From: Klebsiella sp. RHBSTW-00484
Lineage (GTDB): Bacteria > Pseudomonadota > Gammaproteobacteria > Enterobacterales > Enterobacteriaceae
Reading direction: 5' to 3'
Assembly: GCF_013705725.1 (NCBI RefSeq)
Contig: NZ_CP055481.1
Span: 2,666,001 to 2,730,000 of the forward strand
DNA: 64,000 nt
The stretch's first letter is position 1; the number at the start of each line of letters is the position of its first letter. The notes below the pieces were generated by a model. The model searched no databases. It was not told the origin of the DNA and saw nothing but the letters and a program-made list of their open reading frames with translations. Made by a program: the position numbers and the translations under genes. Shown here in pieces: positions 1 through 64,000 of the stretch.

Positions 1-759
1 GCCGGTGCGGTGGACGTGGGGATTATCGGCGATGCGCCGCTGCTGTTCGCGCTGGCTAACGGTGCGCCGGTCAAAGCCATCGCCGTCGATAAAAGTAATC
101 CGGCGGGGACCGCTGTGCTGGTCTCTCCCGGCAGCCCGCTGAAAAGCGCGGCGGATTTAAAAGGCAAGCGTATCGCCACCGGTAAAGGGTCGATTGGTCA
201 TTTCGTGGCGCTGAAAGCGCTGGAGCAGTCGGGCATTTCAGCCAAAGAGGTGCAGTGGGTGTTTCTCGGGCCGGTGGACGCCAAAGTGGCGCTGCTTAAC
301 GGCTCGGTAGATGCCTGGGCGACCTGGGAGCCGTACACCACTCAGCTGGTCAAGACCGACGAGGGGCAGATTCTGGTGAGCGGCAAAGGGCTGCTGCCGG
401 GCAACACTTTCCTCGCCGCCACCGATGATGCGCTGAAAGATCCGCAAAAACGCGCGGCGCTACAAGATTATCTCAATCGCCTGGCCGGGGCCGAGCGCTG
501 GGCCTACGCCAACCTTGATAGCTACGGTAAAACGCTGGGGGAAATTATCCGCTTCCCGGCGGATATCGCCCGCGCGCAGTTTGCCAATCGTCAGTCGCAG
601 TGGCTGCGCCTGGATTCGCAAACGGTCGCCCAGCAGCAGTCTACGGCGGATTTCTACCTCGCTAACGGCCTGATCCGCGCAAAGCTCGACGTCACGCCGA
701 CATTTGATAACGGTTTTAGCGTGCCTGCCGCGCAGGCTCATGCGGAGGTCGCGCCATGA
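1..759 (+). CDS. ABC transporter substrate-binding protein, sulfonate/NMT1 type (5' truncated)
   Basis: The reading frame is open from base 1, so the N-terminus lies outside the window and about 252 residues remain. The visible part has the SsuA/TauA/NMT1 fold pattern: an alternating-domain segment with VDVGIIGDAPLLFAL, a K-rich GKRIATGKGS loop and the AWATWEPYT motif typical of aliphatic sulfonate, taurine or nitrate binding proteins. It would capture its substrate in the periplasm for the permease and ATPase at 1774-3551. Its stop codon overlaps the next start (ATGA), so it is translationally coupled to a second binding protein. Family membership is secure by pattern; the ligand is not shown. 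Confidence 0.85.
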   Translation, partial: AGAVDVGIIGDAPLLFALANGAPVKAIAVDKSNPAGTAVLVSPGSPLKSAADLKGKRIATGKGSIGHFVALKALEQSGISAKEVQWVFLGPVDAKVALLNGSVDAWATWEPYTTQLVKTDEGQILVSGKGLLPGNTFLAATDDALKDPQKRAALQDYLNRLAGAERWAYANLDSYGKTLGEIIRFPADIARAQFANRQSQWLRLDSQTVAQQQSTADFYLANGLIRAKLDVTPTFDNGFSVPAAQAHAEVAP

Positions 760-1793
760 TGCATTCCGGTTTTTCCCGCCGTCGCTTCTTACAATTAACC
801 GGCGGCGTGGCGCTGGCGGGGGCATCCCTGCCGTTATGGGCTCACGATATGGCGGCGATGGCGAGCAGCGACGAGCATCCGGCGCTGCGCCTGGCACAGC
901 CGTACAAAATCAAACTGGCGATAAACAAAAGCGCGGTGTGCCTTGCCCCGGTTGCCGTCGCGGAGCAGCAGAAGATTTTCAGTAAATACAATCTCGACGT
1001 TGAGTTTGTTAACTTCGGCAACTCAACGGACGTGCTGCTGGAGGCGATTGCCACCGGCAAGGCCGATGCCGGGGTTGGCATGGCGCTGCGCTGGCTGAAG
1101 GCGCTGGAACAGGGCTTCGACGTCAAGTTGACCGCCGGAACCCACGGCGGCTGTCTGAACCTGCTGACGGCGAAAAACTCGCCGTTTGGCGGCCTGGAGA
1201 GCTTAAAAGGGCAAACTATCGGCGTTACCGACATGGCCGGGCCGGACAAAAACTTCTTCGCCATTTTACTCAAGCGCCACGGCATCGACCCAATAAGCGA
1301 CGTGCAGTGGAAAGTCTATCCCGCCGATCTGCTCAGCGTCGCGCTGGATAAACGCGAAATCGCTGCCATTAGCGGCAGCGAACCGTTTAGCTATCGCCTG
1401 CTGGAAACCGGTAAATATCAGCTTATCGCCAGCAATATGACCGGCGATTACGCCAATCTGAGCTGCTGCGTGCTGGGCGTCAGCGGTACCCTGGCGCGAG
1501 ATCACAAACCCGCCGCCGCCGCGCTCACTCAGGCGATTCTTGAAGCGCACAGCTACGCCGCTGAACACCCGGAAAGCGTGGCGCAATCCTTCCTGGCCCA
1601 TGCGCTCAATACCAATGAAGCGGAGGTTAGCGGGATCCTTCACGGGCAGGGGCACGGTCATCATGCGGTGGGCGAGGCGTTTGTCAAAGAGCTGACGCAG
1701 TATGCGGTGGATCTTCAGCGGGTGCAGGTGATCAAACCGGGGACCGATCCTCATCAGTTTGCGGAGAGTATTTATGTCAACGTTTTCGCCTGA
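756..1793 (+). CDS. second ABC substrate-binding protein with Tat signal, NMT1/SsuA-like
   Basis: The 345-residue product begins with a twin-arginine signal (SRRRFLQLTGG, residues about 8-18) followed by a hydrophobic stretch and an Ala-His cleavage region, so it is probably exported folded by Tat. The body resembles the NMT1/SsuA binding-protein family. A His-rich GHGHHAV patch lies near the C-terminus and could be a metal-sensitive or loop region. Its ATG overlaps the stop of the upstream binding protein, and its own end overlaps the permease start, so the four genes form one tight operon. Two different binding proteins feeding one permease/ATPase pair would widen substrate range; that is inference. 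Confidence 0.83.
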   Translation: MMHSGFSRRRFLQLTGGVALAGASLPLWAHDMAAMASSDEHPALRLAQPYKIKLAINKSAVCLAPVAVAEQQKIFSKYNLDVEFVNFGNSTDVLLEAIATGKADAGVGMALRWLKALEQGFDVKLTAGTHGGCLNLLTAKNSPFGGLESLKGQTIGVTDMAGPDKNFFAILLKRHGIDPISDVQWKVYPADLLSVALDKREIAAISGSEPFSYRLLETGKYQLIASNMTGDYANLSCCVLGVSGTLARDHKPAAAALTQAILEAHSYAAEHPESVAQSFLAHALNTNEAEVSGILHGQGHGHHAVGEAFVKELTQYAVDLQRVQVIKPGTDPHQFAESIYVNVFA

Positions 1794-2769
1794 ACGGGTT
1801 CTGTCGCGCCCGACCCGCGGCAGGCCGCTGTGGAATGAAGGCCTGCTGGCTGGCGTATTGTGGCTGCTGGGCGGCTTTTTTACTCTCGCCTGGCCGGATG
1901 TCGGGCGGCGCTGGCCGTTTAGCGAAGGTTGGGCGCTGGCTCAGTTCAGCGTCGGCGGGGGACTACTGCTGCTGGCGCTGAGCTACCGCTACTGGCGGCA
2001 GCGGGGCGCGCGGTTGCAACATGCCGGGAAATGGCTGGCGCTGCTGCCGGTGCTGTTTGCTATATGGGAAGGGCTGACGGCGAAGACGGCGTTTCTGCCG
2101 GTACCGTTTTTCGCGCCGCCGCAGGCGCTGATTGAAGTGCTGCACGATGACTGGCCGCGCCTGATCGATAGCCTTCTGCATTCGCTGGGGCTGCTCGGGC
2201 TTGGCGTGCTGCTTGGCACCAGTTGCGGTTTTATCAGCGGTCTGGCGATCGGCTGGTCTCAGCGTATCGGCTACTGGGTACATCCGGTTTTGCGCCTGCT
2301 GGGGCCGGTGCCGTCCACCGCGCTGTTGCCGCTGTGCCTGTTTATCTTCCCTTCAAGCTTCGGCGCCAGCGTTTTTCTGATTGCGCTCAGCACCTGGTTC
2401 CCGGTGACCGTGCTGACCTGGTCCGGGGTGATCGGCATCGATAGGGCATGGTATGACGTGGCGCGGACCCTGGGGGCCAGCCAGCGCTTTCTGATTTTGC
2501 GGGTGGCGATTCCGGCGGCGCTACCGAACGTGTTTGTCGGCCTGTTTATGGGCCTCGGCGCGTCGTTTTCGGTGCTGATCGTCGCTGAAATGGTGGGGGT
2601 AAAATCCGGGATTGGCTTTTATCTGCAATGGGCGCAGGGCTGGGCGGCGTATCCTAATATGTACGCGGCGCTGCTGGTGATGGCGTTGTTATGTTCCGGC
2701 CTGATTAGCGGGCTGTTTATGGTCCGCGACAGGCTGCTGAGCTGGCAGCGGGGAGGGATGAAATGGTAA
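1774..2769 (+). CDS. ABC transporter permease, SsuC/TauC-like
   Basis: A 331-residue inner-membrane protein with about six to seven hydrophobic segments and the permease coupling loop (EAA region around DVARTLGASQRFLILRVAIPAALPN). It resembles SsuC/TauC permeases of the BPD_transp_1 family. An in-frame TTG at 1759 would add five residues, but the ATG at 1774 follows a GGAGAG ribosome site with normal spacing and is preferred. It overlaps the binding-protein gene upstream and the ATPase gene downstream. The N-terminal region has two extra hydrophobic segments compared with a minimal SsuC. Confidence 0.87.
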   Translation: MSTFSPERVLSRPTRGRPLWNEGLLAGVLWLLGGFFTLAWPDVGRRWPFSEGWALAQFSVGGGLLLLALSYRYWRQRGARLQHAGKWLALLPVLFAIWEGLTAKTAFLPVPFFAPPQALIEVLHDDWPRLIDSLLHSLGLLGLGVLLGTSCGFISGLAIGWSQRIGYWVHPVLRLLGPVPSTALLPLCLFIFPSSFGASVFLIALSTWFPVTVLTWSGVIGIDRAWYDVARTLGASQRFLILRVAIPAALPNVFVGLFMGLGASFSVLIVAEMVGVKSGIGFYLQWAQGWAAYPNMYAALLVMALLCSGLISGLFMVRDRLLSWQRGGMKW

Positions 2770-3551
2770 CCGCGACGCTAAATTCTCAGGCGATATCTAC
2801 CGGCGCAACGGTATCGATTAGCCATCTTCATCATGCTTTTACGCTTGGCAAACAGGCGGTTCCGGTGCTGGAGAATATCAGCCTGCAGCTGCGGCCCGGA
2901 GAGAGCGTCGCGCTGCTTGGGCCGTCAGGCTGCGGTAAATCGACTCTGCTTCGGCTGCTGGCGGGGCTGGAGGCGCAGCAGAGTGGGCAAATTCAGATTG
3001 ATGAGGCGGCAATGGACGGACCGGGGCCCGAGCGAATTCTGGTGTTTCAGGACCCGACGCTCTACCCGTGGCTGACGGTACGGCAAAACGTGCTGCTGGG
3101 GCCGCAGGCGCAGGGCAAGAAGGGGCTTGAGCCGAAGGCCGACGCGCTGATTTCACGGATGGGGCTTGAGGCGTTTAGCGAGGCCTGGCCGCGCCAGCTT
3201 TCCGGCGGGATGGCGCAGCGTGCGGCGCTGGCGCGCGCGTTGCTAAATGAACCGCGCCTGCTGCTGCTCGATGAGCCGCTGGGCAAACTCGATTCGCTCA
3301 CCCGCATCAGTATGCAGCGGGAGCTGATTGCACTGTGGCAGCAGCAGGGCTATACCAGCCTGCTGGTCACCCACGATATCGAAGAGGCGCTGCTGCTGTG
3401 TGAGCGGGTACTGGTGATGTCGCCGCGCCCGGGAAGAATTATCGCCGAGTTCGCGCTCCCGCTTGCGTTTCCTCGCCATCGCGATAATCCGCAGCTGTTG
3501 CAGTATCGGCAGGATATTTTACGTATTCTCGGGCAGGAAGAGGATTGGTAA
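2763..3551 (+). CDS. ABC transporter ATP-binding protein, SsuB/TauB-like
   Basis: A 262-residue cytoplasmic ATPase with Walker A GPSGCGKST (residues 53-61), ABC signature LSGGMAQR, Walker B LLLLDEP and an H-loop (LLVTHDIEEA). This is the usual set for nitrate/sulfonate/taurine importers. The start ATG overlaps the end of the permease by seven bases. The gene ends five bases before the target duplication of IS5, so IS5 has not broken it but may have removed or replaced the operon terminator. Confidence 0.9.
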   Translation: MVTATLNSQAISTGATVSISHLHHAFTLGKQAVPVLENISLQLRPGESVALLGPSGCGKSTLLRLLAGLEAQQSGQIQIDEAAMDGPGPERILVFQDPTLYPWLTVRQNVLLGPQAQGKKGLEPKADALISRMGLEAFSEAWPRQLSGGMAQRAALARALLNEPRLLLLDEPLGKLDSLTRISMQRELIALWQQQGYTSLLVTHDIEEALLLCERVLVMSPRPGRIIAEFALPLAFPRHRDNPQLLQYRQDILRILGQEEDW

Positions 3552-3559
3552 TTCCCTAA

Positions 3560-4754
<1,195 letters not shown>

Positions 4755-4767
4755 CTAATGCCGGGCT

Positions 4768-4906
4768 TATACCCTAAATAATTCGAGTTGCAGGACAAGG
4801 CACTCGTGCCTTGAACAGCGCTTGCGCTGGCCCCGAAGGGGCGAGGCCCAGGGATGGGCCGAGTTATTGCCAACGCACATGCAACTTGAAGTATGACGGG
4901 TATATA
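4768..4906 (+). repeat. about 139-bp palindromic intergenic repeat, copy 1
   Basis: The unit begins TATACCCTAAATAATTCGAG and ends with the near-complement CTTGAAGTATGACGGGTATA, giving a long imperfect hairpin. Its core contains nested short dyads such as AAGGCACTCGTGCCTT and GGCCCCGAAGGGGC. Near-identical or related units occur at 26237-26370, 47403-47540 and 53825-53955. It has no coding potential and looks like a non-autonomous, MITE-like enteric repeat. The DNA to its right (4907-4999) holds only the promoter region of the next gene. Confidence 0.88.
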
Positions 4907-4999
4907 TAGCCCGGTAGTCGACAGAGGCATGATATAACTTTACACCTGAAACTGGCAGTAATATCTTTCCGGCAAAACATCCAAAACAAGGAATGAGTT

Positions 5000-6145
5000 T
5001 TGAGAAAGATATCTGCAGCCATTATATGCCTGGCTTATCCTTCAGTATCTTATTTGCAGCCGCTATCTCAGGAAAAACCTGAACCGATAACATTCATTGC
5101 GCAAATAGATAAGATTGATATTGGTAAAACCGCTATCGGTAAAGATATGAAACTGCCGTTGGCCGATCGCTTCTATTTTAAAAGTAAGACGCCCTGTAAC
5201 CGGGATACGCTTTCAGCGCGTCCTCAATCATTCGGTTTAACCCTTAAGTTCGAGTATTTCGCTGATGGCAAAATTAAAGAAAAATCAACTTACCGCCAGG
5301 GTAAGGTCGTCGGCGAGAAAATTATCTATTTTCCTTCAGGGCAGGTTCGCTTAATTGCGCATAAAAATGACCGCGGTAATGACGATGGCGTTAGTGAGGA
5401 GTACAGCGAAGAAGGGAAGCTGTTATCGACCTCAACCTATAAAGATGGCAAACAGCTGGCAAAAAAAAGCTGGTATGAGAACGGTCAATTAAAACAGGAA
5501 GTACTCTTTGATAGTGAAGGCCGTAGAGATGGAGTGGCAAAAGAGTGGTTTGCCAATGGTCAGTTGAATACATTGGTCAGCTATAAGCATGATGTCAAAG
5601 ATGGCAACGCCGAAGAGTGGCGGGAAAATGGCCAGCCTAAGTCACTTTATCCCTATAAAGATGGCAAGCTTGACGGTGAATCTAAGTACTGGGATGAACG
5701 CGGTAAGTTACAGTTCACCACGACGTATAAAGCGGATAAAAAGAATGGACCCGATCGCCGCTGGAGCGTAAATACGGGGAAAATAATCGAAGAAGTTGAT
5801 TATGTCGATGATATTAAAAATGGCATGAAAAAAGAGTTTAACGATCGCACGGGGAAATTATTAAGCGCCGTACCTTATGTTGATGGCGATATGCATGGCA
5901 CTGAGGAAACCTACGACCAAGATGGCGTCAGCGTTATCCGTTGCTATCGTAAAAATGAGCAACTGGCGGCGTTGTACAAACCCACGGAAATTACCAATAA
6001 AGCCAATCAGGGAGATGCCGCCGCGCAGTATGAACTGGGAAAATACCACCTGACTTGTACCGACTCTGCCACTGGAATGGCATGGTTAGAAAAATCTGCT
6101 AAGCAGGGTAATTCTGCGGCGCAGCTGCTATTGACGAAATCATAA
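5000..6145 (+). CDS. exported YwqK/MORN-repeat protein with C-terminal Sel1-like motif
   Basis: The 381-residue product uses a TTG start preceded by an AAGGAA ribosome site. It has a hydrophobic N-terminal signal-like segment. Residues about 80-310 are a tandem array of roughly 22-residue MORN-variant units of the form W/Y-x-ENGQL-x(5)-YKDGK-DG, as in the YwqK family. The last 50 residues (AAQYELGKYHLTC...GMAWLEKSAKQGNSAAQ) match Sel1-like repeats. Such proteins are predicted as partners of secreted toxins in some bacteria, but no toxin is seen here. It is 14 bp from the next gene and probably co-transcribed. The pair is visibly AT-richer than its neighbours, which suggests horizontal origin. 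Function is unknown. Confidence 0.75.
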   Translation: MRKISAAIICLAYPSVSYLQPLSQEKPEPITFIAQIDKIDIGKTAIGKDMKLPLADRFYFKSKTPCNRDTLSARPQSFGLTLKFEYFADGKIKEKSTYRQGKVVGEKIIYFPSGQVRLIAHKNDRGNDDGVSEEYSEEGKLLSTSTYKDGKQLAKKSWYENGQLKQEVLFDSEGRRDGVAKEWFANGQLNTLVSYKHDVKDGNAEEWRENGQPKSLYPYKDGKLDGESKYWDERGKLQFTTTYKADKKNGPDRRWSVNTGKIIEEVDYVDDIKNGMKKEFNDRTGKLLSAVPYVDGDMHGTEETYDQDGVSVIRCYRKNEQLAALYKPTEITNKANQGDAAAQYELGKYHLTCTDSATGMAWLEKSAKQGNSAAQLLLTKS

Positions 6146-6159
6146 AAGGAATTATTTAA

Positions 6160-7893
6160 ATGAAAACTAAATTATCTCAACTGTCGCTGTTAACTCTGGC
6201 TACGCTGTTTTCGACCCCTCTCATGGCGCAAAGTCAGCAACAGCCGGATGTTTATTCCGTTGTTGAACGCAAGCTCGAAAAGGCGGTGCCGCTGGCCGAA
6301 TATAGCAAGTTTTCTGCACAAGGCCCGTGGTTTGAACTACAAAGGGAAATGTTTATGTACGGCTCCATGGAGAGGGCCGATGCATTATTGAAGAAGCTGG
6401 ATTCGCAATCGAAAGAGGCAAAGTTCGCGCTGAGTTTCTCCGCCAGCTGGCTTGCTGAAAATGACTCACCGGAAGCCGCGCTGGAATTTTTATCCAGAAT
6501 AGGTCTGAAACAACCTGGCTCAATGACTTCATATGAGAGCTACATCAATACATGGGTGAAGAACAAGCGGCCAGAAAAAGCGCTGGCGCTGCTAAACAAG
6601 TCTGATGCTACAATTAAAGACTACTATTTCCCCGTTGTTTTAACTGCTTATCAATCTGACCCCGATCAGGCTGCCGCGCTGTATGAAAAAAACTATGGCG
6701 CCGAAGTCGTGTCACCTCCCATGCAGCTCAAAATGCTGGTGATTGTTGCTAAAGGTTATCAGGCGAAAAATGATATCCCCAACGCGACGCTTTATGCCGA
6801 TAAAGCGTTAGCAATGCTGGATGCGATTATTGCGGAAGGGGAAAATTCCGGCGTAGCCTACTTTGAGCAATATATCGATTTGCTTAACCTGTATGCCTTT
6901 GCGGGTAACAAAGATAAAGCCATTGCGCTGTCAGAACGCTTAACGAAGGCGACGGGGGATAACGGCAGCTATTATGAACAGTCACTGCCGGGACTGTTGG
7001 CTTTTTACAAAGACAATGGCCTGACGTTGCTTTATTCAGTCGCGCTATCGGAAAGAATTGCCCAGAACGATAAAGCGTTTGCTTTCGAGCCAAAACCGCA
7101 GGATGAACTGAATCTGATTAGGCTGCTGTTTAATCTTGGTGAAAAAGAACTGTTTGAACAGCGCGTGGACAAACTGATGACCGCGCCGGAATATGCCTGC
7201 TACGACAATAATTATTGCAACGAAAATAAAATGCAGGCGTTGCAGTATCTTTATGAGCGTAAACAAGATGCGCTGGCGGATAAATACTTAAATACGCTTA
7301 TCGCTGAATCACAGGGGCAGAGTTTTGACCAATGGGAGAGCGCGACAAAGCAGATCGCTAAAAGCCTGATGGAGATGGGACGCTTCACTGAAGGACAAAA
7401 GCTTGCCGCGAACGCAGAAGCTATTTATCTCGCTGAAGCGAAAAATAATCCGGGCAGAAGAATGGCGCGGCCCTATCAAACGCTTGCTGAATTTTACAGC
7501 TATGCCAACGACACCGTTAATGCCCGGCGGGTTCTGCATGAGCATGTTCCGGATTTTGAATCCTATACCATGATCGATTTTTATATGCGGGCGAAAGAGT
7601 GGGATAAAGCGCGCGAGCTAATGGTGCAGGAAGACAGAATTGATAGTTTAAACCTGACGCTGTTGCAAAATCTCTGCGTCACCAGCACGCCAGAATGTAT
7701 CCAGCATCTCACTTTTACGCTGAATAAGCTGACTACTCAGGTCCCTATAACCTTTAAAGATGCTTCAGGGAACGAGCAGCTGTATCAGGTGGGTAAGATT
7801 TTCCATTCACTGGACATCAAGCCGACGGCTGAACAGCAGCAGCTTATTCAGACGCTGTATGACAACGCCGGGGCGATTAAGAAAAACCGTTAA
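6160..7893 (+). CDS. periplasmic TPR-like protein of unknown function
   Basis: The 577-residue product has a clear Sec signal peptide (MKTKLSQLSLLTLATLFS...LMAQ, cleavage near residue 23) and an otherwise alpha-helical, repeat-rich body. Helical-hairpin pairs such as NDIPNATLYADKALAMLD and AGNKDKAIALSERL resemble TPR units. A paired-Cys segment (CYDNNYCNENK) sits mid-protein, with two more Cys near LCVTSTPECI, possible periplasmic disulfides. It lies 14 bp after the MORN protein with an AAGGAATT ribosome site, so the two probably work together. I do not recognise a named family. Confidence 0.75.
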   Translation: MKTKLSQLSLLTLATLFSTPLMAQSQQQPDVYSVVERKLEKAVPLAEYSKFSAQGPWFELQREMFMYGSMERADALLKKLDSQSKEAKFALSFSASWLAENDSPEAALEFLSRIGLKQPGSMTSYESYINTWVKNKRPEKALALLNKSDATIKDYYFPVVLTAYQSDPDQAAALYEKNYGAEVVSPPMQLKMLVIVAKGYQAKNDIPNATLYADKALAMLDAIIAEGENSGVAYFEQYIDLLNLYAFAGNKDKAIALSERLTKATGDNGSYYEQSLPGLLAFYKDNGLTLLYSVALSERIAQNDKAFAFEPKPQDELNLIRLLFNLGEKELFEQRVDKLMTAPEYACYDNNYCNENKMQALQYLYERKQDALADKYLNTLIAESQGQSFDQWESATKQIAKSLMEMGRFTEGQKLAANAEAIYLAEAKNNPGRRMARPYQTLAEFYSYANDTVNARRVLHEHVPDFESYTMIDFYMRAKEWDKARELMVQEDRIDSLNLTLLQNLCVTSTPECIQHLTFTLNKLTTQVPITFKDASGNEQLYQVGKIFHSLDIKPTAEQQQLIQTLYDNAGAIKKNR

Positions 7894-7900
7894 CCCTGTT

Positions 7901-7932
7901 TTCCCCGGTAGCCTAATTGGACTACCGGGGAA
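7901..7932. other. hairpin between convergent genes
   Basis: A perfect 11-bp dyad (TTCCCCGGTAG ... CTACCGGGGAA) lies between the TPR gene and the TonB receptor, which converge here. There is no clear U-tract on either side, so it is a possible but not canonical bidirectional terminator. Confidence 0.5.
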
Positions 7933-7942
7933 CGCTATCAAC

Positions 7943-10096
7943 TTAAAAATCCATTTTCACCGTAAACTGCACTTCGCGCGGGTCACCAATTTGGTTGCCG
8001 AGATTATTGGTGCCGATAGATGACGTGTAATAGGTCTTATCGAACAGGTTCTTCACGTTAACCTGCAGAGTGACCGGATATTGCAGCTTCATTTTATAGG
8101 CCGCGAACACATCCGCTACCGCATAGCCCTGCAGATAATAATCCGCGCCGTTGGTGCCGGAACGCTTGCTGACCGCCCGACCGCCACCGCCGACCGTCAG
8201 GGTATTGCTGTCGTAGACGTTATGAATGTCATAGCTCAGGAACAGCGAACCGGTGTGCTTCGGCACGTTCGGCAGCGGTTTGCCCTGGTAATCCGGGTCA
8301 TCGGTAACTTTCGCGTCGGTATAACCGTAGCTGGCGATGACGCTAAGGTTATCGGTCAACGACCCGGCCACATCCACTTCCACGCCGCGCGAGCGGACTT
8401 TACCGGCGGTTTTCGCAATGGTTTCATCGCCCACCGCTTCGGTATAGAGGACGTTGCGCTTATCAATATCGAACAGCGCGATATTGGCAGTAACGCCGCT
8501 GAACAGCTCAAACTTCGCACCTAATTCGTAGGAAGTGGACTCTTCCGGCGGCAGGTTACCGATATAGCTGGCGATAGAGGACTGTGGCATAAACGACTGC
8601 GCCACGTTACCGAACAGCGAGATTGTCGGCGTCAGCTTATACACCAGGCCAACTTTCGGCGTCCATTTCTGGTCGCTGCTGTCGGTGTTGACGTTAAACG
8701 GACGGCCTTTACCCGCGTACTGGGTGTAATACTGATAGCGCACCCCGGCGACGGCTATCCACTTATCGGTCAGATAGAGCGCATCCTGAACGTAGCCCGC
8801 GTAGCTCTCCTGCTGAATACGCTGGTCGCTATCGGATGCCGAAACGCTGGAGCACTTGTCAACCGTGCCGTAGACCGGGTTATAGATATTGAATCCTTTC
8901 ACGTTCTTACAGCGGATCATATCGGTACGCAGCAGATCGTAATTCTCGTACGCCAGGCCGGTGAGGATCTCGTTATAGAAACCGCCTATCACCACGTTAC
9001 CCTGCAAATCCGCCCGCGTGGAGTGCATTTTCTGCGTTGAACCGTGGGTGGCGTCGACGCGGCGGGTCAGGTCTCCGGTCACTGAATCGTAGGCCATCAC
9101 GCGGGCCTGATTATCGTTGTAGTGATCCTGGCTGTAGCTGTAGTCAAAGCGCGCGGTCCAGGCGTCATTAAGACGATATTCCGCATTCAGCTGCGCGAGA
9201 TCGGAATAACCGTCGGTGATGTTAAACGGTTCATCAAAACGCGTTTTGCGATCGACGTTAACCGCATGACCGGTGTTCAGATCGAAGATAGTGCCGCGAT
9301 CGAACGGGGTGCTGTAGTTACGGTGTGAATACGAAACGTTTACCGTCGCCTGTTCGCCGAACCAGGTCAGGGAAGGGTTGATAAAGCTGCTCTTCTCTTT
9401 GCCAAAATTGCGCCAGTAATCTTCATTCTGATATTCGCCAATCACCCGGTACGCCAGCTGCGTCCCTTCAATGGGGCCAGTTACGTCAAACTGACCGGTG
9501 CCGCCGCCAAAGCTGGTGGAAGTGGCGGAAACGGAGCCGCCGAAGGTGCGCTCCGGGCGTTTGGTGACGACGTTTATCAAGCCGCCGGGGTCGAGAATAC
9601 CGTATAGCGTTGAGGCCGGGCCTTTCAGCACTTCGACCCGCTCGGTGGCGGCGGTAAAGCTGCGCGGCAGCACGGTGCGCAGTCCGTTAGTCATGATTGA
9701 ACCATCGCGGTTAGAACCGAAACCGCGGCGGCTAAAGGCGTCCTGGGTGCCGCCTAACGTATTGGTTTGTACGACGTTAGCGACGTTATACAACGCCTCA
9801 TCAAGATTGGTGACGTGCTGATCTTCCAGCACTTTATCGCTCACGGTATTGACCACCTGCGGAATATCCAGCATCGGCATCGAGGTCAGCGTGGCGGTTG
9901 AGGTACTGACCGGCTGATAGCCGCTAGTGGCGTTCTGCTGTGCGTCGTCAGCTACCACCGTAATCGTCTCGTCGGCGGTTTTCTTTGTTTTATCGGCGCT
10001 ATTTTCTGCCGCCAATAATCCCGGTGAGGTCAAAAAAATCAGTGAAAAAAGCGCACGCCCTTTTAATGCCGAAAAAGGGACATTTAATGGAATCAT
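7943..10096 (-). CDS. TonB-dependent siderophore receptor
   Basis: A 717-residue outer-membrane receptor. It has a signal peptide (ending near LLAAENS), a TonB-box-like DETITVVA region, and a plug domain (residues about 60-190) with the conserved VEVLKGPASTLYG and DPGGLINVVTKRP motifs of ferric-siderophore receptors. A 22-strand barrel follows, ending in an aromatic C-terminal Phe (TVKMDF). Size and motifs fit the FhuE/FoxA/FcuA-type hydroxamate receptor group, but the ligand is not settled. It is divergent from the FecBCDE-like operon at 10521, with Fur-like boxes between them, so the two probably form one iron-siderophore uptake system. Confidence 0.9.
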   Translation of the reverse strand: MIPLNVPFSALKGRALFSLIFLTSPGLLAAENSADKTKKTADETITVVADDAQQNATSGYQPVSTSTATLTSMPMLDIPQVVNTVSDKVLEDQHVTNLDEALYNVANVVQTNTLGGTQDAFSRRGFGSNRDGSIMTNGLRTVLPRSFTAATERVEVLKGPASTLYGILDPGGLINVVTKRPERTFGGSVSATSTSFGGGTGQFDVTGPIEGTQLAYRVIGEYQNEDYWRNFGKEKSSFINPSLTWFGEQATVNVSYSHRNYSTPFDRGTIFDLNTGHAVNVDRKTRFDEPFNITDGYSDLAQLNAEYRLNDAWTARFDYSYSQDHYNDNQARVMAYDSVTGDLTRRVDATHGSTQKMHSTRADLQGNVVIGGFYNEILTGLAYENYDLLRTDMIRCKNVKGFNIYNPVYGTVDKCSSVSASDSDQRIQQESYAGYVQDALYLTDKWIAVAGVRYQYYTQYAGKGRPFNVNTDSSDQKWTPKVGLVYKLTPTISLFGNVAQSFMPQSSIASYIGNLPPEESTSYELGAKFELFSGVTANIALFDIDKRNVLYTEAVGDETIAKTAGKVRSRGVEVDVAGSLTDNLSVIASYGYTDAKVTDDPDYQGKPLPNVPKHTGSLFLSYDIHNVYDSNTLTVGGGGRAVSKRSGTNGADYYLQGYAVADVFAAYKMKLQYPVTLQVNVKNLFDKTYYTSSIGTNNLGNQIGDPREVQFTVKMDF

Positions 10097-10206
10097 TTTC
10101 TGTTTCTCGTGAACGAACCTCGCCTTTGCGGAGAGGTAAAGCCAATAAAATCATTGCCCTGAAAAATAAATCTATCTGTATTCGCTTTTGAAATGCGTTC
10201 AGATAT

Positions 10207-10225
10207 GTAATTGAGAATCATTCAA
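10207..10225. promoter_or_regulatory. Fur-box candidate upstream of the TonB receptor
   Basis: The 19-mer GTAATTGAGAATCATTCAA matches the Fur consensus at about 12 of 19 positions and has an intact TGAGAATCATT core. It lies about 110 bp upstream of the receptor start in the 424-bp divergent region, so iron-repressed expression is likely. No gene was seen in 10097-10520. Confidence 0.6.
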
Positions 10226-10445
10226 TCACGAAGGAATGTAGTAGTAAATGTTATGTAAGATAAAAAATCGTCAGCAGCAATAATCAATATTTTAGCGCTG
10301 AATTGAGAAAGCGATTTTGGATTAATTATTTGTTTTTATTGACTATTAAATCTATTTGTTAGCGTGTGGTTTTTGGTAGTAACCTGGCGTTTCTTCCGTA
10401 ACGATGGGGTATTGACTACTACATTCATCCCCCGCATGATCAAAA

Positions 10446-10464
10446 GAGAATGAGATTTATTTTT
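10446..10464. promoter_or_regulatory. second Fur-like box upstream of the siderophore ABC operon
   Basis: The 19-mer GAGAATGAGATTTATTTTT matches the Fur consensus at about 13 of 19 positions. It lies 57 bp before the ATPase start at 10521. It is less symmetrical than the 10207 site and might reflect AT-rich sequence only. Confidence 0.4.
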
Positions 10465-10520
10465 GTTTGAGTGCGGAACGTGCGGGTTAGCGCCACGCCG
10501 TTGCGGCGCAGGAGTGAGTT

Positions 10521-11342
10521 ATGCCACAGCGGGTGTTACCTGCAGAGCAGGGGATCGTTCTCGATTCCCTGTCGGCCGGATATGGCCAGACGTTAATTGT
10601 CGATAATATTCATCTGACCATCCCCCATGGGAAAATGACGGTACTGGCCGGGGCCAACGGTTCCGGTAAATCGACGCTGCTGTCGACTATCGCCCGGATG
10701 CTCAAGCCGCTGGGCGGCTGCGTGCGCCTGGACGGTGAGGTGATTCACCAGATGCCGACCCGGGAGGTTTCCCGCCGGTTGGGTATTTTGCCGCAATCGC
10801 CGCTGACGCCCGAAGGGCTAACGGTCTTTGAGTTGGTTTCGCGCGGACGCTATCCCTGGCAGGGGCTGATGCGTCAGTGGTCCGATGCCGATGAACGGGC
10901 GGTTGAAGAGGCGCTCCGGCTTACCGGCACCACCGAATTTGCCCATTTACCGGTCGACAGCCTCTCCGGCGGCCAGCGTCAGCGCTGCTGGATTGCGATG
11001 GCGCTGGCGCAGCAAACGTCGACCATCCTGCTGGATGAACCCACCACCTGGCTCGACCTGCGCTATCAGGTCGATATCCTCGAACTGCTGCAAACCTTAA
11101 CCCGCGAACATGGTCGCACCGTAGTGACCGTCCTGCACGACCTGAACTTTGCGGTGAACTACGCCGACATGCTGGTGTTTCTCAAAAAAGGGCAGATCGC
11201 CGGGGTGATCGACGAAGGAGAAACCTGTACGCCGGAGCTGATTAAAACCGTCTTTGACGTTGACGTGCAGATGTCAGTCAATCCGCAGACCGGCAAGCCT
11301 TTTTTTATGCCGTTTCGCGTTCGCGAGGAGAGGGATTTATGA
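10521..11342 (+). CDS. iron-siderophore ABC transporter ATP-binding protein (FecE-like)
   Basis: A 273-residue ATPase of the FecE/FhuC class. It has Walker A GANGSGKST (residues about 46-54), the signature LSGGQRQR, Walker B ILLDEPTTWLD and an H-loop (VLHDLNFA). First gene of a tight operon: its TGA overlaps the ATG of the first permease. Powers uptake of a ferric siderophore delivered by the receptor at 7943-10096 and the binding protein at 13429-14376. In most related operons the binding protein comes first; here the ATPase does. Confidence 0.9.
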   Translation: MPQRVLPAEQGIVLDSLSAGYGQTLIVDNIHLTIPHGKMTVLAGANGSGKSTLLSTIARMLKPLGGCVRLDGEVIHQMPTREVSRRLGILPQSPLTPEGLTVFELVSRGRYPWQGLMRQWSDADERAVEEALRLTGTTEFAHLPVDSLSGGQRQRCWIAMALAQQTSTILLDEPTTWLDLRYQVDILELLQTLTREHGRTVVTVLHDLNFAVNYADMLVFLKKGQIAGVIDEGETCTPELIKTVFDVDVQMSVNPQTGKPFFMPFRVREERDL

Positions 11343-12364
11343 GCGCCTCCGCGCTGTCCCTGCATCGCCGACAATCCCGGCCCCGGCTGGCGCTGGTACT
11401 GCTGAGTCTGTTGCTGCTTGGCAGTTCGCTGGTGCATCTCGGGCTGGGCGCGCGCTGGATTGCGCCGCAAACGGTGATTCAGGCGCTTTTTCATTACGAT
11501 CCACGCAACTTCGATCACCGCATTATTGTTGATTTACGCCTGGTGCGCCTGGCTGCAGCGCTGCTGACCGGCGCGGCGCTTGGCGTGGCAGGGCTGCTGC
11601 TGCAAACCGTGATCCGCAACCCGCTTGGCGAGCCGCATATTCTCGGCCTGAACGCCGGAGCTTCGCTGGCGGTGGTGGCAACTTCGGCGCTGGGAATTAG
11701 CCTCGGCGGTGTGGCGTTAGCCAGGCCGCTGACCGCCGCCTGCGGCGCAGCGCTGCTGTTTGGCGGCGTGATGCTGCTGTCGTCGTCAGGGCGAGGAGGG
11801 GCGACGCCGCTACGCATTACCCTGTGCGGGGTAGCGCTGTCGGCGTTTGCCTCGGCGGTGACCGCGGCGATTCTAATCCTCGATGAACAAACGCTGCTGG
11901 CGATGCGCACCTGGCTGGCGGGCGATCTTGCCGGTCTTAGCTGGCAAACGTTGCGCTCTGCGCTGATCCCTGCGCTGGCGGGGCTGACGATTGCGCTGGT
12001 GCTGGCACCGCGCCTGAACGTGCTGGCGCTGGGCGATAAGGTTGCGCTGGGGCTGGGGGTGAAGATAGTGCAGACCCGCCTGCTGGGACTTGCCGCCATC
12101 GCGCTGCTTTGTGGCTCGGCGGTGGCGGTAGCCGGGCCGATTGGTTTTGTTGGCCTGGTGGTGCCGCACGTGGTGCGTCGTCTGGTGACTGAAGATATTC
12201 GCCTGGCGCTGCCGTTGGCCGCTCCGGTCGGTGCGTTGGTGCTGGTGCTGGCGGACATCACCGCCCGCACGCTGGTGGCTCCTCAGGAGCTGGCCACCGG
12301 GGCGATGACCGCGCTGGTCGGCGCGCCGGTGTTTATTTTTATCGCCGCGAGGTTTTTTAAATGA
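11339..12364 (+). CDS. FecCD-family siderophore permease, first subunit
   Basis: A 341-residue polytopic membrane protein with about nine to ten hydrophobic helices and FecCD signatures (GLLLQTVIRNPLGEPHILGLNAGA; GPIGFVGLVVPHVVRRLV). It forms the translocation pore with the next gene. ATGA overlaps at both ends show tight translational coupling. Confidence 0.9.
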   Translation: MSASALSLHRRQSRPRLALVLLSLLLLGSSLVHLGLGARWIAPQTVIQALFHYDPRNFDHRIIVDLRLVRLAAALLTGAALGVAGLLLQTVIRNPLGEPHILGLNAGASLAVVATSALGISLGGVALARPLTAACGAALLFGGVMLLSSSGRGGATPLRITLCGVALSAFASAVTAAILILDEQTLLAMRTWLAGDLAGLSWQTLRSALIPALAGLTIALVLAPRLNVLALGDKVALGLGVKIVQTRLLGLAAIALLCGSAVAVAGPIGFVGLVVPHVVRRLVTEDIRLALPLAAPVGALVLVLADITARTLVAPQELATGAMTALVGAPVFIFIAARFFK

Positions 12365-13413
12365 AGAGCGCCGCCCATCGCGCCGGGTTTCGTCCATTTG
12401 CTGCTGGTTCTTATCAGTTGCTGCTGCGCCCGGTGGCGCTGAGAATCGCTGGTGGGTTGTTGCTGGTGACCCTGCTGTTGGCGCTATTCGGTCTGACGCG
12501 CGGCAGCTTCCCTATGCCCTCCGGGACGTTGCTCCAGGCGCTGCTGGCTCCGGAAAACGTGGCGGAGCAGCAACGCTTTATTTTGTTTGATATTCGCCTT
12601 CCGAGGCTATTTATGGCGTTGTTGTGCGGGGCGATGCTCGGCCTGGCCGGGGCGGCGATGCAGAGTATTACCCGCAACGGCCTGGCGGATCCCGGGCTTA
12701 TCGGTGTGAAAGAGGGTGCCAGCATCGTGGTGCTGGCGCTGGTGCTGTTCTTTCCGGCGGTGGGACTCGTCTGGCGGCCGCTGGCGGGGATGCTCGGCGG
12801 TGTGCTGGTGGCGCTGCTGGTTCTGCTGCTGGCCCGTGACTGCTCGCGGCCGCGCTTTATTCTGATCGGTATCGGCGTGTCGTGGACGTTGGCAGCGGCG
12901 GTTGGCATTTTCATGACCACCGCAGACGTGCGTGACGTGCAGACGGCGATGATCTGGCTGGCGGGCAGTCTACATGCGGCGACCTGGCCGCTACTTATTG
13001 TGGCTTTTGGCTGGGCGCTGCCGGGGGCGCTGATTTTGTTTCTTACCGCCCGGGCCGCTGATGCGGCGCTGCTGGGCGACCGGACCGCCATCGGCCTCGG
13101 CGTGCGTTTGCAACAACTGACGCTGCTGCGCTTTTTCGCGCCGGTACTGCTGACTTCCGCCAGCGTCTCCTGCGTTGGCAGCCTGGGTTTTGTGGGTCTG
13201 ATGGCACCGCATATGGCGCGTTTTTTACTGCGCGGCGGTCAGGTAGCTCTGCTCAGCGGCAGCGCGTTGATTGGCGCACTGCTGGTGTTAGTGACCGATA
13301 CCCTGGGGCGACTGGCTTTTGCTCCGCTACAAATCCCGGCGGGAATTGTGATTGCCCTGGTCGGCTGCCCGTTTTTTATTGTGCTGCTTTGGCGTCGTCG
13401 TGACGCCTTGTAA
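12361..13413 (+). CDS. FecCD-family siderophore permease, second subunit
   Basis: A 350-residue permease paralogous to its upstream neighbour, with AGAAMQSITRNGLADPGLIGV and SLGFVGLMAPHMARFLL in the conserved positions. Heterodimeric FecC/FecD-type partners are the rule in this family. The binding-protein gene starts 15 bp downstream. Confidence 0.9.
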   Translation: MKSAAHRAGFRPFAAGSYQLLLRPVALRIAGGLLLVTLLLALFGLTRGSFPMPSGTLLQALLAPENVAEQQRFILFDIRLPRLFMALLCGAMLGLAGAAMQSITRNGLADPGLIGVKEGASIVVLALVLFFPAVGLVWRPLAGMLGGVLVALLVLLLARDCSRPRFILIGIGVSWTLAAAVGIFMTTADVRDVQTAMIWLAGSLHAATWPLLIVAFGWALPGALILFLTARAADAALLGDRTAIGLGVRLQQLTLLRFFAPVLLTSASVSCVGSLGFVGLMAPHMARFLLRGGQVALLSGSALIGALLVLVTDTLGRLAFAPLQIPAGIVIALVGCPFFIVLLWRRRDAL

Positions 13414-13428
13414 ATCAAAAGGATTGCT

Positions 13429-14376
13429 ATGCGCTGGTTCATTTCTCTGCTGGTCTTAATGGCGGGCGTCGCCACGGCGGCCGATACGCAAACATTTACT
13501 GATGACTTAGGCCGGACGGTGACCGTCCCGCTGCACCCGCAGCGCATTGTGTCGATGCACGATCTGGATATCACCATTCCGCTGATCGAGCTTGGGGTGC
13601 CGCCGGTCGCCAGCCACGGACGGACCCGTCCTGACGGCAGCCATTTTCTCCGCTCCAGCGCGCAGTTAACCGGGATTGATTTCGATAACAGCGCGATTCA
13701 GTTTATCGGCACGGCGGATATCGACCTTGAAGCCGTCGCCGCCGCAAAGCCGGATTTGATTATCACCGAGAACAGCCGCCACGTTTCGGTTGAACAACTG
13801 GAGAAGATTGCCCCGACGGTGAGCATTGACCACCTGCAGGGCAGCGCGCCGCGCATTTATAGCAAGCTGGCGCAGTTGACCGGCACCCAACCGCGGTTAT
13901 TGATCCTCGAACGTCGCTATCAGGAGCAGATTAAGCAGTTGAAGGCGACGGTGGATACGCAAAAGATTGTCGTGTCGGTGATTCAGGCCAATAACGGCAA
14001 GGTTACCGTGCATCACTCTTATCATGCTCTGGGACGCGTGCTGCGCGATGCCGGATTCCGCTTCCCGCCGCTGATTGACAAGATCCCCGATGGCCAGCGC
14101 ATTGACGTGAGTGCCGAACAGCTACCGGAGCTGGATGCCGATTTCGTATTCGCCACCTGGCGCTCGGATACCGGCGGCAAGCCGCAGGATGAGCTACAGG
14201 CGATGGAAGGCGTGATGCCGGGCTGGTGTGATTTTATGCGCGCTTGCCGTACCGGGCGCTATATTCTGCTGCCGCGTGAAGATGTTATTTCGAACTCGTT
14301 TGCCGCACTGACGCTGATGGTCGCCCAGGTTCAGTCGCATATTGCCGGACGCCCTTTGCCCGAGGGACTGAAATGA
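13429..14376 (+). CDS. periplasmic ferric-siderophore-binding protein (FecB/FhuD class)
   Basis: A 315-residue protein with a short signal peptide (cleavage after VATAA, about residue 18). Class III binding-protein elements follow: FTDDLGRTVTVPLHPQRIVS near the N-terminus, and an AAAKPDLIITENSR segment at the end of the first lobe. The ribosome site AAAGGA precedes the ATG. It carries the siderophore from the TonB receptor to the FecCD permeases. Its TGA overlaps the regulator gene start. Confidence 0.88.
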   Translation: MRWFISLLVLMAGVATAADTQTFTDDLGRTVTVPLHPQRIVSMHDLDITIPLIELGVPPVASHGRTRPDGSHFLRSSAQLTGIDFDNSAIQFIGTADIDLEAVAAAKPDLIITENSRHVSVEQLEKIAPTVSIDHLQGSAPRIYSKLAQLTGTQPRLLILERRYQEQIKQLKATVDTQKIVVSVIQANNGKVTVHHSYHALGRVLRDAGFRFPPLIDKIPDGQRIDVSAEQLPELDADFVFATWRSDTGGKPQDELQAMEGVMPGWCDFMRACRTGRYILLPREDVISNSFAALTLMVAQVQSHIAGRPLPEGLK

Positions 14377-15272
14377 AAACGCCGGTGAAGAGAGAGAAAG
14401 GGCGGGTTGACCTGTTTGGCGAGCGTTTTCGCGCCCGCGCGCATCAGCTGTCGCCACGCCTGCTGGTGGTGGTCAGCTATATCAATGACAACCGTGAAGT
14501 GGTGCTGGAGCGCACGGCCATGGAGATCGCTACCGCGACGAATACCTCGGATGCCACGGTGGTGCGGGCGATTCAGGCGCTGGGTTTTGCCGGGCTGCGT
14601 GAGCTTAAACAGACCATGGAGCGCTGGTTTGGTCCGTCGGCGACCTCGTCAGAAAAAATGATCTCGACGGTGGGCGCGCTGTCCAGCGATGTGAATTCGA
14701 GTATCGATTTCGTGCTCGAAGGGCACCAGCGGGCCTGCGCGGTGCTGTCGCGTCCTGATAACCGCGCGGCGGTGGCTCAGGCGGTGGCGCTGCTGAGTGA
14801 TGCGCGTCAGGTGGGTATCTTCGGTATCGGTGCGTCGGGCATTCTCGCCGAATATACCGCCAGGCTGCTGAGCCGCATTGGCCTGCCTTCGTATGTGATG
14901 AACCGCACCGGATTTAGCCTCGCCGAACAGCTCATTAGCCTGCAACGCGGTGATGTGCTGATTATGATGGGGCAAAAATCGCCGCACCGGGAGGGAATGA
15001 CCACCCTGCGTGAAGCGCGGCGGCTGGGGATCCCGACGATTCTGCTCACCCAGGCGGTGGACTCCCGCTTTAGCCAGGAGGCACAGGTGGTGATCGACGT
15101 GCCGCGCGGCGACGACAATGGCCGAGTGCCGCTACATGGTACGGTGCTGGTGTGCCTGGAGATGATCGTGCTATCGGTGGCCTCTACCGCGCCGCAAAAG
15201 ACGGTAAAATCGATGAAGCGGATCAATGAATTGCATCGGGCTATTGGTAAATCCGGCGGTAAACGAGGCTAA
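14373..15272 (+). CDS. RpiR/MurR-family transcriptional regulator (HTH plus SIS domain)
   Basis: A 299-residue protein with an N-terminal winged HTH (ATNTSDATVVRAIQALGFAG, about residues 50-72) and a C-terminal SIS sugar/phosphosugar-binding domain (about 130-280; IFGIGASGILAEYTARLL and LIMMGQKSPHREGM). It is coupled by an ATGA overlap to a siderophore operon, which is unusual because RpiR regulators normally sense sugar phosphates. It immediately precedes an amino-acid ABC transporter. The perfect dyad at 15333-15357 could be its operator; that is inference. Confidence 0.85.
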   Translation: MKTPVKREKGRVDLFGERFRARAHQLSPRLLVVVSYINDNREVVLERTAMEIATATNTSDATVVRAIQALGFAGLRELKQTMERWFGPSATSSEKMISTVGALSSDVNSSIDFVLEGHQRACAVLSRPDNRAAVAQAVALLSDARQVGIFGIGASGILAEYTARLLSRIGLPSYVMNRTGFSLAEQLISLQRGDVLIMMGQKSPHREGMTTLREARRLGIPTILLTQAVDSRFSQEAQVVIDVPRGDDNGRVPLHGTVLVCLEMIVLSVASTAPQKTVKSMKRINELHRAIGKSGGKRG

Positions 15273-15332
15273 TCAAAAGATAATTCACCGCCGGGAAGGT
15301 TTCCGGTTGCATGCTCTGCTGACTCTGTGTAT

Positions 15333-15357
15333 TTTTATGCAAAATAAATGCATAAAA
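15333..15357. promoter_or_regulatory. perfect 9-bp-arm dyad upstream of the amino-acid transporter
   Basis: Arms TTTTATGCA and TGCATAAAA are exact reverse complements separated by seven A/T bases, ten bases before the binding-protein start at 15368. The position fits repression or translation control. Candidate ligands are the RpiR regulator just upstream or ArgR, whose boxes are similarly A/T-rich palindromes. Confidence 0.55.
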
Positions 15358-15367
15358 CGGAGTTGTT

Positions 15368-16135
15368 ATGGTTAAGAATTGGATGAAAGCGTGCTGCCTG
15401 ATGGCAGCGCTGATTGGCACCGCCCAGGCGGCCCAGCAAACTTACGTGGTCGGCTCCGGCGGGACCTATCGTCCGTTTGAGTTTGAAAACAGCCAGAAAC
15501 AGCTGGAAGGTTTTGATATCGACATCATCAAAGCGATCGCGAAAGCGGAAGGTTTTGATATCAAACTGATTAACACCCCGTGGGAAGGGATCTTCGCCAC
15601 GCTGAGCACCGGCGACCGCGACATTATTATCTCTGGGATCACCATCACCGATAAGCGCAAGCAGATGGTTGATTTCTCCGCCCCGTACTTCCCGGCTGAA
15701 CAGTCCATCGTCGTTCCTGCAGACTCTAAAGTCACTTCACTGGAAGCGCTGAAAAGCGAGAAAGTCGGGGTGGTGAACTCCAGCACCGGCGATATCGTCG
15801 TTTCCGACGTACTGGGTAAAAACAGCACTTCAATCAAGCGTTTTGATAACACCCCGCTGATGCTGCAAGAGCTGTTTGAAGACGGCGTGAGCGCGGCGGT
15901 AGGTGATGTTGGTGTGGTGAAATACTACATCAAGCAGCACCCGGAGAAGCAGTTCAAACTGGTGCCGGACGCCAAATTTGAACGTCAGTATTTCGGCATT
16001 GCGGTAGCGAAAGGTAACAGCGAACTGCAGGCGAAAATCAACGCCGGTTTACAGAAAATCGTTGCTGATGGCACCTACGCCAAAATTTATAAAACCTGGT
16101 TCGACGAGAACGTACCGACGCTGCCAGCACAATAA
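15368..16135 (+). CDS. amino-acid ABC transporter substrate-binding protein
   Basis: A 255-residue periplasmic binding protein with a Sec signal (cleavage near AQAA, about residue 22). SBP_bac_3 hallmarks follow: YRPFEFEN, LEGFDIDIIKAIAK, ISGITITDKRKQMVDFSAPY and AVGDVGVVKYY. The family binds polar or basic amino acids. It heads a three-gene operon with permease and ATPase. A stem-loop after it probably sets a higher level of this subunit. Confidence 0.9.
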   Translation: MVKNWMKACCLMAALIGTAQAAQQTYVVGSGGTYRPFEFENSQKQLEGFDIDIIKAIAKAEGFDIKLINTPWEGIFATLSTGDRDIIISGITITDKRKQMVDFSAPYFPAEQSIVVPADSKVTSLEALKSEKVGVVNSSTGDIVVSDVLGKNSTSIKRFDNTPLMLQELFEDGVSAAVGDVGVVKYYIKQHPEKQFKLVPDAKFERQYFGIAVAKGNSELQAKINAGLQKIVADGTYAKIYKTWFDENVPTLPAQ

Positions 16136-16155
16136 TCTGTATTTTTGTTTTCATC

Positions 16156-16189
16156 ACGGCTATCGACATTAACGATAGCCGTATTTTTT
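16156..16189 (+). terminator. stem-loop with U-rich tail after the binding-protein gene (partial terminator)
   Basis: Arms ACGGCTATCG and CGATAGCCGT (10 bp) are followed by ATTTTTT. It sits between the binding-protein and permease genes, the classic place for a leaky terminator or mRNA-stabilising hairpin giving excess binding protein. Confidence 0.75.
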
Positions 16190-16200
16190 AGGGAAGGGTT

Positions 16201-16968
16201 ATGACGGGATTCCGTTGGGAGATCATTGAGGAGTACGGTCCGCTGTTTATGGACGGTGCCTTGATGACCATTAAATGTACCATTATCTGCGTGATCCTCG
16301 GCACCCTGTGGGGGCTGACCCTCGGGCTGGGGCGAATGGCGAAGGCCGAGCACGGGGTATGGAAATACGTTCTGCGTTACCTGGTGCAGTTTCCGGTACG
16401 CTTTTACGTCAGCGCGTTTCGCGGCACGCCGCTGTTTGTGCAAATCATGGTGGTTCACTTCGCACTGGTGCCGCTGTTTATCAATCCGCGCGATGGGCTG
16501 CTGGTCACCAGCGGCATGATGAGCGCCGATTTTGCCCGCGAGCTGCGCTCCAACTACGGCGCGTTTCTCTCCTGCGTCGTGGCGATAACGCTCAACGCCG
16601 GGGCCTATGTTTCCGAAATCTTCCGCGCCGGTATCCAGTCTATCGATAAAGGACAGATGGAAGCCTCCCGCGCGCTGGGGATGCCGTGGTGGAAAACTAT
16701 GCGTCAGGTCATTCTGCCGCAGGCGTTTCGCCGCATTCTGCCGCCGCTCGGTAACAACGCCATTGCCATTGTTAAAGACTCCTCGCTGGCTTCAGCCATC
16801 GGTCTGGCGGATCTGGCCTACGCTGCGCGTACCGTTTCCGGCGCTTACGCCACCTACTGGGAACCCTACCTGACCATCTCTCTGGTTTACTGGGTTATTA
16901 CTTTCCTGCTGGCGCAGCTGGTTAACCGTCTGGAAAAGAGGTTTGGCAAAAGTGATTCACATTCATAA
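16201..16968 (+). CDS. amino-acid ABC transporter permease (HisM/GlnP family)
   Basis: A 255-residue inner-membrane permease with TM segments and the HisM-type coupling motif [32 protein letters not shown]. An inserted periplasmic loop after the second TM ([24 protein letters not shown]) is somewhat longer than in a minimal permease. It overlaps the ATPase gene. Only one permease gene is present, so a homodimer is likely. Confidence 0.9.
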
Positions 16969-17674
16969 TTTACACAAGCGGTTCGGCGACAGCCACGTTC
17001 TGCGCGGCATCAGCTGTGATATCAAACCGCAGGAAGTGGTCTGCATTATCGGGCCATCGGGTTCGGGAAAAAGTACCTTTCTGCGCTGCATGAACGCGCT
17101 GGAAACCGTCAGCGAAGGTGAGGTTGAGGTGAACGGTTTTGCCGCCCACGATCGCGCCACTGACATTAATAAGATGCGCGAAAGCGTCGGTATGGTGTTT
17201 CAGCGTTTCAATCTGTTCCCGCACAAAACGGTGCTGGAAAACCTGATTATGGCGCCGATGAACCTGCGCGGCATGGCGCGAGCCGAGGCGGTACATCTGG
17301 CGGAAGAGCTGCTGGCGAAGGTGGGACTGAGCGACAAGCGCGACGCCTGGCCTTCCAGCCTTTCCGGTGGTCAGCAGCAGCGCGTGGCGATTGCCCGCGC
17401 GCTGGCGATGAAGCCGTCGATTATGCTGTTCGATGAGCCGACCTCGGCGCTGGATCCGGAGCTGGTGGGCGATGTGCTGGAGGTGATGAAAAATCTCGCC
17501 AGCGAAGGGATGACCATGGTCATTGTGACTCACGAAATGGGCTTTGCCCGCGAAGTGGCCGACCGGGTTATCTTTATCGACCAGGGGATTATTCAGGAAG
17601 AGGGCAAACCGGCGCAGATCTTTACCGCGCCAGTAAACCCGCGCACCGCTGAGTTTCTGAGTAAAGTGCTGTAA
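16952..17674 (+). CDS. amino-acid ABC transporter ATP-binding protein (GlnQ/HisP family)
   Basis: A 240-residue ATPase with Walker [10 protein letters not shown], signature [15 protein letters not shown], Walker [15 protein letters not shown] and a VTHEMGFA H-loop. The chosen GTG start at 16952 sits about ten bases after a GAGG ribosome site. A TTG at 16943 in frame would add three residues but lies too close to that site. The gene overlaps the permease end by 17 bases. Confidence 0.9.
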
Positions 17675-17753
17675 TGGCTTTCAGCCCCGGCGTGCGCTAT
17701 GCCGCCGGGGAACAATCCGAATGATTTTGTTGCTCATTCCATGGAGTGCGCTG

Positions 17754-18203
17754 ATGTTAAGGAAGGTGTTCGTCCCGCCGGTTTTACTGCTGCTGTTTGT
17801 GCTTTTCGATCTATTGATTGCCGGACGCGAGTTCTGGGCGTGGCGTCCACTCTATTTCGGCCTTGCGCTGATCCCTCTTATCATTAGCGCGGTTATCGTC
17901 CTTGGGACGCTGCGCCAGTTTCGCACTCACCGTACCACCCTGAATCCGCTTCGAGCGCAAGAGACCACGACCCTGATGACCGACGGCTGGTTTCGCTATT
18001 CGCGCAATCCAATCTATCTGGCGATGACTGGCGTACAGCTGGCCCTGATTATTCTCAGCGGCAAACCGCTACTGCTGCTGACGCTACCGTTGTTGATCTA
18101 TTTGCTGACCGTGCTGCATATCCGCCCGGAAGAAGCGGAAATGGCTCGTCTCTTTCCTCGCCAGTGGCCGGAATATGCGCGTAAAGTGCGGCGCTGGTTG
18201 TAG
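17754..18203 (+). CDS. isoprenylcysteine carboxyl methyltransferase (ICMT)-family membrane protein
   Basis: About 149 residues with four hydrophobic segments and the bacterial ICMT/PEMT signature: RYSRNPIYLAM followed by the C-terminal E-AEMARLFPRQWPEYARKVRRWL. Family members bind SAM at this C-terminal region and methylate small or membrane substrates; the substrate here is unknown. The ATG at 17754 follows GGAG with seven-base spacing and is preferred over the ATG at 17721. It stands alone after the amino-acid transporter. Confidence 0.8.
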   Translation: MLRKVFVPPVLLLLFVLFDLLIAGREFWAWRPLYFGLALIPLIISAVIVLGTLRQFRTHRTTLNPLRAQETTTLMTDGWFRYSRNPIYLAMTGVQLALIILSGKPLLLLTLPLLIYLLTVLHIRPEEAEMARLFPRQWPEYARKVRRWL

Positions 18204-18251
18204 GATTACCAGCTCCGAAAGTCGCTGATTTTCGAAGCCCGGAGATAAAAA

Positions 18252-19457
18252 CTACCGTGCGACTTCGCTAATATCATCCATCTCTTCTTCGCGTTCACGC
18301 GCATCCGCCAGCAGCGCTTTTTCGCTTTTGCCGAAGCACTGAATCAGCAGGAACAGCGCGCCGCTGGCAAATAGCGTCATCACCAGACCATCATAGCCCG
18401 CGACGCTAATCAGCAGGCTGCTGACCACCGGACCCGCGACGCTGCCAGCAGACCAGAAAAAACCCAGCAGGGCGTTGATCATTATCAGCTTCTGCCCGGA
18501 GAAGGTTTTCCCGGCGCGAACCAGCGATAGCGTATAGAGCGCGCCCGCCGCGGCTCCCAGAATCATACAGCCAACAATAAGCTGAATATTTGATGCCAGC
18601 AGGAACGGTAGGGCCAGCAGGGCGAGACAGAAAACGACCGCGCAGGTTAGATGTACGCGGCGGATGCCGAAGCGGTCGGCAATCCAGCCTAATGGTGCCT
18701 GGAACAGGGCGTCGCCGGTCAGGACTACCGTGACCAGCAGCACCGCCATCACTTCATTTAGCCCTTTATCCATACCGTACAGCGGCAGCAGCGCCAGAAT
18801 GCTGGCATCAAAGAACGCAAAGCAGAACACGCCGGAAGCCAGTACCGGTAAAAAAGCGCCAAGGCTGCGCCAGCTGGCGTGTTCGGCGAGTCGTTCGCGG
18901 CTACCTGTTGGCAAGTGACGCAGCATCAGCAGGCAGGCCACGGTGATGCCGCCAATGACCAACAGCGCCCACGGCTGATAGTCTGGCCCGGCGGAAATCA
19001 ATAATGGTCCAGCCAACTGACAGCCGGTGAAGGCAGAGGCGTAAATCCCGGTTAAGGTCGCCCGATTTTTGCCCGCCGCGCCGCCGGTTATCCAGCTCTC
19101 CCCGAGGACGATAATCACCCCAGAAGCCATGCCGGTAAGCAGTCGCGGCAGCAGAAGATGTGCAATATCAAAGCTCAGGCAGGAGGCTACCGTGGAGACT
19201 GCGAGCACCACCAGGCTGGCGGCCAGCAGCATCCCCATCTCAAAGCGTCGGCACAGCGCAGGTGAGAGGAAGGAGGAGATCATCATCCCCGCTGGCGGTA
19301 GCGCGGCCAGCAGGCCGACGTAGACGGTATCAATCTGCTGCTGTGCCAGCTCAAGACTGATTAAAGGCACCGTATAGCCGGTGATAAATCCCACTAATGA
19401 AGCGGCCATGATCATCGCCAGCGTGGGGGCAAGGCGACTCTGGTCTGGGTTGAACAT
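18252..19457 (-). CDS. MFS transporter (YcaD-like)
   Basis: A 401-residue membrane protein with 12 predicted helices and the MFS loop motif between TM2 and TM3 degenerate (LSPALCRRFEMG). A better copy is between TM8 and TM9 (LGWIADRFGIRR). The overall pattern is like YcaD-type MFS proteins. The C-terminus is acidic (EREEEMDDISE). Transported compound unknown. Divergent from the amidohydrolase at 19740, with a 282-bp shared intergenic region that shows no obvious operator. Confidence 0.85.
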   Translation of the reverse strand: MFNPDQSRLAPTLAMIMAASLVGFITGYTVPLISLELAQQQIDTVYVGLLAALPPAGMMISSFLSPALCRRFEMGMLLAASLVVLAVSTVASCLSFDIAHLLLPRLLTGMASGVIIVLGESWITGGAAGKNRATLTGIYASAFTGCQLAGPLLISAGPDYQPWALLVIGGITVACLLMLRHLPTGSRERLAEHASWRSLGAFLPVLASGVFCFAFFDASILALLPLYGMDKGLNEVMAVLLVTVVLTGDALFQAPLGWIADRFGIRRVHLTCAVVFCLALLALPFLLASNIQLIVGCMILGAAAGALYTLSLVRAGKTFSGQKLIMINALLGFFWSAGSVAGPVVSSLLISVAGYDGLVMTLFASGALFLLIQCFGKSEKALLADAREREEEMDDISEVAR

Positions 19458-19739
19458 TTTATTCCCGATAACGGAAGTCTGAAGAGTGAATTATTCGGCG
19501 AAAGGCCAGTATAGCTGCATAATAATTAATCGCACGCCTTCTGTCACCGTTGATATGACTGCCAAAAAAGGCGTCTCTGGCGGGACGCCTCGCTAATGCG
19601 CATGGGCTCAGGGTTTGCTGAATGTTGTCAGCGCGCGGGCGAAAGGATATAACCAATAGGATCGTCGGTAACGTATAACCGCAAATTATTGAATAAAACA
19701 CTGGTTCAGCGCTGATGCTGTGCAGGAAAGGAGTAAGAC

Positions 19740-20891
19740 ATGGCAGTATCCCCTTCACTGATCGCCGAGGCCATCCGCTGGCGACGTGATTTTCATGCTT
19801 GCCCTGAACTGGGATACCAGGAGCAGGAAACCTCGCGGCGTATTGCTGAATTACTCACTTCATTTGGACTTCAGGTCCATACCGGGCTGGCGGGTACCGG
19901 CGTGGTGGCGACGCTGGAGAATGGCCCTGGTCCGGTAATTGGACTGCGGGCGGATATGGACGCGCTGCCGATAACCGAACTGGGCGACGTTAGCTATAAA
20001 TCGCGCAATCCGGGCGTGATGCACGCCTGTGGGCACGATGGACATAGCGCGATGCTGCTGGCGGCAGCGGCGCATCTGGCGCAAACCCGCCGCTTTCGCG
20101 GCACCGTCCACTTTGTGTTTCAGCCCGCCGAGGAGAATCTGGGCGGCGCGCGTAAAATGGTGGAAGAAGGGTTGTTCGACCTGTTTCCAATGGACGGCAT
20201 CTACGCGCTGCATAACTGGCCGGGCATTGCGTTGGGTCAGGTGGCGATTAACAGCGGGGCGATGATGGCCTCGCTCGATGCGTTTGAAATCACCCTGACG
20301 GGTAAAAGCTGTCATGCGGCGATGCCGGAACGCGGGGCGGACCCGATTGTCGCCGCGGCGCAGTTGATTATGGCGCTGCAAACGATTCCTTCGCGCCGCC
20401 TTTCACCGCAGGAATCTACGGTGGTAAGCATCACCCAGATTGCCGGCGGTGAGGCGATTAACGTTCTGCCGGATAAAGTAGTGCTGCGCGGAACCTTCCG
20501 CTGCCTGAACAACCAGGTGCGCGAGCGGGTGAGGGGGCTGATTGAGAGCTATGTCGCCGCTCAGCCGCAGGTCTCTGACGTCGAAGGGGAGATCTCCTGG
20601 TATCCGGGTTATCCGGTGACGACTAACGATCCTGCTGAAGCGCAAAAAGTTCGCGATGTGGCGACCGCGCTGCTGGGGGAATCTGCGGTGAGCTGGAACG
20701 GAAACCCATCCATGGCGTCGGAGGATTTTGCCTGCATGCTGGAAGCCTGTCCAGGAGCCTATTTTTGGATAGGGACCGACGGTGAGACGGCCTCGAAGCC
20801 GCTGCACAATGCCGGGTATGATTTTAATGATGAACTGATTCCGCACGGCGTAGCGCTGTGGACGGCGCTGGTGGAAAAGCTGCTGGCGTAA
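19740..20891 (+). CDS. M20D-family amidohydrolase (N-acyl-amino-acid / hippurate hydrolase type)
   Basis: A 383-residue cytoplasmic metallohydrolase with the M20 metal ligands in order: GLRADMDALP, HACGHDGHS (about residues 97-105), QPAEE (about 130), ALHNWPG and the C-terminal HNAGYDFND. The dimerisation domain lies at about 180-290. The family removes acyl groups from amino acids such as hippurate or N-acetyl amino acids. The gene ends 36 bp before the IS110 insertion, so it is intact. Confidence 0.9.
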   Translation: MAVSPSLIAEAIRWRRDFHACPELGYQEQETSRRIAELLTSFGLQVHTGLAGTGVVATLENGPGPVIGLRADMDALPITELGDVSYKSRNPGVMHACGHDGHSAMLLAAAAHLAQTRRFRGTVHFVFQPAEENLGGARKMVEEGLFDLFPMDGIYALHNWPGIALGQVAINSGAMMASLDAFEITLTGKSCHAAMPERGADPIVAAAQLIMALQTIPSRRLSPQESTVVSITQIAGGEAINVLPDKVVLRGTFRCLNNQVRERVRGLIESYVAAQPQVSDVEGEISWYPGYPVTTNDPAEAQKVRDVATALLGESAVSWNGNPSMASEDFACMLEACPGAYFWIGTDGETASKPLHNAGYDFNDELIPHGVALWTALVEKLLA

Positions 20892-20970
20892 GATGCCGAT
20901 CCCGGAGGCGGTGCTGCGCACCTGTCCGTATATGGACACCTCCCGTGATGCAAGCTATTTTTTGTGTGAG

Positions 20971-21179
20971 TCACCAGGGTAAGTTGCGTTCGTATATCCG
21001 GCCTCTCTTTCGGTACCGTCGTACCCGGGCCATGATGTGTTCTGCGCACCTGCTTCCTTTCGGGCTATCGGCTTTGCTTCGCAGGGAGCCTTCGGACAGG
21101 CCGGATTTCTCAGGTGCTGGTCTTACCGGTTACTCATCACGCTAAATCGCTTCGCAATCTCACGACAGGGTTACTGCTC
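20971..21179 (-). ncRNA. predicted bridge RNA/seekRNA of IS110 copy 1
   Basis: The 3' non-coding end of the element, same strand as the transposase. It carries the guide-like segments also read in copy 2: target segments at 21093-21100 (rightward target half) and 21061-21067 (left half), and donor segments at 21034-21039 and 20991-20997. Sequence is identical to copy 2 across this region. RNA ends are not visible from sequence and are approximate. Confidence 0.6.
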
Positions 21180-21208
21180 TTTTTACTGCATGGCTCACGG
21201 GGCGTCGG

Positions 21209-22231
21209 TTAACCGGCGACCCGTGAACCATGGTAATCTTCTCCGCGACTCATCACCGCCCACGCTATCCGCACATTCTTGTTCGCCAGCGCCACCGTCG
21301 CGATATTCCGGTTCCGTCTTTCCGCCACCGACTGCAGCCACTGGCTCCGCCGGTCTTCTTTGCCTGCACATGTCTTCAGAACTGACCGTGCCCCGTGGAT
21401 GACCAGCGTACGCAGGTAGCTGTCACCCCGCTTGCTGATATGCCCCAGCTGCTGCTTACCGCCGCTTGAGTGCTGCCGGGGAACCAGCCCCACATAAGCC
21501 GCCATCTCCCGACCGTTCTTAAACTGCGTCGCGTCACCCAACAACGCCACCATCGCGCTGGCGGTTATCACGCCGATACCTTCTATTTTCATCAGCCGCT
21601 GGATGCAGATATCTTCCCGCGCCGCCTCTGCGAGCCGCCGGTCATGCCCCGCCACCCGGTCATCCAGCATCCGCAGCTCTTCGGCCAGCTCGCACAGCAG
21701 GCGCATAAACCGGTCATCCCACTGCTCCTGCTGTGACAGTATCTCCGGCAGCGCCTTACGCAACTGGCTGATGCCGACCGGCAGCACCACGCCGAATTCG
21801 CCCAGAAAGCCCCGTATCTCGTTGCACAGCGCCGTGCGGCTTTTTATCACTCTGGCCCGCACGCGATGCTCCGCCTGAAGGGTCTGCTGGCGCTCTGTCT
21901 TAACCGCGACGAAGCGCATGGCGGGGCGGCTGATGGCTTCACAGATGGCTTCGGCATCGTTGGCATCATTCTTGTTGCCTTTGAGGTAAGGCTTGACGAA
22001 TTTCGGGGGAATAATGCGCACGGTATGCCCCATGCGGGTGAGTTCGCGGGACCAGTAGTGGGATGATGCGCAGGCTTCAATCCCGATGGTGCAGGGAGCC
22101 AGCTGAGAGAAATAAGCGTGCATGTGGGCGCGGCGGAGAGATTTCCGCACGACGACATGTTCATGGTGATCCACAGCATGGATCTGAAAGACATTTTTTG
22201 CCAGGTCAAGACCGATACGTTTAATATTCAT
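21209..22231 (-). CDS. IS110-family transposase (copy 1)
   Basis: A 340-residue DEDD/Tnp20 recombinase. The ATG at 22231 follows an AGGAGG site. A GTG three codons upstream is too close to that site. N-terminal RuvC-like acidic residues are D9 (GLDLAKNVF), E52 (GIEACAS), D89 and D92 (KNDANDAEA). The C-terminal Tnp20 domain has GIGVITASAMVALLGD and the conserved serine in RQHSSGGKQ. It differs from copy 2 at four residues (I49, S61, R72, K84), all in the N-terminal quarter. Confidence 0.95.
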   Translation of the reverse strand: MNIKRIGLDLAKNVFQIHAVDHHEHVVVRKSLRRAHMHAYFSQLAPCTIGIEACASSHYWSRELTRMGHTVRIIPPKFVKPYLKGNKNDANDAEAICEAISRPAMRFVAVKTERQQTLQAEHRVRARVIKSRTALCNEIRGFLGEFGVVLPVGISQLRKALPEILSQQEQWDDRFMRLLCELAEELRMLDDRVAGHDRRLAEAAREDICIQRLMKIEGIGVITASAMVALLGDATQFKNGREMAAYVGLVPRQHSSGGKQQLGHISKRGDSYLRTLVIHGARSVLKTCAGKEDRRSQWLQSVAERRNRNIATVALANKNVRIAWAVMSRGEDYHGSRVAG

Positions 22232-22316
22232 GGTGGACACCTCCTCCTGTGGACTGCAGGTAACACTTCCAGTCTGGCACGTTATGATGCCGTAAGGTGG
22301 GAGGTGTCCATCACAT

Positions 22317-22510
22317 CGGGCTACGGGTCGGTGCGGGCTGGGATTTTGTTGCTGGTCGGGGGATTTCCCGGATCGCGGCGCGATGCGCCTTATCGGGCTA
22401 CGGGTCGGTGCGGGCTGGATAATGTAGCCCGGCTAAGCGCAGCGCGAGCCGGGGATGTTTGTTGTTTTGTAGGCCGGGCAAGGCGTTAGCCGCCGCCCGG
22501 CAAAAAAGCT
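22317..22510. repeat. REP/BIME palindrome cluster
   Basis: Several REP-like units lie head to tail or head to head. They include GGGCTACGGGTCGGTGCGGG (twice), GTAGCCCGGCTAAGCGCAGC with its complement GCGAGCCGGG, and GTAGGCCGGGCAAGGCG with CCGCCGCCCGG. The first unit was split by IS110 copy 1. The 38 bases to the fdhF stop contain nothing else recognisable. Confidence 0.85.
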
Positions 22511-22548
22511 AAATATGCAGGAGGAAAAGTCCTTCTCCCTGCACCGTT

Positions 22549-24699
22549 TTACACGTTAACCGCCGCTTTCAGGCGGGCTTTCATCTCGCTGTAGCTTGTC
22601 CAGGCGTACTGCTCGGCCCAGCGCTGATCCTCAATTGCTTCCACCTTCACCGCACAATATTTGGTTTCCGGTGTCTTCGAGATTGGGTCGAGATTGTCCT
22701 GAGTTAATTCATTACAGGCGCCCACCCACCACTGATAGGTCATATACACGGCCCCGAGATTAATGCGATCGCTGATGTCGGCGCGGGTAATTACCTTGCC
22801 GCGTCGGGAACTGACCCACACCAGCTGTTGATCGGCAATCCCCAGACGCTGCGCGTCGGCGCGGTTGATTTGCACCCGGCCCGGTTCATCGGCGAGCGAC
22901 TGCAACGCCGCACAGTTACCGGTCATCGAACGGCAGGAGTAATGGCCGACTTCGCGTACGGTGCACAGCACCAGCGGATACTCTGCATCCGGTATCTCCG
23001 CGGGCGCTCGCCACGGCGCGGCAAACAGCTGACCCTTTCCGGTTGGCGTATCGAACTGATTGTCCTTATACAGCCACGGCGTGCCGGGGTGATCCAGCGT
23101 CGGGCACGGCCACTGCACGTGGTTCATATCGCCCATTTTTTCATAAGTGACGCCATAGAATAGCGGGCACAGCTCGCGCATTTCGTCCCAGATCTGCTGG
23201 TTGTTATCGTAATGCATCGGGTAGCCCATTTCGCTGGCCAACAGACTGATGATTTCCCAGTCGCGCTTAACGTTACCGGTGGCAATAATCGCCTGTTCGA
23301 AGCGCTGAAAACCGCGGTCGGCGCAGGTAAAGACGCCGCCATGTTCGCCCCAGGAGGTGGCGGGCAGCAGCACATCAGCGATTTCTGCGGTTTTGGTCAT
23401 AAAGATATCCTGCACCACCACAAAATCGAGCGCTTCGATACCTTTGCGCACCAGGCCCAGATCGGCCTCGGTCTGTAGCGGGTCTTCGCCCATGATGTAG
23501 TAGGCTTTGATCTCGCCGGTCAGCGCTTTATGCGGCACCTCGGTGATGCGGGTCCCAACTTTGTCGTCCATCAGCGCGGGATCAATACCCCAGGCTTTGG
23601 CGAATTTAGCGCGTGCGTTAGCATCGGTGACATCCTGATAGCCAGGGAACATATTTGGCAACACGCCCATATCACAGGCGCCCTGGACGTTGTTTTGCCC
23701 GCGCACAGGTCCCACGCCGACGTTAGCGCGTCCGAGGTTGCCGGTTAACAGTGCGAGGCTCGCCAGCCCTCTGACCACATCCACCGCCTGACCAAACTGG
23801 GTCACGCCCATGCCCCACATAATGGTGGCAGAAGGTGCGGCGGCAAACATGCGCATTGCCTGACGAATCTCAAGCGCCGAAACGCCGACTATCTCTTCGA
23901 CAGCCTCGGGAGAGTAGTCTTTGACCATTTCACGATAGGTATCCAACCCTTCGGTATAACGCTCGACATAATCATGGTTATACAGATTCTCTTCCAACAG
24001 CACGTGGGCGAAGGCGTTAACCAGCGCCATATTACTGCCATTGTTGAGCTGGAGGTGGCGGTCGGCGATGCGGGCGGTTTCGATACGACGCGGGTCGCAG
24101 ACGATGATTTTCGCGCCGTTTTCGCGGGCTTTAATCACCCGGCGGGCAACGATAGGGTGGGAATCGGCGCAGTTATAGCCAAATACCAGCAGGCATTTTG
24201 AGTTTTCAATATCGCTAATTGAGTTGCTCATCGCGCCGTTGCCGAGCGCTAACTGAAGACCGGCTACCGACGGGCCGTGGCAGACGCGGGCGCAGCAGTC
24301 GACGTTATTAGTATTGAGCACTCCGCGGGCGAACTTTTGCATCACATAGTTGGTTTCATTGCCGGTACCACGGGATGAACCGGTGGTCATAATGGCGCGC
24401 GGACCATGTTTTTCTTTTATTTCACGCAGTTTTTTCGCCGTGTAGCGGATAGCTTCATCCCAGCTGACCGGAGTGAATTTACCGCCTTTCTGGTAGCGAA
24501 TCATCGGTTGCTGCAGGCGTGGCGTCAGCAGTTGCGTATCGTTGAGGAAATCCCAGCCGTAGTAGCCTTTGAGGCATAGCTGATTTTGGTTAGTCACACC
24601 ATCGGCCGCTTCGGCGCGGATAATTTTATTGTTATCGACGACCAGCTTAAGTTTGCAACCGGCCCCGCAGTAAGGGCAAACGCTCGTGATTTTTTTCAT
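22549..24699 (-). CDS. fdhF: formate dehydrogenase H-type molybdopterin oxidoreductase, cysteine variant
   Basis: A 716-residue protein colinear with E. coli FdhF (715 residues). The N-terminal 4Fe-4S ligands are C8, C11, C15 and C42, then bis-MGD-binding domains (GDPLQT, SCRSMTGNCAAL, TYQWWIGA-like TYQWWVGACNEL). At residue 140, where E. coli FdhF has selenocysteine encoded by TGA, this gene has a plain TGC codon (24280-24282) in CARVCHGPSVAG, followed by the conserved H141. It should oxidise formate to CO2 without selenium. A sigma-54 promoter lies about 110 bp upstream. No hydrogenase genes are in the window. Confidence 0.92.
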   Translation of the reverse strand: MKKITSVCPYCGAGCKLKLVVDNNKIIRAEAADGVTNQNQLCLKGYYGWDFLNDTQLLTPRLQQPMIRYQKGGKFTPVSWDEAIRYTAKKLREIKEKHGPRAIMTTGSSRGTGNETNYVMQKFARGVLNTNNVDCCARVCHGPSVAGLQLALGNGAMSNSISDIENSKCLLVFGYNCADSHPIVARRVIKARENGAKIIVCDPRRIETARIADRHLQLNNGSNMALVNAFAHVLLEENLYNHDYVERYTEGLDTYREMVKDYSPEAVEEIVGVSALEIRQAMRMFAAAPSATIMWGMGVTQFGQAVDVVRGLASLALLTGNLGRANVGVGPVRGQNNVQGACDMGVLPNMFPGYQDVTDANARAKFAKAWGIDPALMDDKVGTRITEVPHKALTGEIKAYYIMGEDPLQTEADLGLVRKGIEALDFVVVQDIFMTKTAEIADVLLPATSWGEHGGVFTCADRGFQRFEQAIIATGNVKRDWEIISLLASEMGYPMHYDNNQQIWDEMRELCPLFYGVTYEKMGDMNHVQWPCPTLDHPGTPWLYKDNQFDTPTGKGQLFAAPWRAPAEIPDAEYPLVLCTVREVGHYSCRSMTGNCAALQSLADEPGRVQINRADAQRLGIADQQLVWVSSRRGKVITRADISDRINLGAVYMTYQWWVGACNELTQDNLDPISKTPETKYCAVKVEAIEDQRWAEQYAWTSYSEMKARLKAAVNV

Positions 24700-24807
24700 C
24701 AGTAACAGACCTGTTAACAGAGAATAAACAACAACGGACAGACCGGGCCCGGCCCGCCTTTGTCAGGGCGTTCTCTGCCAGCGCATCGGCAGAGGACGGG
24801 AGCGTTA

Positions 24808-24823
24808 TGCATACGCTGTGCCA
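24808..24823 (-). promoter_or_regulatory. sigma-54 promoter of the fdhF-like gene
   Basis: On the minus strand TGGCACAGCGTATGCA matches the -24/-12 consensus (TGGCACRNNNNTTGCW) at every defined base but one, with exact GG-to-GC spacing. The transcript would have a leader of about 95 bases. E. coli fdhF is sigma-54/FhlA dependent, so this fits. No clear FhlA site was identified. Confidence 0.8.
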
Positions 24824-24903
24824 AAATTTAACGTTATGATTTCATAGGGAATAGGGGGCTGGGCAGGCGAGGGTGATCATGATGTCGACACTAATGACGA
24901 TGA

Positions 24904-24927
24904 CATGACGCCCGGTTGGGCGTCATG
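24904..24927 (-). terminator. perfect 10-bp hairpin after hcxB
   Basis: Arms CATGACGCCC and GGGCGTCATG around a four-base loop lie just past the hcxB stop. A strong U-tract is missing, so it is a possible terminator or 3' stabiliser. Confidence 0.5.
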
Positions 24928-24937
24928 AAGGGATGGG

Positions 24938-26020
24938 TCAGGCCAGCTTAAGCCGTAGCTGCGCGAGAGTCTCTGCGGGTAATCCGACTTCCTCGGCGGC
25001 GGCGCAAATCGCCTGCCAGCTCCCGGCATCCAGTGGAATACCCTGCGCCAGACGTTCCTGACGGTTGGCTTCTTCCCACTCGCCCGGGGCCAGAATCGGT
25101 GTATTTTCATCATGCGGTGACTGTTTGCACCAGTCGATAAACGCCTCGGTCTCACGCTGCATATCTGGCGCGTCGAATGCTTCCGGGCTGAGTATGATGG
25201 TGGTCATACAGTTGAAAATAGCGTCTACGCTGGCTTGTAGATTCTCCTTATGCGAGGTTTTGCCACCGGATACCGCGCCGCCAATGACTTCACACAACGT
25301 CGCCAGCGCGTAGCCTTTATGCTCGGCAAAGGTCAACAGCGCGCCGAGCGGCGAGGTCTGCATAACCGCCGGGTCGGTGGTGGGAACGCCCTGAGCGTCA
25401 ATCAATGAACCTGGCGGTACCGGAACGCCTTTGTGCCAAGCGACGCGGGTCTTACCAAAAGCGATAGCGCTGGTGGCGTAATCCAGCAACAGCGGGGGAT
25501 GGCCTTCGCGCGGGAAAACCACGCACAGCGGGTTGGTACCGAAGCGGCTGTCTTTGCCACGAAACGGCGCGACCATAATGTTGCCGACAACGTTCACGAA
25601 GTGAATAGAGATCATCCCGGCGGCGGCGCACTGTTCTGCCCAGTAGCCGATGCGGCCTATGTGGTGCGCGTTACGCAGTGCGACGGCGGCCATGCCGTGC
25701 TGTTTCGCTTTTTCGATGCCCATCTGCATGGCTTCGTGAGCCACTACCTGACCGAACCCGCCGTTACCATCAAGGGTGACGACCGCGCCTGCATCCTTCA
25801 TCACGCTGGCATGGCGGTTGAGCTGAAGACAACCCAGCGCGTGGGAACGTACATAGCTCGGGATCATGCCCACGCCGTGGGAATCATGACCGGCAAGGTT
25901 AGCGGCAATCAGATGGTCGGCAACGAGGGAGGCTTCGGTGGGAGTACTGCCCATATGAGTGAACAGCGTTTTAACAAATTGATGCAGGTCCGTAGCCTGG
26001 AAGCGATGTCCTGTCTGCAC
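24938..26020 (-). CDS. hcxB: hydroxycarboxylate dehydrogenase B (malate/L-lactate dehydrogenase family)
   Basis: A 360-residue NAD(P)-dependent oxidoreductase of the Ldh_2 family. Recognisable landmarks are HDSHGVGMIPSYV near residue 45, ALRNAHHIGRIGYWAEQCA, and the substrate region GTNPLCVVFP and EHKGYALATLCEVIGG. Length and sequence recall E. coli YbiC (HcxB, 361 residues), which reduces 2-oxo acids such as phenylpyruvate and glyoxylate-type substrates. Followed by a hairpin and then the fdhF promoter region on the same strand. Confidence 0.88.
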   Translation of the reverse strand: MQTGHRFQATDLHQFVKTLFTHMGSTPTEASLVADHLIAANLAGHDSHGVGMIPSYVRSHALGCLQLNRHASVMKDAGAVVTLDGNGGFGQVVAHEAMQMGIEKAKQHGMAAVALRNAHHIGRIGYWAEQCAAAGMISIHFVNVVGNIMVAPFRGKDSRFGTNPLCVVFPREGHPPLLLDYATSAIAFGKTRVAWHKGVPVPPGSLIDAQGVPTTDPAVMQTSPLGALLTFAEHKGYALATLCEVIGGAVSGGKTSHKENLQASVDAIFNCMTTIILSPEAFDAPDMQRETEAFIDWCKQSPHDENTPILAPGEWEEANRQERLAQGIPLDAGSWQAICAAAEEVGLPAETLAQLRLKLA

Positions 26021-26236
26021 TGATTTTCTCCTGTTTTTGGGTTGCGGTATTGTTGTTTTATGATGTTTGCGCTTCCATGCTGCTCTGTACGTCGGAGAAG
26101 ATCAAGGTTTGAACCGGGTACGTAAAGAGAGGTGTTGAGGGGCAGAGAACAGAGTTGAGGCCCGGAAGTCTGGTTGTGCTGTTAAGAATCATTATTATAA
26201 AAATCTCATAATAAATCTTACCTGTCGAACATGATG

Positions 26237-26370
26237 GGGATATACCCCCTAAATAATTCGAGTTGCAGGAAGGCGGCGACGCAGTGAATCCCCGGGAGCT
26301 TACTGAAGTAAGTGACTGGGGTGAACGAGGAAAGCCAACACACATGCAGCTCGAATTATGACGGGGATAA
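26237..26370 (+). repeat. palindromic intergenic repeat, variant B
   Basis: It shares the outer arms of the 4768 repeat (CCCTAAATAATTCGAGTTGCAG at the left, GCTCGAATTATGACGGGGATA at the right, imperfectly complementary). The core is different, with CCCGGGAGCTTACT and AGTAAGTGACTGGGG forming an inner dyad. It occupies the right part of the 362-bp gap 26021-26382; the left part shows only an AT-rich stretch. Confidence 0.82.
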
Positions 26371-26382
26371 GAGAGCGCAACA

Positions 26383-26508
26383 ATGAATATCAGTACCATT
26401 TTTCTGATGACCATCGCTATTTTACTGCTGGGGATATCGGTATATAGCTTGCTAAGCTATATTAAAGAACGCCGGGCCAAACGCTTTCGGCCTTTCCGCC
26501 AGCGATAA
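26383..26508 (+). CDS. 41-residue small membrane protein
   Basis: The open frame starts MNISTIFLMTIAILLLGISV, one hydrophobic helix of about 20 residues, then a strongly basic tail (IKERRAKRFRPFRQR). This is the N-out or dual-topology pattern of small enteric single-span proteins. A GAGAG stretch precedes the ATG. It fits exactly between the repeat and the convergent AraC gene (20 bp gap). Very similar small membrane proteins are annotated in Klebsiella and Enterobacter from memory; function unknown. Confidence 0.7.
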   Translation: MNISTIFLMTIAILLLGISVYSLLSYIKERRAKRFRPFRQR

Positions 26509-26528
26509 GTTTGATATTGAGAGGCGAG

Positions 26529-27494
26529 TTAACTCGCCTTATTATAATTGTCTCGCCAGACTTTCGGTGATACGTGATATTTTTCGCGAAACTGCTTGCC
26601 AAATAATGGATGGCTGACAAAACCGCAAACCCAGGAAATCTGCTCAATGCGAAGCTGCAGGTTATTTTCCAGCATCTCTCTCGCAGCCTCTAAACGTATG
26701 TCTCTTATTAATGCCATCACCGATGTTTTCTGTTCATTAAAGGCTCTGTCGAGACTGGCGCGCGAGCAGCGTAGCGTTTGCGTCAGCATATCTGGCGATA
26801 AGCTATGTTGATGATAGTTCTGCATAATGAAAGACTTAGCGCCATTGAATAGATGGCTTAGCTTGCCTGGGGAAAATAAGCCTCTCTCTTTAGCGACATC
26901 GGCAAGCATGATTAAAGCCATATTATGCAATCCATCAACGACGGTCGCCGTCTCTTTTGTTGACAGAATGGCAGACTGCGCATCCAGTAACTGCATATGT
27001 GATTTCAAAAATCCTGCCAGATGATGATTTTCTAAAGAGACCATTGGGCTGTTTAATTTCCCACTGAATACTTCGTTTATTTTATCGCTGCGAGGAATAA
27101 CGTAGAGCTGTTTTACATCATTACATTGATAATGATAATAGTCGTTGCGTTGGTGAACAATTAACGTTCCCTGATTCACCTGTGAGTTGGCGGACTCTTT
27201 ACGACCGCGAATGATTTGGTTGCCCTGAACGATCAGTGAAATATAAATCGAAGATTCCGTTGTCTGGTGCGGGTCGAATATCGTTTCGTTTTTTGAACCC
27301 ATCGCACTACAATAATCTCCGTTAACGCCGGAGATAGTTTTATGAGTGGCAATAATCTCGTCCGGCCGCCGGTTGTTAACCACTTCAATACCGTAGCAGT
27401 TAATGTTCTGCGACAATCTCTTATAGCGCTCTTCGGGTGCGATATCCGCTGCGCTTAAAACATGTGGAACGTACAGCGCCGTAGGTCTGGACAT
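26529..27494 (-). CDS. AraC-family transcriptional regulator
   Basis: A 321-residue protein with an N-terminal AraC_binding_2-like sensing domain and two C-terminal HTHs: HSLSPDMLTQTLRCSRASLDRAF and LRIEQISWVCGFVSHPLFGKQFREKYHVSPKVWR. It is divergent from the NqrC-like flavoprotein across a 337-bp AT-rich gap, so it may control that gene. Ligand unknown. Confidence 0.85.
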   Translation of the reverse strand: MSRPTALYVPHVLSAADIAPEERYKRLSQNINCYGIEVVNNRRPDEIIATHKTISGVNGDYCSAMGSKNETIFDPHQTTESSIYISLIVQGNQIIRGRKESANSQVNQGTLIVHQRNDYYHYQCNDVKQLYVIPRSDKINEVFSGKLNSPMVSLENHHLAGFLKSHMQLLDAQSAILSTKETATVVDGLHNMALIMLADVAKERGLFSPGKLSHLFNGAKSFIMQNYHQHSLSPDMLTQTLRCSRASLDRAFNEQKTSVMALIRDIRLEAAREMLENNLQLRIEQISWVCGFVSHPLFGKQFREKYHVSPKVWRDNYNKAS

Positions 27495-27831
27495 GGTTGT
27501 CTCTTATCCCAAGGTGACGGTTGCAGGTGGGTTGTTTTTACCTGTCGATTATAAGATTAATCTTAAAGAAAACCAGAGGTCAGGCGTTTTTTTACATTTC
27601 TCAGGTGCCCGGCATGCAACGAGTTTTATGACTATTAGTTTTTCTAATAAATTGCCTGCAAGAAAGATTATTTTTATATGTGTAAAAAATAGGGTTAATA
27701 TTTTTGAGCTTAATTTTGATTGTCACGAAATATCAAAGCAAGTAAATGCGTATTGTCTGGAGGGCTAGACAAAAGAATGGGAATGGTTGCACTCTATATT
27801 ACAGATGCCAACTGATGGGAAAGATGAGCGC
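27495..27831. promoter_or_regulatory. AT-rich divergent control region between AraC regulator and NqrC-like gene
   Basis: No gene is seen. A small dyad TTGTCT ... AGACAA (27753-27772) lies 60 bp before the flavoprotein start and could be a regulator site. Composition is well below the window average. Confidence 0.4.
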
Positions 27832-28593
27832 ATGCGTAAAGGTAAAATTATTGTTTTAGTTTTGATGGTTTTTTGTGTTCTTATTTTTGCAATTGTTGCT
27901 GCCTGGTTTTTGCTGTCCAAAGACAATTTTGCCGTACCCGAAAACGCGGAAACAGAAGCTGCGGTTCTCCAGGTTGCTGGTTTAACGCGTAATGGGCAAC
28001 GCGATCCGCAGGCGCTGAAATCGCTCTATCAACAACGCGTGGCGGTGCGTCAGGTAAATCTTGATAACGGTCAGTTGTTGGCTATGGGAGCAGAGAGCAA
28101 TGTGAAAAAACGCTGTGTCGAACTGGCAGCGTCACGTGATCCGGCGCAAATCCGCCAGCGCTGTTCACTGGGTGAGGTTTACGTTGTTCGAGATAATAAT
28201 AATGAAATTCAGCAGGTTATACTTCCGGTTTACGGCAAAGGCGCGAAGTCGATGATGTATGCGTTAATCGCCCTTGAGACCGATGGCCGCACGGTAAAAG
28301 ACCTGATGTATTACCAGCAGAATGAAACACCGCTGCTGGGGGCAAGAGTCGAAGACCCGGCCTGGCGTAGCCAATGGCCAGGCAAAAAAATACGCGATAA
28401 TAACGGCCAGCCAGCGCTAAAGGTTATTCAGAATAATCCCGGTCAGCACAATGATTATACGGTGGACGGAATCAGCGGCGCGACCCTGACTTCAACTGGC
28501 GTCGAGAAGAGTATTAATTACTGGGTGGGTGAGCAGGGGTACGGTAAGTTCCTTCAGCGGCTACAGCAAAACCCTGAAATATTAAATCGTTAA
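27832..28593 (+). CDS. stand-alone NqrC-like covalent-FMN protein
   Basis: A 253-residue protein with one N-terminal membrane anchor (IIVLVLMVFCVLIFAIVAAW) and a periplasmic FMN_bind domain. The flavinylation motif DGISGATLTS puts the ApbE-modified threonine at T218. Overall architecture (length, ALIALETDGRTVKDL segment, LGARVEDPAWRSQW) is that of NqrC, a subunit of the Na+-pumping NADH:quinone oxidoreductase, but no other nqr gene is nearby. Upstream in-frame starts (TTG 27787, ATG 27805) exist; the ATG at 27832 gives the usual short N-terminus. It may pass electrons to a periplasmic acceptor. A terminator follows. Confidence 0.8.
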   Translation: MRKGKIIVLVLMVFCVLIFAIVAAWFLLSKDNFAVPENAETEAAVLQVAGLTRNGQRDPQALKSLYQQRVAVRQVNLDNGQLLAMGAESNVKKRCVELAASRDPAQIRQRCSLGEVYVVRDNNNEIQQVILPVYGKGAKSMMYALIALETDGRTVKDLMYYQQNETPLLGARVEDPAWRSQWPGKKIRDNNGQPALKVIQNNPGQHNDYTVDGISGATLTSTGVEKSINYWVGEQGYGKFLQRLQQNPEILNR

Positions 28594-28622
28594 TAATAAA
28601 TCCCGCAAAATATCCCTCAAAC

Positions 28623-28651
28623 AACCGGTGTGAATACAGCACCGGTTTTTT
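28623..28651 (+). terminator. Rho-independent terminator of the NqrC-like gene
   Basis: Stem AACCGGTG/CACCGGTT (8 bp) with a nine-base loop, followed by a T-run. It ends transcription before the Fur-controlled iron operon. Confidence 0.85.
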
Positions 28652-28803
28652 ATGCATCTGATTCCGTTATTCCACAACAGGAAAACCTCAACGCACGCCT
28701 AATAACCCAGCGTTATAAATATTTATTTCTTTGCAACATTTTACACAAATTGTCACAGTTTGACATTTTCATGATCCAGGTCATGTACATTACGAGTAAA
28801 AAT

Positions 28804-28822
28804 GACAACGATAATCATTATC
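28804..28822. promoter_or_regulatory. strong Fur box upstream of the FTR1/P19 iron operon
   Basis: GACAACGATAATCATTATC matches the 19-bp Fur consensus at 17 of 19 positions and continues into a further CATT repeat. It lies 22 bp before the FTR1-type permease start, so the seven-gene operon is very probably iron-repressed. Confidence 0.88.
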
Positions 28823-28844
28823 ATTAACTCTAATGGGATGCGTC

Positions 28845-30785
28845 ATGGCTGTTCCTCGTTCTTTCTTGCTGCTGATGTTGTTTAGCCTCGTGTTCGGCAG
28901 CGCGTGCGCGATGGCGCAGACCCACTATGCGCCGTATATCGAGGATATCGAGCAACGTCTTGATAAGACAGCCGAATTCTATCAGCAGCAAAAAAATACC
29001 GAAGCGCGCCGTGAGGTGCAAATGGCCTACTTTGAAGTGTTTGAAAACCTCGAAGGACCAATCCGCATTAACATTTCGGCGCGGAAAAGCTACGAGATGG
29101 AAAGCACCTTCGGTGAAATCCGGCGCATGATCGGCGAGGGCAAACCGCAGAGCGAAGTTCAGGCGCGGATCGACGGGCTGAAGCAGGCGCTGCGCGAAGT
29201 TGAGCCGATACTGGACGGCGGGCATCGACTGGTGGCGGAGGAGCAGCATACCGCGCTGTCGCGCGATGACATTGCGCTGCACTGGCAAGATAGTTTTCGC
29301 ACCATTGACGATATGCTGGCGCAGGCGGTAACGGAGTATCAGGCCGGTAACTATGCGCAGGCCAGCCAGCAGGTGCAGCAGGCGCACTATCAAGGCTTCA
29401 AAAACTCCGAAATGGAAACCTCGGTACGTCAGAATCGCTCGGCGAAAGAGGCCGCCGCTATCAACCAGCAGTTTACCGCGCTGATTACCCTGACCTCCCA
29501 GCCGGACCACCTGAACGATGTTTCCTATCAGGTCACCACGTTATTGCAGGATCTGGAAGATATTCTGCCAGGTCTGCCAACCACCCGTGACGATCAGCCG
29601 GTAAGCGCTCCGGCTAGCGCCGACAACGCCGCACCGATTGAGGATGCGGGGGCTCGGGCAGATTGGGCGAGCGTCGCTGCCGGGATCAACCAAAGCATCA
29701 ATGCCGCTCTGGAGCGCTATCAGAACGGGGAAGGGCAGGATGCGATTCTCGATGTCCAGGACACCTACTTTGACCGTTTCGAAGCCACCGGAATGGAGAA
29801 CAAAATCGGCTCCCGCGACTCGGCGTTTAAAACCTCTCTTGAGGCGCACTTTACGCGCATGGTCAGCCTGATGAAGGCCAACCAGCCGCCGGAAAAACTG
29901 GTTGCCGAAGCCGCTGCGCTGGAGCAGGACCTGCAAAAAGCTGTGGCTATGCTGGGCGAGGGCGAAGAGACCCAATGGAGCCTGCTGCTCTACAGCCTGA
30001 TGATCATCGTGCGCGAAGGGCTGGAAGCGCTGTTGATTGTGGCGGCTATCGTGGCCTATCTGGTTAAAAACAACCATCACGATAAACTGCCGCTGATTCG
30101 TCAGTCGGTGATTGTGGCGCTGGTGGCCAGCGTGGCGACGGCGTTTATCTTCCAACTGCTGTTTACCAACTCTGGCGCCAGCCGGGAGCTGCTGGAAGGG
30201 GTCACCATGCTGATTGCCGTGGTGATGCTGTTCTTTATGAGCTACTGGCTGCTGTCGAAGGTCGAAGCCCGCCACTGGAAAGCCTGGCTTGAGGGCAAAC
30301 TCTCCCATTCGCTGTCGCGCGGATCGCTGGTAGGGCTGTGGCTGACCAGCTTTCTCGCGGTCTATCGCGAGGGTGCCGAAACGGTGCTGTTCTACTACGC
30401 CCTGATTGGCGATGCTCAGGGGCTGCCGGGTCATCTGGCCATCGGTGCCGGGTTTGTTATCGGCTGCGTGGTGTTGCTCATTGCCTGGCTCGTCATGCGC
30501 TACTCGGTAGTTCGACTGCCGCTTAAACCCTTCTTCATGTTCACCGGCGGTTTTATGTACCTGATGGCGTTTGTATTCGCCGGTAAAGGGGTACTGGAAC
30601 TGGTGGAGGGCAAACTATTCCAGCCAACGTTGATTAACGGGATGCCCGAAATCAGCTGGCTGGGGATTTACCCCTACGTGGAAACGCTGTTACCACAAAT
30701 TGTATTGCTGCTCGCGGCGCTGGTGGCGCTATGGATCATGCGCCGCCGCCGGGCACCCGATGAGACCATTAAAACAAGTTTCTAA
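28845..30785 (+). CDS. FTR1-family iron permease with large periplasmic N-terminal domain (FetM-like)
   Basis: A 646-residue protein: signal peptide to about residue 25, two similar periplasmic helical domains (about 25-190 and 260-370), then a seven-helix FTR1 permease. The two iron-binding REXXE motifs are at residues 390-394 (REGLE) and 508-512 (REGAE). The ATG at 28845 has a GGGA site and is preferred over an ATG at 28833. With the P19 protein downstream it resembles FetM/FetP of uropathogenic E. coli and the Campylobacter p19 locus. It imports iron across the inner membrane. Confidence 0.92.
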   Translation: MAVPRSFLLLMLFSLVFGSACAMAQTHYAPYIEDIEQRLDKTAEFYQQQKNTEARREVQMAYFEVFENLEGPIRINISARKSYEMESTFGEIRRMIGEGKPQSEVQARIDGLKQALREVEPILDGGHRLVAEEQHTALSRDDIALHWQDSFRTIDDMLAQAVTEYQAGNYAQASQQVQQAHYQGFKNSEMETSVRQNRSAKEAAAINQQFTALITLTSQPDHLNDVSYQVTTLLQDLEDILPGLPTTRDDQPVSAPASADNAAPIEDAGARADWASVAAGINQSINAALERYQNGEGQDAILDVQDTYFDRFEATGMENKIGSRDSAFKTSLEAHFTRMVSLMKANQPPEKLVAEAAALEQDLQKAVAMLGEGEETQWSLLLYSLMIIVREGLEALLIVAAIVAYLVKNNHHDKLPLIRQSVIVALVASVATAFIFQLLFTNSGASRELLEGVTMLIAVVMLFFMSYWLLSKVEARHWKAWLEGKLSHSLSRGSLVGLWLTSFLAVYREGAETVLFYYALIGDAQGLPGHLAIGAGFVIGCVVLLIAWLVMRYSVVRLPLKPFFMFTGGFMYLMAFVFAGKGVLELVEGKLFQPTLINGMPEISWLGIYPYVETLLPQIVLLLAALVALWIMRRRRAPDETIKTSF

Positions 30786-30812
30786 CTATTTTAAGACGAG
30801 AGGATGAGTCAG

Positions 30813-31340
30813 ATGACCATTAAGAAGACCCTGATTATCAGCGCGACCGTAGCCAGTATTTTCACCGCACCTGCGGCGCTGGCTTTTAAAGAGTATCCGG
30901 CTGGTGAACCCGTCACCATGAATGAGATGGAGATCGCTGCGGTTTACCTGCAGCCGATCGATATGGAACCGCGCGGTATGGGTTTGCCGGCAGCGAAATC
31001 GGATATCCATCTGGAAGCCGATATTCATGCTGTTGAAGGCGGTAAAAATGGTTTTGGCGCAGGTGAATGGATCCCTTATCTGACCATCTCCTATACCCTG
31101 GTCAATAGCGACACCGGCGAAAAACAAGAAGGCACCTTTATGCCGATGGTGGCGAGCGATGGCCCGCACTACGGTGCGAATATCAAGATGATGGGCGTCG
31201 GTAACTACAAAGTGACCTACCACATTGACCCGCCGTCAAAAGCCGGGATGCACCGTCATACCGATAGCGAAACCGGCGTTGGCCGCTGGTGGAAGCCGTT
31301 TGATGTGAGCTATGAGTTTAAGTATGTCGGCCTGAACTAA
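30813..31340 (+). CDS. periplasmic iron-binding protein, P19/FetP family
   Basis: A 175-residue secreted protein (signal peptide ending ALAFKEYPAGEP). The P19 pattern is clear: MNEMEIAAVYLQPIDMEP, IHLEADIHAVEGGKNGFG, GPHYGANIKM and MHRHTDSETGVGRWW. Conserved Met, Glu and His residues bind Cu and Fe in this family. The ATG at 30813 lies eight bases after GAGAGGA; the ATG at 30804 is too close. It pairs with the FTR1 permease. Confidence 0.92.
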   Translation: MTIKKTLIISATVASIFTAPAALAFKEYPAGEPVTMNEMEIAAVYLQPIDMEPRGMGLPAAKSDIHLEADIHAVEGGKNGFGAGEWIPYLTISYTLVNSDTGEKQEGTFMPMVASDGPHYGANIKMMGVGNYKVTYHIDPPSKAGMHRHTDSETGVGRWWKPFDVSYEFKYVGLN

Positions 31341-31427
31341 GCGTCATTAAACGCGAGTACTATTACGCAGGATGGCCGGGCGGTCATCTTGCGGCGTGTT
31401 ATTCACCCGCCGTACTGAGTTGAAGTC

Positions 31428-32807
31428 ATGAGCTATTTTTTCGTCACGACGCTACAGGTCTTTTTCTGCATCACGCTGCTCTCCGCCGTACTCTGGGGCC
31501 GCGGCAACCCTCCTGCACTGCGCCCGCTGGTCTGGACGTTGCTCACCGCGCTGGCTGGCGGACTGATCGCCGGGCTGTTTATTCGCCCGAGCCAGTCGCT
31601 GGAGCTTCTTTTCGTTGGTGCTGAAATTCTCGTTTCACTGCTATTTTTGCTGAGCTTCTGGTGGTCAACGCCGCGGGTTCGCTATCTGTGGCAATGGATC
31701 CTGACCTTTGGCGCGGCCCGCCACTGGGCGCTGGACCCGAACCTCGGCGGCCTGACCTCCACACACGTGCTGAATACCGATCTGCTGCTGAATCTGACCG
31801 CGCTGGTGCTGGCGTTCGCGCTTTTGTGCCTGGCGTGTGCGCTCTGCGCCATGCTGCTGCGCCGGATGCGCGGGTTCTACTGGCCGCTGACCCTGCTGCT
31901 GATGGTTCTGTTGTGGCTGCCGCTGAGCGGGAATTTGCTGCTGCTGTTGATGAAGCTACAGGTGGTGCCGCTGCTCAAGCCGCTGCTGAGCTTTGTCGCC
32001 AAAGTGACCAATAATGCGGCGATGTACAACTGGGCCGCCGCCGCGGTACTGCTGTTAATGTGCCTGTTCTGGATCCCGGCGCTGCGCCGCTATTGCCGCA
32101 AGGTAAAAGCCACCGACGAGCCGATCTCCCGCCGTCTGGCGCTGGCCGAACGCCGTGGGGCGACCCGACTGTGGCTCACGACTATTTGCTGCGCGCTGGC
32201 GATTATCGGCGGCCAGCTATGGTGGGATCTGGTGGCTTCGCAGCCGCCGCGCTTGTCCGAGGCGCAGCCGGTCACGCTGGCCGCTGACGGTCAGGTGCAT
32301 ATTCCGGTCGAACAGGTGCGCGATGGCAAATTGCATCGCTTCGTCTGGGTGGCGGATGACGGCAAAGCGATTCGCTTTTTTATCATTAACCGCTATCCCG
32401 ACAAACTGCGTTTCGGCGTGGTGTTCGACGCCTGCCTGCTGTGCGGCGATCAGGGGTATGTGATGGAAGGCAATCAGGTGATTTGCGTTGCCTGCGGCGT
32501 GCACATCTTTATTCCTTCCATTGGCAAACCCGGTGGATGCAACCCGGTGCCGATCGACGACTGGCGCAACGATGAAAAAGAGCTGACGATACCCGGCGCG
32601 GCGCTGGCCGTGGGAGGGAACTATTTCTCTACCGTCCTGACAATTAAAGTGACCGACCCGGTGGATGGTTCGAGCCTGACCAACACCAGCGCCGACTTCA
32701 AATACAGCTATGGCGGCAAAACCTGGTTCTTCTCATCAGAAGCGAACTATGACCGTTTCCGCAATGCGCCAGAGCAGTTTGTTCCTGACGCGGCGAAGGA
32801 GGAGTAG
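31428..32807 (+). CDS. DUF2318/FtrD-like Fe-S membrane protein
   Basis: A 459-residue protein with about nine hydrophobic helices in the first 280 residues and a C-terminal periplasmic domain. That domain contains FDACLLCGDQGY, VICVACGVHIF and a third Cys in KPGGCNPV, the DUF2318 pattern associated with an electron-transfer Fe-S centre (FtrD/Cj1660-like). Its likely job is redox support of iron transport by the FTR1/P19 pair. Confidence 0.85.
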   Translation: MSYFFVTTLQVFFCITLLSAVLWGRGNPPALRPLVWTLLTALAGGLIAGLFIRPSQSLELLFVGAEILVSLLFLLSFWWSTPRVRYLWQWILTFGAARHWALDPNLGGLTSTHVLNTDLLLNLTALVLAFALLCLACALCAMLLRRMRGFYWPLTLLLMVLLWLPLSGNLLLLLMKLQVVPLLKPLLSFVAKVTNNAAMYNWAAAAVLLLMCLFWIPALRRYCRKVKATDEPISRRLALAERRGATRLWLTTICCALAIIGGQLWWDLVASQPPRLSEAQPVTLAADGQVHIPVEQVRDGKLHRFVWVADDGKAIRFFIINRYPDKLRFGVVFDACLLCGDQGYVMEGNQVICVACGVHIFIPSIGKPGGCNPVPIDDWRNDEKELTIPGAALAVGGNYFSTVLTIKVTDPVDGSSLTNTSADFKYSYGGKTWFFSSEANYDRFRNAPEQFVPDAAKEE

Positions 32808-32809
32808 CG

Positions 32810-34093
32810 ATGCTGTGGCGAATGATCTACCAGTCATGGGGGCGCAATCTGCGGCGTAAAGCGCTGGCGGTATTGACCGTGTTTCTGGCGACCAGCCTGA
32901 TCTCGGCGCTGCTGGCAGTCTCTATCGACATCGGCGACAAGATGTCCCGCGAGCTTAAATCCTACGGCGCCAATATTCTGATTGAGCCTGCAGGGCAGGC
33001 GGCGCTGCCCGCGCTGTTTAGCGAGCAAAGCAACCCGCTGGCTAGCGACGATTTTCTGGATGAATCCGAGCTGCCGAATATCAAAGATATCTTCTGGCGC
33101 AACAACATTGTTGGCTTCGCACCGATGCTCGGCGGCGAAGTGAGCGTGGATGGCCATGATATCCGCGTGCTGGGGACCTTTTTCAGCCAGCCGGTCGATA
33201 TCCCGGATGAAGAGGGATACGAAACCGGGCAGCGGACGGTCAGCCCGTTCTGGCAGGTGAGCGGCGAATGGCCGCAGGAGCCGGCCGGTGAGACACCGCA
33301 AACCCTGGTCGGCCACGCGCTGGCGCGAAACTACGGCTGGAAGCCCGGCGATCGCCTGGCGTTAAAGGTTGCGGATAACGTGGTAAACGTGCAGGTGAGC
33401 GGTATTTTATCCAGCGGCGGCGATGAAGATAACCAGCTGGTCATGCCGCTCAGCGTGGTGCAGCAACTGCTGAATCTGCCGGGGAAAGTGCAGGCGATCC
33501 GCGTGTCGGCGCTGACGGTGCCGGAAAACGAACTGTCGCGTCGGGCGCGTGAGGATCTCGAAGCGCTGAATGCCGAAGAGTACGATCTGTGGTACTGCAC
33601 CGCCTATGTGTCGTCTATCGCCCACCAGCTTGAGGAGGCGATTTCCGGGGCGGAAGTGCGTCCGGTCTGGCAGGTTGCCGCTTCGGAAGGCGTGGTTATC
33701 GATAAAATTCAGCTGTTAATGGGCGTGGTAACTTTAGCCGCGCTGGCCGCCGCCGCGATGGGCATCGCCTCATTGATGACCAGCACCATTATGGAACGCG
33801 CCAAGGAGATTGGCCTGATGAAAGCGCTGGGCGCGCGGCAGTGGCAAATTCTGCTGCTGTTCTATCTTGAGGCGGCGCTGGGCGGTCTGGCCGGAGGAGC
33901 CCTGGGCTGCATTGCCGGATGGGGTCTGGCGAAGGCTATTGGCCTGATGCTGTTTGATACGCCGCTTAATTTTGCCTGGGTGGTGGTGCCCTGCGTGCTG
34001 GTGATTGCGGTGCTAATTGCGTTAATCGGCACCTGGTTCCCGGCGCGGCGTATTGCCCGTCTTTATCCTGTGGAGGTGCTGTATGGCCGCTAA
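32810..34093 (+). CDS. FtsX/MacB-type ABC permease, first of two
   Basis: A 427-residue permease with one N-terminal TM, a large periplasmic domain (about 45-290) and three C-terminal TMs (MGVVTLAALAAAAMGIASLMT onward; ERAKEIGLMKALGA is the FtsX coupling motif). Starts two bases after the DUF2318 gene and overlaps the next permease by 11 bases. Orthologous in position to Campylobacter Cj1661. Confidence 0.88.
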   Translation: MLWRMIYQSWGRNLRRKALAVLTVFLATSLISALLAVSIDIGDKMSRELKSYGANILIEPAGQAALPALFSEQSNPLASDDFLDESELPNIKDIFWRNNIVGFAPMLGGEVSVDGHDIRVLGTFFSQPVDIPDEEGYETGQRTVSPFWQVSGEWPQEPAGETPQTLVGHALARNYGWKPGDRLALKVADNVVNVQVSGILSSGGDEDNQLVMPLSVVQQLLNLPGKVQAIRVSALTVPENELSRRAREDLEALNAEEYDLWYCTAYVSSIAHQLEEAISGAEVRPVWQVAASEGVVIDKIQLLMGVVTLAALAAAAMGIASLMTSTIMERAKEIGLMKALGARQWQILLLFYLEAALGGLAGGALGCIAGWGLAKAIGLMLFDTPLNFAWVVVPCVLVIAVLIALIGTWFPARRIARLYPVEVLYGR

Positions 34094-35213
34094 GCGCGAC
34101 ATGCTGTGGTTATTAGTGTGGCGGGCGCTGCGGCTGCGTATGCAGCGGGTCAGCGTGGTATTTGCCGCGCTGGCGGTCGGCGCGACCATCGTCACGGCGC
34201 TTTCCGCCGTGTGGTTCGACATTAATAGCAAAATGAGCGAGGAGTTGCGCACCTTTGGCGCGAACTTCTACATTGGTCCGGGCCATGGCACCAGCATGCC
34301 GCAGCCGGAGCTTCAGGCGATTCTTGATGGCGCACCGGGGGGACTTATCCACGGTGCCAGCCCTTGGCTCTACGGTACCGCGCGCACCGAGCTGGAAAAA
34401 GTGGTGATGGTCGGAGTGTGGTTTGAGTCGTTGCAAAAACTTGTGCCCTATTGGCAGGTCAACGGTAGCTGGATCGGCGTTAGCTTTGACGATCGCAACG
34501 CGATGATTGGCGTGAAGCTGGCGCAGCGTCTGGCGCTGAATATTGGCGATAGCGTGACGCTGGTGGACCATAGTCGGCGCAAGAAACTGCTGATTAAGGG
34601 CATCGTTGAAGCCGGGGACGCGACCGACAATATGCTGATCGTCAGCCTCGACGTGGCGCAGTCATGGCTGCAAAAGCCCGGTGTTATCAGCCACGGGCTG
34701 CTTAGCGTCAGCAATGACCTTGGCCAGGTGGAGAGCTACGCCAGCCAGTTACAGCGGCAATACCCTGACCTTGAGATTCGTCCGGTGCGTAAAGTATCGG
34801 CATCTGAAGGGCAGGTGCTCGAGAAAATTAAGGGGCTGATGGGACTGGTATCGATAGTTATCCTCGCGCTCTCATCCCTGTGCGTGAACACCACCCTGAT
34901 GGCGATTGTCGGTGAACGCGCCCGCGAGTTTGCCCTGCAAAAAGCGCTGGGGGCCAGCAACGGCGATATCATCCGTCAGATGCTGCTGGAGACCAGCATT
35001 ATTACTCTTGCGGCGGTGGTTTGCGGTTGGGTTCTGGGCTATCTGCTGGCGCAGTTGCTGGGATTAACGGTGTTTAACGCCAGTATCTCGCTGCGCCTGC
35101 CGGTGCTGCCGATTACCCTGATTCTGTCTTTACTGGTCGCCCTGCTGGCGGCCATTGTTCCGGTGCGGCGCGCGGTGAGCGTCGAACCTGCGAAAGTGCT
35201 GAAAGGAGAGTAA
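34083..35213 (+). CDS. FtsX/MacB-type ABC permease, second of two
   Basis: A 376-residue paralog of the preceding permease, with ERAREFALQKALGASNG as coupling motif and the same one-plus-three TM layout. The ATG at 34083 follows GGAGG; a longer frame from 34053 is a read-back into the previous gene. Together with the ATPase it forms a MacB-like complex probably acting on the periplasmic iron proteins rather than importing iron itself; that is inference. Confidence 0.88.
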   Translation: MAAKRDMLWLLVWRALRLRMQRVSVVFAALAVGATIVTALSAVWFDINSKMSEELRTFGANFYIGPGHGTSMPQPELQAILDGAPGGLIHGASPWLYGTARTELEKVVMVGVWFESLQKLVPYWQVNGSWIGVSFDDRNAMIGVKLAQRLALNIGDSVTLVDHSRRKKLLIKGIVEAGDATDNMLIVSLDVAQSWLQKPGVISHGLLSVSNDLGQVESYASQLQRQYPDLEIRPVRKVSASEGQVLEKIKGLMGLVSIVILALSSLCVNTTLMAIVGERAREFALQKALGASNGDIIRQMLLETSIITLAAVVCGWVLGYLLAQLLGLTVFNASISLRLPVLPITLILSLLVALLAAIVPVRRAVSVEPAKVLKGE

Positions 35214-35217
35214 CGCC

Positions 35218-35913
35218 ATGACCGTCACGTCTTTGCGTCAGATGGCGATTGAAACGCGTCATTTATATAAGCGGTTCGGGGAAGTCACCGCGCTGGAAGA
35301 TATCAACCTGCGCATCGCCCGCGGCGAGTTTGTCGCCATTATGGGGGCGTCCGGTTCCGGTAAAACGACGCTGATGAATATTCTCACCTGTCTGGATACC
35401 GCCAGCGAAGGGCAGGTGATCCTCGACGGAACCGACGCGGCGGCGCTGGACGAAGAGGGGCGCAGGCGCTTTCGCGCGCAGAAAATTGGCCTTGTGTTCC
35501 AGCAGTTCCACCTGATCCCGTTTCTGACGGCGCTGGAAAATATCATGCTGGCGCAGCATTACCACAGTGTGGTGGATGAAGCTGCCGCCAGAGCGGTGCT
35601 GGCTCAGGTCGGCCTTGAGCATCGCGTGACCCATCTACCGAGCCAGCTTTCCGGTGGTGAGCAGCAGCGCGTCTGCATTGCCCGGGCGCTGGTTAACGAG
35701 CCACCGGTTATTTTTGCCGATGAGCCAACCGGTAACCTCGATGAAGAGAACGAACAGCGGGTGCTGGATCTGCTGACCGATTTGCATCGCCAGGGGCGCA
35801 CCATTGTGATGGTGACCCACAATCCGGCGCTGGGGCAGTTCGCCGATCGCATCGTGCGTTTGCAGCACGGAAAGTATCTGGGAGAAGAGGTAAATCATCA
35901 TGCGCATGCCTAA
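35218..35913 (+). CDS. ABC ATPase of the iron operon (LolD/MacB-like)
   Basis: A 231-residue ATPase with Walker A GASGSGKTT, signature LSGGEQQRVCIARAL, Walker B VIFADEPTGNLDEE and H-loop VTHNPAL. The FADEPTGNLD form is typical of the LolD/FtsE/MacB class and partners the two FtsX-type permeases. It overlaps the thioredoxin-like gene by 14 bases. Confidence 0.9.
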   Translation: MTVTSLRQMAIETRHLYKRFGEVTALEDINLRIARGEFVAIMGASGSGKTTLMNILTCLDTASEGQVILDGTDAAALDEEGRRRFRAQKIGLVFQQFHLIPFLTALENIMLAQHYHSVVDEAAARAVLAQVGLEHRVTHLPSQLSGGEQQRVCIARALVNEPPVIFADEPTGNLDEENEQRVLDLLTDLHRQGRTIVMVTHNPALGQFADRIVRLQHGKYLGEEVNHHAHA

Positions 35914-36385
35914 AGTGATGCTTGTCCTGCTGCTGGTGCTGCTCGGTGGCTGCAAAGAGGAAAAGCTGGCGCGCGGCGAGGCGGCACCCGCGCTGGCGGC
36001 GTTTGATTTGCAGGGGGAGTCGGCCAGCCTTGAGCGCTGGCAGGGCAAGGCGGTGTATCTTAATTTCTGGTCATCAAGCTGCGGCGGCTGCCTGGCGGAG
36101 ATGGATACCTTACAAGCGCTCAGCCAGCGCTGGCCGGATAAGCTGGTGGTGGTGGGCGTTAATACCGACCCGGAATCAGTCGATATCGCGCCGCTGTTAG
36201 CTAAGCATGGCATCAGCTATCCGGTGCTGCGCGATCAGCTCAAAATGACCCAGGAGCGCTATCAGGTTATCGGCACCCCAACGTCGGTATTGATTGATAG
36301 CCATGGCACGGTGCTGGATTTGCATCAGGGCCTGCGCAAGTCCGAGGAGCTACAGACGGTGTTTGGCCAGCTGGCGCAGAAATAG
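35900..36385 (+). CDS. TlpA-like thioredoxin-fold lipoprotein
   Basis: A 161-residue lipoprotein with lipobox LLGGC (C18) and a TlpA/ResA fold. The redox motif is C61-G-G-C64 in NFWSSSCGGC, with cis-Pro in VIGTPTSVLID. It probably reduces periplasmic thiols of the Fe-S or P19 components. Last gene of the operon, ending 39 bases before IS110 copy 2, which may supply or remove the terminator. Confidence 0.9.
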   Translation: MRMPKVMLVLLLVLLGGCKEEKLARGEAAPALAAFDLQGESASLERWQGKAVYLNFWSSSCGGCLAEMDTLQALSQRWPDKLVVVGVNTDPESVDIAPLLAKHGISYPVLRDQLKMTQERYQVIGTPTSVLIDSHGTVLDLHQGLRKSEELQTVFGQLAQK

Positions 36386-36509
36386 TTTCCCCACGCGCGA
36401 GCAGTCTGATGGTTTTGTAGCCCGATGTGATGGACACCTCCCACCTTACGGCATCAGAACGTGCCAGACTGGAAGTGTTACCTGCAGTCCACAGGAGGAG
36501 GTGTCCACC

Positions 36510-37532
36510 ATGAATATTAAACGTATCGGTCTTGACCTGGCAAAAAATGTCTTTCAGATCCATGCTGTGGATCACCATGAACATGTCGTCGTGCGGAAAT
36601 CTCTCCGCCGCGCCCACATGCACGCTTATTTCTCTCAGCTGGCTCCCTGCACCGTCGGGATTGAAGCCTGCGCGTCATCCCACTACTGGGCCCGCGAACT
36701 CACCCGCATGGGACATACCGTGCACATTATTCCCCCGAAGTTTGTTAAGCCCTACCTCAGGGGCAACAAGAATGATGCCAACGATGCCGAAGCCATCTGT
36801 GAAGCCATCAGCCGCCCCGCCATGCGCTTCGTCGCGGTTAAGACAGAGCGCCAGCAGACTCTTCAGGCTGAGCATCGCGTGCGGGCCAGAGTGATAAAAA
36901 GCCGCACGGCGCTGTGCAACGAGATACGGGGCTTTCTGGGCGAATTCGGCGTGGTGCTGCCGGTCGGCATCAGCCAGTTGCGTAAGGCGCTGCCGGAGAT
37001 ACTGTCACAGCAGGAGCAGTGGGATGACCGGTTTATGCGCCTGCTGTGCGAGCTGGCCGAAGAGCTGCGGATGCTGGATGACCGGGTGGCGGGGCATGAC
37101 CGGCGGCTCGCAGAGGCGGCGCGGGAAGATATCTGCATCCAGCGGCTGATGAAAATAGAAGGTATCGGCGTGATAACCGCCAGCGCGATGGTGGCGTTGT
37201 TGGGTGACGCGACGCAGTTTAAGAACGGTCGGGAGATGGCGGCTTATGTGGGGCTGGTTCCCCGGCAGCACTCAAGCGGCGGTAAGCAGCAGCTGGGGCA
37301 TATCAGCAAGCGGGGTGACAGCTACCTGCGTACGCTGGTCATCCACGGGGCACGGTCAGTTCTGAAGACATGTGCAGGCAAAGAAGACCGGCGGAGCCAG
37401 TGGCTGCAGTCGGTGGCGGAAAGACGGAACCGGAATATCGCGACGGTGGCGCTGGCGAACAAGAATGTGCGGATAGCGTGGGCGGTGATGAGTCGCGGAG
37501 AAGATTACCATGGTTCACGGGTCGCCGGTTAA
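36510..37532 (+). CDS. IS110-family transposase (copy 2)
   Basis: A 340-residue DEDD recombinase, start ATG 36510 after AGGAGG. The open frame extends 72 codons upstream through the element end and the flank, but that extension is not conserved protein. Residues V49, A61, H72 and R84 differ from copy 1; the active-site acids D9, E52, D89, D92 and the Tnp20 serine region S255-S256 are intact, so both copies look functional. Confidence 0.95.
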   Translation: MNIKRIGLDLAKNVFQIHAVDHHEHVVVRKSLRRAHMHAYFSQLAPCTVGIEACASSHYWARELTRMGHTVHIIPPKFVKPYLRGNKNDANDAEAICEAISRPAMRFVAVKTERQQTLQAEHRVRARVIKSRTALCNEIRGFLGEFGVVLPVGISQLRKALPEILSQQEQWDDRFMRLLCELAEELRMLDDRVAGHDRRLAEAAREDICIQRLMKIEGIGVITASAMVALLGDATQFKNGREMAAYVGLVPRQHSSGGKQQLGHISKRGDSYLRTLVIHGARSVLKTCAGKEDRRSQWLQSVAERRNRNIATVALANKNVRIAWAVMSRGEDYHGSRVAG

Positions 37533-37561
37533 CCGACGCCCCGTGAGCCATGCAGTAAAAA

Positions 37562-37770
37562 GAGCAGTAACCCTGTCGTGAGATTGCGAAGCGATTTAGC
37601 GTGATGAGTAACCGGTAAGACCAGCACCTGAGAAATCCGGCCTGTCCGAAGGCTCCCTGCGAAGCAAAGCCGATAGCCCGAAAGGAAGCAGGTGCGCAGA
37701 ACACATCATGGCCCGGGTACGACGGTACCGAAAGAGAGGCCGGATATACGAACGCAACTTACCCTGGTGA
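37562..37770 (+). ncRNA. predicted bridge RNA/seekRNA of IS110 copy 2
   Basis: The 280-base non-coding 3' end holds two loop structures. Loop 1 is closed by GCACCTG (37624-37630) and CAGGTGC (37689-37695). It exposes CCTGTCCG (37641-37648), the complement of the right target half CGGACAGG, and TAGCCCG (37674-37680), identical to the left half. Loop 2 has the hairpin GGTAC-GACG-GTACC (37716-37729), flanked by CACATC (37702-37707), complement of GATGTG at the left element end, and ATATACG (37744-37750), identical to the right element end. This is the layout expected of an IS1111 guide RNA downstream of the transposase. Ends are approximate. Confidence 0.65.
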
Positions 37771-37813
37771 CTCACACAAAAAATAGCTTGCATCACGGGA
37801 GGTGTCCATATAC

Positions 37814-37930
37814 GGACAGGCGCTTTAGCGCCGCCTCCGGGAAAATAGCTTTCAGTGGGCTTTCGTTGATTTCCCGGTGGCGTAGTTGCTTCCCGGGCTA
37901 CAGGTTCGTCATCGTCTGCCACCCGGGATG
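37814..37930. repeat. REP remnants between IS110 copy 2 and the transaldolase gene
   Basis: GGACAGGCGCTTTAGCGCC with GCCTCCGGGAA completes the REP split by the element. A second imperfect unit (TTCCCGGTGGCGTAG ... CCCGGGCTACAGG) follows. Confidence 0.75.
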
Positions 37931-37936
37931 TTTCAC

Positions 37937-38887
37937 TTACAGATACTGGCTCAGCAGCGCCTCAAGGCTGTTCTGGTCCACGGCAAACAGGCGAATACCT
38001 TCGGCGAGCTTCTCCACCGCCATCGCATCCTGATGATGCGCCCAATAAAACTCCGCTTCACTCATTGCGGCGGGCTTCGCCTGAACCTCACCTTCATACG
38101 TCAACGGTGCGGGTACCGGCCCCTGAGTTTGCTGCAATTGCGCCAGCAGTGCCGGGGAAACGGTCAGACGGTCGCAGCCGTTAAGCGCCAGCACCTGTTC
38201 CGGCGTGCGGAAGCTGGCCCCCATCACCACCGTCCGGTAACCGTGCATTTTATAAAAGCGATAGACCTTCTGTACCGATTCGACGCCCGGATCGTTCTCG
38301 ACGGTGAAGGTGGTATCAGGGTTGTTTTTCTTGTACCAGTCGTAGATGCGACCGACAAATGGGGAAATCAGGAAAACCCCGGCATCGGCGCAGGCCCTGG
38401 CCTGGGCAAAGGAGAACAGTAGCGTCAGGTTGCACTGGATACCCTCTTTTTCCAGGATTTCTGCCGCGCGGATCCCTTGCCAGGTGGCGGCGAGCTTAAT
38501 TAAAACCCGATCTTTACCGATCCCTTTATCTTCATACAGCGCAATGATTTCCCGCGCTTTAGCTATGCTGGCCTGAGTATCAAACGAGAGGCGAGCATCC
38601 ACTTCGGTTGAAATACGCCCAGGAACGCTTTTCAGGATCAGCGCTCCGATACTTACCGCCAGATAATCGGCAATATCCGCAGGCAGTACTGCTTTTCCAC
38701 TCTGGCGGGACTTCACTGCCGCGACGGCATCCTTCACCAGTTTCTGATACTGCGGAAGCTGCGCTGCCTTGTAGATAAGCGAAGGGTTGGTGGTCGCATC
38801 TTCAGGCTGATAAGCCATAATGCTGTCAATGTCCCCGCTGTCGGCAACAATGGTTGTCCGCTGCTTTAGTTGTTCAAGCTGATTCAT
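37937..38887 (-). CDS. transaldolase (TalA/TalB type)
   Basis: A 316-residue class I aldolase, same length as E. coli TalA. D17 (ADSGDID), the Schiff-base K131 ([10 protein letters not shown]) and the [11 protein letters not shown] segment are present. The frame continues 44 codons upstream, but the ATG at 38887 matches the family N-terminus. It transfers dihydroxyacetone units between sugar phosphates. As the last gene of a fructose-type PTS operon it probably links the imported sugar to the pentose phosphate pathway. Confidence 0.92.
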
Positions 38888-38970
38888 CGCTATGACCTGT
38901 TTTTCAATAATAGGGCTGGAAACAACAAGGAGGGGCAGGGCCCGCTCCTTGTTGTTGGCTGGATGGGTGA

Positions 38971-40224
38971 TTATTTTGCCTGCGCGACGCGGGAGGTGAG
39001 GCCTGGCATATTGAAGCATTCGGCTTCGTTCTGGATCATATCTTTAATTTTATTGACCACGTAACGCTCAGGCTCGACGCCAAACGACTTCAGATTGGCA
39101 AACATGGTTTGCATCTCTTTGACAACGTCCGGTTTTTCGTAGTTGTAGTGGCCGCTGAGTTCAAGAATCTCTTTCAACAATTCTGGCTCGTTAAAGATTT
39201 GCTCTTCGGACTTGTTTTTGTGCTCATCGGTCATCCATTTTTCCCATTTGTGGCTCAGCACGCACTCGCGGGTCAGGACGGTTTTTAAATCAGACGCTGA
39301 CTTGATAAAGCCTTTCGCTGCCAGATCTTTCTCGACTTCCGCCAGCTTCAGATAAGCGCGGGTTTCAATGGTGCCGTAGGCCGGGGCGACGTTCATCGCG
39401 GTGATGCCCAGACCTGGATGCTTCAGTAGAATTTCATCCGGCAGGTAGTCGCCGTTATGCTCTTTCAGGCCCACGCCATGGCGGGTGCTGATAGCCGAAA
39501 GCTCTGCGGACTGCTTATCATTAAAGTGGCCAACGTTCTTGGTCAGGCGGGTCAGAGTGCCGGTTTGACCGACGATAAACAGCGGCTGCGGCAGCGATTC
39601 AGCGGCCAGACGCTTATTCAGCTCGATAATAAACCCTTCATAGGCGCTGACGTCGGTCAGGCCGCCGTTGGTCTCTTCGGTACCGACTTCATAGAAGAAT
39701 TCCTTCAGGTTATTGGCCTTACGGTACTCTTCGCAGAAGTGAATCAGCTCAACGGTGCGGCTTAGAACCAGTTCAATATCAATGACTTTACCAACAACGT
39801 ACGGGTCTTTCGTCGGGTCAATATGCAACAGGTCGAAACCGGCATCCATATCAATCTGATAAGAGCGGCGGGCCAGCTTCATCGCTTCGGCTTCCGGAAT
39901 ATGATCTTTACGCTCTTTATCACGCTGCCATGGGCCGCCGTGGTCGCGGCAGAGGAAGTAATCGCCGTCGAAGCCGACTTTTTCCGCCATGGCTTTCAGG
40001 TCGGCAGCAAAGCGGAACTGATCCCAGTTATTAACGTAACCCGCGCCAAACTCATCGGCATCAACCTGGTTGCGGCTGGCAATAAACATCAACGGCAGAT
40101 CTTTTTCTTTACCCAGTTCAAAGCAGGCCTGAATTAACGCCGGAGACATGGGGCCAATTCCCAGCATCGTAGACTTGCCACCGTTAACAATATAATCGAC
40201 GTACTGTTTCATTGTGTTTTTCAT
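38971..40224 (-). CDS. GatZ/KbaZ-like protein (tagatose-bisphosphate aldolase subunit / epimerase superfamily)
   Basis: A 417-residue TIM-barrel protein of the GatZ/KbaZ (PF08013-type) superfamily, judged from [46 protein letters not shown] and [12 protein letters not shown]. GatZ and KbaZ are non-catalytic partners of class II aldolases GatY/KbaY, but no such partner is encoded in the window. Some superfamily members are ketose or keturonate 4-epimerases, so an independent enzyme is likely here. It sits between the PTS EIIC (9 bp) and transaldolase (83 bp). Substrate unknown. Confidence 0.72.
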
Positions 40225-40233
40225 GATAACTCC

Positions 40234-41337
40234 TCAGACTTTATTCATATCAGAAGTGATTGTTTTTTTAGCCGACTCTTTTTTTACCGGCTCGCTAATA
40301 TTGGGGCGCAGAATATGCAGGCAGATGGCGGTGACAATAACGCCGATAAGCATATCGATGACGTACCACATTGGTGCTTTATTGACGCCAGCTATGGCAA
40401 TTAATCCACCGTGGGGAACCATAGATTCGACGCCGTGAACCATGGCCAGACCGGCACCGACGGCGCTGCCGATAATAATTGACGGCAGCACGGTCTTCAG
40501 GTTTTTAACGGCGAAAGGAATCGCCCCTTCGGTAATGCCAATTAATCCCATAAAGGCAGCAGAGGTCCCCATTCTTCTTTCATCTTCAGCCCATTTACGC
40601 TGAGAAATAAAAGTCGAGAGGGCAATGCCGAGCGGTGGAATAGCGCAGGCAATACGGTAAGCACCGTTCGGGCCATAAATACCTTCAGCCATTAAGGCGA
40701 GGGTAAATGCCGTGGCGGTTTTATTAACCGGCCCACCCATATCAAAGGCCGCCATGGCGCCGAGAATTAAACCTAATACGACGCCGCTGCTTCCCTGCAT
40801 ATTAGAGAGCATGGAAACCAGCCATTTCATGGCAAAACCGATGGGCCCAATCAGCACGTACAGATAGAGCATACCGACAATGACGCTTGAGACGATGGGA
40901 ATAATCATTATCGGCATGACCGGCATTAACGCCTTACCGACTTTCCAGGTTTTTATCCACTTAGCGACGTAGCCGCTGAGAATACCGAGCAGCATCGCGC
41001 CGAGAAAACCAGTTACCACGTGGTCCGCGCCTAGCGGCGTGCTGGCCATAAACCCGGTGATTAAACCCGGCGTCAGGCCCGGCTTACCGGCAATAGAGTA
41101 GGAAATATAGGCCGCCAGCACCGGGATCATCATTCCCAGCCCGGCGCTGCCGATAGCGCCAAGGTTTAATAAGAATGGATTGGTGACGACCATGCCTTTG
41201 CCAGCAACCGGCTCGCCGCCAATCAGCGACAGCGCCAGACAGATGCCGCCGACCACCACCACCGGCATCATATATGACACGCCGGTGCTAAACGCTTTGA
41301 CTAAATCATCCTTAATGGCTTTTGCTTTTTCCGACAT
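40234..41337 (-). CDS. fructose-type PTS EIIC component (cluster I)
   Basis: A 367-residue membrane permease with about nine to ten helices. Fructose-family EIIC motifs include GVSYMMPVVVVGGI, AAFDMGGPVNKTA and GITEGAIPFA. The C-terminal tail is hydrophilic and Lys-rich. It translocates and, with EIIB, phosphorylates a sugar. Its closest recallable relatives are FrwC/FryC. Confidence 0.9.
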   Translation of the reverse strand: MSEKAKAIKDDLVKAFSTGVSYMMPVVVVGGICLALSLIGGEPVAGKGMVVTNPFLLNLGAIGSAGLGMMIPVLAAYISYSIAGKPGLTPGLITGFMASTPLGADHVVTGFLGAMLLGILSGYVAKWIKTWKVGKALMPVMPIMIIPIVSSVIVGMLYLYVLIGPIGFAMKWLVSMLSNMQGSSGVVLGLILGAMAAFDMGGPVNKTATAFTLALMAEGIYGPNGAYRIACAIPPLGIALSTFISQRKWAEDERRMGTSAAFMGLIGITEGAIPFAVKNLKTVLPSIIIGSAVGAGLAMVHGVESMVPHGGLIAIAGVNKAPMWYVIDMLIGVIVTAICLHILRPNISEPVKKESAKKTITSDMNKV

Positions 41338-41368
41338 TTTTTATCCTCCCGATACCCTGTATTTTTAT

Positions 41369-41499
41369 GGGATGACCACGGTATACGGGCGTAGTCATCC
41401 CCGGGCGCTTTTGCGTCATAATTGAAATACAGTGTTCGCAGAAATTTAATTAAAGTTTTATTCACCGATCGCGAATGCCGAAATAAATTCGCATCGGTG
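41369..41499 (-). other. two intercistronic hairpins between EIIB and EIIC
   Basis: In the 164-bp gap there is an 8-bp stem (GGGATGAC/GTCATCCC, 41369-41401). A longer stem has arms CACCGAT+GCGAAT and ATTCGC+ATCGGTG with a single bulged C (41463-41499). They may process or stabilise the operon mRNA and set EIIB/EIIC stoichiometry. Confidence 0.55.
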
Positions 41500-41501
41500 G
41501 T

Positions 41502-41822
41502 TTATTTAACCAGCTTCTCGGCTCTGTCAATAATCGCCGCCGGATCGCGAACGACTTCCGCCGGGTTGAGCGAAATAACCAGTCCGGCGTCTTCCTTTTC
41601 TTCAAAGCGTTCGACGCCTTCAATACCGATGGCTATTGCCAGAATAACCACATCGGCTTCGGCAATCTCATCTTCGCTTAATTCATTTTCAATCCCCATA
41701 CCGCCCTGGGTTTCGACTTTGACGTCATAACCTCTTTTTTTACACTCCTGCTCAATCGCTTCCTGGGCCATATAGGTGTGAGCGACTCCGGTAATGCATG
41801 CTGCGACTCCGACAATTTTCAT
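41502..41822 (-). CDS. fructose-type PTS EIIB component (cluster I)
   Basis: A 106-residue cytoplasmic protein with the phospho-accepting C9 in VAACITGVAHTYMA, the fructose EIIB signature. It accepts phosphate from the EIIA domain of the multiphosphoryl protein encoded 61 bp upstream. Confidence 0.92.
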   Translation of the reverse strand: MKIVGVAACITGVAHTYMAQEAIEQECKKRGYDVKVETQGGMGIENELSEDEIAEADVVILAIAIGIEGVERFEEKEDAGLVISLNPAEVVRDPAAIIDRAEKLVK

Positions 41823-41883
41823 GAGTGACTCCTGATTTTTTATTTGGCTGTAATTTTAAATATGGCTTAATAATTTCCTGATT

Positions 41884-44394
41884 TCATACGGCCAGAGTAT
41901 TGGCCATCAGGTTGTAGAGTACGGTGACGTTTTCGGCCTGTTTTATTTCATTGCGGAAATCCTCTTTCATTAGCTTTCTGGCAAGCGTAGAGAAATATTT
42001 CATATGTTCATTAGGGTCGGCGGATTTACTCACCGTCAGCATAAACACGGTTTCGACCTCCTGATCGCCCCACATAATGGGCGTCGCCAGGGTCGCCATA
42101 CTGATAGTGGAGTAGTGAATATGGTCCGACTTGGTGTGCGGAATGGCGAAGCCATAGCCTACGGCGGTGGAGAATGAGTCCTCGCGCGCCCAGATGTCGT
42201 CGGTGAGTTGATCCCGATTATCGGTGCGATGGTGCAGCCACAGATTGTCGGTCATCTTTTTGATAACCTCGTTTTTATCACTGACTTCCAGATCACAGAG
42301 AATGAACTCCGGGGCGAGGATCGGCATTTTGCTGACCGCTTTTACGTCCGGTGAACGCAGCGCGGTTTTGACCTCAGCAGAGCGTTTTAACGCCACGATA
42401 TCCTGCGCCAGCCGCTGGCATTTAGCGAAACTCAGCTCGCGCAGCGCATGTTTAACGCCTGGAATCGAGGTGCCGCTCATGCTGAGCTCGTCAAAGCCCA
42501 TGCCGACGAACAGCGGCAGAAAATCTTTGCTGGCGCCCAGCTCCCCGCAGATGCCAATCCACTTGCCAGCACGATGGACCTCATCGGCGGCAAACCGCAT
42601 GGCGCGAAGGAATGCCGGGGCATAGTTGTCGTACACCGCCTCAACCTGGGTATTTCCGCGGTCGGCGGCAAAAAAGTACTGCGTCAGGTCGTTACTGCCG
42701 ACGCTGAAGAAGTCCGCGTATTCGGCTATTTCACGAATTGCGAAGATGACGGAGGGTACTTCCAGCATCACGCCGAGCGAAATCTCATCGTTGAACGCCA
42801 ACCCCTCGCTGCGCATCGCGCTTTTCACCTCCTCCAGCACTTCACGGCACCAGATAACTTCATCAACGTTAGCGATCATTGGGATCATGATTTTGGCATT
42901 GCCAAATGCCGAGGCGCTGAGGATGGCCTTGAGCTGCATGGCAAAAAGGTCGCGATAGTGCGGATAGGTGCGTACCGCCCGGAAGCCGAGAAACGGATTT
43001 TCCTCTTCACCGAGGTTCATATAGTCGACGGGTTTGTCGCCGCCGATATCGAAGGTGCGAAATATCACCGGCTTCCCTTCGGCGAGCTTCATCACCTGGC
43101 CGTAGAGCTCAGCCAGCTCGCAGTAGTCCGGTGCGCTTTCACGATCCATAAAGGACATTTCGGTACGGAACAGCCCAATACCTTCAGCGCCGTTGTTGAA
43201 CGCGGCTTCGGCTTCCGCCAGGCTGGCAATGTTGGCGGCGATTTCGATGCTATGGTTATCGCGGGTCATCGCGGGTTGGCGGACGTTAGCCAGCATCTGC
43301 TGTTGCATGGTCTGCTGTACGGCGATTTCATTGCGGTAATAGCGCAGGACTTTTTCATCCGGTGTGGTAATCAAAATAGCCGGATTACCATCGATGATGA
43401 TGTCATTTTCTGCATTCAACGCCAGGGCTGAAAAATCGATATCCGTTAGGGTTGGGATGCCGAGCGAACGGGCCAGAATAGCGGTGTGCGATGTTTTACC
43501 AGTGGCAGATAACACCATTCCGGCAAGATACTCTTTATTGATACCGAGGAACTGACTCGGCGTCAGGCTATTGGCCAGAATAATCGATGCTTGTGTTAAT
43601 TCAAGACTGTTTTGTGGTAATACGCCTGCACCATAAACCGAAGTCAGTAATTGTCCGGTAATATCGAGAACGTCCAGGGTGCGCTCTTTAATATATTTGC
43701 TTGATGAGCGATTAAGAATTTCACAGAACTCAATGGCAGCCTTAATGATCGCATCCCAGGCATTTTCTCCGCCAGCAATCGCGGTGGAGATATGGCGCTG
43801 GAAGGTTGCGTCGGTAATTATTGATAAGTGCGCCTGCAGGATATCATGCTCAACGCCTTTTTGGGTTTCCAGCGCGGTCTGCTTATCATTTTTGAGCGTT
43901 TCTAAACCTGCCATAAAAATACGCTGCTGGTGCTCAGTGGAATATTCACCGCCGGGGTTACGCGCCAGCATTTCATCCAATGACAGGCTCTGAATACGAA
44001 CAGGTCTGGCAATGGCCACACCGCCGCTGATGCGTGAACCCTGAATAAAACTGAGCTGGGTTTCCCGTAGAGAGCGTGGGAGATAGCCTGCTGGCGCTGT
44101 TGTTTCTTCCACCTGGCTGACTTCGAAAGAGGGGAGTTTTTTGAGCAGCGCACTCAGCTTTTGAGCAGCGTTTGCAGCATCTTTTCCGTTGATTGTAATT
44201 TCACAGGCGTCGTTAAGTAAGGTATCGGTGGCAACAATAGAAAGCGCGCTTTTGCCATTGCCCGACATTCCGCTGCGAATATTATTCCAGCACACCGCAG
44301 ATTGAAAAGTATTGCACAGTCGTTCGATATGCCCCGCCGGTCGGGCGTGAATACCATCCTTTAGATTACATTGATACGTTATTATCTCTGACAT
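41884..44394 (-). CDS. multiphosphoryl transfer protein HPr-EI-EIIA (FryA/FrwA-like, cluster I)
   Basis: An 836-residue triple fusion. The N-terminal HPr domain has H16 in GIHARPAG. The enzyme I domain has its active His in TGKTSHTAILAR (about residue 300) and PEP-binding motifs GIGLFRTEM, FDIGGDKP and SVGSNDLTQY. The C-terminal fructose EIIA has its His in GFAIPHTKSD (about 750). It carries phosphate from PEP to EIIB without the general PtsH/PtsI. A GTG at 44400 is possible, but the ATG at 44394 has the better-spaced GGGAG. Confidence 0.93.
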   Translation of the reverse strand: MSEIITYQCNLKDGIHARPAGHIERLCNTFQSAVCWNNIRSGMSGNGKSALSIVATDTLLNDACEITINGKDAANAAQKLSALLKKLPSFEVSQVEETTAPAGYLPRSLRETQLSFIQGSRISGGVAIARPVRIQSLSLDEMLARNPGGEYSTEHQQRIFMAGLETLKNDKQTALETQKGVEHDILQAHLSIITDATFQRHISTAIAGGENAWDAIIKAAIEFCEILNRSSSKYIKERTLDVLDITGQLLTSVYGAGVLPQNSLELTQASIILANSLTPSQFLGINKEYLAGMVLSATGKTSHTAILARSLGIPTLTDIDFSALALNAENDIIIDGNPAILITTPDEKVLRYYRNEIAVQQTMQQQMLANVRQPAMTRDNHSIEIAANIASLAEAEAAFNNGAEGIGLFRTEMSFMDRESAPDYCELAELYGQVMKLAEGKPVIFRTFDIGGDKPVDYMNLGEEENPFLGFRAVRTYPHYRDLFAMQLKAILSASAFGNAKIMIPMIANVDEVIWCREVLEEVKSAMRSEGLAFNDEISLGVMLEVPSVIFAIREIAEYADFFSVGSNDLTQYFFAADRGNTQVEAVYDNYAPAFLRAMRFAADEVHRAGKWIGICGELGASKDFLPLFVGMGFDELSMSGTSIPGVKHALRELSFAKCQRLAQDIVALKRSAEVKTALRSPDVKAVSKMPILAPEFILCDLEVSDKNEVIKKMTDNLWLHHRTDNRDQLTDDIWAREDSFSTAVGYGFAIPHTKSDHIHYSTISMATLATPIMWGDQEVETVFMLTVSKSADPNEHMKYFSTLARKLMKEDFRNEIKQAENVTVLYNLMANTLAV

Positions 44395-44499
44395 TGTCAC
44401 TCCCGAGAATCTTTAAGCAAAAGCTAATTAATTTTTTGAGCAGGTATTAATGTCTGCGTTTCATGCTTTATATCCTTCATCGTTCTCGCTCTGCTTTGA

Positions 44500-44564
44500 A
44501 TAGAAAAAAAGTGACCTTTGCTCGAATAAAAAAGCTCGGTCGTTATTTTGTGATCGCAGTCATG
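44500..44564 (-). promoter_or_regulatory. CRP-type promoter module of PTS cluster I
   Basis: Read leftward it has a CRP-like box (TGTGA-N6-TCATG, 44549-44564), a conserved GTGACCTTTGCTC element (44511-44523) and a -10-like TTCTAT (complement of 44500-44505). The centre-to-centre distance from CRP box to -10 is 54 bp, which places the box near -62, a class I position. The same order and spacing recur at 53305-53369. Confidence 0.65.
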
Positions 44565-44585
44565 AATTTAGCGCGTAAAATCTCT

Positions 44586-44601
44586 TGTGATAGTTATCAC
44601 A
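44586..44601. promoter_or_regulatory. perfect CRP half-site palindrome upstream of the HAD/transketolase genes
   Basis: TGTGATAGTTATCACA is an exact TGTGA-N6-TCACA match. It lies in the 332-bp divergent region between the PTS operon and the HAD phosphatase gene, which otherwise holds only the cluster I promoter module. It suggests that the rightward genes are also catabolite controlled. Confidence 0.78.
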
Positions 44602-44726
44602 CTCTTATTAACGATGGAAGGTCGGTAACGTATTTGCTATTAAAGTGCTTTTCTTTCTATTTAATGGTTGTGGGGTAATGGAGTACAAAATAAAACACAC
44701 TCATTTATTTCGCTGTGGTAAGTACG

Positions 44727-45380
44727 ATGTATTTTCGTGGAGTATTACTGGATTTAGACGGAACGCTGGTGAACTCGCTGGATTTCGTTGAGGCATCCTG
44801 GAGTTTATGGGCGACTAAAAAAGGACTGGAGCCGAGGGCGGTATGCCATTATCTCCACGGTAAACCTGCCCTGAGCACGCTGCGTCATTTTATGCCCGAT
44901 GCCAGCGAACAAACCATCATTGATGAATTTCTCGCGTTGGAAGAGTTTGAAGCGCGCAATACTGACGGCATTACTGCGGTGAACGGGGCCGTTGATTTTC
45001 TCCGCCAGCTGGAGCAGTTGCAGTCCCCCTGGGCCATTGTGACTTCCGGGTCGCTGAAGGTGGCTTCGGCACGGATCCGACAAGCCGGTTTTCCGTCTCC
45101 GCCGGTGCTGGTGACCAGCGAAGATATTCACCACGGCAAGCCGCATCCCGAGCCTTTCCTGACGGGAGCTGCCCGACTCGGTCTTTCTCCCGCTAACTGC
45201 CTCGCTTTTGAAGATTCCACTGCCGGTCTGCTTTCCGCCACCCTGGCGGGATGCGTGGTGGTTGAAGTGTTGACCCGTCAGTCGGTGGTTCACGATATCG
45301 ATACCTGGCAAACCATTGATAACTATCTTGACCTGCGCGTAATGCACAAGGGTGAGGCGGATTTTTTCCTTAAGATTTAG
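44727..45380 (+). CDS. HAD-superfamily sugar phosphatase (YfbT/HxpA-like)
   Basis: A 217-residue phosphatase with motif I LDLDGTLVNS, motif II (VTSGS), Lys in GKPHPEPF and motif III EDSTAGLLSA. It resembles E. coli YfbT-type hexitol/sugar phosphatases, which relieve sugar-phosphate stress. A GTG at 44715 is in frame, but the ATG at 44727 fits homologues. Twelve bases before transketolase, so the two are co-transcribed. Confidence 0.85.
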   Translation: MYFRGVLLDLDGTLVNSLDFVEASWSLWATKKGLEPRAVCHYLHGKPALSTLRHFMPDASEQTIIDEFLALEEFEARNTDGITAVNGAVDFLRQLEQLQSPWAIVTSGSLKVASARIRQAGFPSPPVLVTSEDIHHGKPHPEPFLTGAARLGLSPANCLAFEDSTAGLLSATLAGCVVVEVLTRQSVVHDIDTWQTIDNYLDLRVMHKGEADFFLKI

Positions 45381-45392
45381 AGGGAGTTTTAA

Positions 45393-47387
45393 ATGTCATC
45401 ACGAAAAACCCTGGCCAATGCCATCCGTATGCTGAGCGTTGATGCCGTGCAGCGGGCGAACTCAGGCCATCCGGGCGCCCCTATGGGAATGGCGGATATT
45501 GCCGAAGTGCTGTGGCGAGATTTTCTCAACCATAACCCGACTAACCCCGCATGGGCCAACCGCGACCGTTTTATGCTCTCCAACGGCCACGGTTCGATGC
45601 TGATCTACAGCCTGCTGTACCTTACCGGCTACGATCTGCCAATGGATGAGCTGAAAAACTTCCGTCAGCTGCATTCGAAAACGCCGGGCCACCCGGAAGT
45701 CGGCTATACCCCCGGTGTGGAAACTACCACCGGGCCATTGGGTCAGGGGATCGCCAATGCGGTTGGCATGGCGATTGCCGAGAAAACCCTCGCGGCGCAA
45801 TTTAACCGTCCGGGCCATGAAATCGTCGATCACTTCACATATGTCTTTATGGGCGATGGCTGCATGATGGAGGGCATTTCACATGAAGTGTGCTCACTGG
45901 CGGGGACGTTGAAGCTCGGTAAGCTGGTGGCGTTCTACGACGATAACGGCATCTCTATCGATGGCCACGTTGAGGGATGGTTCACCGACGATACCGCTAA
46001 ACGCTTCGAGGCCTACGGCTGGCATGTGGTGCGCGGAGTTGATGGGCACGACCCTGAATCCATTCGTGCCGCGATTGATGTCGCAAAGTCGATTACCTCC
46101 ATGCCGACGCTAATTATCTGCAAGACGGTGATTGGTTTTGGCTCGCCGCAGAAAGCGGGTACCCATGAGGTTCACGGCGCACCGTTGGGCGAGGACGAGG
46201 TGGCGGCGACGCGTGAGGCGCTGGGCTGGCCGCATCCGCCGTTTGTTATCCCTTCTGAGATAGCCGCACAGTGGGATGCTCGCAAATCAGGGCAGGCGAA
46301 GGAGGCTGCATGGAACGAGAAGTTTGCCGCCTACGCTCAAGCCTTCCCCGAGCTGGCTGGCGAATATACCCGCAGAATAAAGGGGCAACTGCCAGCAGAC
46401 TTTGCCAGCAAGGCGCAGGCGTTTATTGAAAAATTACAGGCAAAACCGGCGAAAATTGCCAGCCGTAAAGCCTCGCAAAATGCGATTGAAGCCTTCGGTC
46501 CCTGGCTGCCTGAGTTCCTCGGCGGATCTGCGGATCTGGCACCGTCGAACCTGACCTTGTGGTCCGGCTCTAAAGCGATTAACGAAGACAGCGCCGGGAA
46601 CTACATCCACTACGGCGTGCGCGAGTTCGGTATGACCGCCATCGCCAACGGTATTGCGCTGCACGGCGGCTTCCTGCCGTACACTTCGACGTTCCTGATG
46701 TTTGTCGAATATGCCCGCAACGCGGTGCGCATGGCGGCGCTGATGAAGCAGCGTCAGGTGATGGTTTATACCCACGACTCTATTGGCCTGGGTGAAGATG
46801 GCCCGACCCATCAGCCGGTCGAACAGATTGCTTCATTGCGCCTGACGCCGAACCTCAGCACCTGGCGTCCCTGCGATCAGGTGGAATCGGCGGTGGCGTG
46901 GAAATATGGCGTTGAGCGGCAGGATGGCCCGACGGCGTTGATTTTTTCCCGACAAAACCTGACCCAGCAGGAACGGACCTGGCAGCAGGTGCAGGATATC
47001 GCGCGCGGCGGCTATGTACTGAAGGATTGTGACGGGCAACCGCAGCTGATTCTTATCGCGACCGGATCGGAAGTTGAGCTGGCGGTAGCCGCATGGCAGC
47101 AACTGATGACTGAAGGTGTGAAGGCGCGGGTGGTCTCGATGCCGTCCACCGATGTCTTCGATAAACAGGATGCGGCGTATCGCGATGCGGTGCTGCCGCA
47201 GGCGGTGTCTGCGCGTATTGCCGTGGAAGCGGGGATCGCGGATTACTGGTTTAAATATGTTGGGCTGAACGGCGCGATTATCGGTATGCAGAGCTACGGT
47301 GAGTCCGCTCCGGCGGAACAGCTTTATCAGGAGTTCGGCATTACCGTTGAGGCGATGTTGCAGCAGGCAAAAGCGCTGCTGGCTTAA
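45393..47387 (+). CDS. transketolase
   Basis: A full-length 664-residue TPP enzyme with the TPP motif [18 protein letters not shown] ... [12 protein letters not shown]-terminal [18 protein letters not shown] and the C-terminal [15 protein letters not shown] and RPCDQVE segments are typical of TktA/TktB. As a dedicated extra copy next to PTS cluster I it probably works with the transaldolase at 37937 to channel the imported sugar phosphate into the pentose phosphate pathway. Confidence 0.93.
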
Positions 47388-47402
47388 TTTTTGACGGTCC
47401 CT

Positions 47403-47540
47403 TATACCCTAAATAATTCGAGTTGCAGGACAAGGCACTTGTGCCTTGAACAGCGCTTGCGCTGGCCCCGGAGGGGCGAGGCCCAGGGATGGGCCGAGTA
47501 TTGCCAACGCACAAGCAACTTGAAGTATGACGGGTATATA
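47403..47540 (+). repeat. palindromic intergenic repeat, copy 2 of variant A
   Basis: Almost base for base the same as the 4768-4906 unit, including the AAGGCACTTGTGCCTT inner dyad and the GGCCCCGGAGGGGC hairpin. Lies between transketolase and the PHP phosphoesterase. Confidence 0.9.
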
Positions 47541-47576
47541 CGCTAAGGGGCAGCTTTTCATTAAGGGAGAGATAAT

Positions 47577-48317
47577 ATGTATCCCGTCGATCTTCATATG
47601 CATACCCTGGCCAGCACCCACGCCTACAGCACGGTGCATGACTATATCGCCGCTGCGGTGCGGAATCATATTCGCCTGATCGCCATCACCGACCATGGCC
47701 CGGAAATGGTTGATGCGCCGCATCCGTTCCACTTCAATAATTTGCGCGTACTGCCGCGGGTGGTTGATGGGGTCGGGATCCTGCGCGGTATTGAGGCTAA
47801 TATCAAATCCGGCGGCGAGACCGATTGCAGCGACAAAATGCGCGCGTCGCTGGATTTAGTGATTGCCGGATTCCACAAGCAGGTGTTTGCGCCTGCGGAC
47901 ATTACCACCAATACCGATGCGCTGATTGCCGTGATAGCGAGCGGGAAGGTGCATATCATCAGCCACCCTGGTAATCCGGAGTATCCGATTGATATCCCGG
48001 CGGTGGTGGCCGCCGCCAAAGCCTGCGACGTGGCTCTGGAGGTCAATAATGCCTCTTTTGTCCTGTCGCGTCAGGGTAGTGAGGGGAACTGTCGCAAAAT
48101 TGTTGCTGCCGTGCGCGACAGCGACGGACTTCTCTCGTTGGGTAGCGATTCACACAGCGCATTTTCGCTGGGGGATTTCAGCGCCTGCCAGCATCTGCTG
48201 GCGGAGGTGGATTTTCCGCCATCAAGAGTGCTGAACACCTCCGTGCGTCAGGTGCTGGCGTTTCTTGAACAGCGCGGTGGGGAGCGGATTGATGCGCTTT
48301 ATGCGCTGCCGGGATGA
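47577..48317 (+). CDS. PHP-domain phosphoesterase, YcdX paralog
   Basis: A 246-residue protein closely resembling E. coli YcdX (245 residues). It has the PHP metal ligands [39 protein letters not shown] and LGSDSHSAF. The family has a trinuclear Zn/Mn site and phosphatase activity. It stands between the two PTS clusters and converges on the EIIB gene of cluster II, so a sugar-phosphate role is possible. Ribosome site GGGAGAG. Confidence 0.9.
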
Positions 48318-48335
48318 AAAGCCTTGTGGGTTAAA

Positions 48336-48360
48336 CCCTCTCCCTTAAAAAGGGAGAGGG
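48336..48360. other. 11-bp perfect hairpin between convergent genes
   Basis: Arms CCCTCTCCCTT and AAGGGAGAGGG with a three-base loop. There is no U-tract. This is a common enteric intergenic hairpin, possibly an mRNA-end stabiliser. Confidence 0.6.
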
Positions 48361-48398
48361 AGTACGGCGTGCCCGTGCGGCTTTGAGGTTGGGCGGTT

Positions 48399-48432
48399 GT
48401 AGCCGGACAGGTGCGCAGCACCGCCTCCGGGA
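48399..48432. repeat. REP unit, unoccupied
   Basis: GTAGCCGGACAGG ... CCTCCGGGA is the same REP class that both IS110 copies entered, with one C missing at the insertion point. It shows what the occupied sites looked like before insertion. Confidence 0.8.
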
Positions 48433-48439
48433 ACTCCTT

Positions 48440-48829
48440 CTACAGGTCAATAACGTTGCCTCGCGGCAGATTTAAAGACTTGCGAATGGCGGCGATAACC
48501 TCCGCCGGTTTGAGCAGCAATGAGTTAATGCAGACGTTCAGAATACGACAGCCGTCAAAACGTGAGGGGTTATCGATCGTAATGTCGGAGGCAATAATTG
48601 CGAGCTCTGATTCGAAAATATCTTTATCGGTAATTGGGTTCTTGAGCCCCAGCACGCCCTGGGTCTCTATTTTGATCGTAAAGCGATACTGCTTCGCGAG
48701 TTTCTCCAGTTGCTCCGCGGCCATATAGGTGTGCGCCACGCCGGTCGCGCATGCGGTCACCGCCACAATATGCAGATTCCGTTCGCTGGAGAAGGGCTGA
48801 ATCTCATCTCTTCCTGCACGAGTGGTCAT
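48440..48829 (-). CDS. fructose-type PTS EIIB component (cluster II)
   Basis: A 129-residue EIIB with phospho-Cys C27 in TACATGVAHTYMA. It has about 18 extra N-terminal residues compared with the cluster I EIIB. Its ATG overlaps the stop of the AraC gene (ATGA), so regulator and EIIB are co-translated. Confidence 0.9.
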   Translation of the reverse strand: MTTRAGRDEIQPFSSERNLHIVAVTACATGVAHTYMAAEQLEKLAKQYRFTIKIETQGVLGLKNPITDKDIFESELAIIASDITIDNPSRFDGCRILNVCINSLLLKPAEVIAAIRKSLNLPRGNVIDL

Positions 48830-49680
48830 ATGCTTGCTCCCTTATTTTTGCGCCGGTACTCAAGCGGCGTACAGTCGTTAATATCGCGAAATACCTTGCA
48901 GAAATAGTTGGTATCAGTAAAACCGCACTTCTCTGAAACCTCGTTTATTTTCAGATTGGTATTGGTTAGCAGTGCTTTTGAACGCGAGATGCGTGCTAAC
49001 TTGAGATATTCATTGAATTTCACGTCTGACTCCTTCGAAAACAGACGCGACAGATAGCCGGGAGAGATATTAAAGGTTTCGGCGACGCTCTCCCGACTAA
49101 TGTCCGTATGGTAGTGGCTATCAATATGGCCTTTAATTTCATCCAGTAGCGAAAAGGGCCCTCGCGGGTTATTCAGGCCATCGGTAATTTGGTATAGCAG
49201 GTCGTTAAGCAGCGCATAGACGATATGGGCAAAGGTCTCGCCGGTATTGTCCTGCGCCCACGCCAGGGATTCGGCCAGCTCAAGCAGCCGGTCGCGAACC
49301 GAACTGCTGGAGTTTTGCAGGTTATATTTCTCCACTTCTTTAAACTGCGTACCGTCCCAGTTGCTGATGCTAAAACCGACATCCTGCTTCCAGAAAACAA
49401 TCGACATGCAAATAACCGGGCTTTCCCACTGCGGTGAGTTCCAGCTGTTGGCGGGAATATAGGTAATGGTGCCGACCGGGCGTTCATATTTAACGATTCT
49501 GTCCGCCCCTTTCGGCAGCAGCATACTGAGCGCCCCTTTTACCGTCAGCTCGATGCGCGGCACGTGCAGATGATAGGCCATCGCCGGGGCCTGCGCGTTG
49601 CCGTTGGCCACCAGCACGCTCTCGTTAGTGGCGCACTGGTTACTGAATTCACTGAGGATCGATTGAATAAACGTAGCCAT
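48826..49680 (-). CDS. AraC-family regulator inside PTS cluster II
   Basis: A 284-residue protein with an N-terminal cupin-like domain and two C-terminal HTHs (DISRESVAETFNISPGYLSRLF; LKINEVSEKCGFTDTNYFCKVF). It is embedded between EIIC and EIIB with a two-base gap and an ATGA overlap, so it is made with the transporter and is the best candidate for the element shared by both PTS promoters. Confidence 0.88.
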   Translation of the reverse strand: MATFIQSILSEFSNQCATNESVLVANGNAQAPAMAYHLHVPRIELTVKGALSMLLPKGADRIVKYERPVGTITYIPANSWNSPQWESPVICMSIVFWKQDVGFSISNWDGTQFKEVEKYNLQNSSSSVRDRLLELAESLAWAQDNTGETFAHIVYALLNDLLYQITDGLNNPRGPFSLLDEIKGHIDSHYHTDISRESVAETFNISPGYLSRLFSKESDVKFNEYLKLARISRSKALLTNTNLKINEVSEKCGFTDTNYFCKVFRDINDCTPLEYRRKNKGASI

Positions 49681-49681
49681 A

Positions 49682-50701
49682 TTATGCCCGTGGTTTCATA
49701 ACGGTCTTTAAGACCTTGACCGCAACTGCGGTTGTGATGGTCCCGGCGATCACCGAAACGATATAGCCAAAATGGTTACTGACCACCGGTAATACAATCA
49801 GCCCGCCCCACGGGGCGGCGTTGGTTGCCCCAAACCATAAAGAAAGGACGGCGGCGACCGCGCTGCCGAGCATAATCGCCGGGATCACCCGTACCGGATC
49901 CGCTGCCGCAAACGGGATCGCACCTTCGGTGATGCCGACAAAACCCATGATCACCGCGGGCTTCCCGGCTTCCCGCTCTACATCATTAAAAATGTCTTTA
50001 AACAGAAAGGTCGCCAGCGCCAGCCCCAGCGGCGGCGTGCAGTCGGCGGCGGCCACTGCGGCCATAAGCTGCGGATTGGTCGAGATCAGGGCGACGGCAA
50101 AGAAAAAGGCGGTTTTGTTCATTGGCCCGCCCATATCGACGGCAATCATACAGCCCAGAATGGTACCGAGAATAATGAACGAGGCCCCCTGCATATTGCC
50201 AAGCCAGACGCTAAGCCACTTCATGACCCCGGCAATCGGGTCGCCAATAATGTAATAAACCGCCATTCCGGTCACGAACGTGCCAATCAGTGGAATAATA
50301 AAAATCGGCAATATCATGCGCAGGAAGTGAGGAATATTGAGCCGGGCAATCAGATTAAGCAGGAGGTAGACCACCAGTCCGGCAATAATCCCGGAAAGCA
50401 TGCCGCCTAAAAAGCCAGCGCCCATTTGATACGCCATTAACCCGCCGATGGCGCCCGGCGCGATGCCCGGTTTATCGACCATTGAATAAGCGATAAAACC
50501 CGACAGAATGGGGATGAACAGGGTTAATCCCGCCATCCCAATTTGCGACATCGCTTTCAAAAATCCGCGATCCGGCACGGCGGCTTCACCGTTAAACATT
50601 ACCGCCAGCGCCAGCAGCACGCCTCCGGCCACCACGAATGGGATCATGTACGACACGCCGGTCATGAAATGCCGCTTGGTATTTTTTAATAGTTTTAACA
50701 T
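49682..50701 (-). CDS. fructose-type PTS EIIC component (cluster II)
   Basis: A 339-residue permease paralogous to the cluster I EIIC: GVSYMIPFVVAGGV, AVDMGGPMNKTA, GITEGAIPFAAADP. About nine to ten helices. The ATG at 50701 follows GAGG. Confidence 0.9.
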   Translation of the reverse strand: MLKLLKNTKRHFMTGVSYMIPFVVAGGVLLALAVMFNGEAAVPDRGFLKAMSQIGMAGLTLFIPILSGFIAYSMVDKPGIAPGAIGGLMAYQMGAGFLGGMLSGIIAGLVVYLLLNLIARLNIPHFLRMILPIFIIPLIGTFVTGMAVYYIIGDPIAGVMKWLSVWLGNMQGASFIILGTILGCMIAVDMGGPMNKTAFFFAVALISTNPQLMAAVAAADCTPPLGLALATFLFKDIFNDVEREAGKPAVIMGFVGITEGAIPFAAADPVRVIPAIMLGSAVAAVLSLWFGATNAAPWGGLIVLPVVSNHFGYIVSVIAGTITTAVAVKVLKTVMKPRA

Positions 50702-50724
50702 GTCAGCCTCATAACGTTTGGTGA

Positions 50725-53226
50725 TCAGAAGGCCAGAGTTCTGGATATCAGGTTGTAGAGTGCTTTTGGGTTTTTCATTTCTTTGACCAGACTGACAAAT
50801 TCATCATTCATCAGCATGCGCGCCAGGGTGGAGAAATATTTCATATGCTCATTATCCTGCGCGGAATTGCTGATCGTCAGCATAAACAGGGTGTCTACCA
50901 TCACGCCGCCCCAGGCTATCGGCTGCTTAAGCGTTGCGACGCTAATAGCAGAGTCGTGGATGTAGTCCGTTTGGGCGTGGGGGATGGCAAACCCCGAGCC
51001 GACAACGGTAGGAAAAGGCACTTCCCGGGCCCAGATGTCGTCACATAGTCTGTCACGCTCATCGGTACGCTCACGCAGCCACAGGTTATCGACCATCATT
51101 TTGATCGCTTCGTTTTTATCGGCGGCGTCAATATTCCACAGGATCATCTCCGGTGACAGAAGCGGTTTTTTCGCCGCTCCGCCGCCCGAGCTTTGCAGTA
51201 TGGCTTTGACCTGGTCTGCGCGTTGGCTCGCGAGCAGGGTTTGCGTTAGCGTCTGGCAACCGGCAACGTTAAGCTTTCTGAGCGCATTTTTAATCCTTGG
51301 GATTGCGGCGCAGTTCATACTCAATTCATCAAAACCGATGCCGATGAGCAGGGGGAGAATAGGGGCGTCGGCGGCCAGTTCGCCGCAAAGCCCGATCGGT
51401 TTACCGGCGCGATGAGCTTCGCTGACCGCAAACTGCAGGGCGCGTAAAAAAGGCGGCGCGTAGCTGTCGTAGAGGCTCTTTACCTGAGCATTTCCCCGGT
51501 CGGCGGCGAAAAAGTACTGCGTCAGGTCGTTACTGCCAACGCTGAAAAAATCGGCGTATTCGGCCATTTCCGCCATTGCGAACAGCACCGAGGGAACTTC
51601 CAGCATGATACCGAGCGCGATCGCTTCATCGAATGCCAGCCCTTCACCGCGCATCTCCTGCTTGACCGACTCCAGTACCTCCCGGCACCAGAGAAGTTCT
51701 TCAACTCGCGTAATCATCGGCAACATGATTTTGGCCTGACCTGCCGCCGATGCGATAAGAATCGCCTTCAACTGGGCGGCGAAAAGGTCGCGATAGTGCG
51801 GATAGGTACGCACTGCCCGGAAGCCGAGAAACGGGTTCTTTTCTTTGTCGCTGCTAAGGTATTCGACGGGCTTATCACCGCCGATGTCAAAAGTGCGAAA
51901 GATAACCGTTTTACCCGCAGCCAGAATGATCACCTGTGTGTAAAGGTCGGCCAGCTCCTTGCAGGTGGGGGGCGTATCGCGGCCCATAAAGGTTATCTCA
52001 GTGCGAAACAGCCCGATGCTTTGTGCGCCATTATCAAAGGCGGCCTGCGCTTCGGCGAGGCTGGCAATGTTTGCCGCGATCTCAATGCGCTGCCCGTCGC
52101 CGGTCTGTGCTGGCGTTGAAGCGTTTGCCCGTAATAACTGCTGCATGGCCTGCTGTACGGCAATTTCCTGGCGGTAATAGCGCAGCGTCTTCTCATCTGG
52201 ATGGGTAATCAGAATTCCGGGCTCGCCATCAATAATTATCTGCCGCTCAGGCTCAAGCTTGAGCGACGACATATCGATATCGGTCAAGGTTGGAATACTT
52301 AATGCGCGCGCCAGGATTGCCGTGTGCGATGTTTTTCCCGTGGACGATAACACCAGGCCGGCGATCCGGTTTTTGTCGAGAGCCAGAAACTGGCTGGGAG
52401 TCAGGTGGTTGGCGAACACAATCGCCGGTTCGTTGAGCGTAAGCGGCGAGTGTGCCAGCGCCTGTTCGCCATACAGCGTGCAAATAAGCTGTGTAGCGAT
52501 GTCGAGGATATCCAGCGTTCGCTCCTGAATATAATGGCTGGATGAGCGCTCAAGCATGTGGCAAAAATCGAGAGCCGCCTGAGCGATGGCGGACCAGGCA
52601 TTGATATTGTTACTAAGATAACCGATCGCCTTATCCCGAAAGGTCATGTCGGTAATTAGCGAGAGATGGGCTTCGATAAGCTCGCGTTCAACGCCGTGGG
52701 TTTGTCCAAGGGCCGTCTCTTTCTCTGCGCGCAAAGCGTCTAAACCAGCGATGAGTCGGGCCGTTTCATCTTCAAGGTGATCAACGTGGCCCGGATTTTG
52801 CTCGATGATGTCGGCGAACGTGAGGCTTTGCACTACCCTTGGTTTGGCGATCGCCGCGCCTTTATTGATGCGGGTTCCCTGAATAACCTGCGGGTTCAGC
52901 TCCCGCAGGCAGCGGGGCAGATAGCCCAGGCTGGTCACCGGTGCAGGTGCAAGGCTAAATGTCGGCAGGTCGCAAAGCAGAGCGTGAAGTTGTGCGGCGG
53001 CGTTCTGTTCATCATTGCCGCTCAGTGAGATACGACATTCGTCGTTTAACAGCGTGTCGGTAGCTATCAGCGAAAGGGCGCTTTTCGCGTTGGCCTGGAG
53101 GCCGGTGCGGGTGTTCTCCCAGTCGATAGTGGCCTGGAATAAATGACATAATCGCGCGATGTATCCAGCAGGCCTGGCGTGTATACCTTCACTTAGCTCG
53201 CATATATAAGTTAGGACCACCGCCAT
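50725..53226 (-). CDS. multiphosphoryl transfer protein HPr-EI-EIIA (FryA/FrwA-like, cluster II)
   Basis: An 833-residue HPr-EI-EIIA fusion with H16 (GIHARPAG), the EI active His in TGKTSHTAILAR, PEP motifs GIGLFRTEI, FDIGGDKP and SVGSNDLTQY, and the EIIA His in GFAIPHAQTD. Strongly similar to the cluster I protein along its whole length, so the clusters arose by duplication or share recent ancestry. Ribosome site GGAG five bases before the ATG. Confidence 0.93.
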   Translation of the reverse strand: MAVVLTYICELSEGIHARPAGYIARLCHLFQATIDWENTRTGLQANAKSALSLIATDTLLNDECRISLSGNDEQNAAAQLHALLCDLPTFSLAPAPVTSLGYLPRCLRELNPQVIQGTRINKGAAIAKPRVVQSLTFADIIEQNPGHVDHLEDETARLIAGLDALRAEKETALGQTHGVERELIEAHLSLITDMTFRDKAIGYLSNNINAWSAIAQAALDFCHMLERSSSHYIQERTLDILDIATQLICTLYGEQALAHSPLTLNEPAIVFANHLTPSQFLALDKNRIAGLVLSSTGKTSHTAILARALSIPTLTDIDMSSLKLEPERQIIIDGEPGILITHPDEKTLRYYRQEIAVQQAMQQLLRANASTPAQTGDGQRIEIAANIASLAEAQAAFDNGAQSIGLFRTEITFMGRDTPPTCKELADLYTQVIILAAGKTVIFRTFDIGGDKPVEYLSSDKEKNPFLGFRAVRTYPHYRDLFAAQLKAILIASAAGQAKIMLPMITRVEELLWCREVLESVKQEMRGEGLAFDEAIALGIMLEVPSVLFAMAEMAEYADFFSVGSNDLTQYFFAADRGNAQVKSLYDSYAPPFLRALQFAVSEAHRAGKPIGLCGELAADAPILPLLIGIGFDELSMNCAAIPRIKNALRKLNVAGCQTLTQTLLASQRADQVKAILQSSGGGAAKKPLLSPEMILWNIDAADKNEAIKMMVDNLWLRERTDERDRLCDDIWAREVPFPTVVGSGFAIPHAQTDYIHDSAISVATLKQPIAWGGVMVDTLFMLTISNSAQDNEHMKYFSTLARMLMNDEFVSLVKEMKNPKALYNLISRTLAF

Positions 53227-53304
53227 TTCGACTCCTGAGCGCTTTCGTGCACGACAATGAACTGCTGGATCCCGCTATCTTTCCCTGTTCGTACTGGTGA
53301 TGAC

Positions 53305-53369
53305 ATAGTAAAAAAGTCACCTTTACTTAAAAATAGTGACCTGATTGTGATTTTGTGACTTTTGTCATA
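53305..53369 (-). promoter_or_regulatory. CRP-type promoter module of PTS cluster II
   Basis: Leftward promoter with a CRP-like box TGTGA-N6-TCATA (53354-53369), element GTCACCTTTACT (53316-53327) and -10-like TACTAT (complement of 53305-53310). Spacings of 38 bp between element and CRP box and 54 bp between CRP and -10 centres equal those of the cluster I module. The rest of 53227-53577 shows nothing else. Confidence 0.65.
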
Positions 53370-53577
53370 TTTATCGCTGATGAAAACATTGAGTACTGAA
53401 TTGATTTAAAATGCTTTTTACTTTTCTGCTTTTGCAATGGGTTTGCGAGATTGGTCACAAATTTAAAGCAATAAGAGAGGAGAGCGAACGGGGGGGAACC
53501 GCCAACAATCTGGGCAAAAAACACGTCGGTATTACCAAGGCAAGGCATCAGTAAAAACAGATGCTTTTTAATATGGT

Positions 53578-53790
53578 TTAAGAAAGATAGACGTTTGCTG
53601 CAGTTGGGCCCCGCAGTCCGTTTACCCGACGAAATTCGACGCGGATACCGGGGCTGATGGTGGTGGGTTCACCTGGGGATAATGCGGAAATGTGGACCTG
53701 AACGTCTTTACGACCATCAGAAGGGACTATCAGGCCTTTGCCTGTTTTATTATCGAATGTTTTGACAATACCTGTCATTTTTTGGAACAA
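53578..53790 (-). CDS. cspH: cold-shock-like protein CspH
   Basis: A 70-residue OB-fold protein. [31 protein letters not shown] and [15 protein letters not shown] line up with E. coli CspH along its length. As in CspH, the usual RNP1 aromatic triad is altered (GKGLIVP instead of GFGFI), so nucleic-acid binding may be weak. The TTG start at 53790 gives the CspH length and follows AAGG. Confidence 0.88.
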
Positions 53791-53824
53791 ATAAATACCT
53801 TTTAAATGTGAAAATCGACATAAC

Positions 53825-53955
53825 TATACCCTAAATAATTCGAGTTGCAGGATAAAACGATTCATCGTTTTGAACAGCGCTTGTGCTGGCCCCGAAGGAG
53901 TGAGGCTGAATCACGCGGCTAACGCATATGTAACTTGAAGTATGACGGGGATATA
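53825..53955 (+). repeat. palindromic intergenic repeat, copy 3 of variant A (diverged core)
   Basis: Same outer arms and CAGCGCTTG-GCTGGCCCCGAAGG middle as the copies at 4768 and 47403, but the first inner dyad is replaced by AAAACGATTCATCGTTTT. It separates cspH from the ymcF terminator and fills most of the gap. Confidence 0.86.
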
Positions 53956-53992
53956 CAGTAGGCAAACGAGAAGTCTATTCATGTTGAAATAA

Positions 53993-54014
53993 AACCCGCG
54001 TGCTTGCGGGCTTT
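53993..54014 (-). terminator. terminator downstream of ymcF
   Basis: On the minus strand CCCGC-AAGCAC-GCGGG is followed by TTTTATTT. It closes the ymcF transcript. Confidence 0.75.
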
Positions 54015-54104
54015 CTCTTAGCCAAAATAGCGTAAAAAGCGTCATCTGTGTTGTCTGATTATTGCTCAATCACGCGTTACAATCGGTAGTTGGCAAGGGA
54101 TAAA

Positions 54105-54275
54105 TTAAGCGGCAGTTCTTGTTGAAGACTGGAAAAGTTTATGGCAGTAGGGGCAAATGAGTTGAGCACCTTTTTGTACTCGACTGAAGCTGTGTTCTGA
54201 GTCCTGGGAGCAGTTAGGACAGTTGCATTTTACGAGATAATTACGGCGAGTTTTAGAGTCTTTGCGTTCTGACAT
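54105..54275 (-). CDS. ymcF: small cold-shock zinc-ribbon protein YmcF
   Basis: A 56-residue protein (MSERKDSKTRRNYLVKC...). Two Cys clusters, C17-x-C19-xx-C22 and C41-xx-C44, make a zinc ribbon. It matches from memory the E. coli YmcF/YnfQ cold-shock small proteins, which are encoded next to csp genes. Ribosome site CAGGAA. It has a long upstream region (54276-54440) suited to a cold-shock leader. Confidence 0.85.
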   Translation of the reverse strand: MSERKDSKTRRNYLVKCNCPNCSQDSEHSFSRVQKGAQLICPYCHKLFQSSTRTAA

Positions 54276-54444
54276 ATGATATTTCCTGATCTATGGAGTT
54301 AAGACCATACCTCATTTCCGCATAAATAGCTCTAACTGATTCTCGGTTGCATTCGATTGTGCGGCTTACGCTGTGATCAATTGATGACAGAAATAGTTTT
54401 TACGTACAGGACGTTGCGAAAGAGTAAAATTCCCCCTAATTTTT

Positions 54445-54460
54445 TGTGATTTAAATCACC
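54445..54460. promoter_or_regulatory. CRP-box candidate in the ymcF/PLP-lyase divergent region
   Basis: TGTGATTTAAATCACC matches TGTGA-N6-TCACA at all but the last position. It lies 296 bp before the PLP lyase start in a 481-bp AT-rich gap (54276-54756) that otherwise contains no gene. Confidence 0.6.
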
Positions 54461-54756
54461 ATTTAAAATGGATGTGTTATTTATCATGGTGTTAGTGATA
54501 TCATGTGTTTGCGATCAGAGAACAATTTTCTCCATATTCGCCTGATTAGAGGGAAAATAGGTAAGATTTTCTTCCCCGCCTAATATACATTTTAACTGTG
54601 GTTGAAGGATGCAAATCACTATGTTGATGATGAAATGGCCATCTATTATCTGGCCATTAAACGAAGTTTTGGCTGCTGTTTTATACGCCGACTTTGCTAA
54701 CCAAAAAAATATAAGCTCACGATATTTTATGACTAATAATAGTTTGAGTGTACCCT

Positions 54757-55944
54757 ATGAAAAATAGAACTATAGATATTGCCACCCTGGCCGTTCATGC
54801 TGGAAATCAATCCGATCCAGTAAATAACGCTATATTTACTCCGATTGTGACCGCCAGCTCTTTTATTCAACCTAATCTTTATGAAGGCGGCGATTTTTGC
54901 TATTCCCGCGTTTCTAACCCAACACGCACAGCTTATGAGTCAGCGCTCGCGGAACTGGAAGCAGGTATTTATGCTACCGCCACCGCGTCTGGAATGGCGG
55001 CAACGAACATTGTTATGGAGTTACTGCCGAAGGATGCGCATATTATCGCGATGAAAGGCGTATATGGCGGCACCTGGCGACTGTTTGAAAAACTGAAGAC
55101 ATTAACTACCGGGGCGACTATTTCCTATGTCGACCTTAATGATGAGGTGAGCCTGGTTAATAGTATTCAAGAGAATACGGCTTTAATCTGGATCGAAACG
55201 CCGACCAATCCACTACTTGAGCTGGTCGATATTGATAAGGTTTGTCGCATTGCTAAAGAATACGCAATCCTCACCTGTGTCGATAATACTTTTGCCAGCG
55301 CCTGGAATCATAAACCGCTCGAGATGGGGGCTGATATGGTGATGCTCTCCACCAGTAAATATATCGGGGGACACTCAGATTTAATTGGCGGTGCGGTGAT
55401 CACCAATAATGAAGTATTAGCAGGGCGGCTCGACTTTATCAAAACCACTATCGGCTCAATTGCTTCGCCTTTTGATGCCTATCTCGCACTGCGTGGTATG
55501 AAAACGCTGGATCTGCGCATGGAACGTCAGTGCAGTAACGCGTTGCGTATTGCTCAATATCTCGAAAACCACCCGGTGATTGCCAGTGTTTATTACCCTG
55601 GCCTGCCGTCACACCCGCAGCATCAATTGTGCAAGAAGCAAATGCGTTCAGGCGGCGCGGTAGTGACTGCGACCTTAAAAGGCGACATTCAGAGCCTGAA
55701 GCAATTTATCAGTGGTCTGCACTATTTTGTGCTGGCGGAGTCGCTGGGCGGCGTGGAGAGCATGATTAACCATTCGGCCTCCATGTCGCATGGGGCGATG
55801 TCAAAAGAAGAGCGCGAGGCTATTGGCGTCTATGACACCACGCTGCGTTTTTCCGTCGGCATTGAACATGTTGATGACTTAATTCAGGACCTGGACATCG
55901 CCTTCGACGGTATGGACATCAAACAGGATAACCATCATGCATGA
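54757..55944 (+). CDS. PLP-dependent Cys/Met metabolism enzyme (cystathionine/methionine gamma-lyase family)
   Basis: A 395-residue fold-type I enzyme with FCYSRVSNPTR (phosphate and PLP contacts), GMAATNIV, IETPTNPLLELVDI, the Asp in VDNTFAS and the PLP lysine in MLSTSKYIGGHSD. The family includes methionine gamma-lyase, cystathionine beta/gamma-lyases and gamma-synthase. Position with RidA and two cysteine-degrading enzymes argues for a lyase. The ATG at 54757 after GAG is preferred to a GTG at 54748. Overlaps the transporter gene by eight bases. Confidence 0.88.
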   Translation: MKNRTIDIATLAVHAGNQSDPVNNAIFTPIVTASSFIQPNLYEGGDFCYSRVSNPTRTAYESALAELEAGIYATATASGMAATNIVMELLPKDAHIIAMKGVYGGTWRLFEKLKTLTTGATISYVDLNDEVSLVNSIQENTALIWIETPTNPLLELVDIDKVCRIAKEYAILTCVDNTFASAWNHKPLEMGADMVMLSTSKYIGGHSDLIGGAVITNNEVLAGRLDFIKTTIGSIASPFDAYLALRGMKTLDLRMERQCSNALRIAQYLENHPVIASVYYPGLPSHPQHQLCKKQMRSGGAVVTATLKGDIQSLKQFISGLHYFVLAESLGGVESMINHSASMSHGAMSKEEREAIGVYDTTLRFSVGIEHVDDLIQDLDIAFDGMDIKQDNHHA

Positions 55945-57355
55945 CTATGGCATCTGGACGATCATTACCCCGCTGGTCACTATTATTCTGGCAATCCTGA
56001 CCCGCCAGGTGATCCTCTCGCTGCTGACCGGTATTTTTGTCGGCTATGCGGTGATTAACCACAGTATTATTCAAGGCGTTGGCGGTACCCTGAACGGGAT
56101 TATCGAAACCTTTGCGTCCGCAGGTAATGCGCGAACTATTATTTTTATGGTGATGATCGGCGGCATTATGCGGCTGATCGTCGTCACCGGCGGCGTGCGC
56201 AAGCTGGTGCAATATCTCTCGGAGAAAAACGATTTTGTCACCAATAAGAAGTCGGTTCAGCTGCTGGCGATGGTGGTCACATCGTTAATTTTTATCGAAA
56301 GTTCGATTAACCAGCTTATTGCCGGCGCCTCGACTAAAAACCTTGCCCGGCGCTATAAAGTCTCGCCGGAAAAGATGTCCTATATTATCCAGACATCCTG
56401 CGTCTCGGTCTGTTCATCGGTGATGATCAATGGCTGGGGGGCGGCAATGATGGGGGTTATCGGCGTACAGATTGCGCAGGGCTATCTGACCGGTGAGCCT
56501 TTTGAAGTGCTGGCCAGCTCAATGGTCTGGAATACGATGGCCTGGTTTTCATTAGCCTCGGTGCTCTTTTACATCCTCTCCGGCTGTAGCTGGGGACCCA
56601 TGAAAAAGGCGGAAGTGAAGTTTGAAACCACCCTGACGGAAATAGAACAGGATCAGGGGGAAGATGAAGCGGACCCGGTTATTGATCACCCGGCATGTCA
56701 CTCCAAGCTCAACTTCTTTATTCCGATTCTGTCCACCGTATTAATGGTGCCCGTGGTGCTGTATATCACCGGCGACGGACAGTTTTCCAAAGGCAGTGGC
56801 TCTATGTCGGTCTATTCCGGCGTGATGTTCGGTACCGTGGTCTCTTTTGTCTGGTTCAGAGTGCGCGGTATTCTCAACGTTGAGAACTTTTTCAAAGAGC
56901 TGTACATCGGCTATGCCAGCATGGTCAAAATTAGCTCAATTATGATTCTGGCCTTCCTGATGGGGCATATTTCGGCGGAGCTGAACACCGGGCAGTATAT
57001 TGCCTCGATTACCTCCGGCGTTATTCCATCCGGTTTCTCGATTGGCTTTATCTTCCTGATTGCAGCGGTAATGTCGCTGGCGACGGGCACCTCCTGGGGA
57101 ACCTTCGCTATTATGATCCCGATTGGCGTTCAACTGGGCGTGTCATTAGGTATTGACCCGCACTTTATGATCGGCGCGGCTATTTCCGGTTCAATTTTCG
57201 GCGACATGACTTCACCTATCTCCAGTGACGCTATCGTCGCATCGATGGCGACCAACTGCGACCACATTGAACATATCCGTACCCAGATGCCTTATGCACT
57301 GGTGACGGGAGGTCTGGCGCTAATTGTCTATTTAATTGTTGGGTTTACCCTCTGA
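55937..57355 (+). CDS. NhaC-family transporter
   Basis: A 472-residue polytopic protein with 10-12 helices and the NhaC pattern: FVGYAVINHS, FIESSINQLIAGASTKNLARR, ATGTSWGTFAIMIPIGV and SGSIFGDMTSPISSDAIVAS. NhaC proteins are Na+/H+ antiporters; several are now thought to carry amino acids. Its overlap with a Cys/Met lyase suggests transport of a sulfur amino acid or product, which is inference. Confidence 0.88.
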   Translation: MHDYGIWTIITPLVTIILAILTRQVILSLLTGIFVGYAVINHSIIQGVGGTLNGIIETFASAGNARTIIFMVMIGGIMRLIVVTGGVRKLVQYLSEKNDFVTNKKSVQLLAMVVTSLIFIESSINQLIAGASTKNLARRYKVSPEKMSYIIQTSCVSVCSSVMINGWGAAMMGVIGVQIAQGYLTGEPFEVLASSMVWNTMAWFSLASVLFYILSGCSWGPMKKAEVKFETTLTEIEQDQGEDEADPVIDHPACHSKLNFFIPILSTVLMVPVVLYITGDGQFSKGSGSMSVYSGVMFGTVVSFVWFRVRGILNVENFFKELYIGYASMVKISSIMILAFLMGHISAELNTGQYIASITSGVIPSGFSIGFIFLIAAVMSLATGTSWGTFAIMIPIGVQLGVSLGIDPHFMIGAAISGSIFGDMTSPISSDAIVASMATNCDHIEHIRTQMPYALVTGGLALIVYLIVGFTL

Positions 57356-57381
57356 CACTAAACGTGATTTAAGGATTGACG

Positions 57382-57768
57382 ATGACTAAGATTATTACGA
57401 CTGAACAGGCTCCGGAAGCGATTGGCCCTTATATTCAGGGGGCGCGAACCGGTAATTTCATTTTTACTTCGGGTCAGTTGCCGATTAATCCGCAAACCGG
57501 AAATATTCCTGAGTGCGCTGAAGGTCAAACCCGCCAGAGCCTGGAGAATGTTCAGGCGATTATCGAAGCCGGTGGGCTAACGGTTGGTGATATTTGCAAG
57601 GTCACTATTTTTGTCAAAGACCTGAACGAGTTTGCCGCGATTAATAATGCCTATGCTGAATTTTTCACTCAGCGCAATGCCTCTTTCCCGGCGCGTTCTT
57701 GCGTGGAAGTCGCCCGGTTGCCAAAAGACGTCAAAGTAGAAATTGAGGCCGTGGCCTCTCAGAGCTAA
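57382..57768 (+). CDS. RidA-family 2-iminobutanoate/2-iminopropanoate deaminase
   Basis: A 128-residue YjgF/RidA protein. IGPYIQGARTGNFIFTSGQLPINPQTG, the catalytic Arg in FPARSCVEVARLPKDVKVEIEAVA, and IVKDLNEF-like elements are all present. RidA hydrolyses the reactive 2-aminoacrylate released by cysteine desulfhydrases, fitting its place between a PLP lyase and D-cysteine desulfhydrase. The ATG at 57382 has AAGGA upstream; a TTG at 57376 is in frame. Confidence 0.93.
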   Translation: MTKIITTEQAPEAIGPYIQGARTGNFIFTSGQLPINPQTGNIPECAEGQTRQSLENVQAIIEAGGLTVGDICKVTIFVKDLNEFAAINNAYAEFFTQRNASFPARSCVEVARLPKDVKVEIEAVASQS

Positions 57769-57788
57769 TCGAGCATCAATAAGACTCT

Positions 57789-57816
57789 ACGGCGGCTGAT
57801 GGCCGCCGTTTTTTTG
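57789..57816 (+). terminator. Rho-independent terminator between ridA-like gene and dcyD
   Basis: Stem ACGGCGGC/GCCGCCGT with a short loop and a run of seven T. It probably ends or attenuates the first three-gene transcript; dcyD follows 16 bp later and may depend on read-through. Confidence 0.85.
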
Positions 57817-57832
57817 AGAAAGGAAAGCGTCT

Positions 57833-58825
57833 ATGTCCGTAAAGGAGTTTTTGAATACGTTACCGCGCGTAGAGTTGGTCGGTGGCGTTACGCCTGTTCA
57901 GCATTTGAAGCGCCTGTCGGAATATTTGCAGCGCGATATCTATATTAAACGCGATGATGTTTCGCACCTTGGCATGGGCGGCAACAAGCTCAGAAAACTG
58001 GAGTTTCTGGCGGCAGATGCCATTAGCAAAGGTTACGACACGCTGGTGACCGCCGGGGCGATTCAGTCCAATCACGTACGCCAGACCGCGGCAGTGGCGG
58101 CGCATCTGGGGCTAAAATGCGTGGCGCTGCTCGAAAACCCAATTCAAACCACAGAATCCAACTATCTCTACAATGGTAACCATCTGTTGTTTAGTCTGAT
58201 GGGCTGCCAGGTTGAAATGGTTGATGAGCTTAATGACCCGGATGCACAGTTGCAGGTGCTTAGCGACCAGCTTTCGGCAAAAGGTGCGAAACCCTATATT
58301 GTTCCCGTTGGCGGCTCGAATGCGCTGGGTTCATTGGGCTACGTTGATTGCGCTTTAGAAATCGCTGAACAGTGCGACCAAATGAGCCTCAATGTTCAGT
58401 CCGTCGTGGTGCCATCAGGGAGCGCGGGGACGCATGCCGGGCTGGCGGTGGGTTTTGCTCACTGCCAGCCTGATATGGAGGTCGTAGGGGTCACGGTTTC
58501 TCGCCAGGTTGGCGATCAGCAGCCTAAGGTTGAGAAGCTGCAGCGCGAGTTATCCGCTATGTTGAAGGTCGAGTCACTGTCGCCGTTGACGCTATGGGAT
58601 GACTATTTCGCACCGCGTTACGGGATGCCGAATACTGAGGGGATGCACGCGGTGGAGTTGCTGGCGCGGTTGGAAGGGATCATGTTAGATCCTGTTTATA
58701 CTGGCAAGGCAATGGCTGGTTTGATTGATGGCGTGAAAAGGTCGCGGTTCGCCGGTAACGGGCCGTTGATGTTTATGCATACCGGCGGTGCCCCGGCGCT
58801 GTTTGCCTATCATCCTCACGTTTAG
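57833..58825 (+). CDS. dcyD: D-cysteine desulfhydrase
   Basis: A 330-residue fold-type II PLP enzyme. The PLP lysine sits in [13 protein letters not shown], followed by [17 protein letters not shown] and the glycine-rich [15 protein letters not shown]. Length and sequence fit DcyD of E. coli and Salmonella, which converts D-cysteine to pyruvate, sulfide and ammonia. Confidence 0.93.
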
Positions 58826-58848
58826 CCAGCATTTTAAACATGAGTTTG

Positions 58849-58884
58849 AACCACCCTGATGCCTACGGGCCGGGGTGGTTTTTT
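58849..58884 (+). terminator. terminator of dcyD
   Basis: Stem AACCACCC/GGGTGGTT followed by a T-run (58879-58884). Confidence 0.85.
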
Positions 58885-58925
58885 ATGCGTAATCGCAGGG
58901 AGATAAAACGAGTGTGCGTATTTTT

Positions 58926-58956
58926 GCCGGGCGGCGGTTGACGCCTCGCCCGGACA
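58926..58956. repeat. REP unit between dcyD and the cysteine desulfidase gene
   Basis: GCCGGGCGGCGG with GCCTCGCCCGG, a compact REP hairpin between convergent genes. Confidence 0.7.
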
Positions 58957-58980
58957 ACAGCTCAGGCTTGAGTAGACAGT

Positions 58981-60291
58981 TTAATACCGTTTATGCGCCA
59001 TGATTTCGATGATTTGCCGGTCGGTATGCTGCATGGCGCGTCCAGCGATATCACAAAGATTGCGGATGGAATTTTCCACGTCGCGCTCAACAATTCCGTC
59101 ATTCCCCGAGACCACCGAGTTATCCAGCGCCAGCAAAATGGCTTTCCAGGCAGAAGAGATACTGGTCGATACTTTCATTGAACAACTGCTGGAAGCGCCA
59201 TCGCAAATCATGCCGCTGACGTCGCCAATCATGTTATTCACTGCCATGGCGATGTTGTCAAAGTTGCCGTCCATTAACCAGATAATCCCCGCCGCAGCAC
59301 CCATCCCGGCGGTGGTGGTCGCGCACAGCGCCGACAGCCTTGGGAGTTTGCAATGGATATAGATAGCCACCAGATGTGAAAGCGCCAGCGCGCGGACCAA
59401 CTGCTGCGGGCTGGCATTGAGACGCTCGGCTGCCACCACCACCGGCATGGTGGCGGTGATCCCCTGGTTGCCGGAGCCGGAATTTGTCATTGCCGGTAGC
59501 GTCGCGCCGCCCATTCTTGCATCTGACGCGGCGCTGGTTCGGTAGAGGATCTCGGTAAAAATGTCGTCGGAAACGAGGCCCTTATCGACCTGACGTTTGA
59601 GCGTTGGGCCGATGTGCAGGCCCCAGTCTTTAGACAGACCTTTCTTCGACAGGGCGTTGTTCATTGAGCCGGCGTCGAGAATAAAGTCGAGCTCTTCGCA
59701 AGGAACGACGCTAATGAAGTCATAAATGTCGCGCAGTGAACTGTGGGCGAGTTGTTCCAGCGGATTGATGATGTCGTCACTGACCAGGCTTTCGTCTTTG
59801 ATAAACAAAGGCTGACCCATTTTTTCAATCGAAACTACGTTGGTGTGGTCGCCAACAATGGTGACCGTGGCGTGCTGATCCCCGGCGTAGACCCTGGCGC
59901 GAACGTAGAGTATTTCATCACAGGGATCCTGCAATACCACGCGCACGGCTCCGACTTCCAATAATGCTCTGGCGGCATCAATTTCCCGTTGGGTGGCTTT
60001 TTTCAGCACTTCGAGCTTCGCCTGAGGATCGCCGGCGATAGCGCCCAGGGCGGCCGCAATGGGCAGACCGGTCATTCCGGTACCCGGGATAGTCACGCCC
60101 ATACCGTTTTTCATTAAATTCGGTGATACCGCAGCTTCGATACGCACAATCGCGCCGGACAGGTGCTGCACCGCGACGGCGCAGGCGAGGGCGACCGAGA
60201 CCGGTTCGGTGCAGCCTAAAGCGGGTTTAACTTCCTGTTTTAGAGCATTAATGAAGATATTCCATTTAACGCGGCTTTCCCGGTGTGACAT
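58981..60291 (-). CDS. L-cysteine desulfidase (CyuA/YhaM family)
   Basis: A 436-residue protein, same length as E. coli CyuA (YhaM). Hallmarks are [18 protein letters not shown] (Fe-S ligand Cys), [50 protein letters not shown], and the late Cys residues in [18 protein letters not shown]. It degrades L-cysteine to pyruvate, sulfide and ammonia using a 4Fe-4S centre. It converges on dcyD, completing a set of cysteine-catabolic enzymes for both enantiomers. Confidence 0.9.
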
Positions 60292-60540
60292 GACTGAGCC
60301 TCTGGGTCGGTACAGAAAAGTGTGCGTCGAGCGATGGCGTGATTTCTCGACGTTGATGTGCGCCTGTGGGCCGCGTTTGTCAATACGACCGGCAGGAACG
60401 ATAGTGGGAATATTAGCGCACTCGGCAGAGAAAAAAGTTGCTAGTTAAGTCTGTAAAACAGAGTGTTAGGAGGAAAATTTTCTTCTTTTTGGTGAACAAT
60501 AGAAGTTTTTTTACCGTGTCCGATCGGCGATAGGGGAGAT

Positions 60541-60568
60541 AAAAAAAACCGGCAGGGCTGCCGGTTTT
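60541..60568 (-). terminator. terminator of the 46-residue peptide gene
   Basis: On the minus strand the stem AAAACCGGCA/TGCCGGTTTT is followed by a T-run. It directly follows the small gene, which supports its being a real transcript. Confidence 0.85.
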
Positions 60569-60572
60569 GCAA

Positions 60573-60713
60573 TTAGATTTTGCAGGCGTCGCCGCAGTCG
60601 TCATCGGCAACGATTGCCTGGGCTTTTTTGTCAGCATCTTCAAGGCGTTCAGCGTTACGTTCTTGCGCTTCTTCCAGGCCGCTAAAAACCAGGTTGTCGA
60701 GATCAATTTCCAT
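60573..60713 (-). CDS. 46-residue acidic peptide with C-terminal Cys pair
   Basis: The open frame starts MEIDLDNLVFSGLEEAQERN, is mainly helical and acidic, and ends DDDCGDACKI with a Cys-x3-Cys pair. A terminator lies four bases beyond the stop and a GGG-containing site precedes the ATG. The layout (amphipathic leader-like part, short Cys-bearing tail) resembles a peptide precursor or a small metal-binding protein, but no modifying enzyme is adjacent. It was read directly from the sequence; I do not recognise a named family. Confidence 0.65.
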   Translation of the reverse strand: MEIDLDNLVFSGLEEAQERNAERLEDADKKAQAIVADDDCGDACKI

Positions 60714-60974
60714 GAGTTACCCATTTAAGTTCAGTTTTGACCGTAAGCAAGTATAGGTAAATCGGTCAGCGGATGCACCTGGCGTGAGCGTGGACAGCAC
60801 ATACCGGTAAGCGCGATTCTTTATTTGATAACCAGAGATTAAAGACTGGAATACTTGCCATTCTATTTTGCCGGTCAACAGGAGTTGTTGGCCGGCAGTG
60901 TTTGCGTAGAGGTTCTGCGGGTTTTATCAGCGACGTAACCGCACATGAGCGCAGAGATATCACTATCAGTGGAG

Positions 60975-61655
60975 TTATTCTGTAAGGTCGAATTCCTTAA
61001 GACGTTGTGGTAGCTGATGGATAGCAATAAGAACACCGCGCGAGAGGTGGATAGCCCCCTGATCTTTTAACTTTGCCAACGTACGCATTACGCCGCTACG
61101 TGATAAAAATGTGCGTGAGAGAATGTAGTTTGCAGCAGTGATTTTATGCCTAATCTCCTCTGGTTCATTATTTAACTCGACTAATTGATGGAGGATGATT
61201 TCATAGCAAGAGAGTTTTGAAACCTTAAAACAGTGTGAGTAAACTTTTGCTGAAGAGTATTCCAGCAGGCGCGAAACGTTTTCCCATAGTTGATGCTCGG
61301 CGATAATTTTATACGCGTTTTCAATAGAGATTAATCCAATAATTGATGTTTCCTGAGTGCGTAGATAAATATGACGGGAGAAACGCAATTGACTATTCAT
61401 ACCAAATATAAACGGACCAGATTCGGAGTTGATGATCAGACCATCGTTGCTGCGATACAAAGCCATCGTACCACTGAATAAAATTAAACATTGCTGCTGA
61501 TTTTCCCTCATTATGCCGATGTTTCGTCTTTTTTCCATTAACAATTTGTTACATTTGGCTTCCATGAATAGAATGAGTTGTTCGATGTCATATAGGGGTT
61601 TATTGATTGTACGAAGCAGATCGGTGTCATTTTGTATGCGAGGTATGATTTCCAT
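60975..61655 (-). CDS. IprA-like winged-HTH regulator (CRP-type N-domain)
   Basis: A 226-residue protein with an N-terminal cyclic-nucleotide-binding-like beta domain (CLILFSGTMALYRSNDG ... GPFIFGMNSQ) and a C-terminal winged helix. The segment AANYILSRTFLSRSGVMRTLAKLKDQGAI and the ending GVLIAIHQLP resemble E. coli IprA (YaiV), a regulator of oxidative-stress resistance. Targets unknown. It lies upstream of a fimbrial recombinase, transcribed away from it. Confidence 0.8.
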   Translation of the reverse strand: MEIIPRIQNDTDLLRTINKPLYDIEQLILFMEAKCNKLLMEKRRNIGIMRENQQQCLILFSGTMALYRSNDGLIINSESGPFIFGMNSQLRFSRHIYLRTQETSIIGLISIENAYKIIAEHQLWENVSRLLEYSSAKVYSHCFKVSKLSCYEIILHQLVELNNEPEEIRHKITAANYILSRTFLSRSGVMRTLAKLKDQGAIHLSRGVLIAIHQLPQRLKEFDLTE

Positions 61656-62058
61656 GTGTTTGTTTTCCTTCTAAAAAAAGAGAACTCCCAAAAATAACAA
61701 ATAGTAGAAAAAACATTATCAATGACTCTGTGTAGATTGATAAGACTCTATTTAGTCTACACATAGACCCGAAACATCTTGCTGGGGAAGTGGAGATAAG
61801 CTAAATATTAATTGTGTTGACAGAAAAGCAATCATTAACACCTTTCAGACTGCTTTAATTTTGAGTTTTATAATTTAAATTGATTTGGACTATCCTTAGT
61901 TGATGATTTTTTCTGGTAATGATATTAATAATTATTAGATGAGTGTGGTGTATGTAGTCATAAAGGATTGCTCGACAGTGGGTAGATAGTAGCCATGAGC
62001 AGAGTCAATACAGGAGTCATGTTCCTGATGCTCCTTTAAAAATACCGTCAGGTCGGCT
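61656..62058. promoter_or_regulatory. 403-bp divergent control region with a dyad
   Basis: AT-rich, no gene. A dyad TGTGTAGA ... TCTACACA (61729-61763, 19-base spacer) lies 74 bp upstream of the IprA-like start and may be an autoregulatory site. No FimB-type TTGGGGCCA inverted repeats were found here. Confidence 0.45.
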
Positions 62059-62610
62059 ATGAAAAAACGAAAATATTTGAGCAAAAAGGAAGTAGATGCT
62101 TTAATCCACGCATCACAGCAGCAGGAAAATACGTTGCGTGATTATTGCATGCTACTCATGTGTTTTATTCACGGGTTACGCGTCAGTGAGCTGCGATTTT
62201 TAAAAGTTAGCGATATTGATTTTTCCGGCCAGCGAATAGCTATACGGCGTTTAAAAAATGGTTTTTCAACAGTTCATCCTCTGCAGCCCAGAGAACAACT
62301 TGCACTTAAACAGTGGCTGGTTAAACGAGCGGGATGTTTAAATGCAGACCTTCCCTGGCTTTTTCTTTCGCGCATAGGCACGCCGCTATCGCGTCAGCAT
62401 ATTCATTCAATGATGCGCAATTATGGCGTGCAGGCGGGAATTCCCATCCCCGTTCACCCACATATGTTACGTCATGCTTGCGGTTATGCGCTGGCGGAAG
62501 AGGGTGTAGATACGCGACTGATTCAGGATTATTTGGGTCATCGTAATATTCAACATACCGTACTGTATACCGCCAGTAATCCGGCGCGGTTTAAAGTCAT
62601 TATCCTTTAA
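62059..62610 (+). CDS. FimB/FimE-like tyrosine recombinase
   Basis: A 183-residue minimal tyrosine recombinase with the full catalytic set R41 (HGLRVSE), H135 and R138 (HPHMLRHACG), H161 (YLGHRNIQ) and Y170 (VLYT). Length and pattern match FimB/FimE, which invert the fim promoter. It converges on a fimbrial operon, so its target switch would lie outside the window on the far side of that operon, or it acts elsewhere. Confidence 0.92.
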   Translation: MKKRKYLSKKEVDALIHASQQQENTLRDYCMLLMCFIHGLRVSELRFLKVSDIDFSGQRIAIRRLKNGFSTVHPLQPREQLALKQWLVKRAGCLNADLPWLFLSRIGTPLSRQHIHSMMRNYGVQAGIPIPVHPHMLRHACGYALAEEGVDTRLIQDYLGHRNIQHTVLYTASNPARFKVIIL

Positions 62611-62622
62611 ATATTAATGAAA

Positions 62623-62643
62623 CCTGGCTCCGTAAGAGCCAGG
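62623..62643. terminator. bidirectional hairpin between recombinase and fimbrial genes
   Basis: Perfect 8-bp stem CCTGGCTC/GAGCCAGG between convergent genes, with weakly T-rich flanks. Confidence 0.55.
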
Positions 62644-62649
62644 CAAGAT

Positions 62650-63177
62650 TTAATTATAAGTGAAATTCATTATTACCATCGAACTGATATTCCCGGCCGT
62701 TGCGCCGCCTGTGGTGCTATAGAGGCGTGCTTGCATATCGAATGTAGCTCTATTATTACTGTCGACATTAACCGACAAGAATTGACCATTACCGGCATTA
62801 ACTGAGCCGGTAACTCGCTGGAGTTCAATGGCAACATTACGTGAGTTGTCTGGCTGGCTTATATTGGCATATAATTTATTATCAATGCTGTCTATGGGGC
62901 CGGAAAAATGAGCGGTGACTTTGGATGTCCCGGTAGGGCAATCCCTCAATGTTACATTGAATTTTTTCCAGTCGGAATAGGAACTTGCCTCACTCAATTT
63001 TTGACTGGGGATATTCTGCCCCAGGTTAATGCTATGAATGCCATTGTTCTCAAGAGTGCAGGAGGAGGCTATGATATCCCCGCTAATATAAATTGTGACA
63101 TCGGCAGCGTATGTGGGCCACGGTAACGAAATTGCCATAAATATAGTTATGACGACAGGGCTGGCGATAATTCGCAT
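62650..63177 (-). CDS. fimbrial pilin subunit
   Basis: A 175-residue secreted pilin. It has a signal peptide to PTYA, an N-terminal donor strand region (DVTIYISGDIIASSC), the disulfide pair in SCTLENN and LRDCPTG, and the penultimate tyrosine motif (NFTYN) required for chaperone recognition. It resembles FimF/FimG-type minor subunits. Unusually it follows the adhesin gene, which is normally last. Confidence 0.9.
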   Translation of the reverse strand: MRIIASPVVITIFMAISLPWPTYAADVTIYISGDIIASSCTLENNGIHSINLGQNIPSQKLSEASSYSDWKKFNVTLRDCPTGTSKVTAHFSGPIDSIDNKLYANISQPDNSRNVAIELQRVTGSVNAGNGQFLSVNVDSNNRATFDMQARLYSTTGGATAGNISSMVIMNFTYN

Positions 63178-63222
63178 TATCGACTCCTTATTAACAGGTT
63201 ATAAATATGGGGCGGAATATTT

Positions 63223-64000
63223 TCAGTTGTACATCATCGTTAAGGTTGCAACCGCATTGGCGCTTCCCGGTAAGATCTCCGGTGTATCCTGGTAATAGCG
63301 AAAAGTTAAAGGCAGGGCTATTGACGCTCCAGCTTCCGGGATATGCCCGACCGGAAAGAAAGTATCAAATTGCACGGGATTGCCGTTATATAACACCTGC
63401 ACGCCAAATCCTTGCGCAACGCCAGTTTCATTGGTTAAGGCTATTATGCCGTTTGTCGTAGAGAGATAACGCTGACTACTGATTGAGGTATTCACCGTGA
63501 CCTTATCATCACATCTCACCGGGATATTCAGGGTCTGTTCTGCGCTTGTGCTACCAGGGCCGGAGAATTGACTGACTGGAATGGTGCCCATCACAACATT
63601 TAACGTTGAAGGTACGGTACAGCTCACCGCTTTATAGATGATATCCCCTGTATAGCTTATGTAGTTTTGCGGCCCTTGATTGCCAATACCGAGGCCGGTG
63701 TCGTAAACCCCCATACCGAATTGAGTCTGGGCGGCGTCCAGCGTGCCGCTAATGGCGGTATCAGCCGTTTTCACCAGCGTTAATTTAACTGTATACCCGA
63801 AGGTCATTGAGGCGTCGGTAGAGATATACCCCAGAGCATCTGCGCGTGTATCGCATTGACGGCCTGCGCCTTTAATTCTGCGGCCCGCGCTATTTTGTAG
63901 CGCAATGCCAATACCCTCAACGCCCGTTTTATAGACCCCAGGAAAGCCAGCGATTTCCGTGCCGGTGCCGTAGTAGCAGGCAATAATGGGGTGCCCTGGT
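63223..64000 (-). CDS. two-domain fimbrial adhesin (FimH-like), 5' end outside window
   Basis: The frame is open from base 64000 to the stop at 63223 (259 residues seen). An internal ATG at 63807 is not the start because the frame continues upstream through a Cys-bearing stretch (IIACYYGTGTEIAG). The C-terminal half has the pilin-domain features: CTVPSTLNVVMGTIPVSQF, RCDDKVTVN and the terminal TLTMMYN with penultimate Tyr. It would sit at the fimbrial tip and bind a host or surface ligand. Confidence 0.85.
   Translation of the reverse strand, partial: PGHPIIACYYGTGTEIAGFPGVYKTGVEGIGIALQNSAGRRIKGAGRQCDTRADALGYISTDASMTFGYTVKLTLVKTADTAISGTLDAAQTQFGMGVYDTGLGIGNQGPQNYISYTGDIIYKAVSCTVPSTLNVVMGTIPVSQFSGPGSTSAEQTLNIPVRCDDKVTVNTSISSQRYLSTTNGIIALTNETGVAQGFGVQVLYNGNPVQFDTFFPVGHIPEAGASIALPLTFRYYQDTPEILPGSANAVATLTMMYN

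Follow-up and report, generated by a model that had tools for sequence, protein, structure and literature searches.

A predicted four-guide RNA in an IS1111-type insertion sequence of Klebsiella, with target and donor guides that covary among relatives

Introduction

Does the non-coding 3' end of an IS1111-type element carry an RNA that can be read against both the site in which the element sits and the ends of the element itself? The question is raised by one locus in the window, by which we mean the whole 64,000-nucleotide stretch of Klebsiella DNA that was analysed. An initial annotation, made from the letters alone, had read in this 3' end two segments matching the target and two matching the element ends, each pair in a loop of its own. 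The 3' location of the RNA, the order of its target guides and the requirement for the RNA in IS1111 elements are already published, and the mechanism has been known since 2024. As to the donor side, the parts of PMC11208160 drawn on here give 93.0% as the share of IS1111 elements in which a bridge RNA was predicted, name a multi-loop as the place of possible donor-binding bases, and support donor guiding in IS1111 by prediction together with six IS110 and IS1111 elements inspected manually. In the portion of PMC11187229 used, the main-text Results and Discussion give no description of donor guides in seekRNA elements, and a search of the open-licence literature found no covariation test of IS1111 donor guides. 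What is added here is that the donor guides covary with the element ends among IS1111 relatives.

Results

The element lies at 36423..37812 of the + strand (CGATGTG ... ATA), inside a REP sequence, and consists of a gene for a 340-aa DEDD transposase (36510..37532, +), 13-bp subterminal inverted repeats and a 280-nt 3' non-coding end (37533-37812), as against 87 nt of non-coding sequence upstream of the gene. These coordinates place a 7-bp and a 3-bp extension outside the left and right repeats, the latter of which we take to be the IS1111 convention, and the 26 near-identical copies have identical ends; if the CG core were assigned to the right side, the element would span 36425-37814. In a comparison made on L002, which is the window element itself, the left repeat ATGGACACCTCCC (36430..36442, +) matches the right repeat GGGAGGTGTCCAT (37797..37809, +) at 13/13 positions, with CGATGTG and ATA outside. 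The left target half, TAGCC plus the CG core (36418..36424, +), and the right target half, the CG core plus GACAGG (37813..37820, +), both belong to the REP, and GATGTG at the left element end (36424..36429, +), placed by script and by covariation, is the donor half with which the right donor guide would pair.

For IS1111 elements, the parts of PMC11187229 used here describe a 7-bp left extension, transposases of 330-350 aa and, within their C-terminal domain, the motif GL-P----S(t)G. The reading frame in the window has the corresponding length, the motif as GLVPRQHSSG, and DEDD_Tnp_IS110 and Transposase_20 domains; PF01548 and PF02371 matched above the Pfam cut-off, and NCBIfam NF033542, 'IS110 family RNA-guided transposase', matched as well. 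The RNA lies downstream of the gene with its right guide first, which sets it apart from IS110 proper (RNA upstream, left guide first), and its two target and two donor guides share the core and all covary, as expected of a bispecific bridge RNA. We put at roughly 0.94 the probability that the element is an RNA-guided insertion sequence of the IS1111 type whose 3' RNA is a seekRNA/bridge-RNA locus. A second copy in the window (L015; 20927..22316, -, in the 36425-37814 convention) also sits in a TAGCCCG/GACAGG site.

The position search was run by script within 36380-37850. It recovered every coordinate that had been annotated for the four guide segments, each of which occurs once in the 3' non-coding end. 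The right target guide CCTGTCCG (37641..37648, +) is complementary to CGGACAGG (37813-37820), and TAGCCCG (37674..37680, +), the left target guide, recurs at 36418 as the target itself. On the donor side, the right guide CACATC (37702..37707, +) faces GATGTG at 36424, and the left guide ATATACG (37744..37750, +) recurs at 37808 as the right element end. GCACCTG was found at 37624, CAGGTGC at 37689, GGTAC at 37716 and 37724, and GTACC at 37725. The annotated right-before-left order of the target segments holds (37641 precedes 37674), and it is not new because it has already been published for IS1111 (PMC11187229).

Single short segments of this kind do arise randomly, as an explanation of the guide matches by chance would have it: when 37533-37797 was dinucleotide-shuffled 20,000 times, 71 of the shuffles contained CCTGTCCG, 746 TAGCCCG, 434 CACATC and 220 ATATACG. 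Two or more of the four came together in 24/20,000 shuffles and three or more in 0/20,000, and when random window sites served as pseudo-targets, 2/18,932 found a match there on both sides, of 7 nt on the left and 8 nt on the right. Since three of the four segments never coincided in the shuffles, and since the guides of relatives covary in permutation tests that chance failed (see below), we consider coincidence next to impossible.

Folds of single sequences beat shuffles only moderately (z -2.33 and -1.36), that of the window RNA (37619-37765) being unexceptional at z -1.36, and in its minimum-energy form the target guides partly pair together; because the lone folds are so modest, covariation was used. 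From an alignment of 26 relatives, flanks and ends excluded, RNAalifold gave 24 pairs, of which 18 showed two-sided changes. The structure tested (18 pairs in four helices) was paired in 94.0% of 466 cells as against 69.2% after shuffling, a figure favoured by the derivation of the structure from the same sequences; more weight attaches to the two-sided changes, seen in 115 cells against 33.6. The covariation score was 0.659 against 0.189 in shuffles, and 0/500 shuffles came as high in score or in pairing; the observed number of further pair types was reached by 2/500, and slid controls were paired in at most 43.7%.

Folded across relatives, as the initial annotation had suggested, the RNA thus supports both loops. 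The predicted guide RNA domain spans 37598..37760 (+; covariance model R1, 117.5 bits, with the window element in the training set as L002). A small 5' hairpin GGT...ACC (37614..37622, +) is paired in 98.7% of cells, with two-sided changes in 2/3 pairs. The helix of the target loop, GCACCTG (37624..37630, +) with CAGGTGC (37689..37695, +), has two-sided changes in 7/7 pairs and is paired in 86.8% of cells, and it encloses both target segments as had been claimed: the right guide stands on the 5' side, then a covarying hairpin GGCT...AGCC (37651..37671, +; two-sided changes in 4/4 pairs), then the left guide on the 3' side. Equally in line with the claim, the donor segments flank a hairpin (37710..37741, +), in which GGCC (37710-37713) pairs with GGCC (37738-37741) around the GGTAC/GTACC stem; fold and covariation agree here, the GGCC stem being 100% paired with two-sided changes in 2/4 pairs. 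Upstream of the folded RNA, a box GAGATTGCGAAGC (37580..37592, +), conserved by eye in the alignment, is possibly the 5' part of the guide RNA.

RNAalifold also paired a GATG box (37603-37606) with CATC of the donor guide. This helix was omitted as unproven because the next two bases, judged by eye, fail to follow the donor guide; pair 48-95 was likewise omitted from the tested structure. The conserved box (37603-37608 of the window) is complementary to the donor-guide CATC and could sequester the donor guide, and no covariation between the two was seen. At the gathering threshold, Rfam gave no match within the element. Elsewhere in the window, two similar repeats at 4788-4877 and 47423-47515 (AATAATTCGAGTTGCAGG ... 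GCAACTTGAA) score as Rfam AaHKsRNA22 and are probably an unrelated dispersed repeat.

An imperfect palindrome of 44 nt (37509..37552, +), also visible in reverse-strand self matches, spans the stop codon of the transposase gene. Four other variants (the L026, L027, G014 and G010 copies) retain it with compensatory changes, and in the alignment inspected by eye it is absent from the G370 copy; perhaps it is a signal for RNA processing or mRNA 3' stability.

The initial annotation had further proposed that guides be compared with the flanks of relatives, and this comparison, extended to the ends, bears it out. The RNA model was searched in 133 loci chosen as likely carriers of an element, and in the window; 97/100 and 33/34 sources matched, with no match in L054, L060, L069 and L204. 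Counted together with the later search described below, they set aside 33 loci (host copies L001-L026, L028-L030 and L128; extras L175, L176 and L181). After 22/136 matches had been dropped, the 114 kept formed 53 clusters at an RNA similarity of 85%, one of them the window's; the second copy in the window had been skipped before this filtering. Columns of the alignment, as defined by the rows of the window and L089, set where each guide is read. In these 53 clusters, the match of each guide to its own flank or end exceeded that in all 20,000 permutations: own and permuted values were 0.860 and 0.297 for the left target guide, 0.629 and 0.276 for the right target guide, 0.902 and 0.722 for the right donor guide, and 1.000 and 0.804 for the left donor guide, the permuted donor values being high already because donor ends vary little. 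Matches were perfect in 25 (left target), 12 (right target), 28 (right donor) and 53 (left donor) of the 53, and the full core dinucleotide was matched in 40/53 by the left target guide, 38/53 by the left donor guide and 26/53 by the right target guide. Against the guide reading, the right target guide matched at most 2/6 bases in the fixed register in 16/53 clusters; by eye, several of these are slips of one or two bases (for example L038, L102, L103), and others differ (L043, L157).

The training alignment had been extracted with a left-donor-guide pattern and so favours AT.TA, and the other end types (AGA, ACA) come from loci outside it. For 32 clusters absent from the training alignment, the values were 0.844 against 0.295 and 0.630 against 0.300 for the left and right target guides, and 0.887 against 0.734 and 1.000 against 0.754 for the right and left donor guides, again with no permutation as high. 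When disjoint leaf pairs on the transposase tree were compared, own guides did better than swapped ones in 21/25 (left target), 18/24 (right target), 13/18 (right donor) and 8/8 (left donor) pairs; the remainder were ties and 0 were reversed. A later model search of 39 left-out loci matched 18, of which only L051 passed the same end filter. This locus, with a weak model match (32.8 bits), fits poorly, agreeing at 0/5 left target, 0/5 right donor, 5/6 right target and 3/3 left donor bases, and its ends may be misplaced or its RNA different; with it included (54 clusters), the values become 0.844 and 0.633 for the left and right target guides and 0.885 and 1.000 for the right and left donor guides, still above all 20,000 permutations.

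Side by side with these counts stands a group of IS1111 relatives (loci L136-L139, L141, L143, L145, L147, L149-L152, L154) with TAAC as left and GCC...TAAG-like sequences as right flanks, in which the left guides likewise read TAAC. Such flanks resemble integron attC sites.

The donor guides bear on a rival explanation, namely that the target half is RNA-guided whereas the ends are recognised by the transposase via the inverted repeats, the donor segments being non-guiding leftovers of the ends. Clear inverted repeats, mostly of 11-14 bp among the relatives listed, and the conservation of the donor ends fit this explanation, and so does the finding, in the parts of PMC11187229 used, that an 82-nt RNA sufficed for ISEc11 transposition, an RNA that by its geometry should hold only the target loop. 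Against it, the left donor guide equals the right element end in 53/53 clusters, and parsimony counts nine changes of that end on the tree, with the joint count for end and guide also nine; moreover, position 4 of 5 in the right donor guide matches in 51/53 clusters against 43% expected. We therefore judge end recognition by protein alone to be unlikely and prefer a four-guide RNA.

Within the host genome, a DNA search found at least 26 copies at 98-100% and one at 77% (L027), the number being a lower bound with 40/66 first-look candidates scored. The left flank is TAGCCCG in 27/27, always in the same orientation relative to the REP. The six bases right of the core in the 26 near-identical copies are GACAGG in 17 and GACAGA in 4, with GGCAAG, AACAGG, GGCAGG, GTCAGC and GTATAA once each; GACAG, thus present in 21/26, is also found at L027. 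A base-by-base comparison covering 25 copies, with the window element among them, showed no change in any of the four guide segments, and neither did the displayed 3' end of L026; in L012 and L014 a C>A change at 37695 breaks the outermost pair of the target-loop helix. Of intact sites, the genome offers 110 of the GTAGCCCGGACAG kind and 101 of the GTAGCCCGGNTAAG kind, and 21 copies occupy GACAG-type sites (GTAGCCCGGACAG) as against 0 in GTAGCCCGGNTAAG (Fisher one-sided p 2.9e-6), a preference that agrees with the prediction of the right guide. A collection of E. coli genomes gave no near-identity match to the element.

REP sequences are known IS targets (PMC1525189, in the part used), and the transposase protein might itself recognise REP DNA or its hairpin, with the guide matches as captured REP fragments. 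We hold this to be highly improbable, since from the same RNA positions the guides of relatives follow many targets that are not REP, and since L013 sits in TAGCCCG/GTATAA, where the right half of the REP is missing and 1/6 right bases match. That copy also weighs against the guide-RNA reading, under which it is a natural off-target, and suggests that left half and core can suffice for insertion. The 77% copy L027 has an open transposase frame and a paired target-loop helix, and its right target guide matches 4/6 bases of its own site, a perfect site for it occurring once in its genome. Compared with the guides of the 26-copy family, whose ends it also has, those of L027 for the right target and right donor are a poorer fit to the L027 site and end, and the copy may have been moved in trans by that family.

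Relatives that sit elsewhere with unchanged segments had been named beforehand as the outcome that would count against the guide reading; the opposite came out. A search of the genus gave matches in 8/20 genomes, the host genome counted. One congener (G014) carries a 79% relative in seven copies; there the right target guide is CTTATCCG in place of CCTGTCCG, reading CTTATC, and the copies occupy GATAAG (4), GGTAAG (2) and GACAAG (1). Intact sites in that genome number 50 for NTAAG and only 3 for GACAG; the guide thus fits the local REP type, and by the same supply the sites of G014 alone cannot separate guide choice from availability. In G370 (a 74% relative, two copies), both guides have changed, the left to CAGGC and the right to TTTATC, and 2/2 copies stand behind CAGGC in the site CAGGC-CG-GATAAG, where 5/6 right bases match. 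Against the guide reading, the right guide of a partial copy (L083), like that of L027, matches 4/6 bases of its own flank.

Discussion

The closest counterparts of the window element are the IS1111 seekRNA elements ISEc11, ISPa11 and ISKpn4, which, in the parts of PMC11187229 used, share with it a 3' non-coding RNA, subterminal repeats, a similar transposase length and the order of top-strand before bottom-strand guide. The seekRNA of ISEc11 is proven according to the same source; its locus (L201) matched our RNA model at 85.4 bits with matching guides at the same positions, although its transposase is ~42% identical to that of the window and its target is another. ISPa11 targets REP, as the window element does (PMC11187229, as excerpted). 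IS5075/IS4321 belong to the same family, with a model match of 58.4 bits (L205) and guides that mostly fit their ends and target, but with a transposase ~38% identical and a different target. The bridge RNAs of IS621 and the IS110 group likewise have four guides, two loops and a shared core, whereas their RNA lies upstream of the gene, their left guide comes first and long inverted repeats are lacking (PMC11208160, in the part used; PDB 8wt6); the IS621 transposase resembles that of the window in its C-terminal part (E 1.4e-6). Among solved structures, the best sequence match is ISCro4 (PDB 9t56; E 4.9e-8), with the similarity mostly in the C-terminal domain.

By analogy with these published relatives, excision would join both element ends in a circle and so create a promoter for the transposase gene and the 3' RNA. 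The joined ends read TTGCAT (-35-like, 37788-37793, within a junction-promoter region at 37788..37812, +), a 17-nt spacer and TACGAT, and TTGC or TTGA recurs at 16-17 nt in 40/53 clusters of relatives; a junction promoter across the circularised ends is likely on sequence grounds, and its -10 box would be formed by TA, the core and AT. The RNA (about 37598-37760) would bind the DEDD transposase, with a loop each for reading the target and for reading the joined ends. Around the CG core that they share, two pairings would form in the 3' part of the RNA: CACATC with the left end of the element, and ATATACG with the complementary strand of the right end. At this core the enzyme would exchange strands and insert the element in a single orientation. 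Expression, binding, circle and strand exchange are thus carried over from other systems; the positions, the covariation of fold, targets and ends, the one orientation and the mostly single site type in the host genome are observed here.

A wider proposal is more tentative, and we think it rather doubtful: that the guide RNAs of IS1111 elements are four-guide RNAs working as two processed pieces, a target half of ~80 nt (the published short seekRNA) and a donor half of ~70 nt that binds the ends and is under natural selection, as suggested by its covariation with them, even though the target half alone sufficed on overexpression, and that the target half of this clade is further adapted to the commonest REP type of each host.

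In conclusion, the reprogramming of guides between congeners provides a clean natural experiment, and the data set of 53 clusters shows donor guides tracking the element ends in the IS1111 group. By its geometry, the 82-nt RNA of ISEc11 should carry the target half alone, so that what the donor half does in IS1111 elements becomes directly testable, and the clade is a source of compact recombinases with readable targets.
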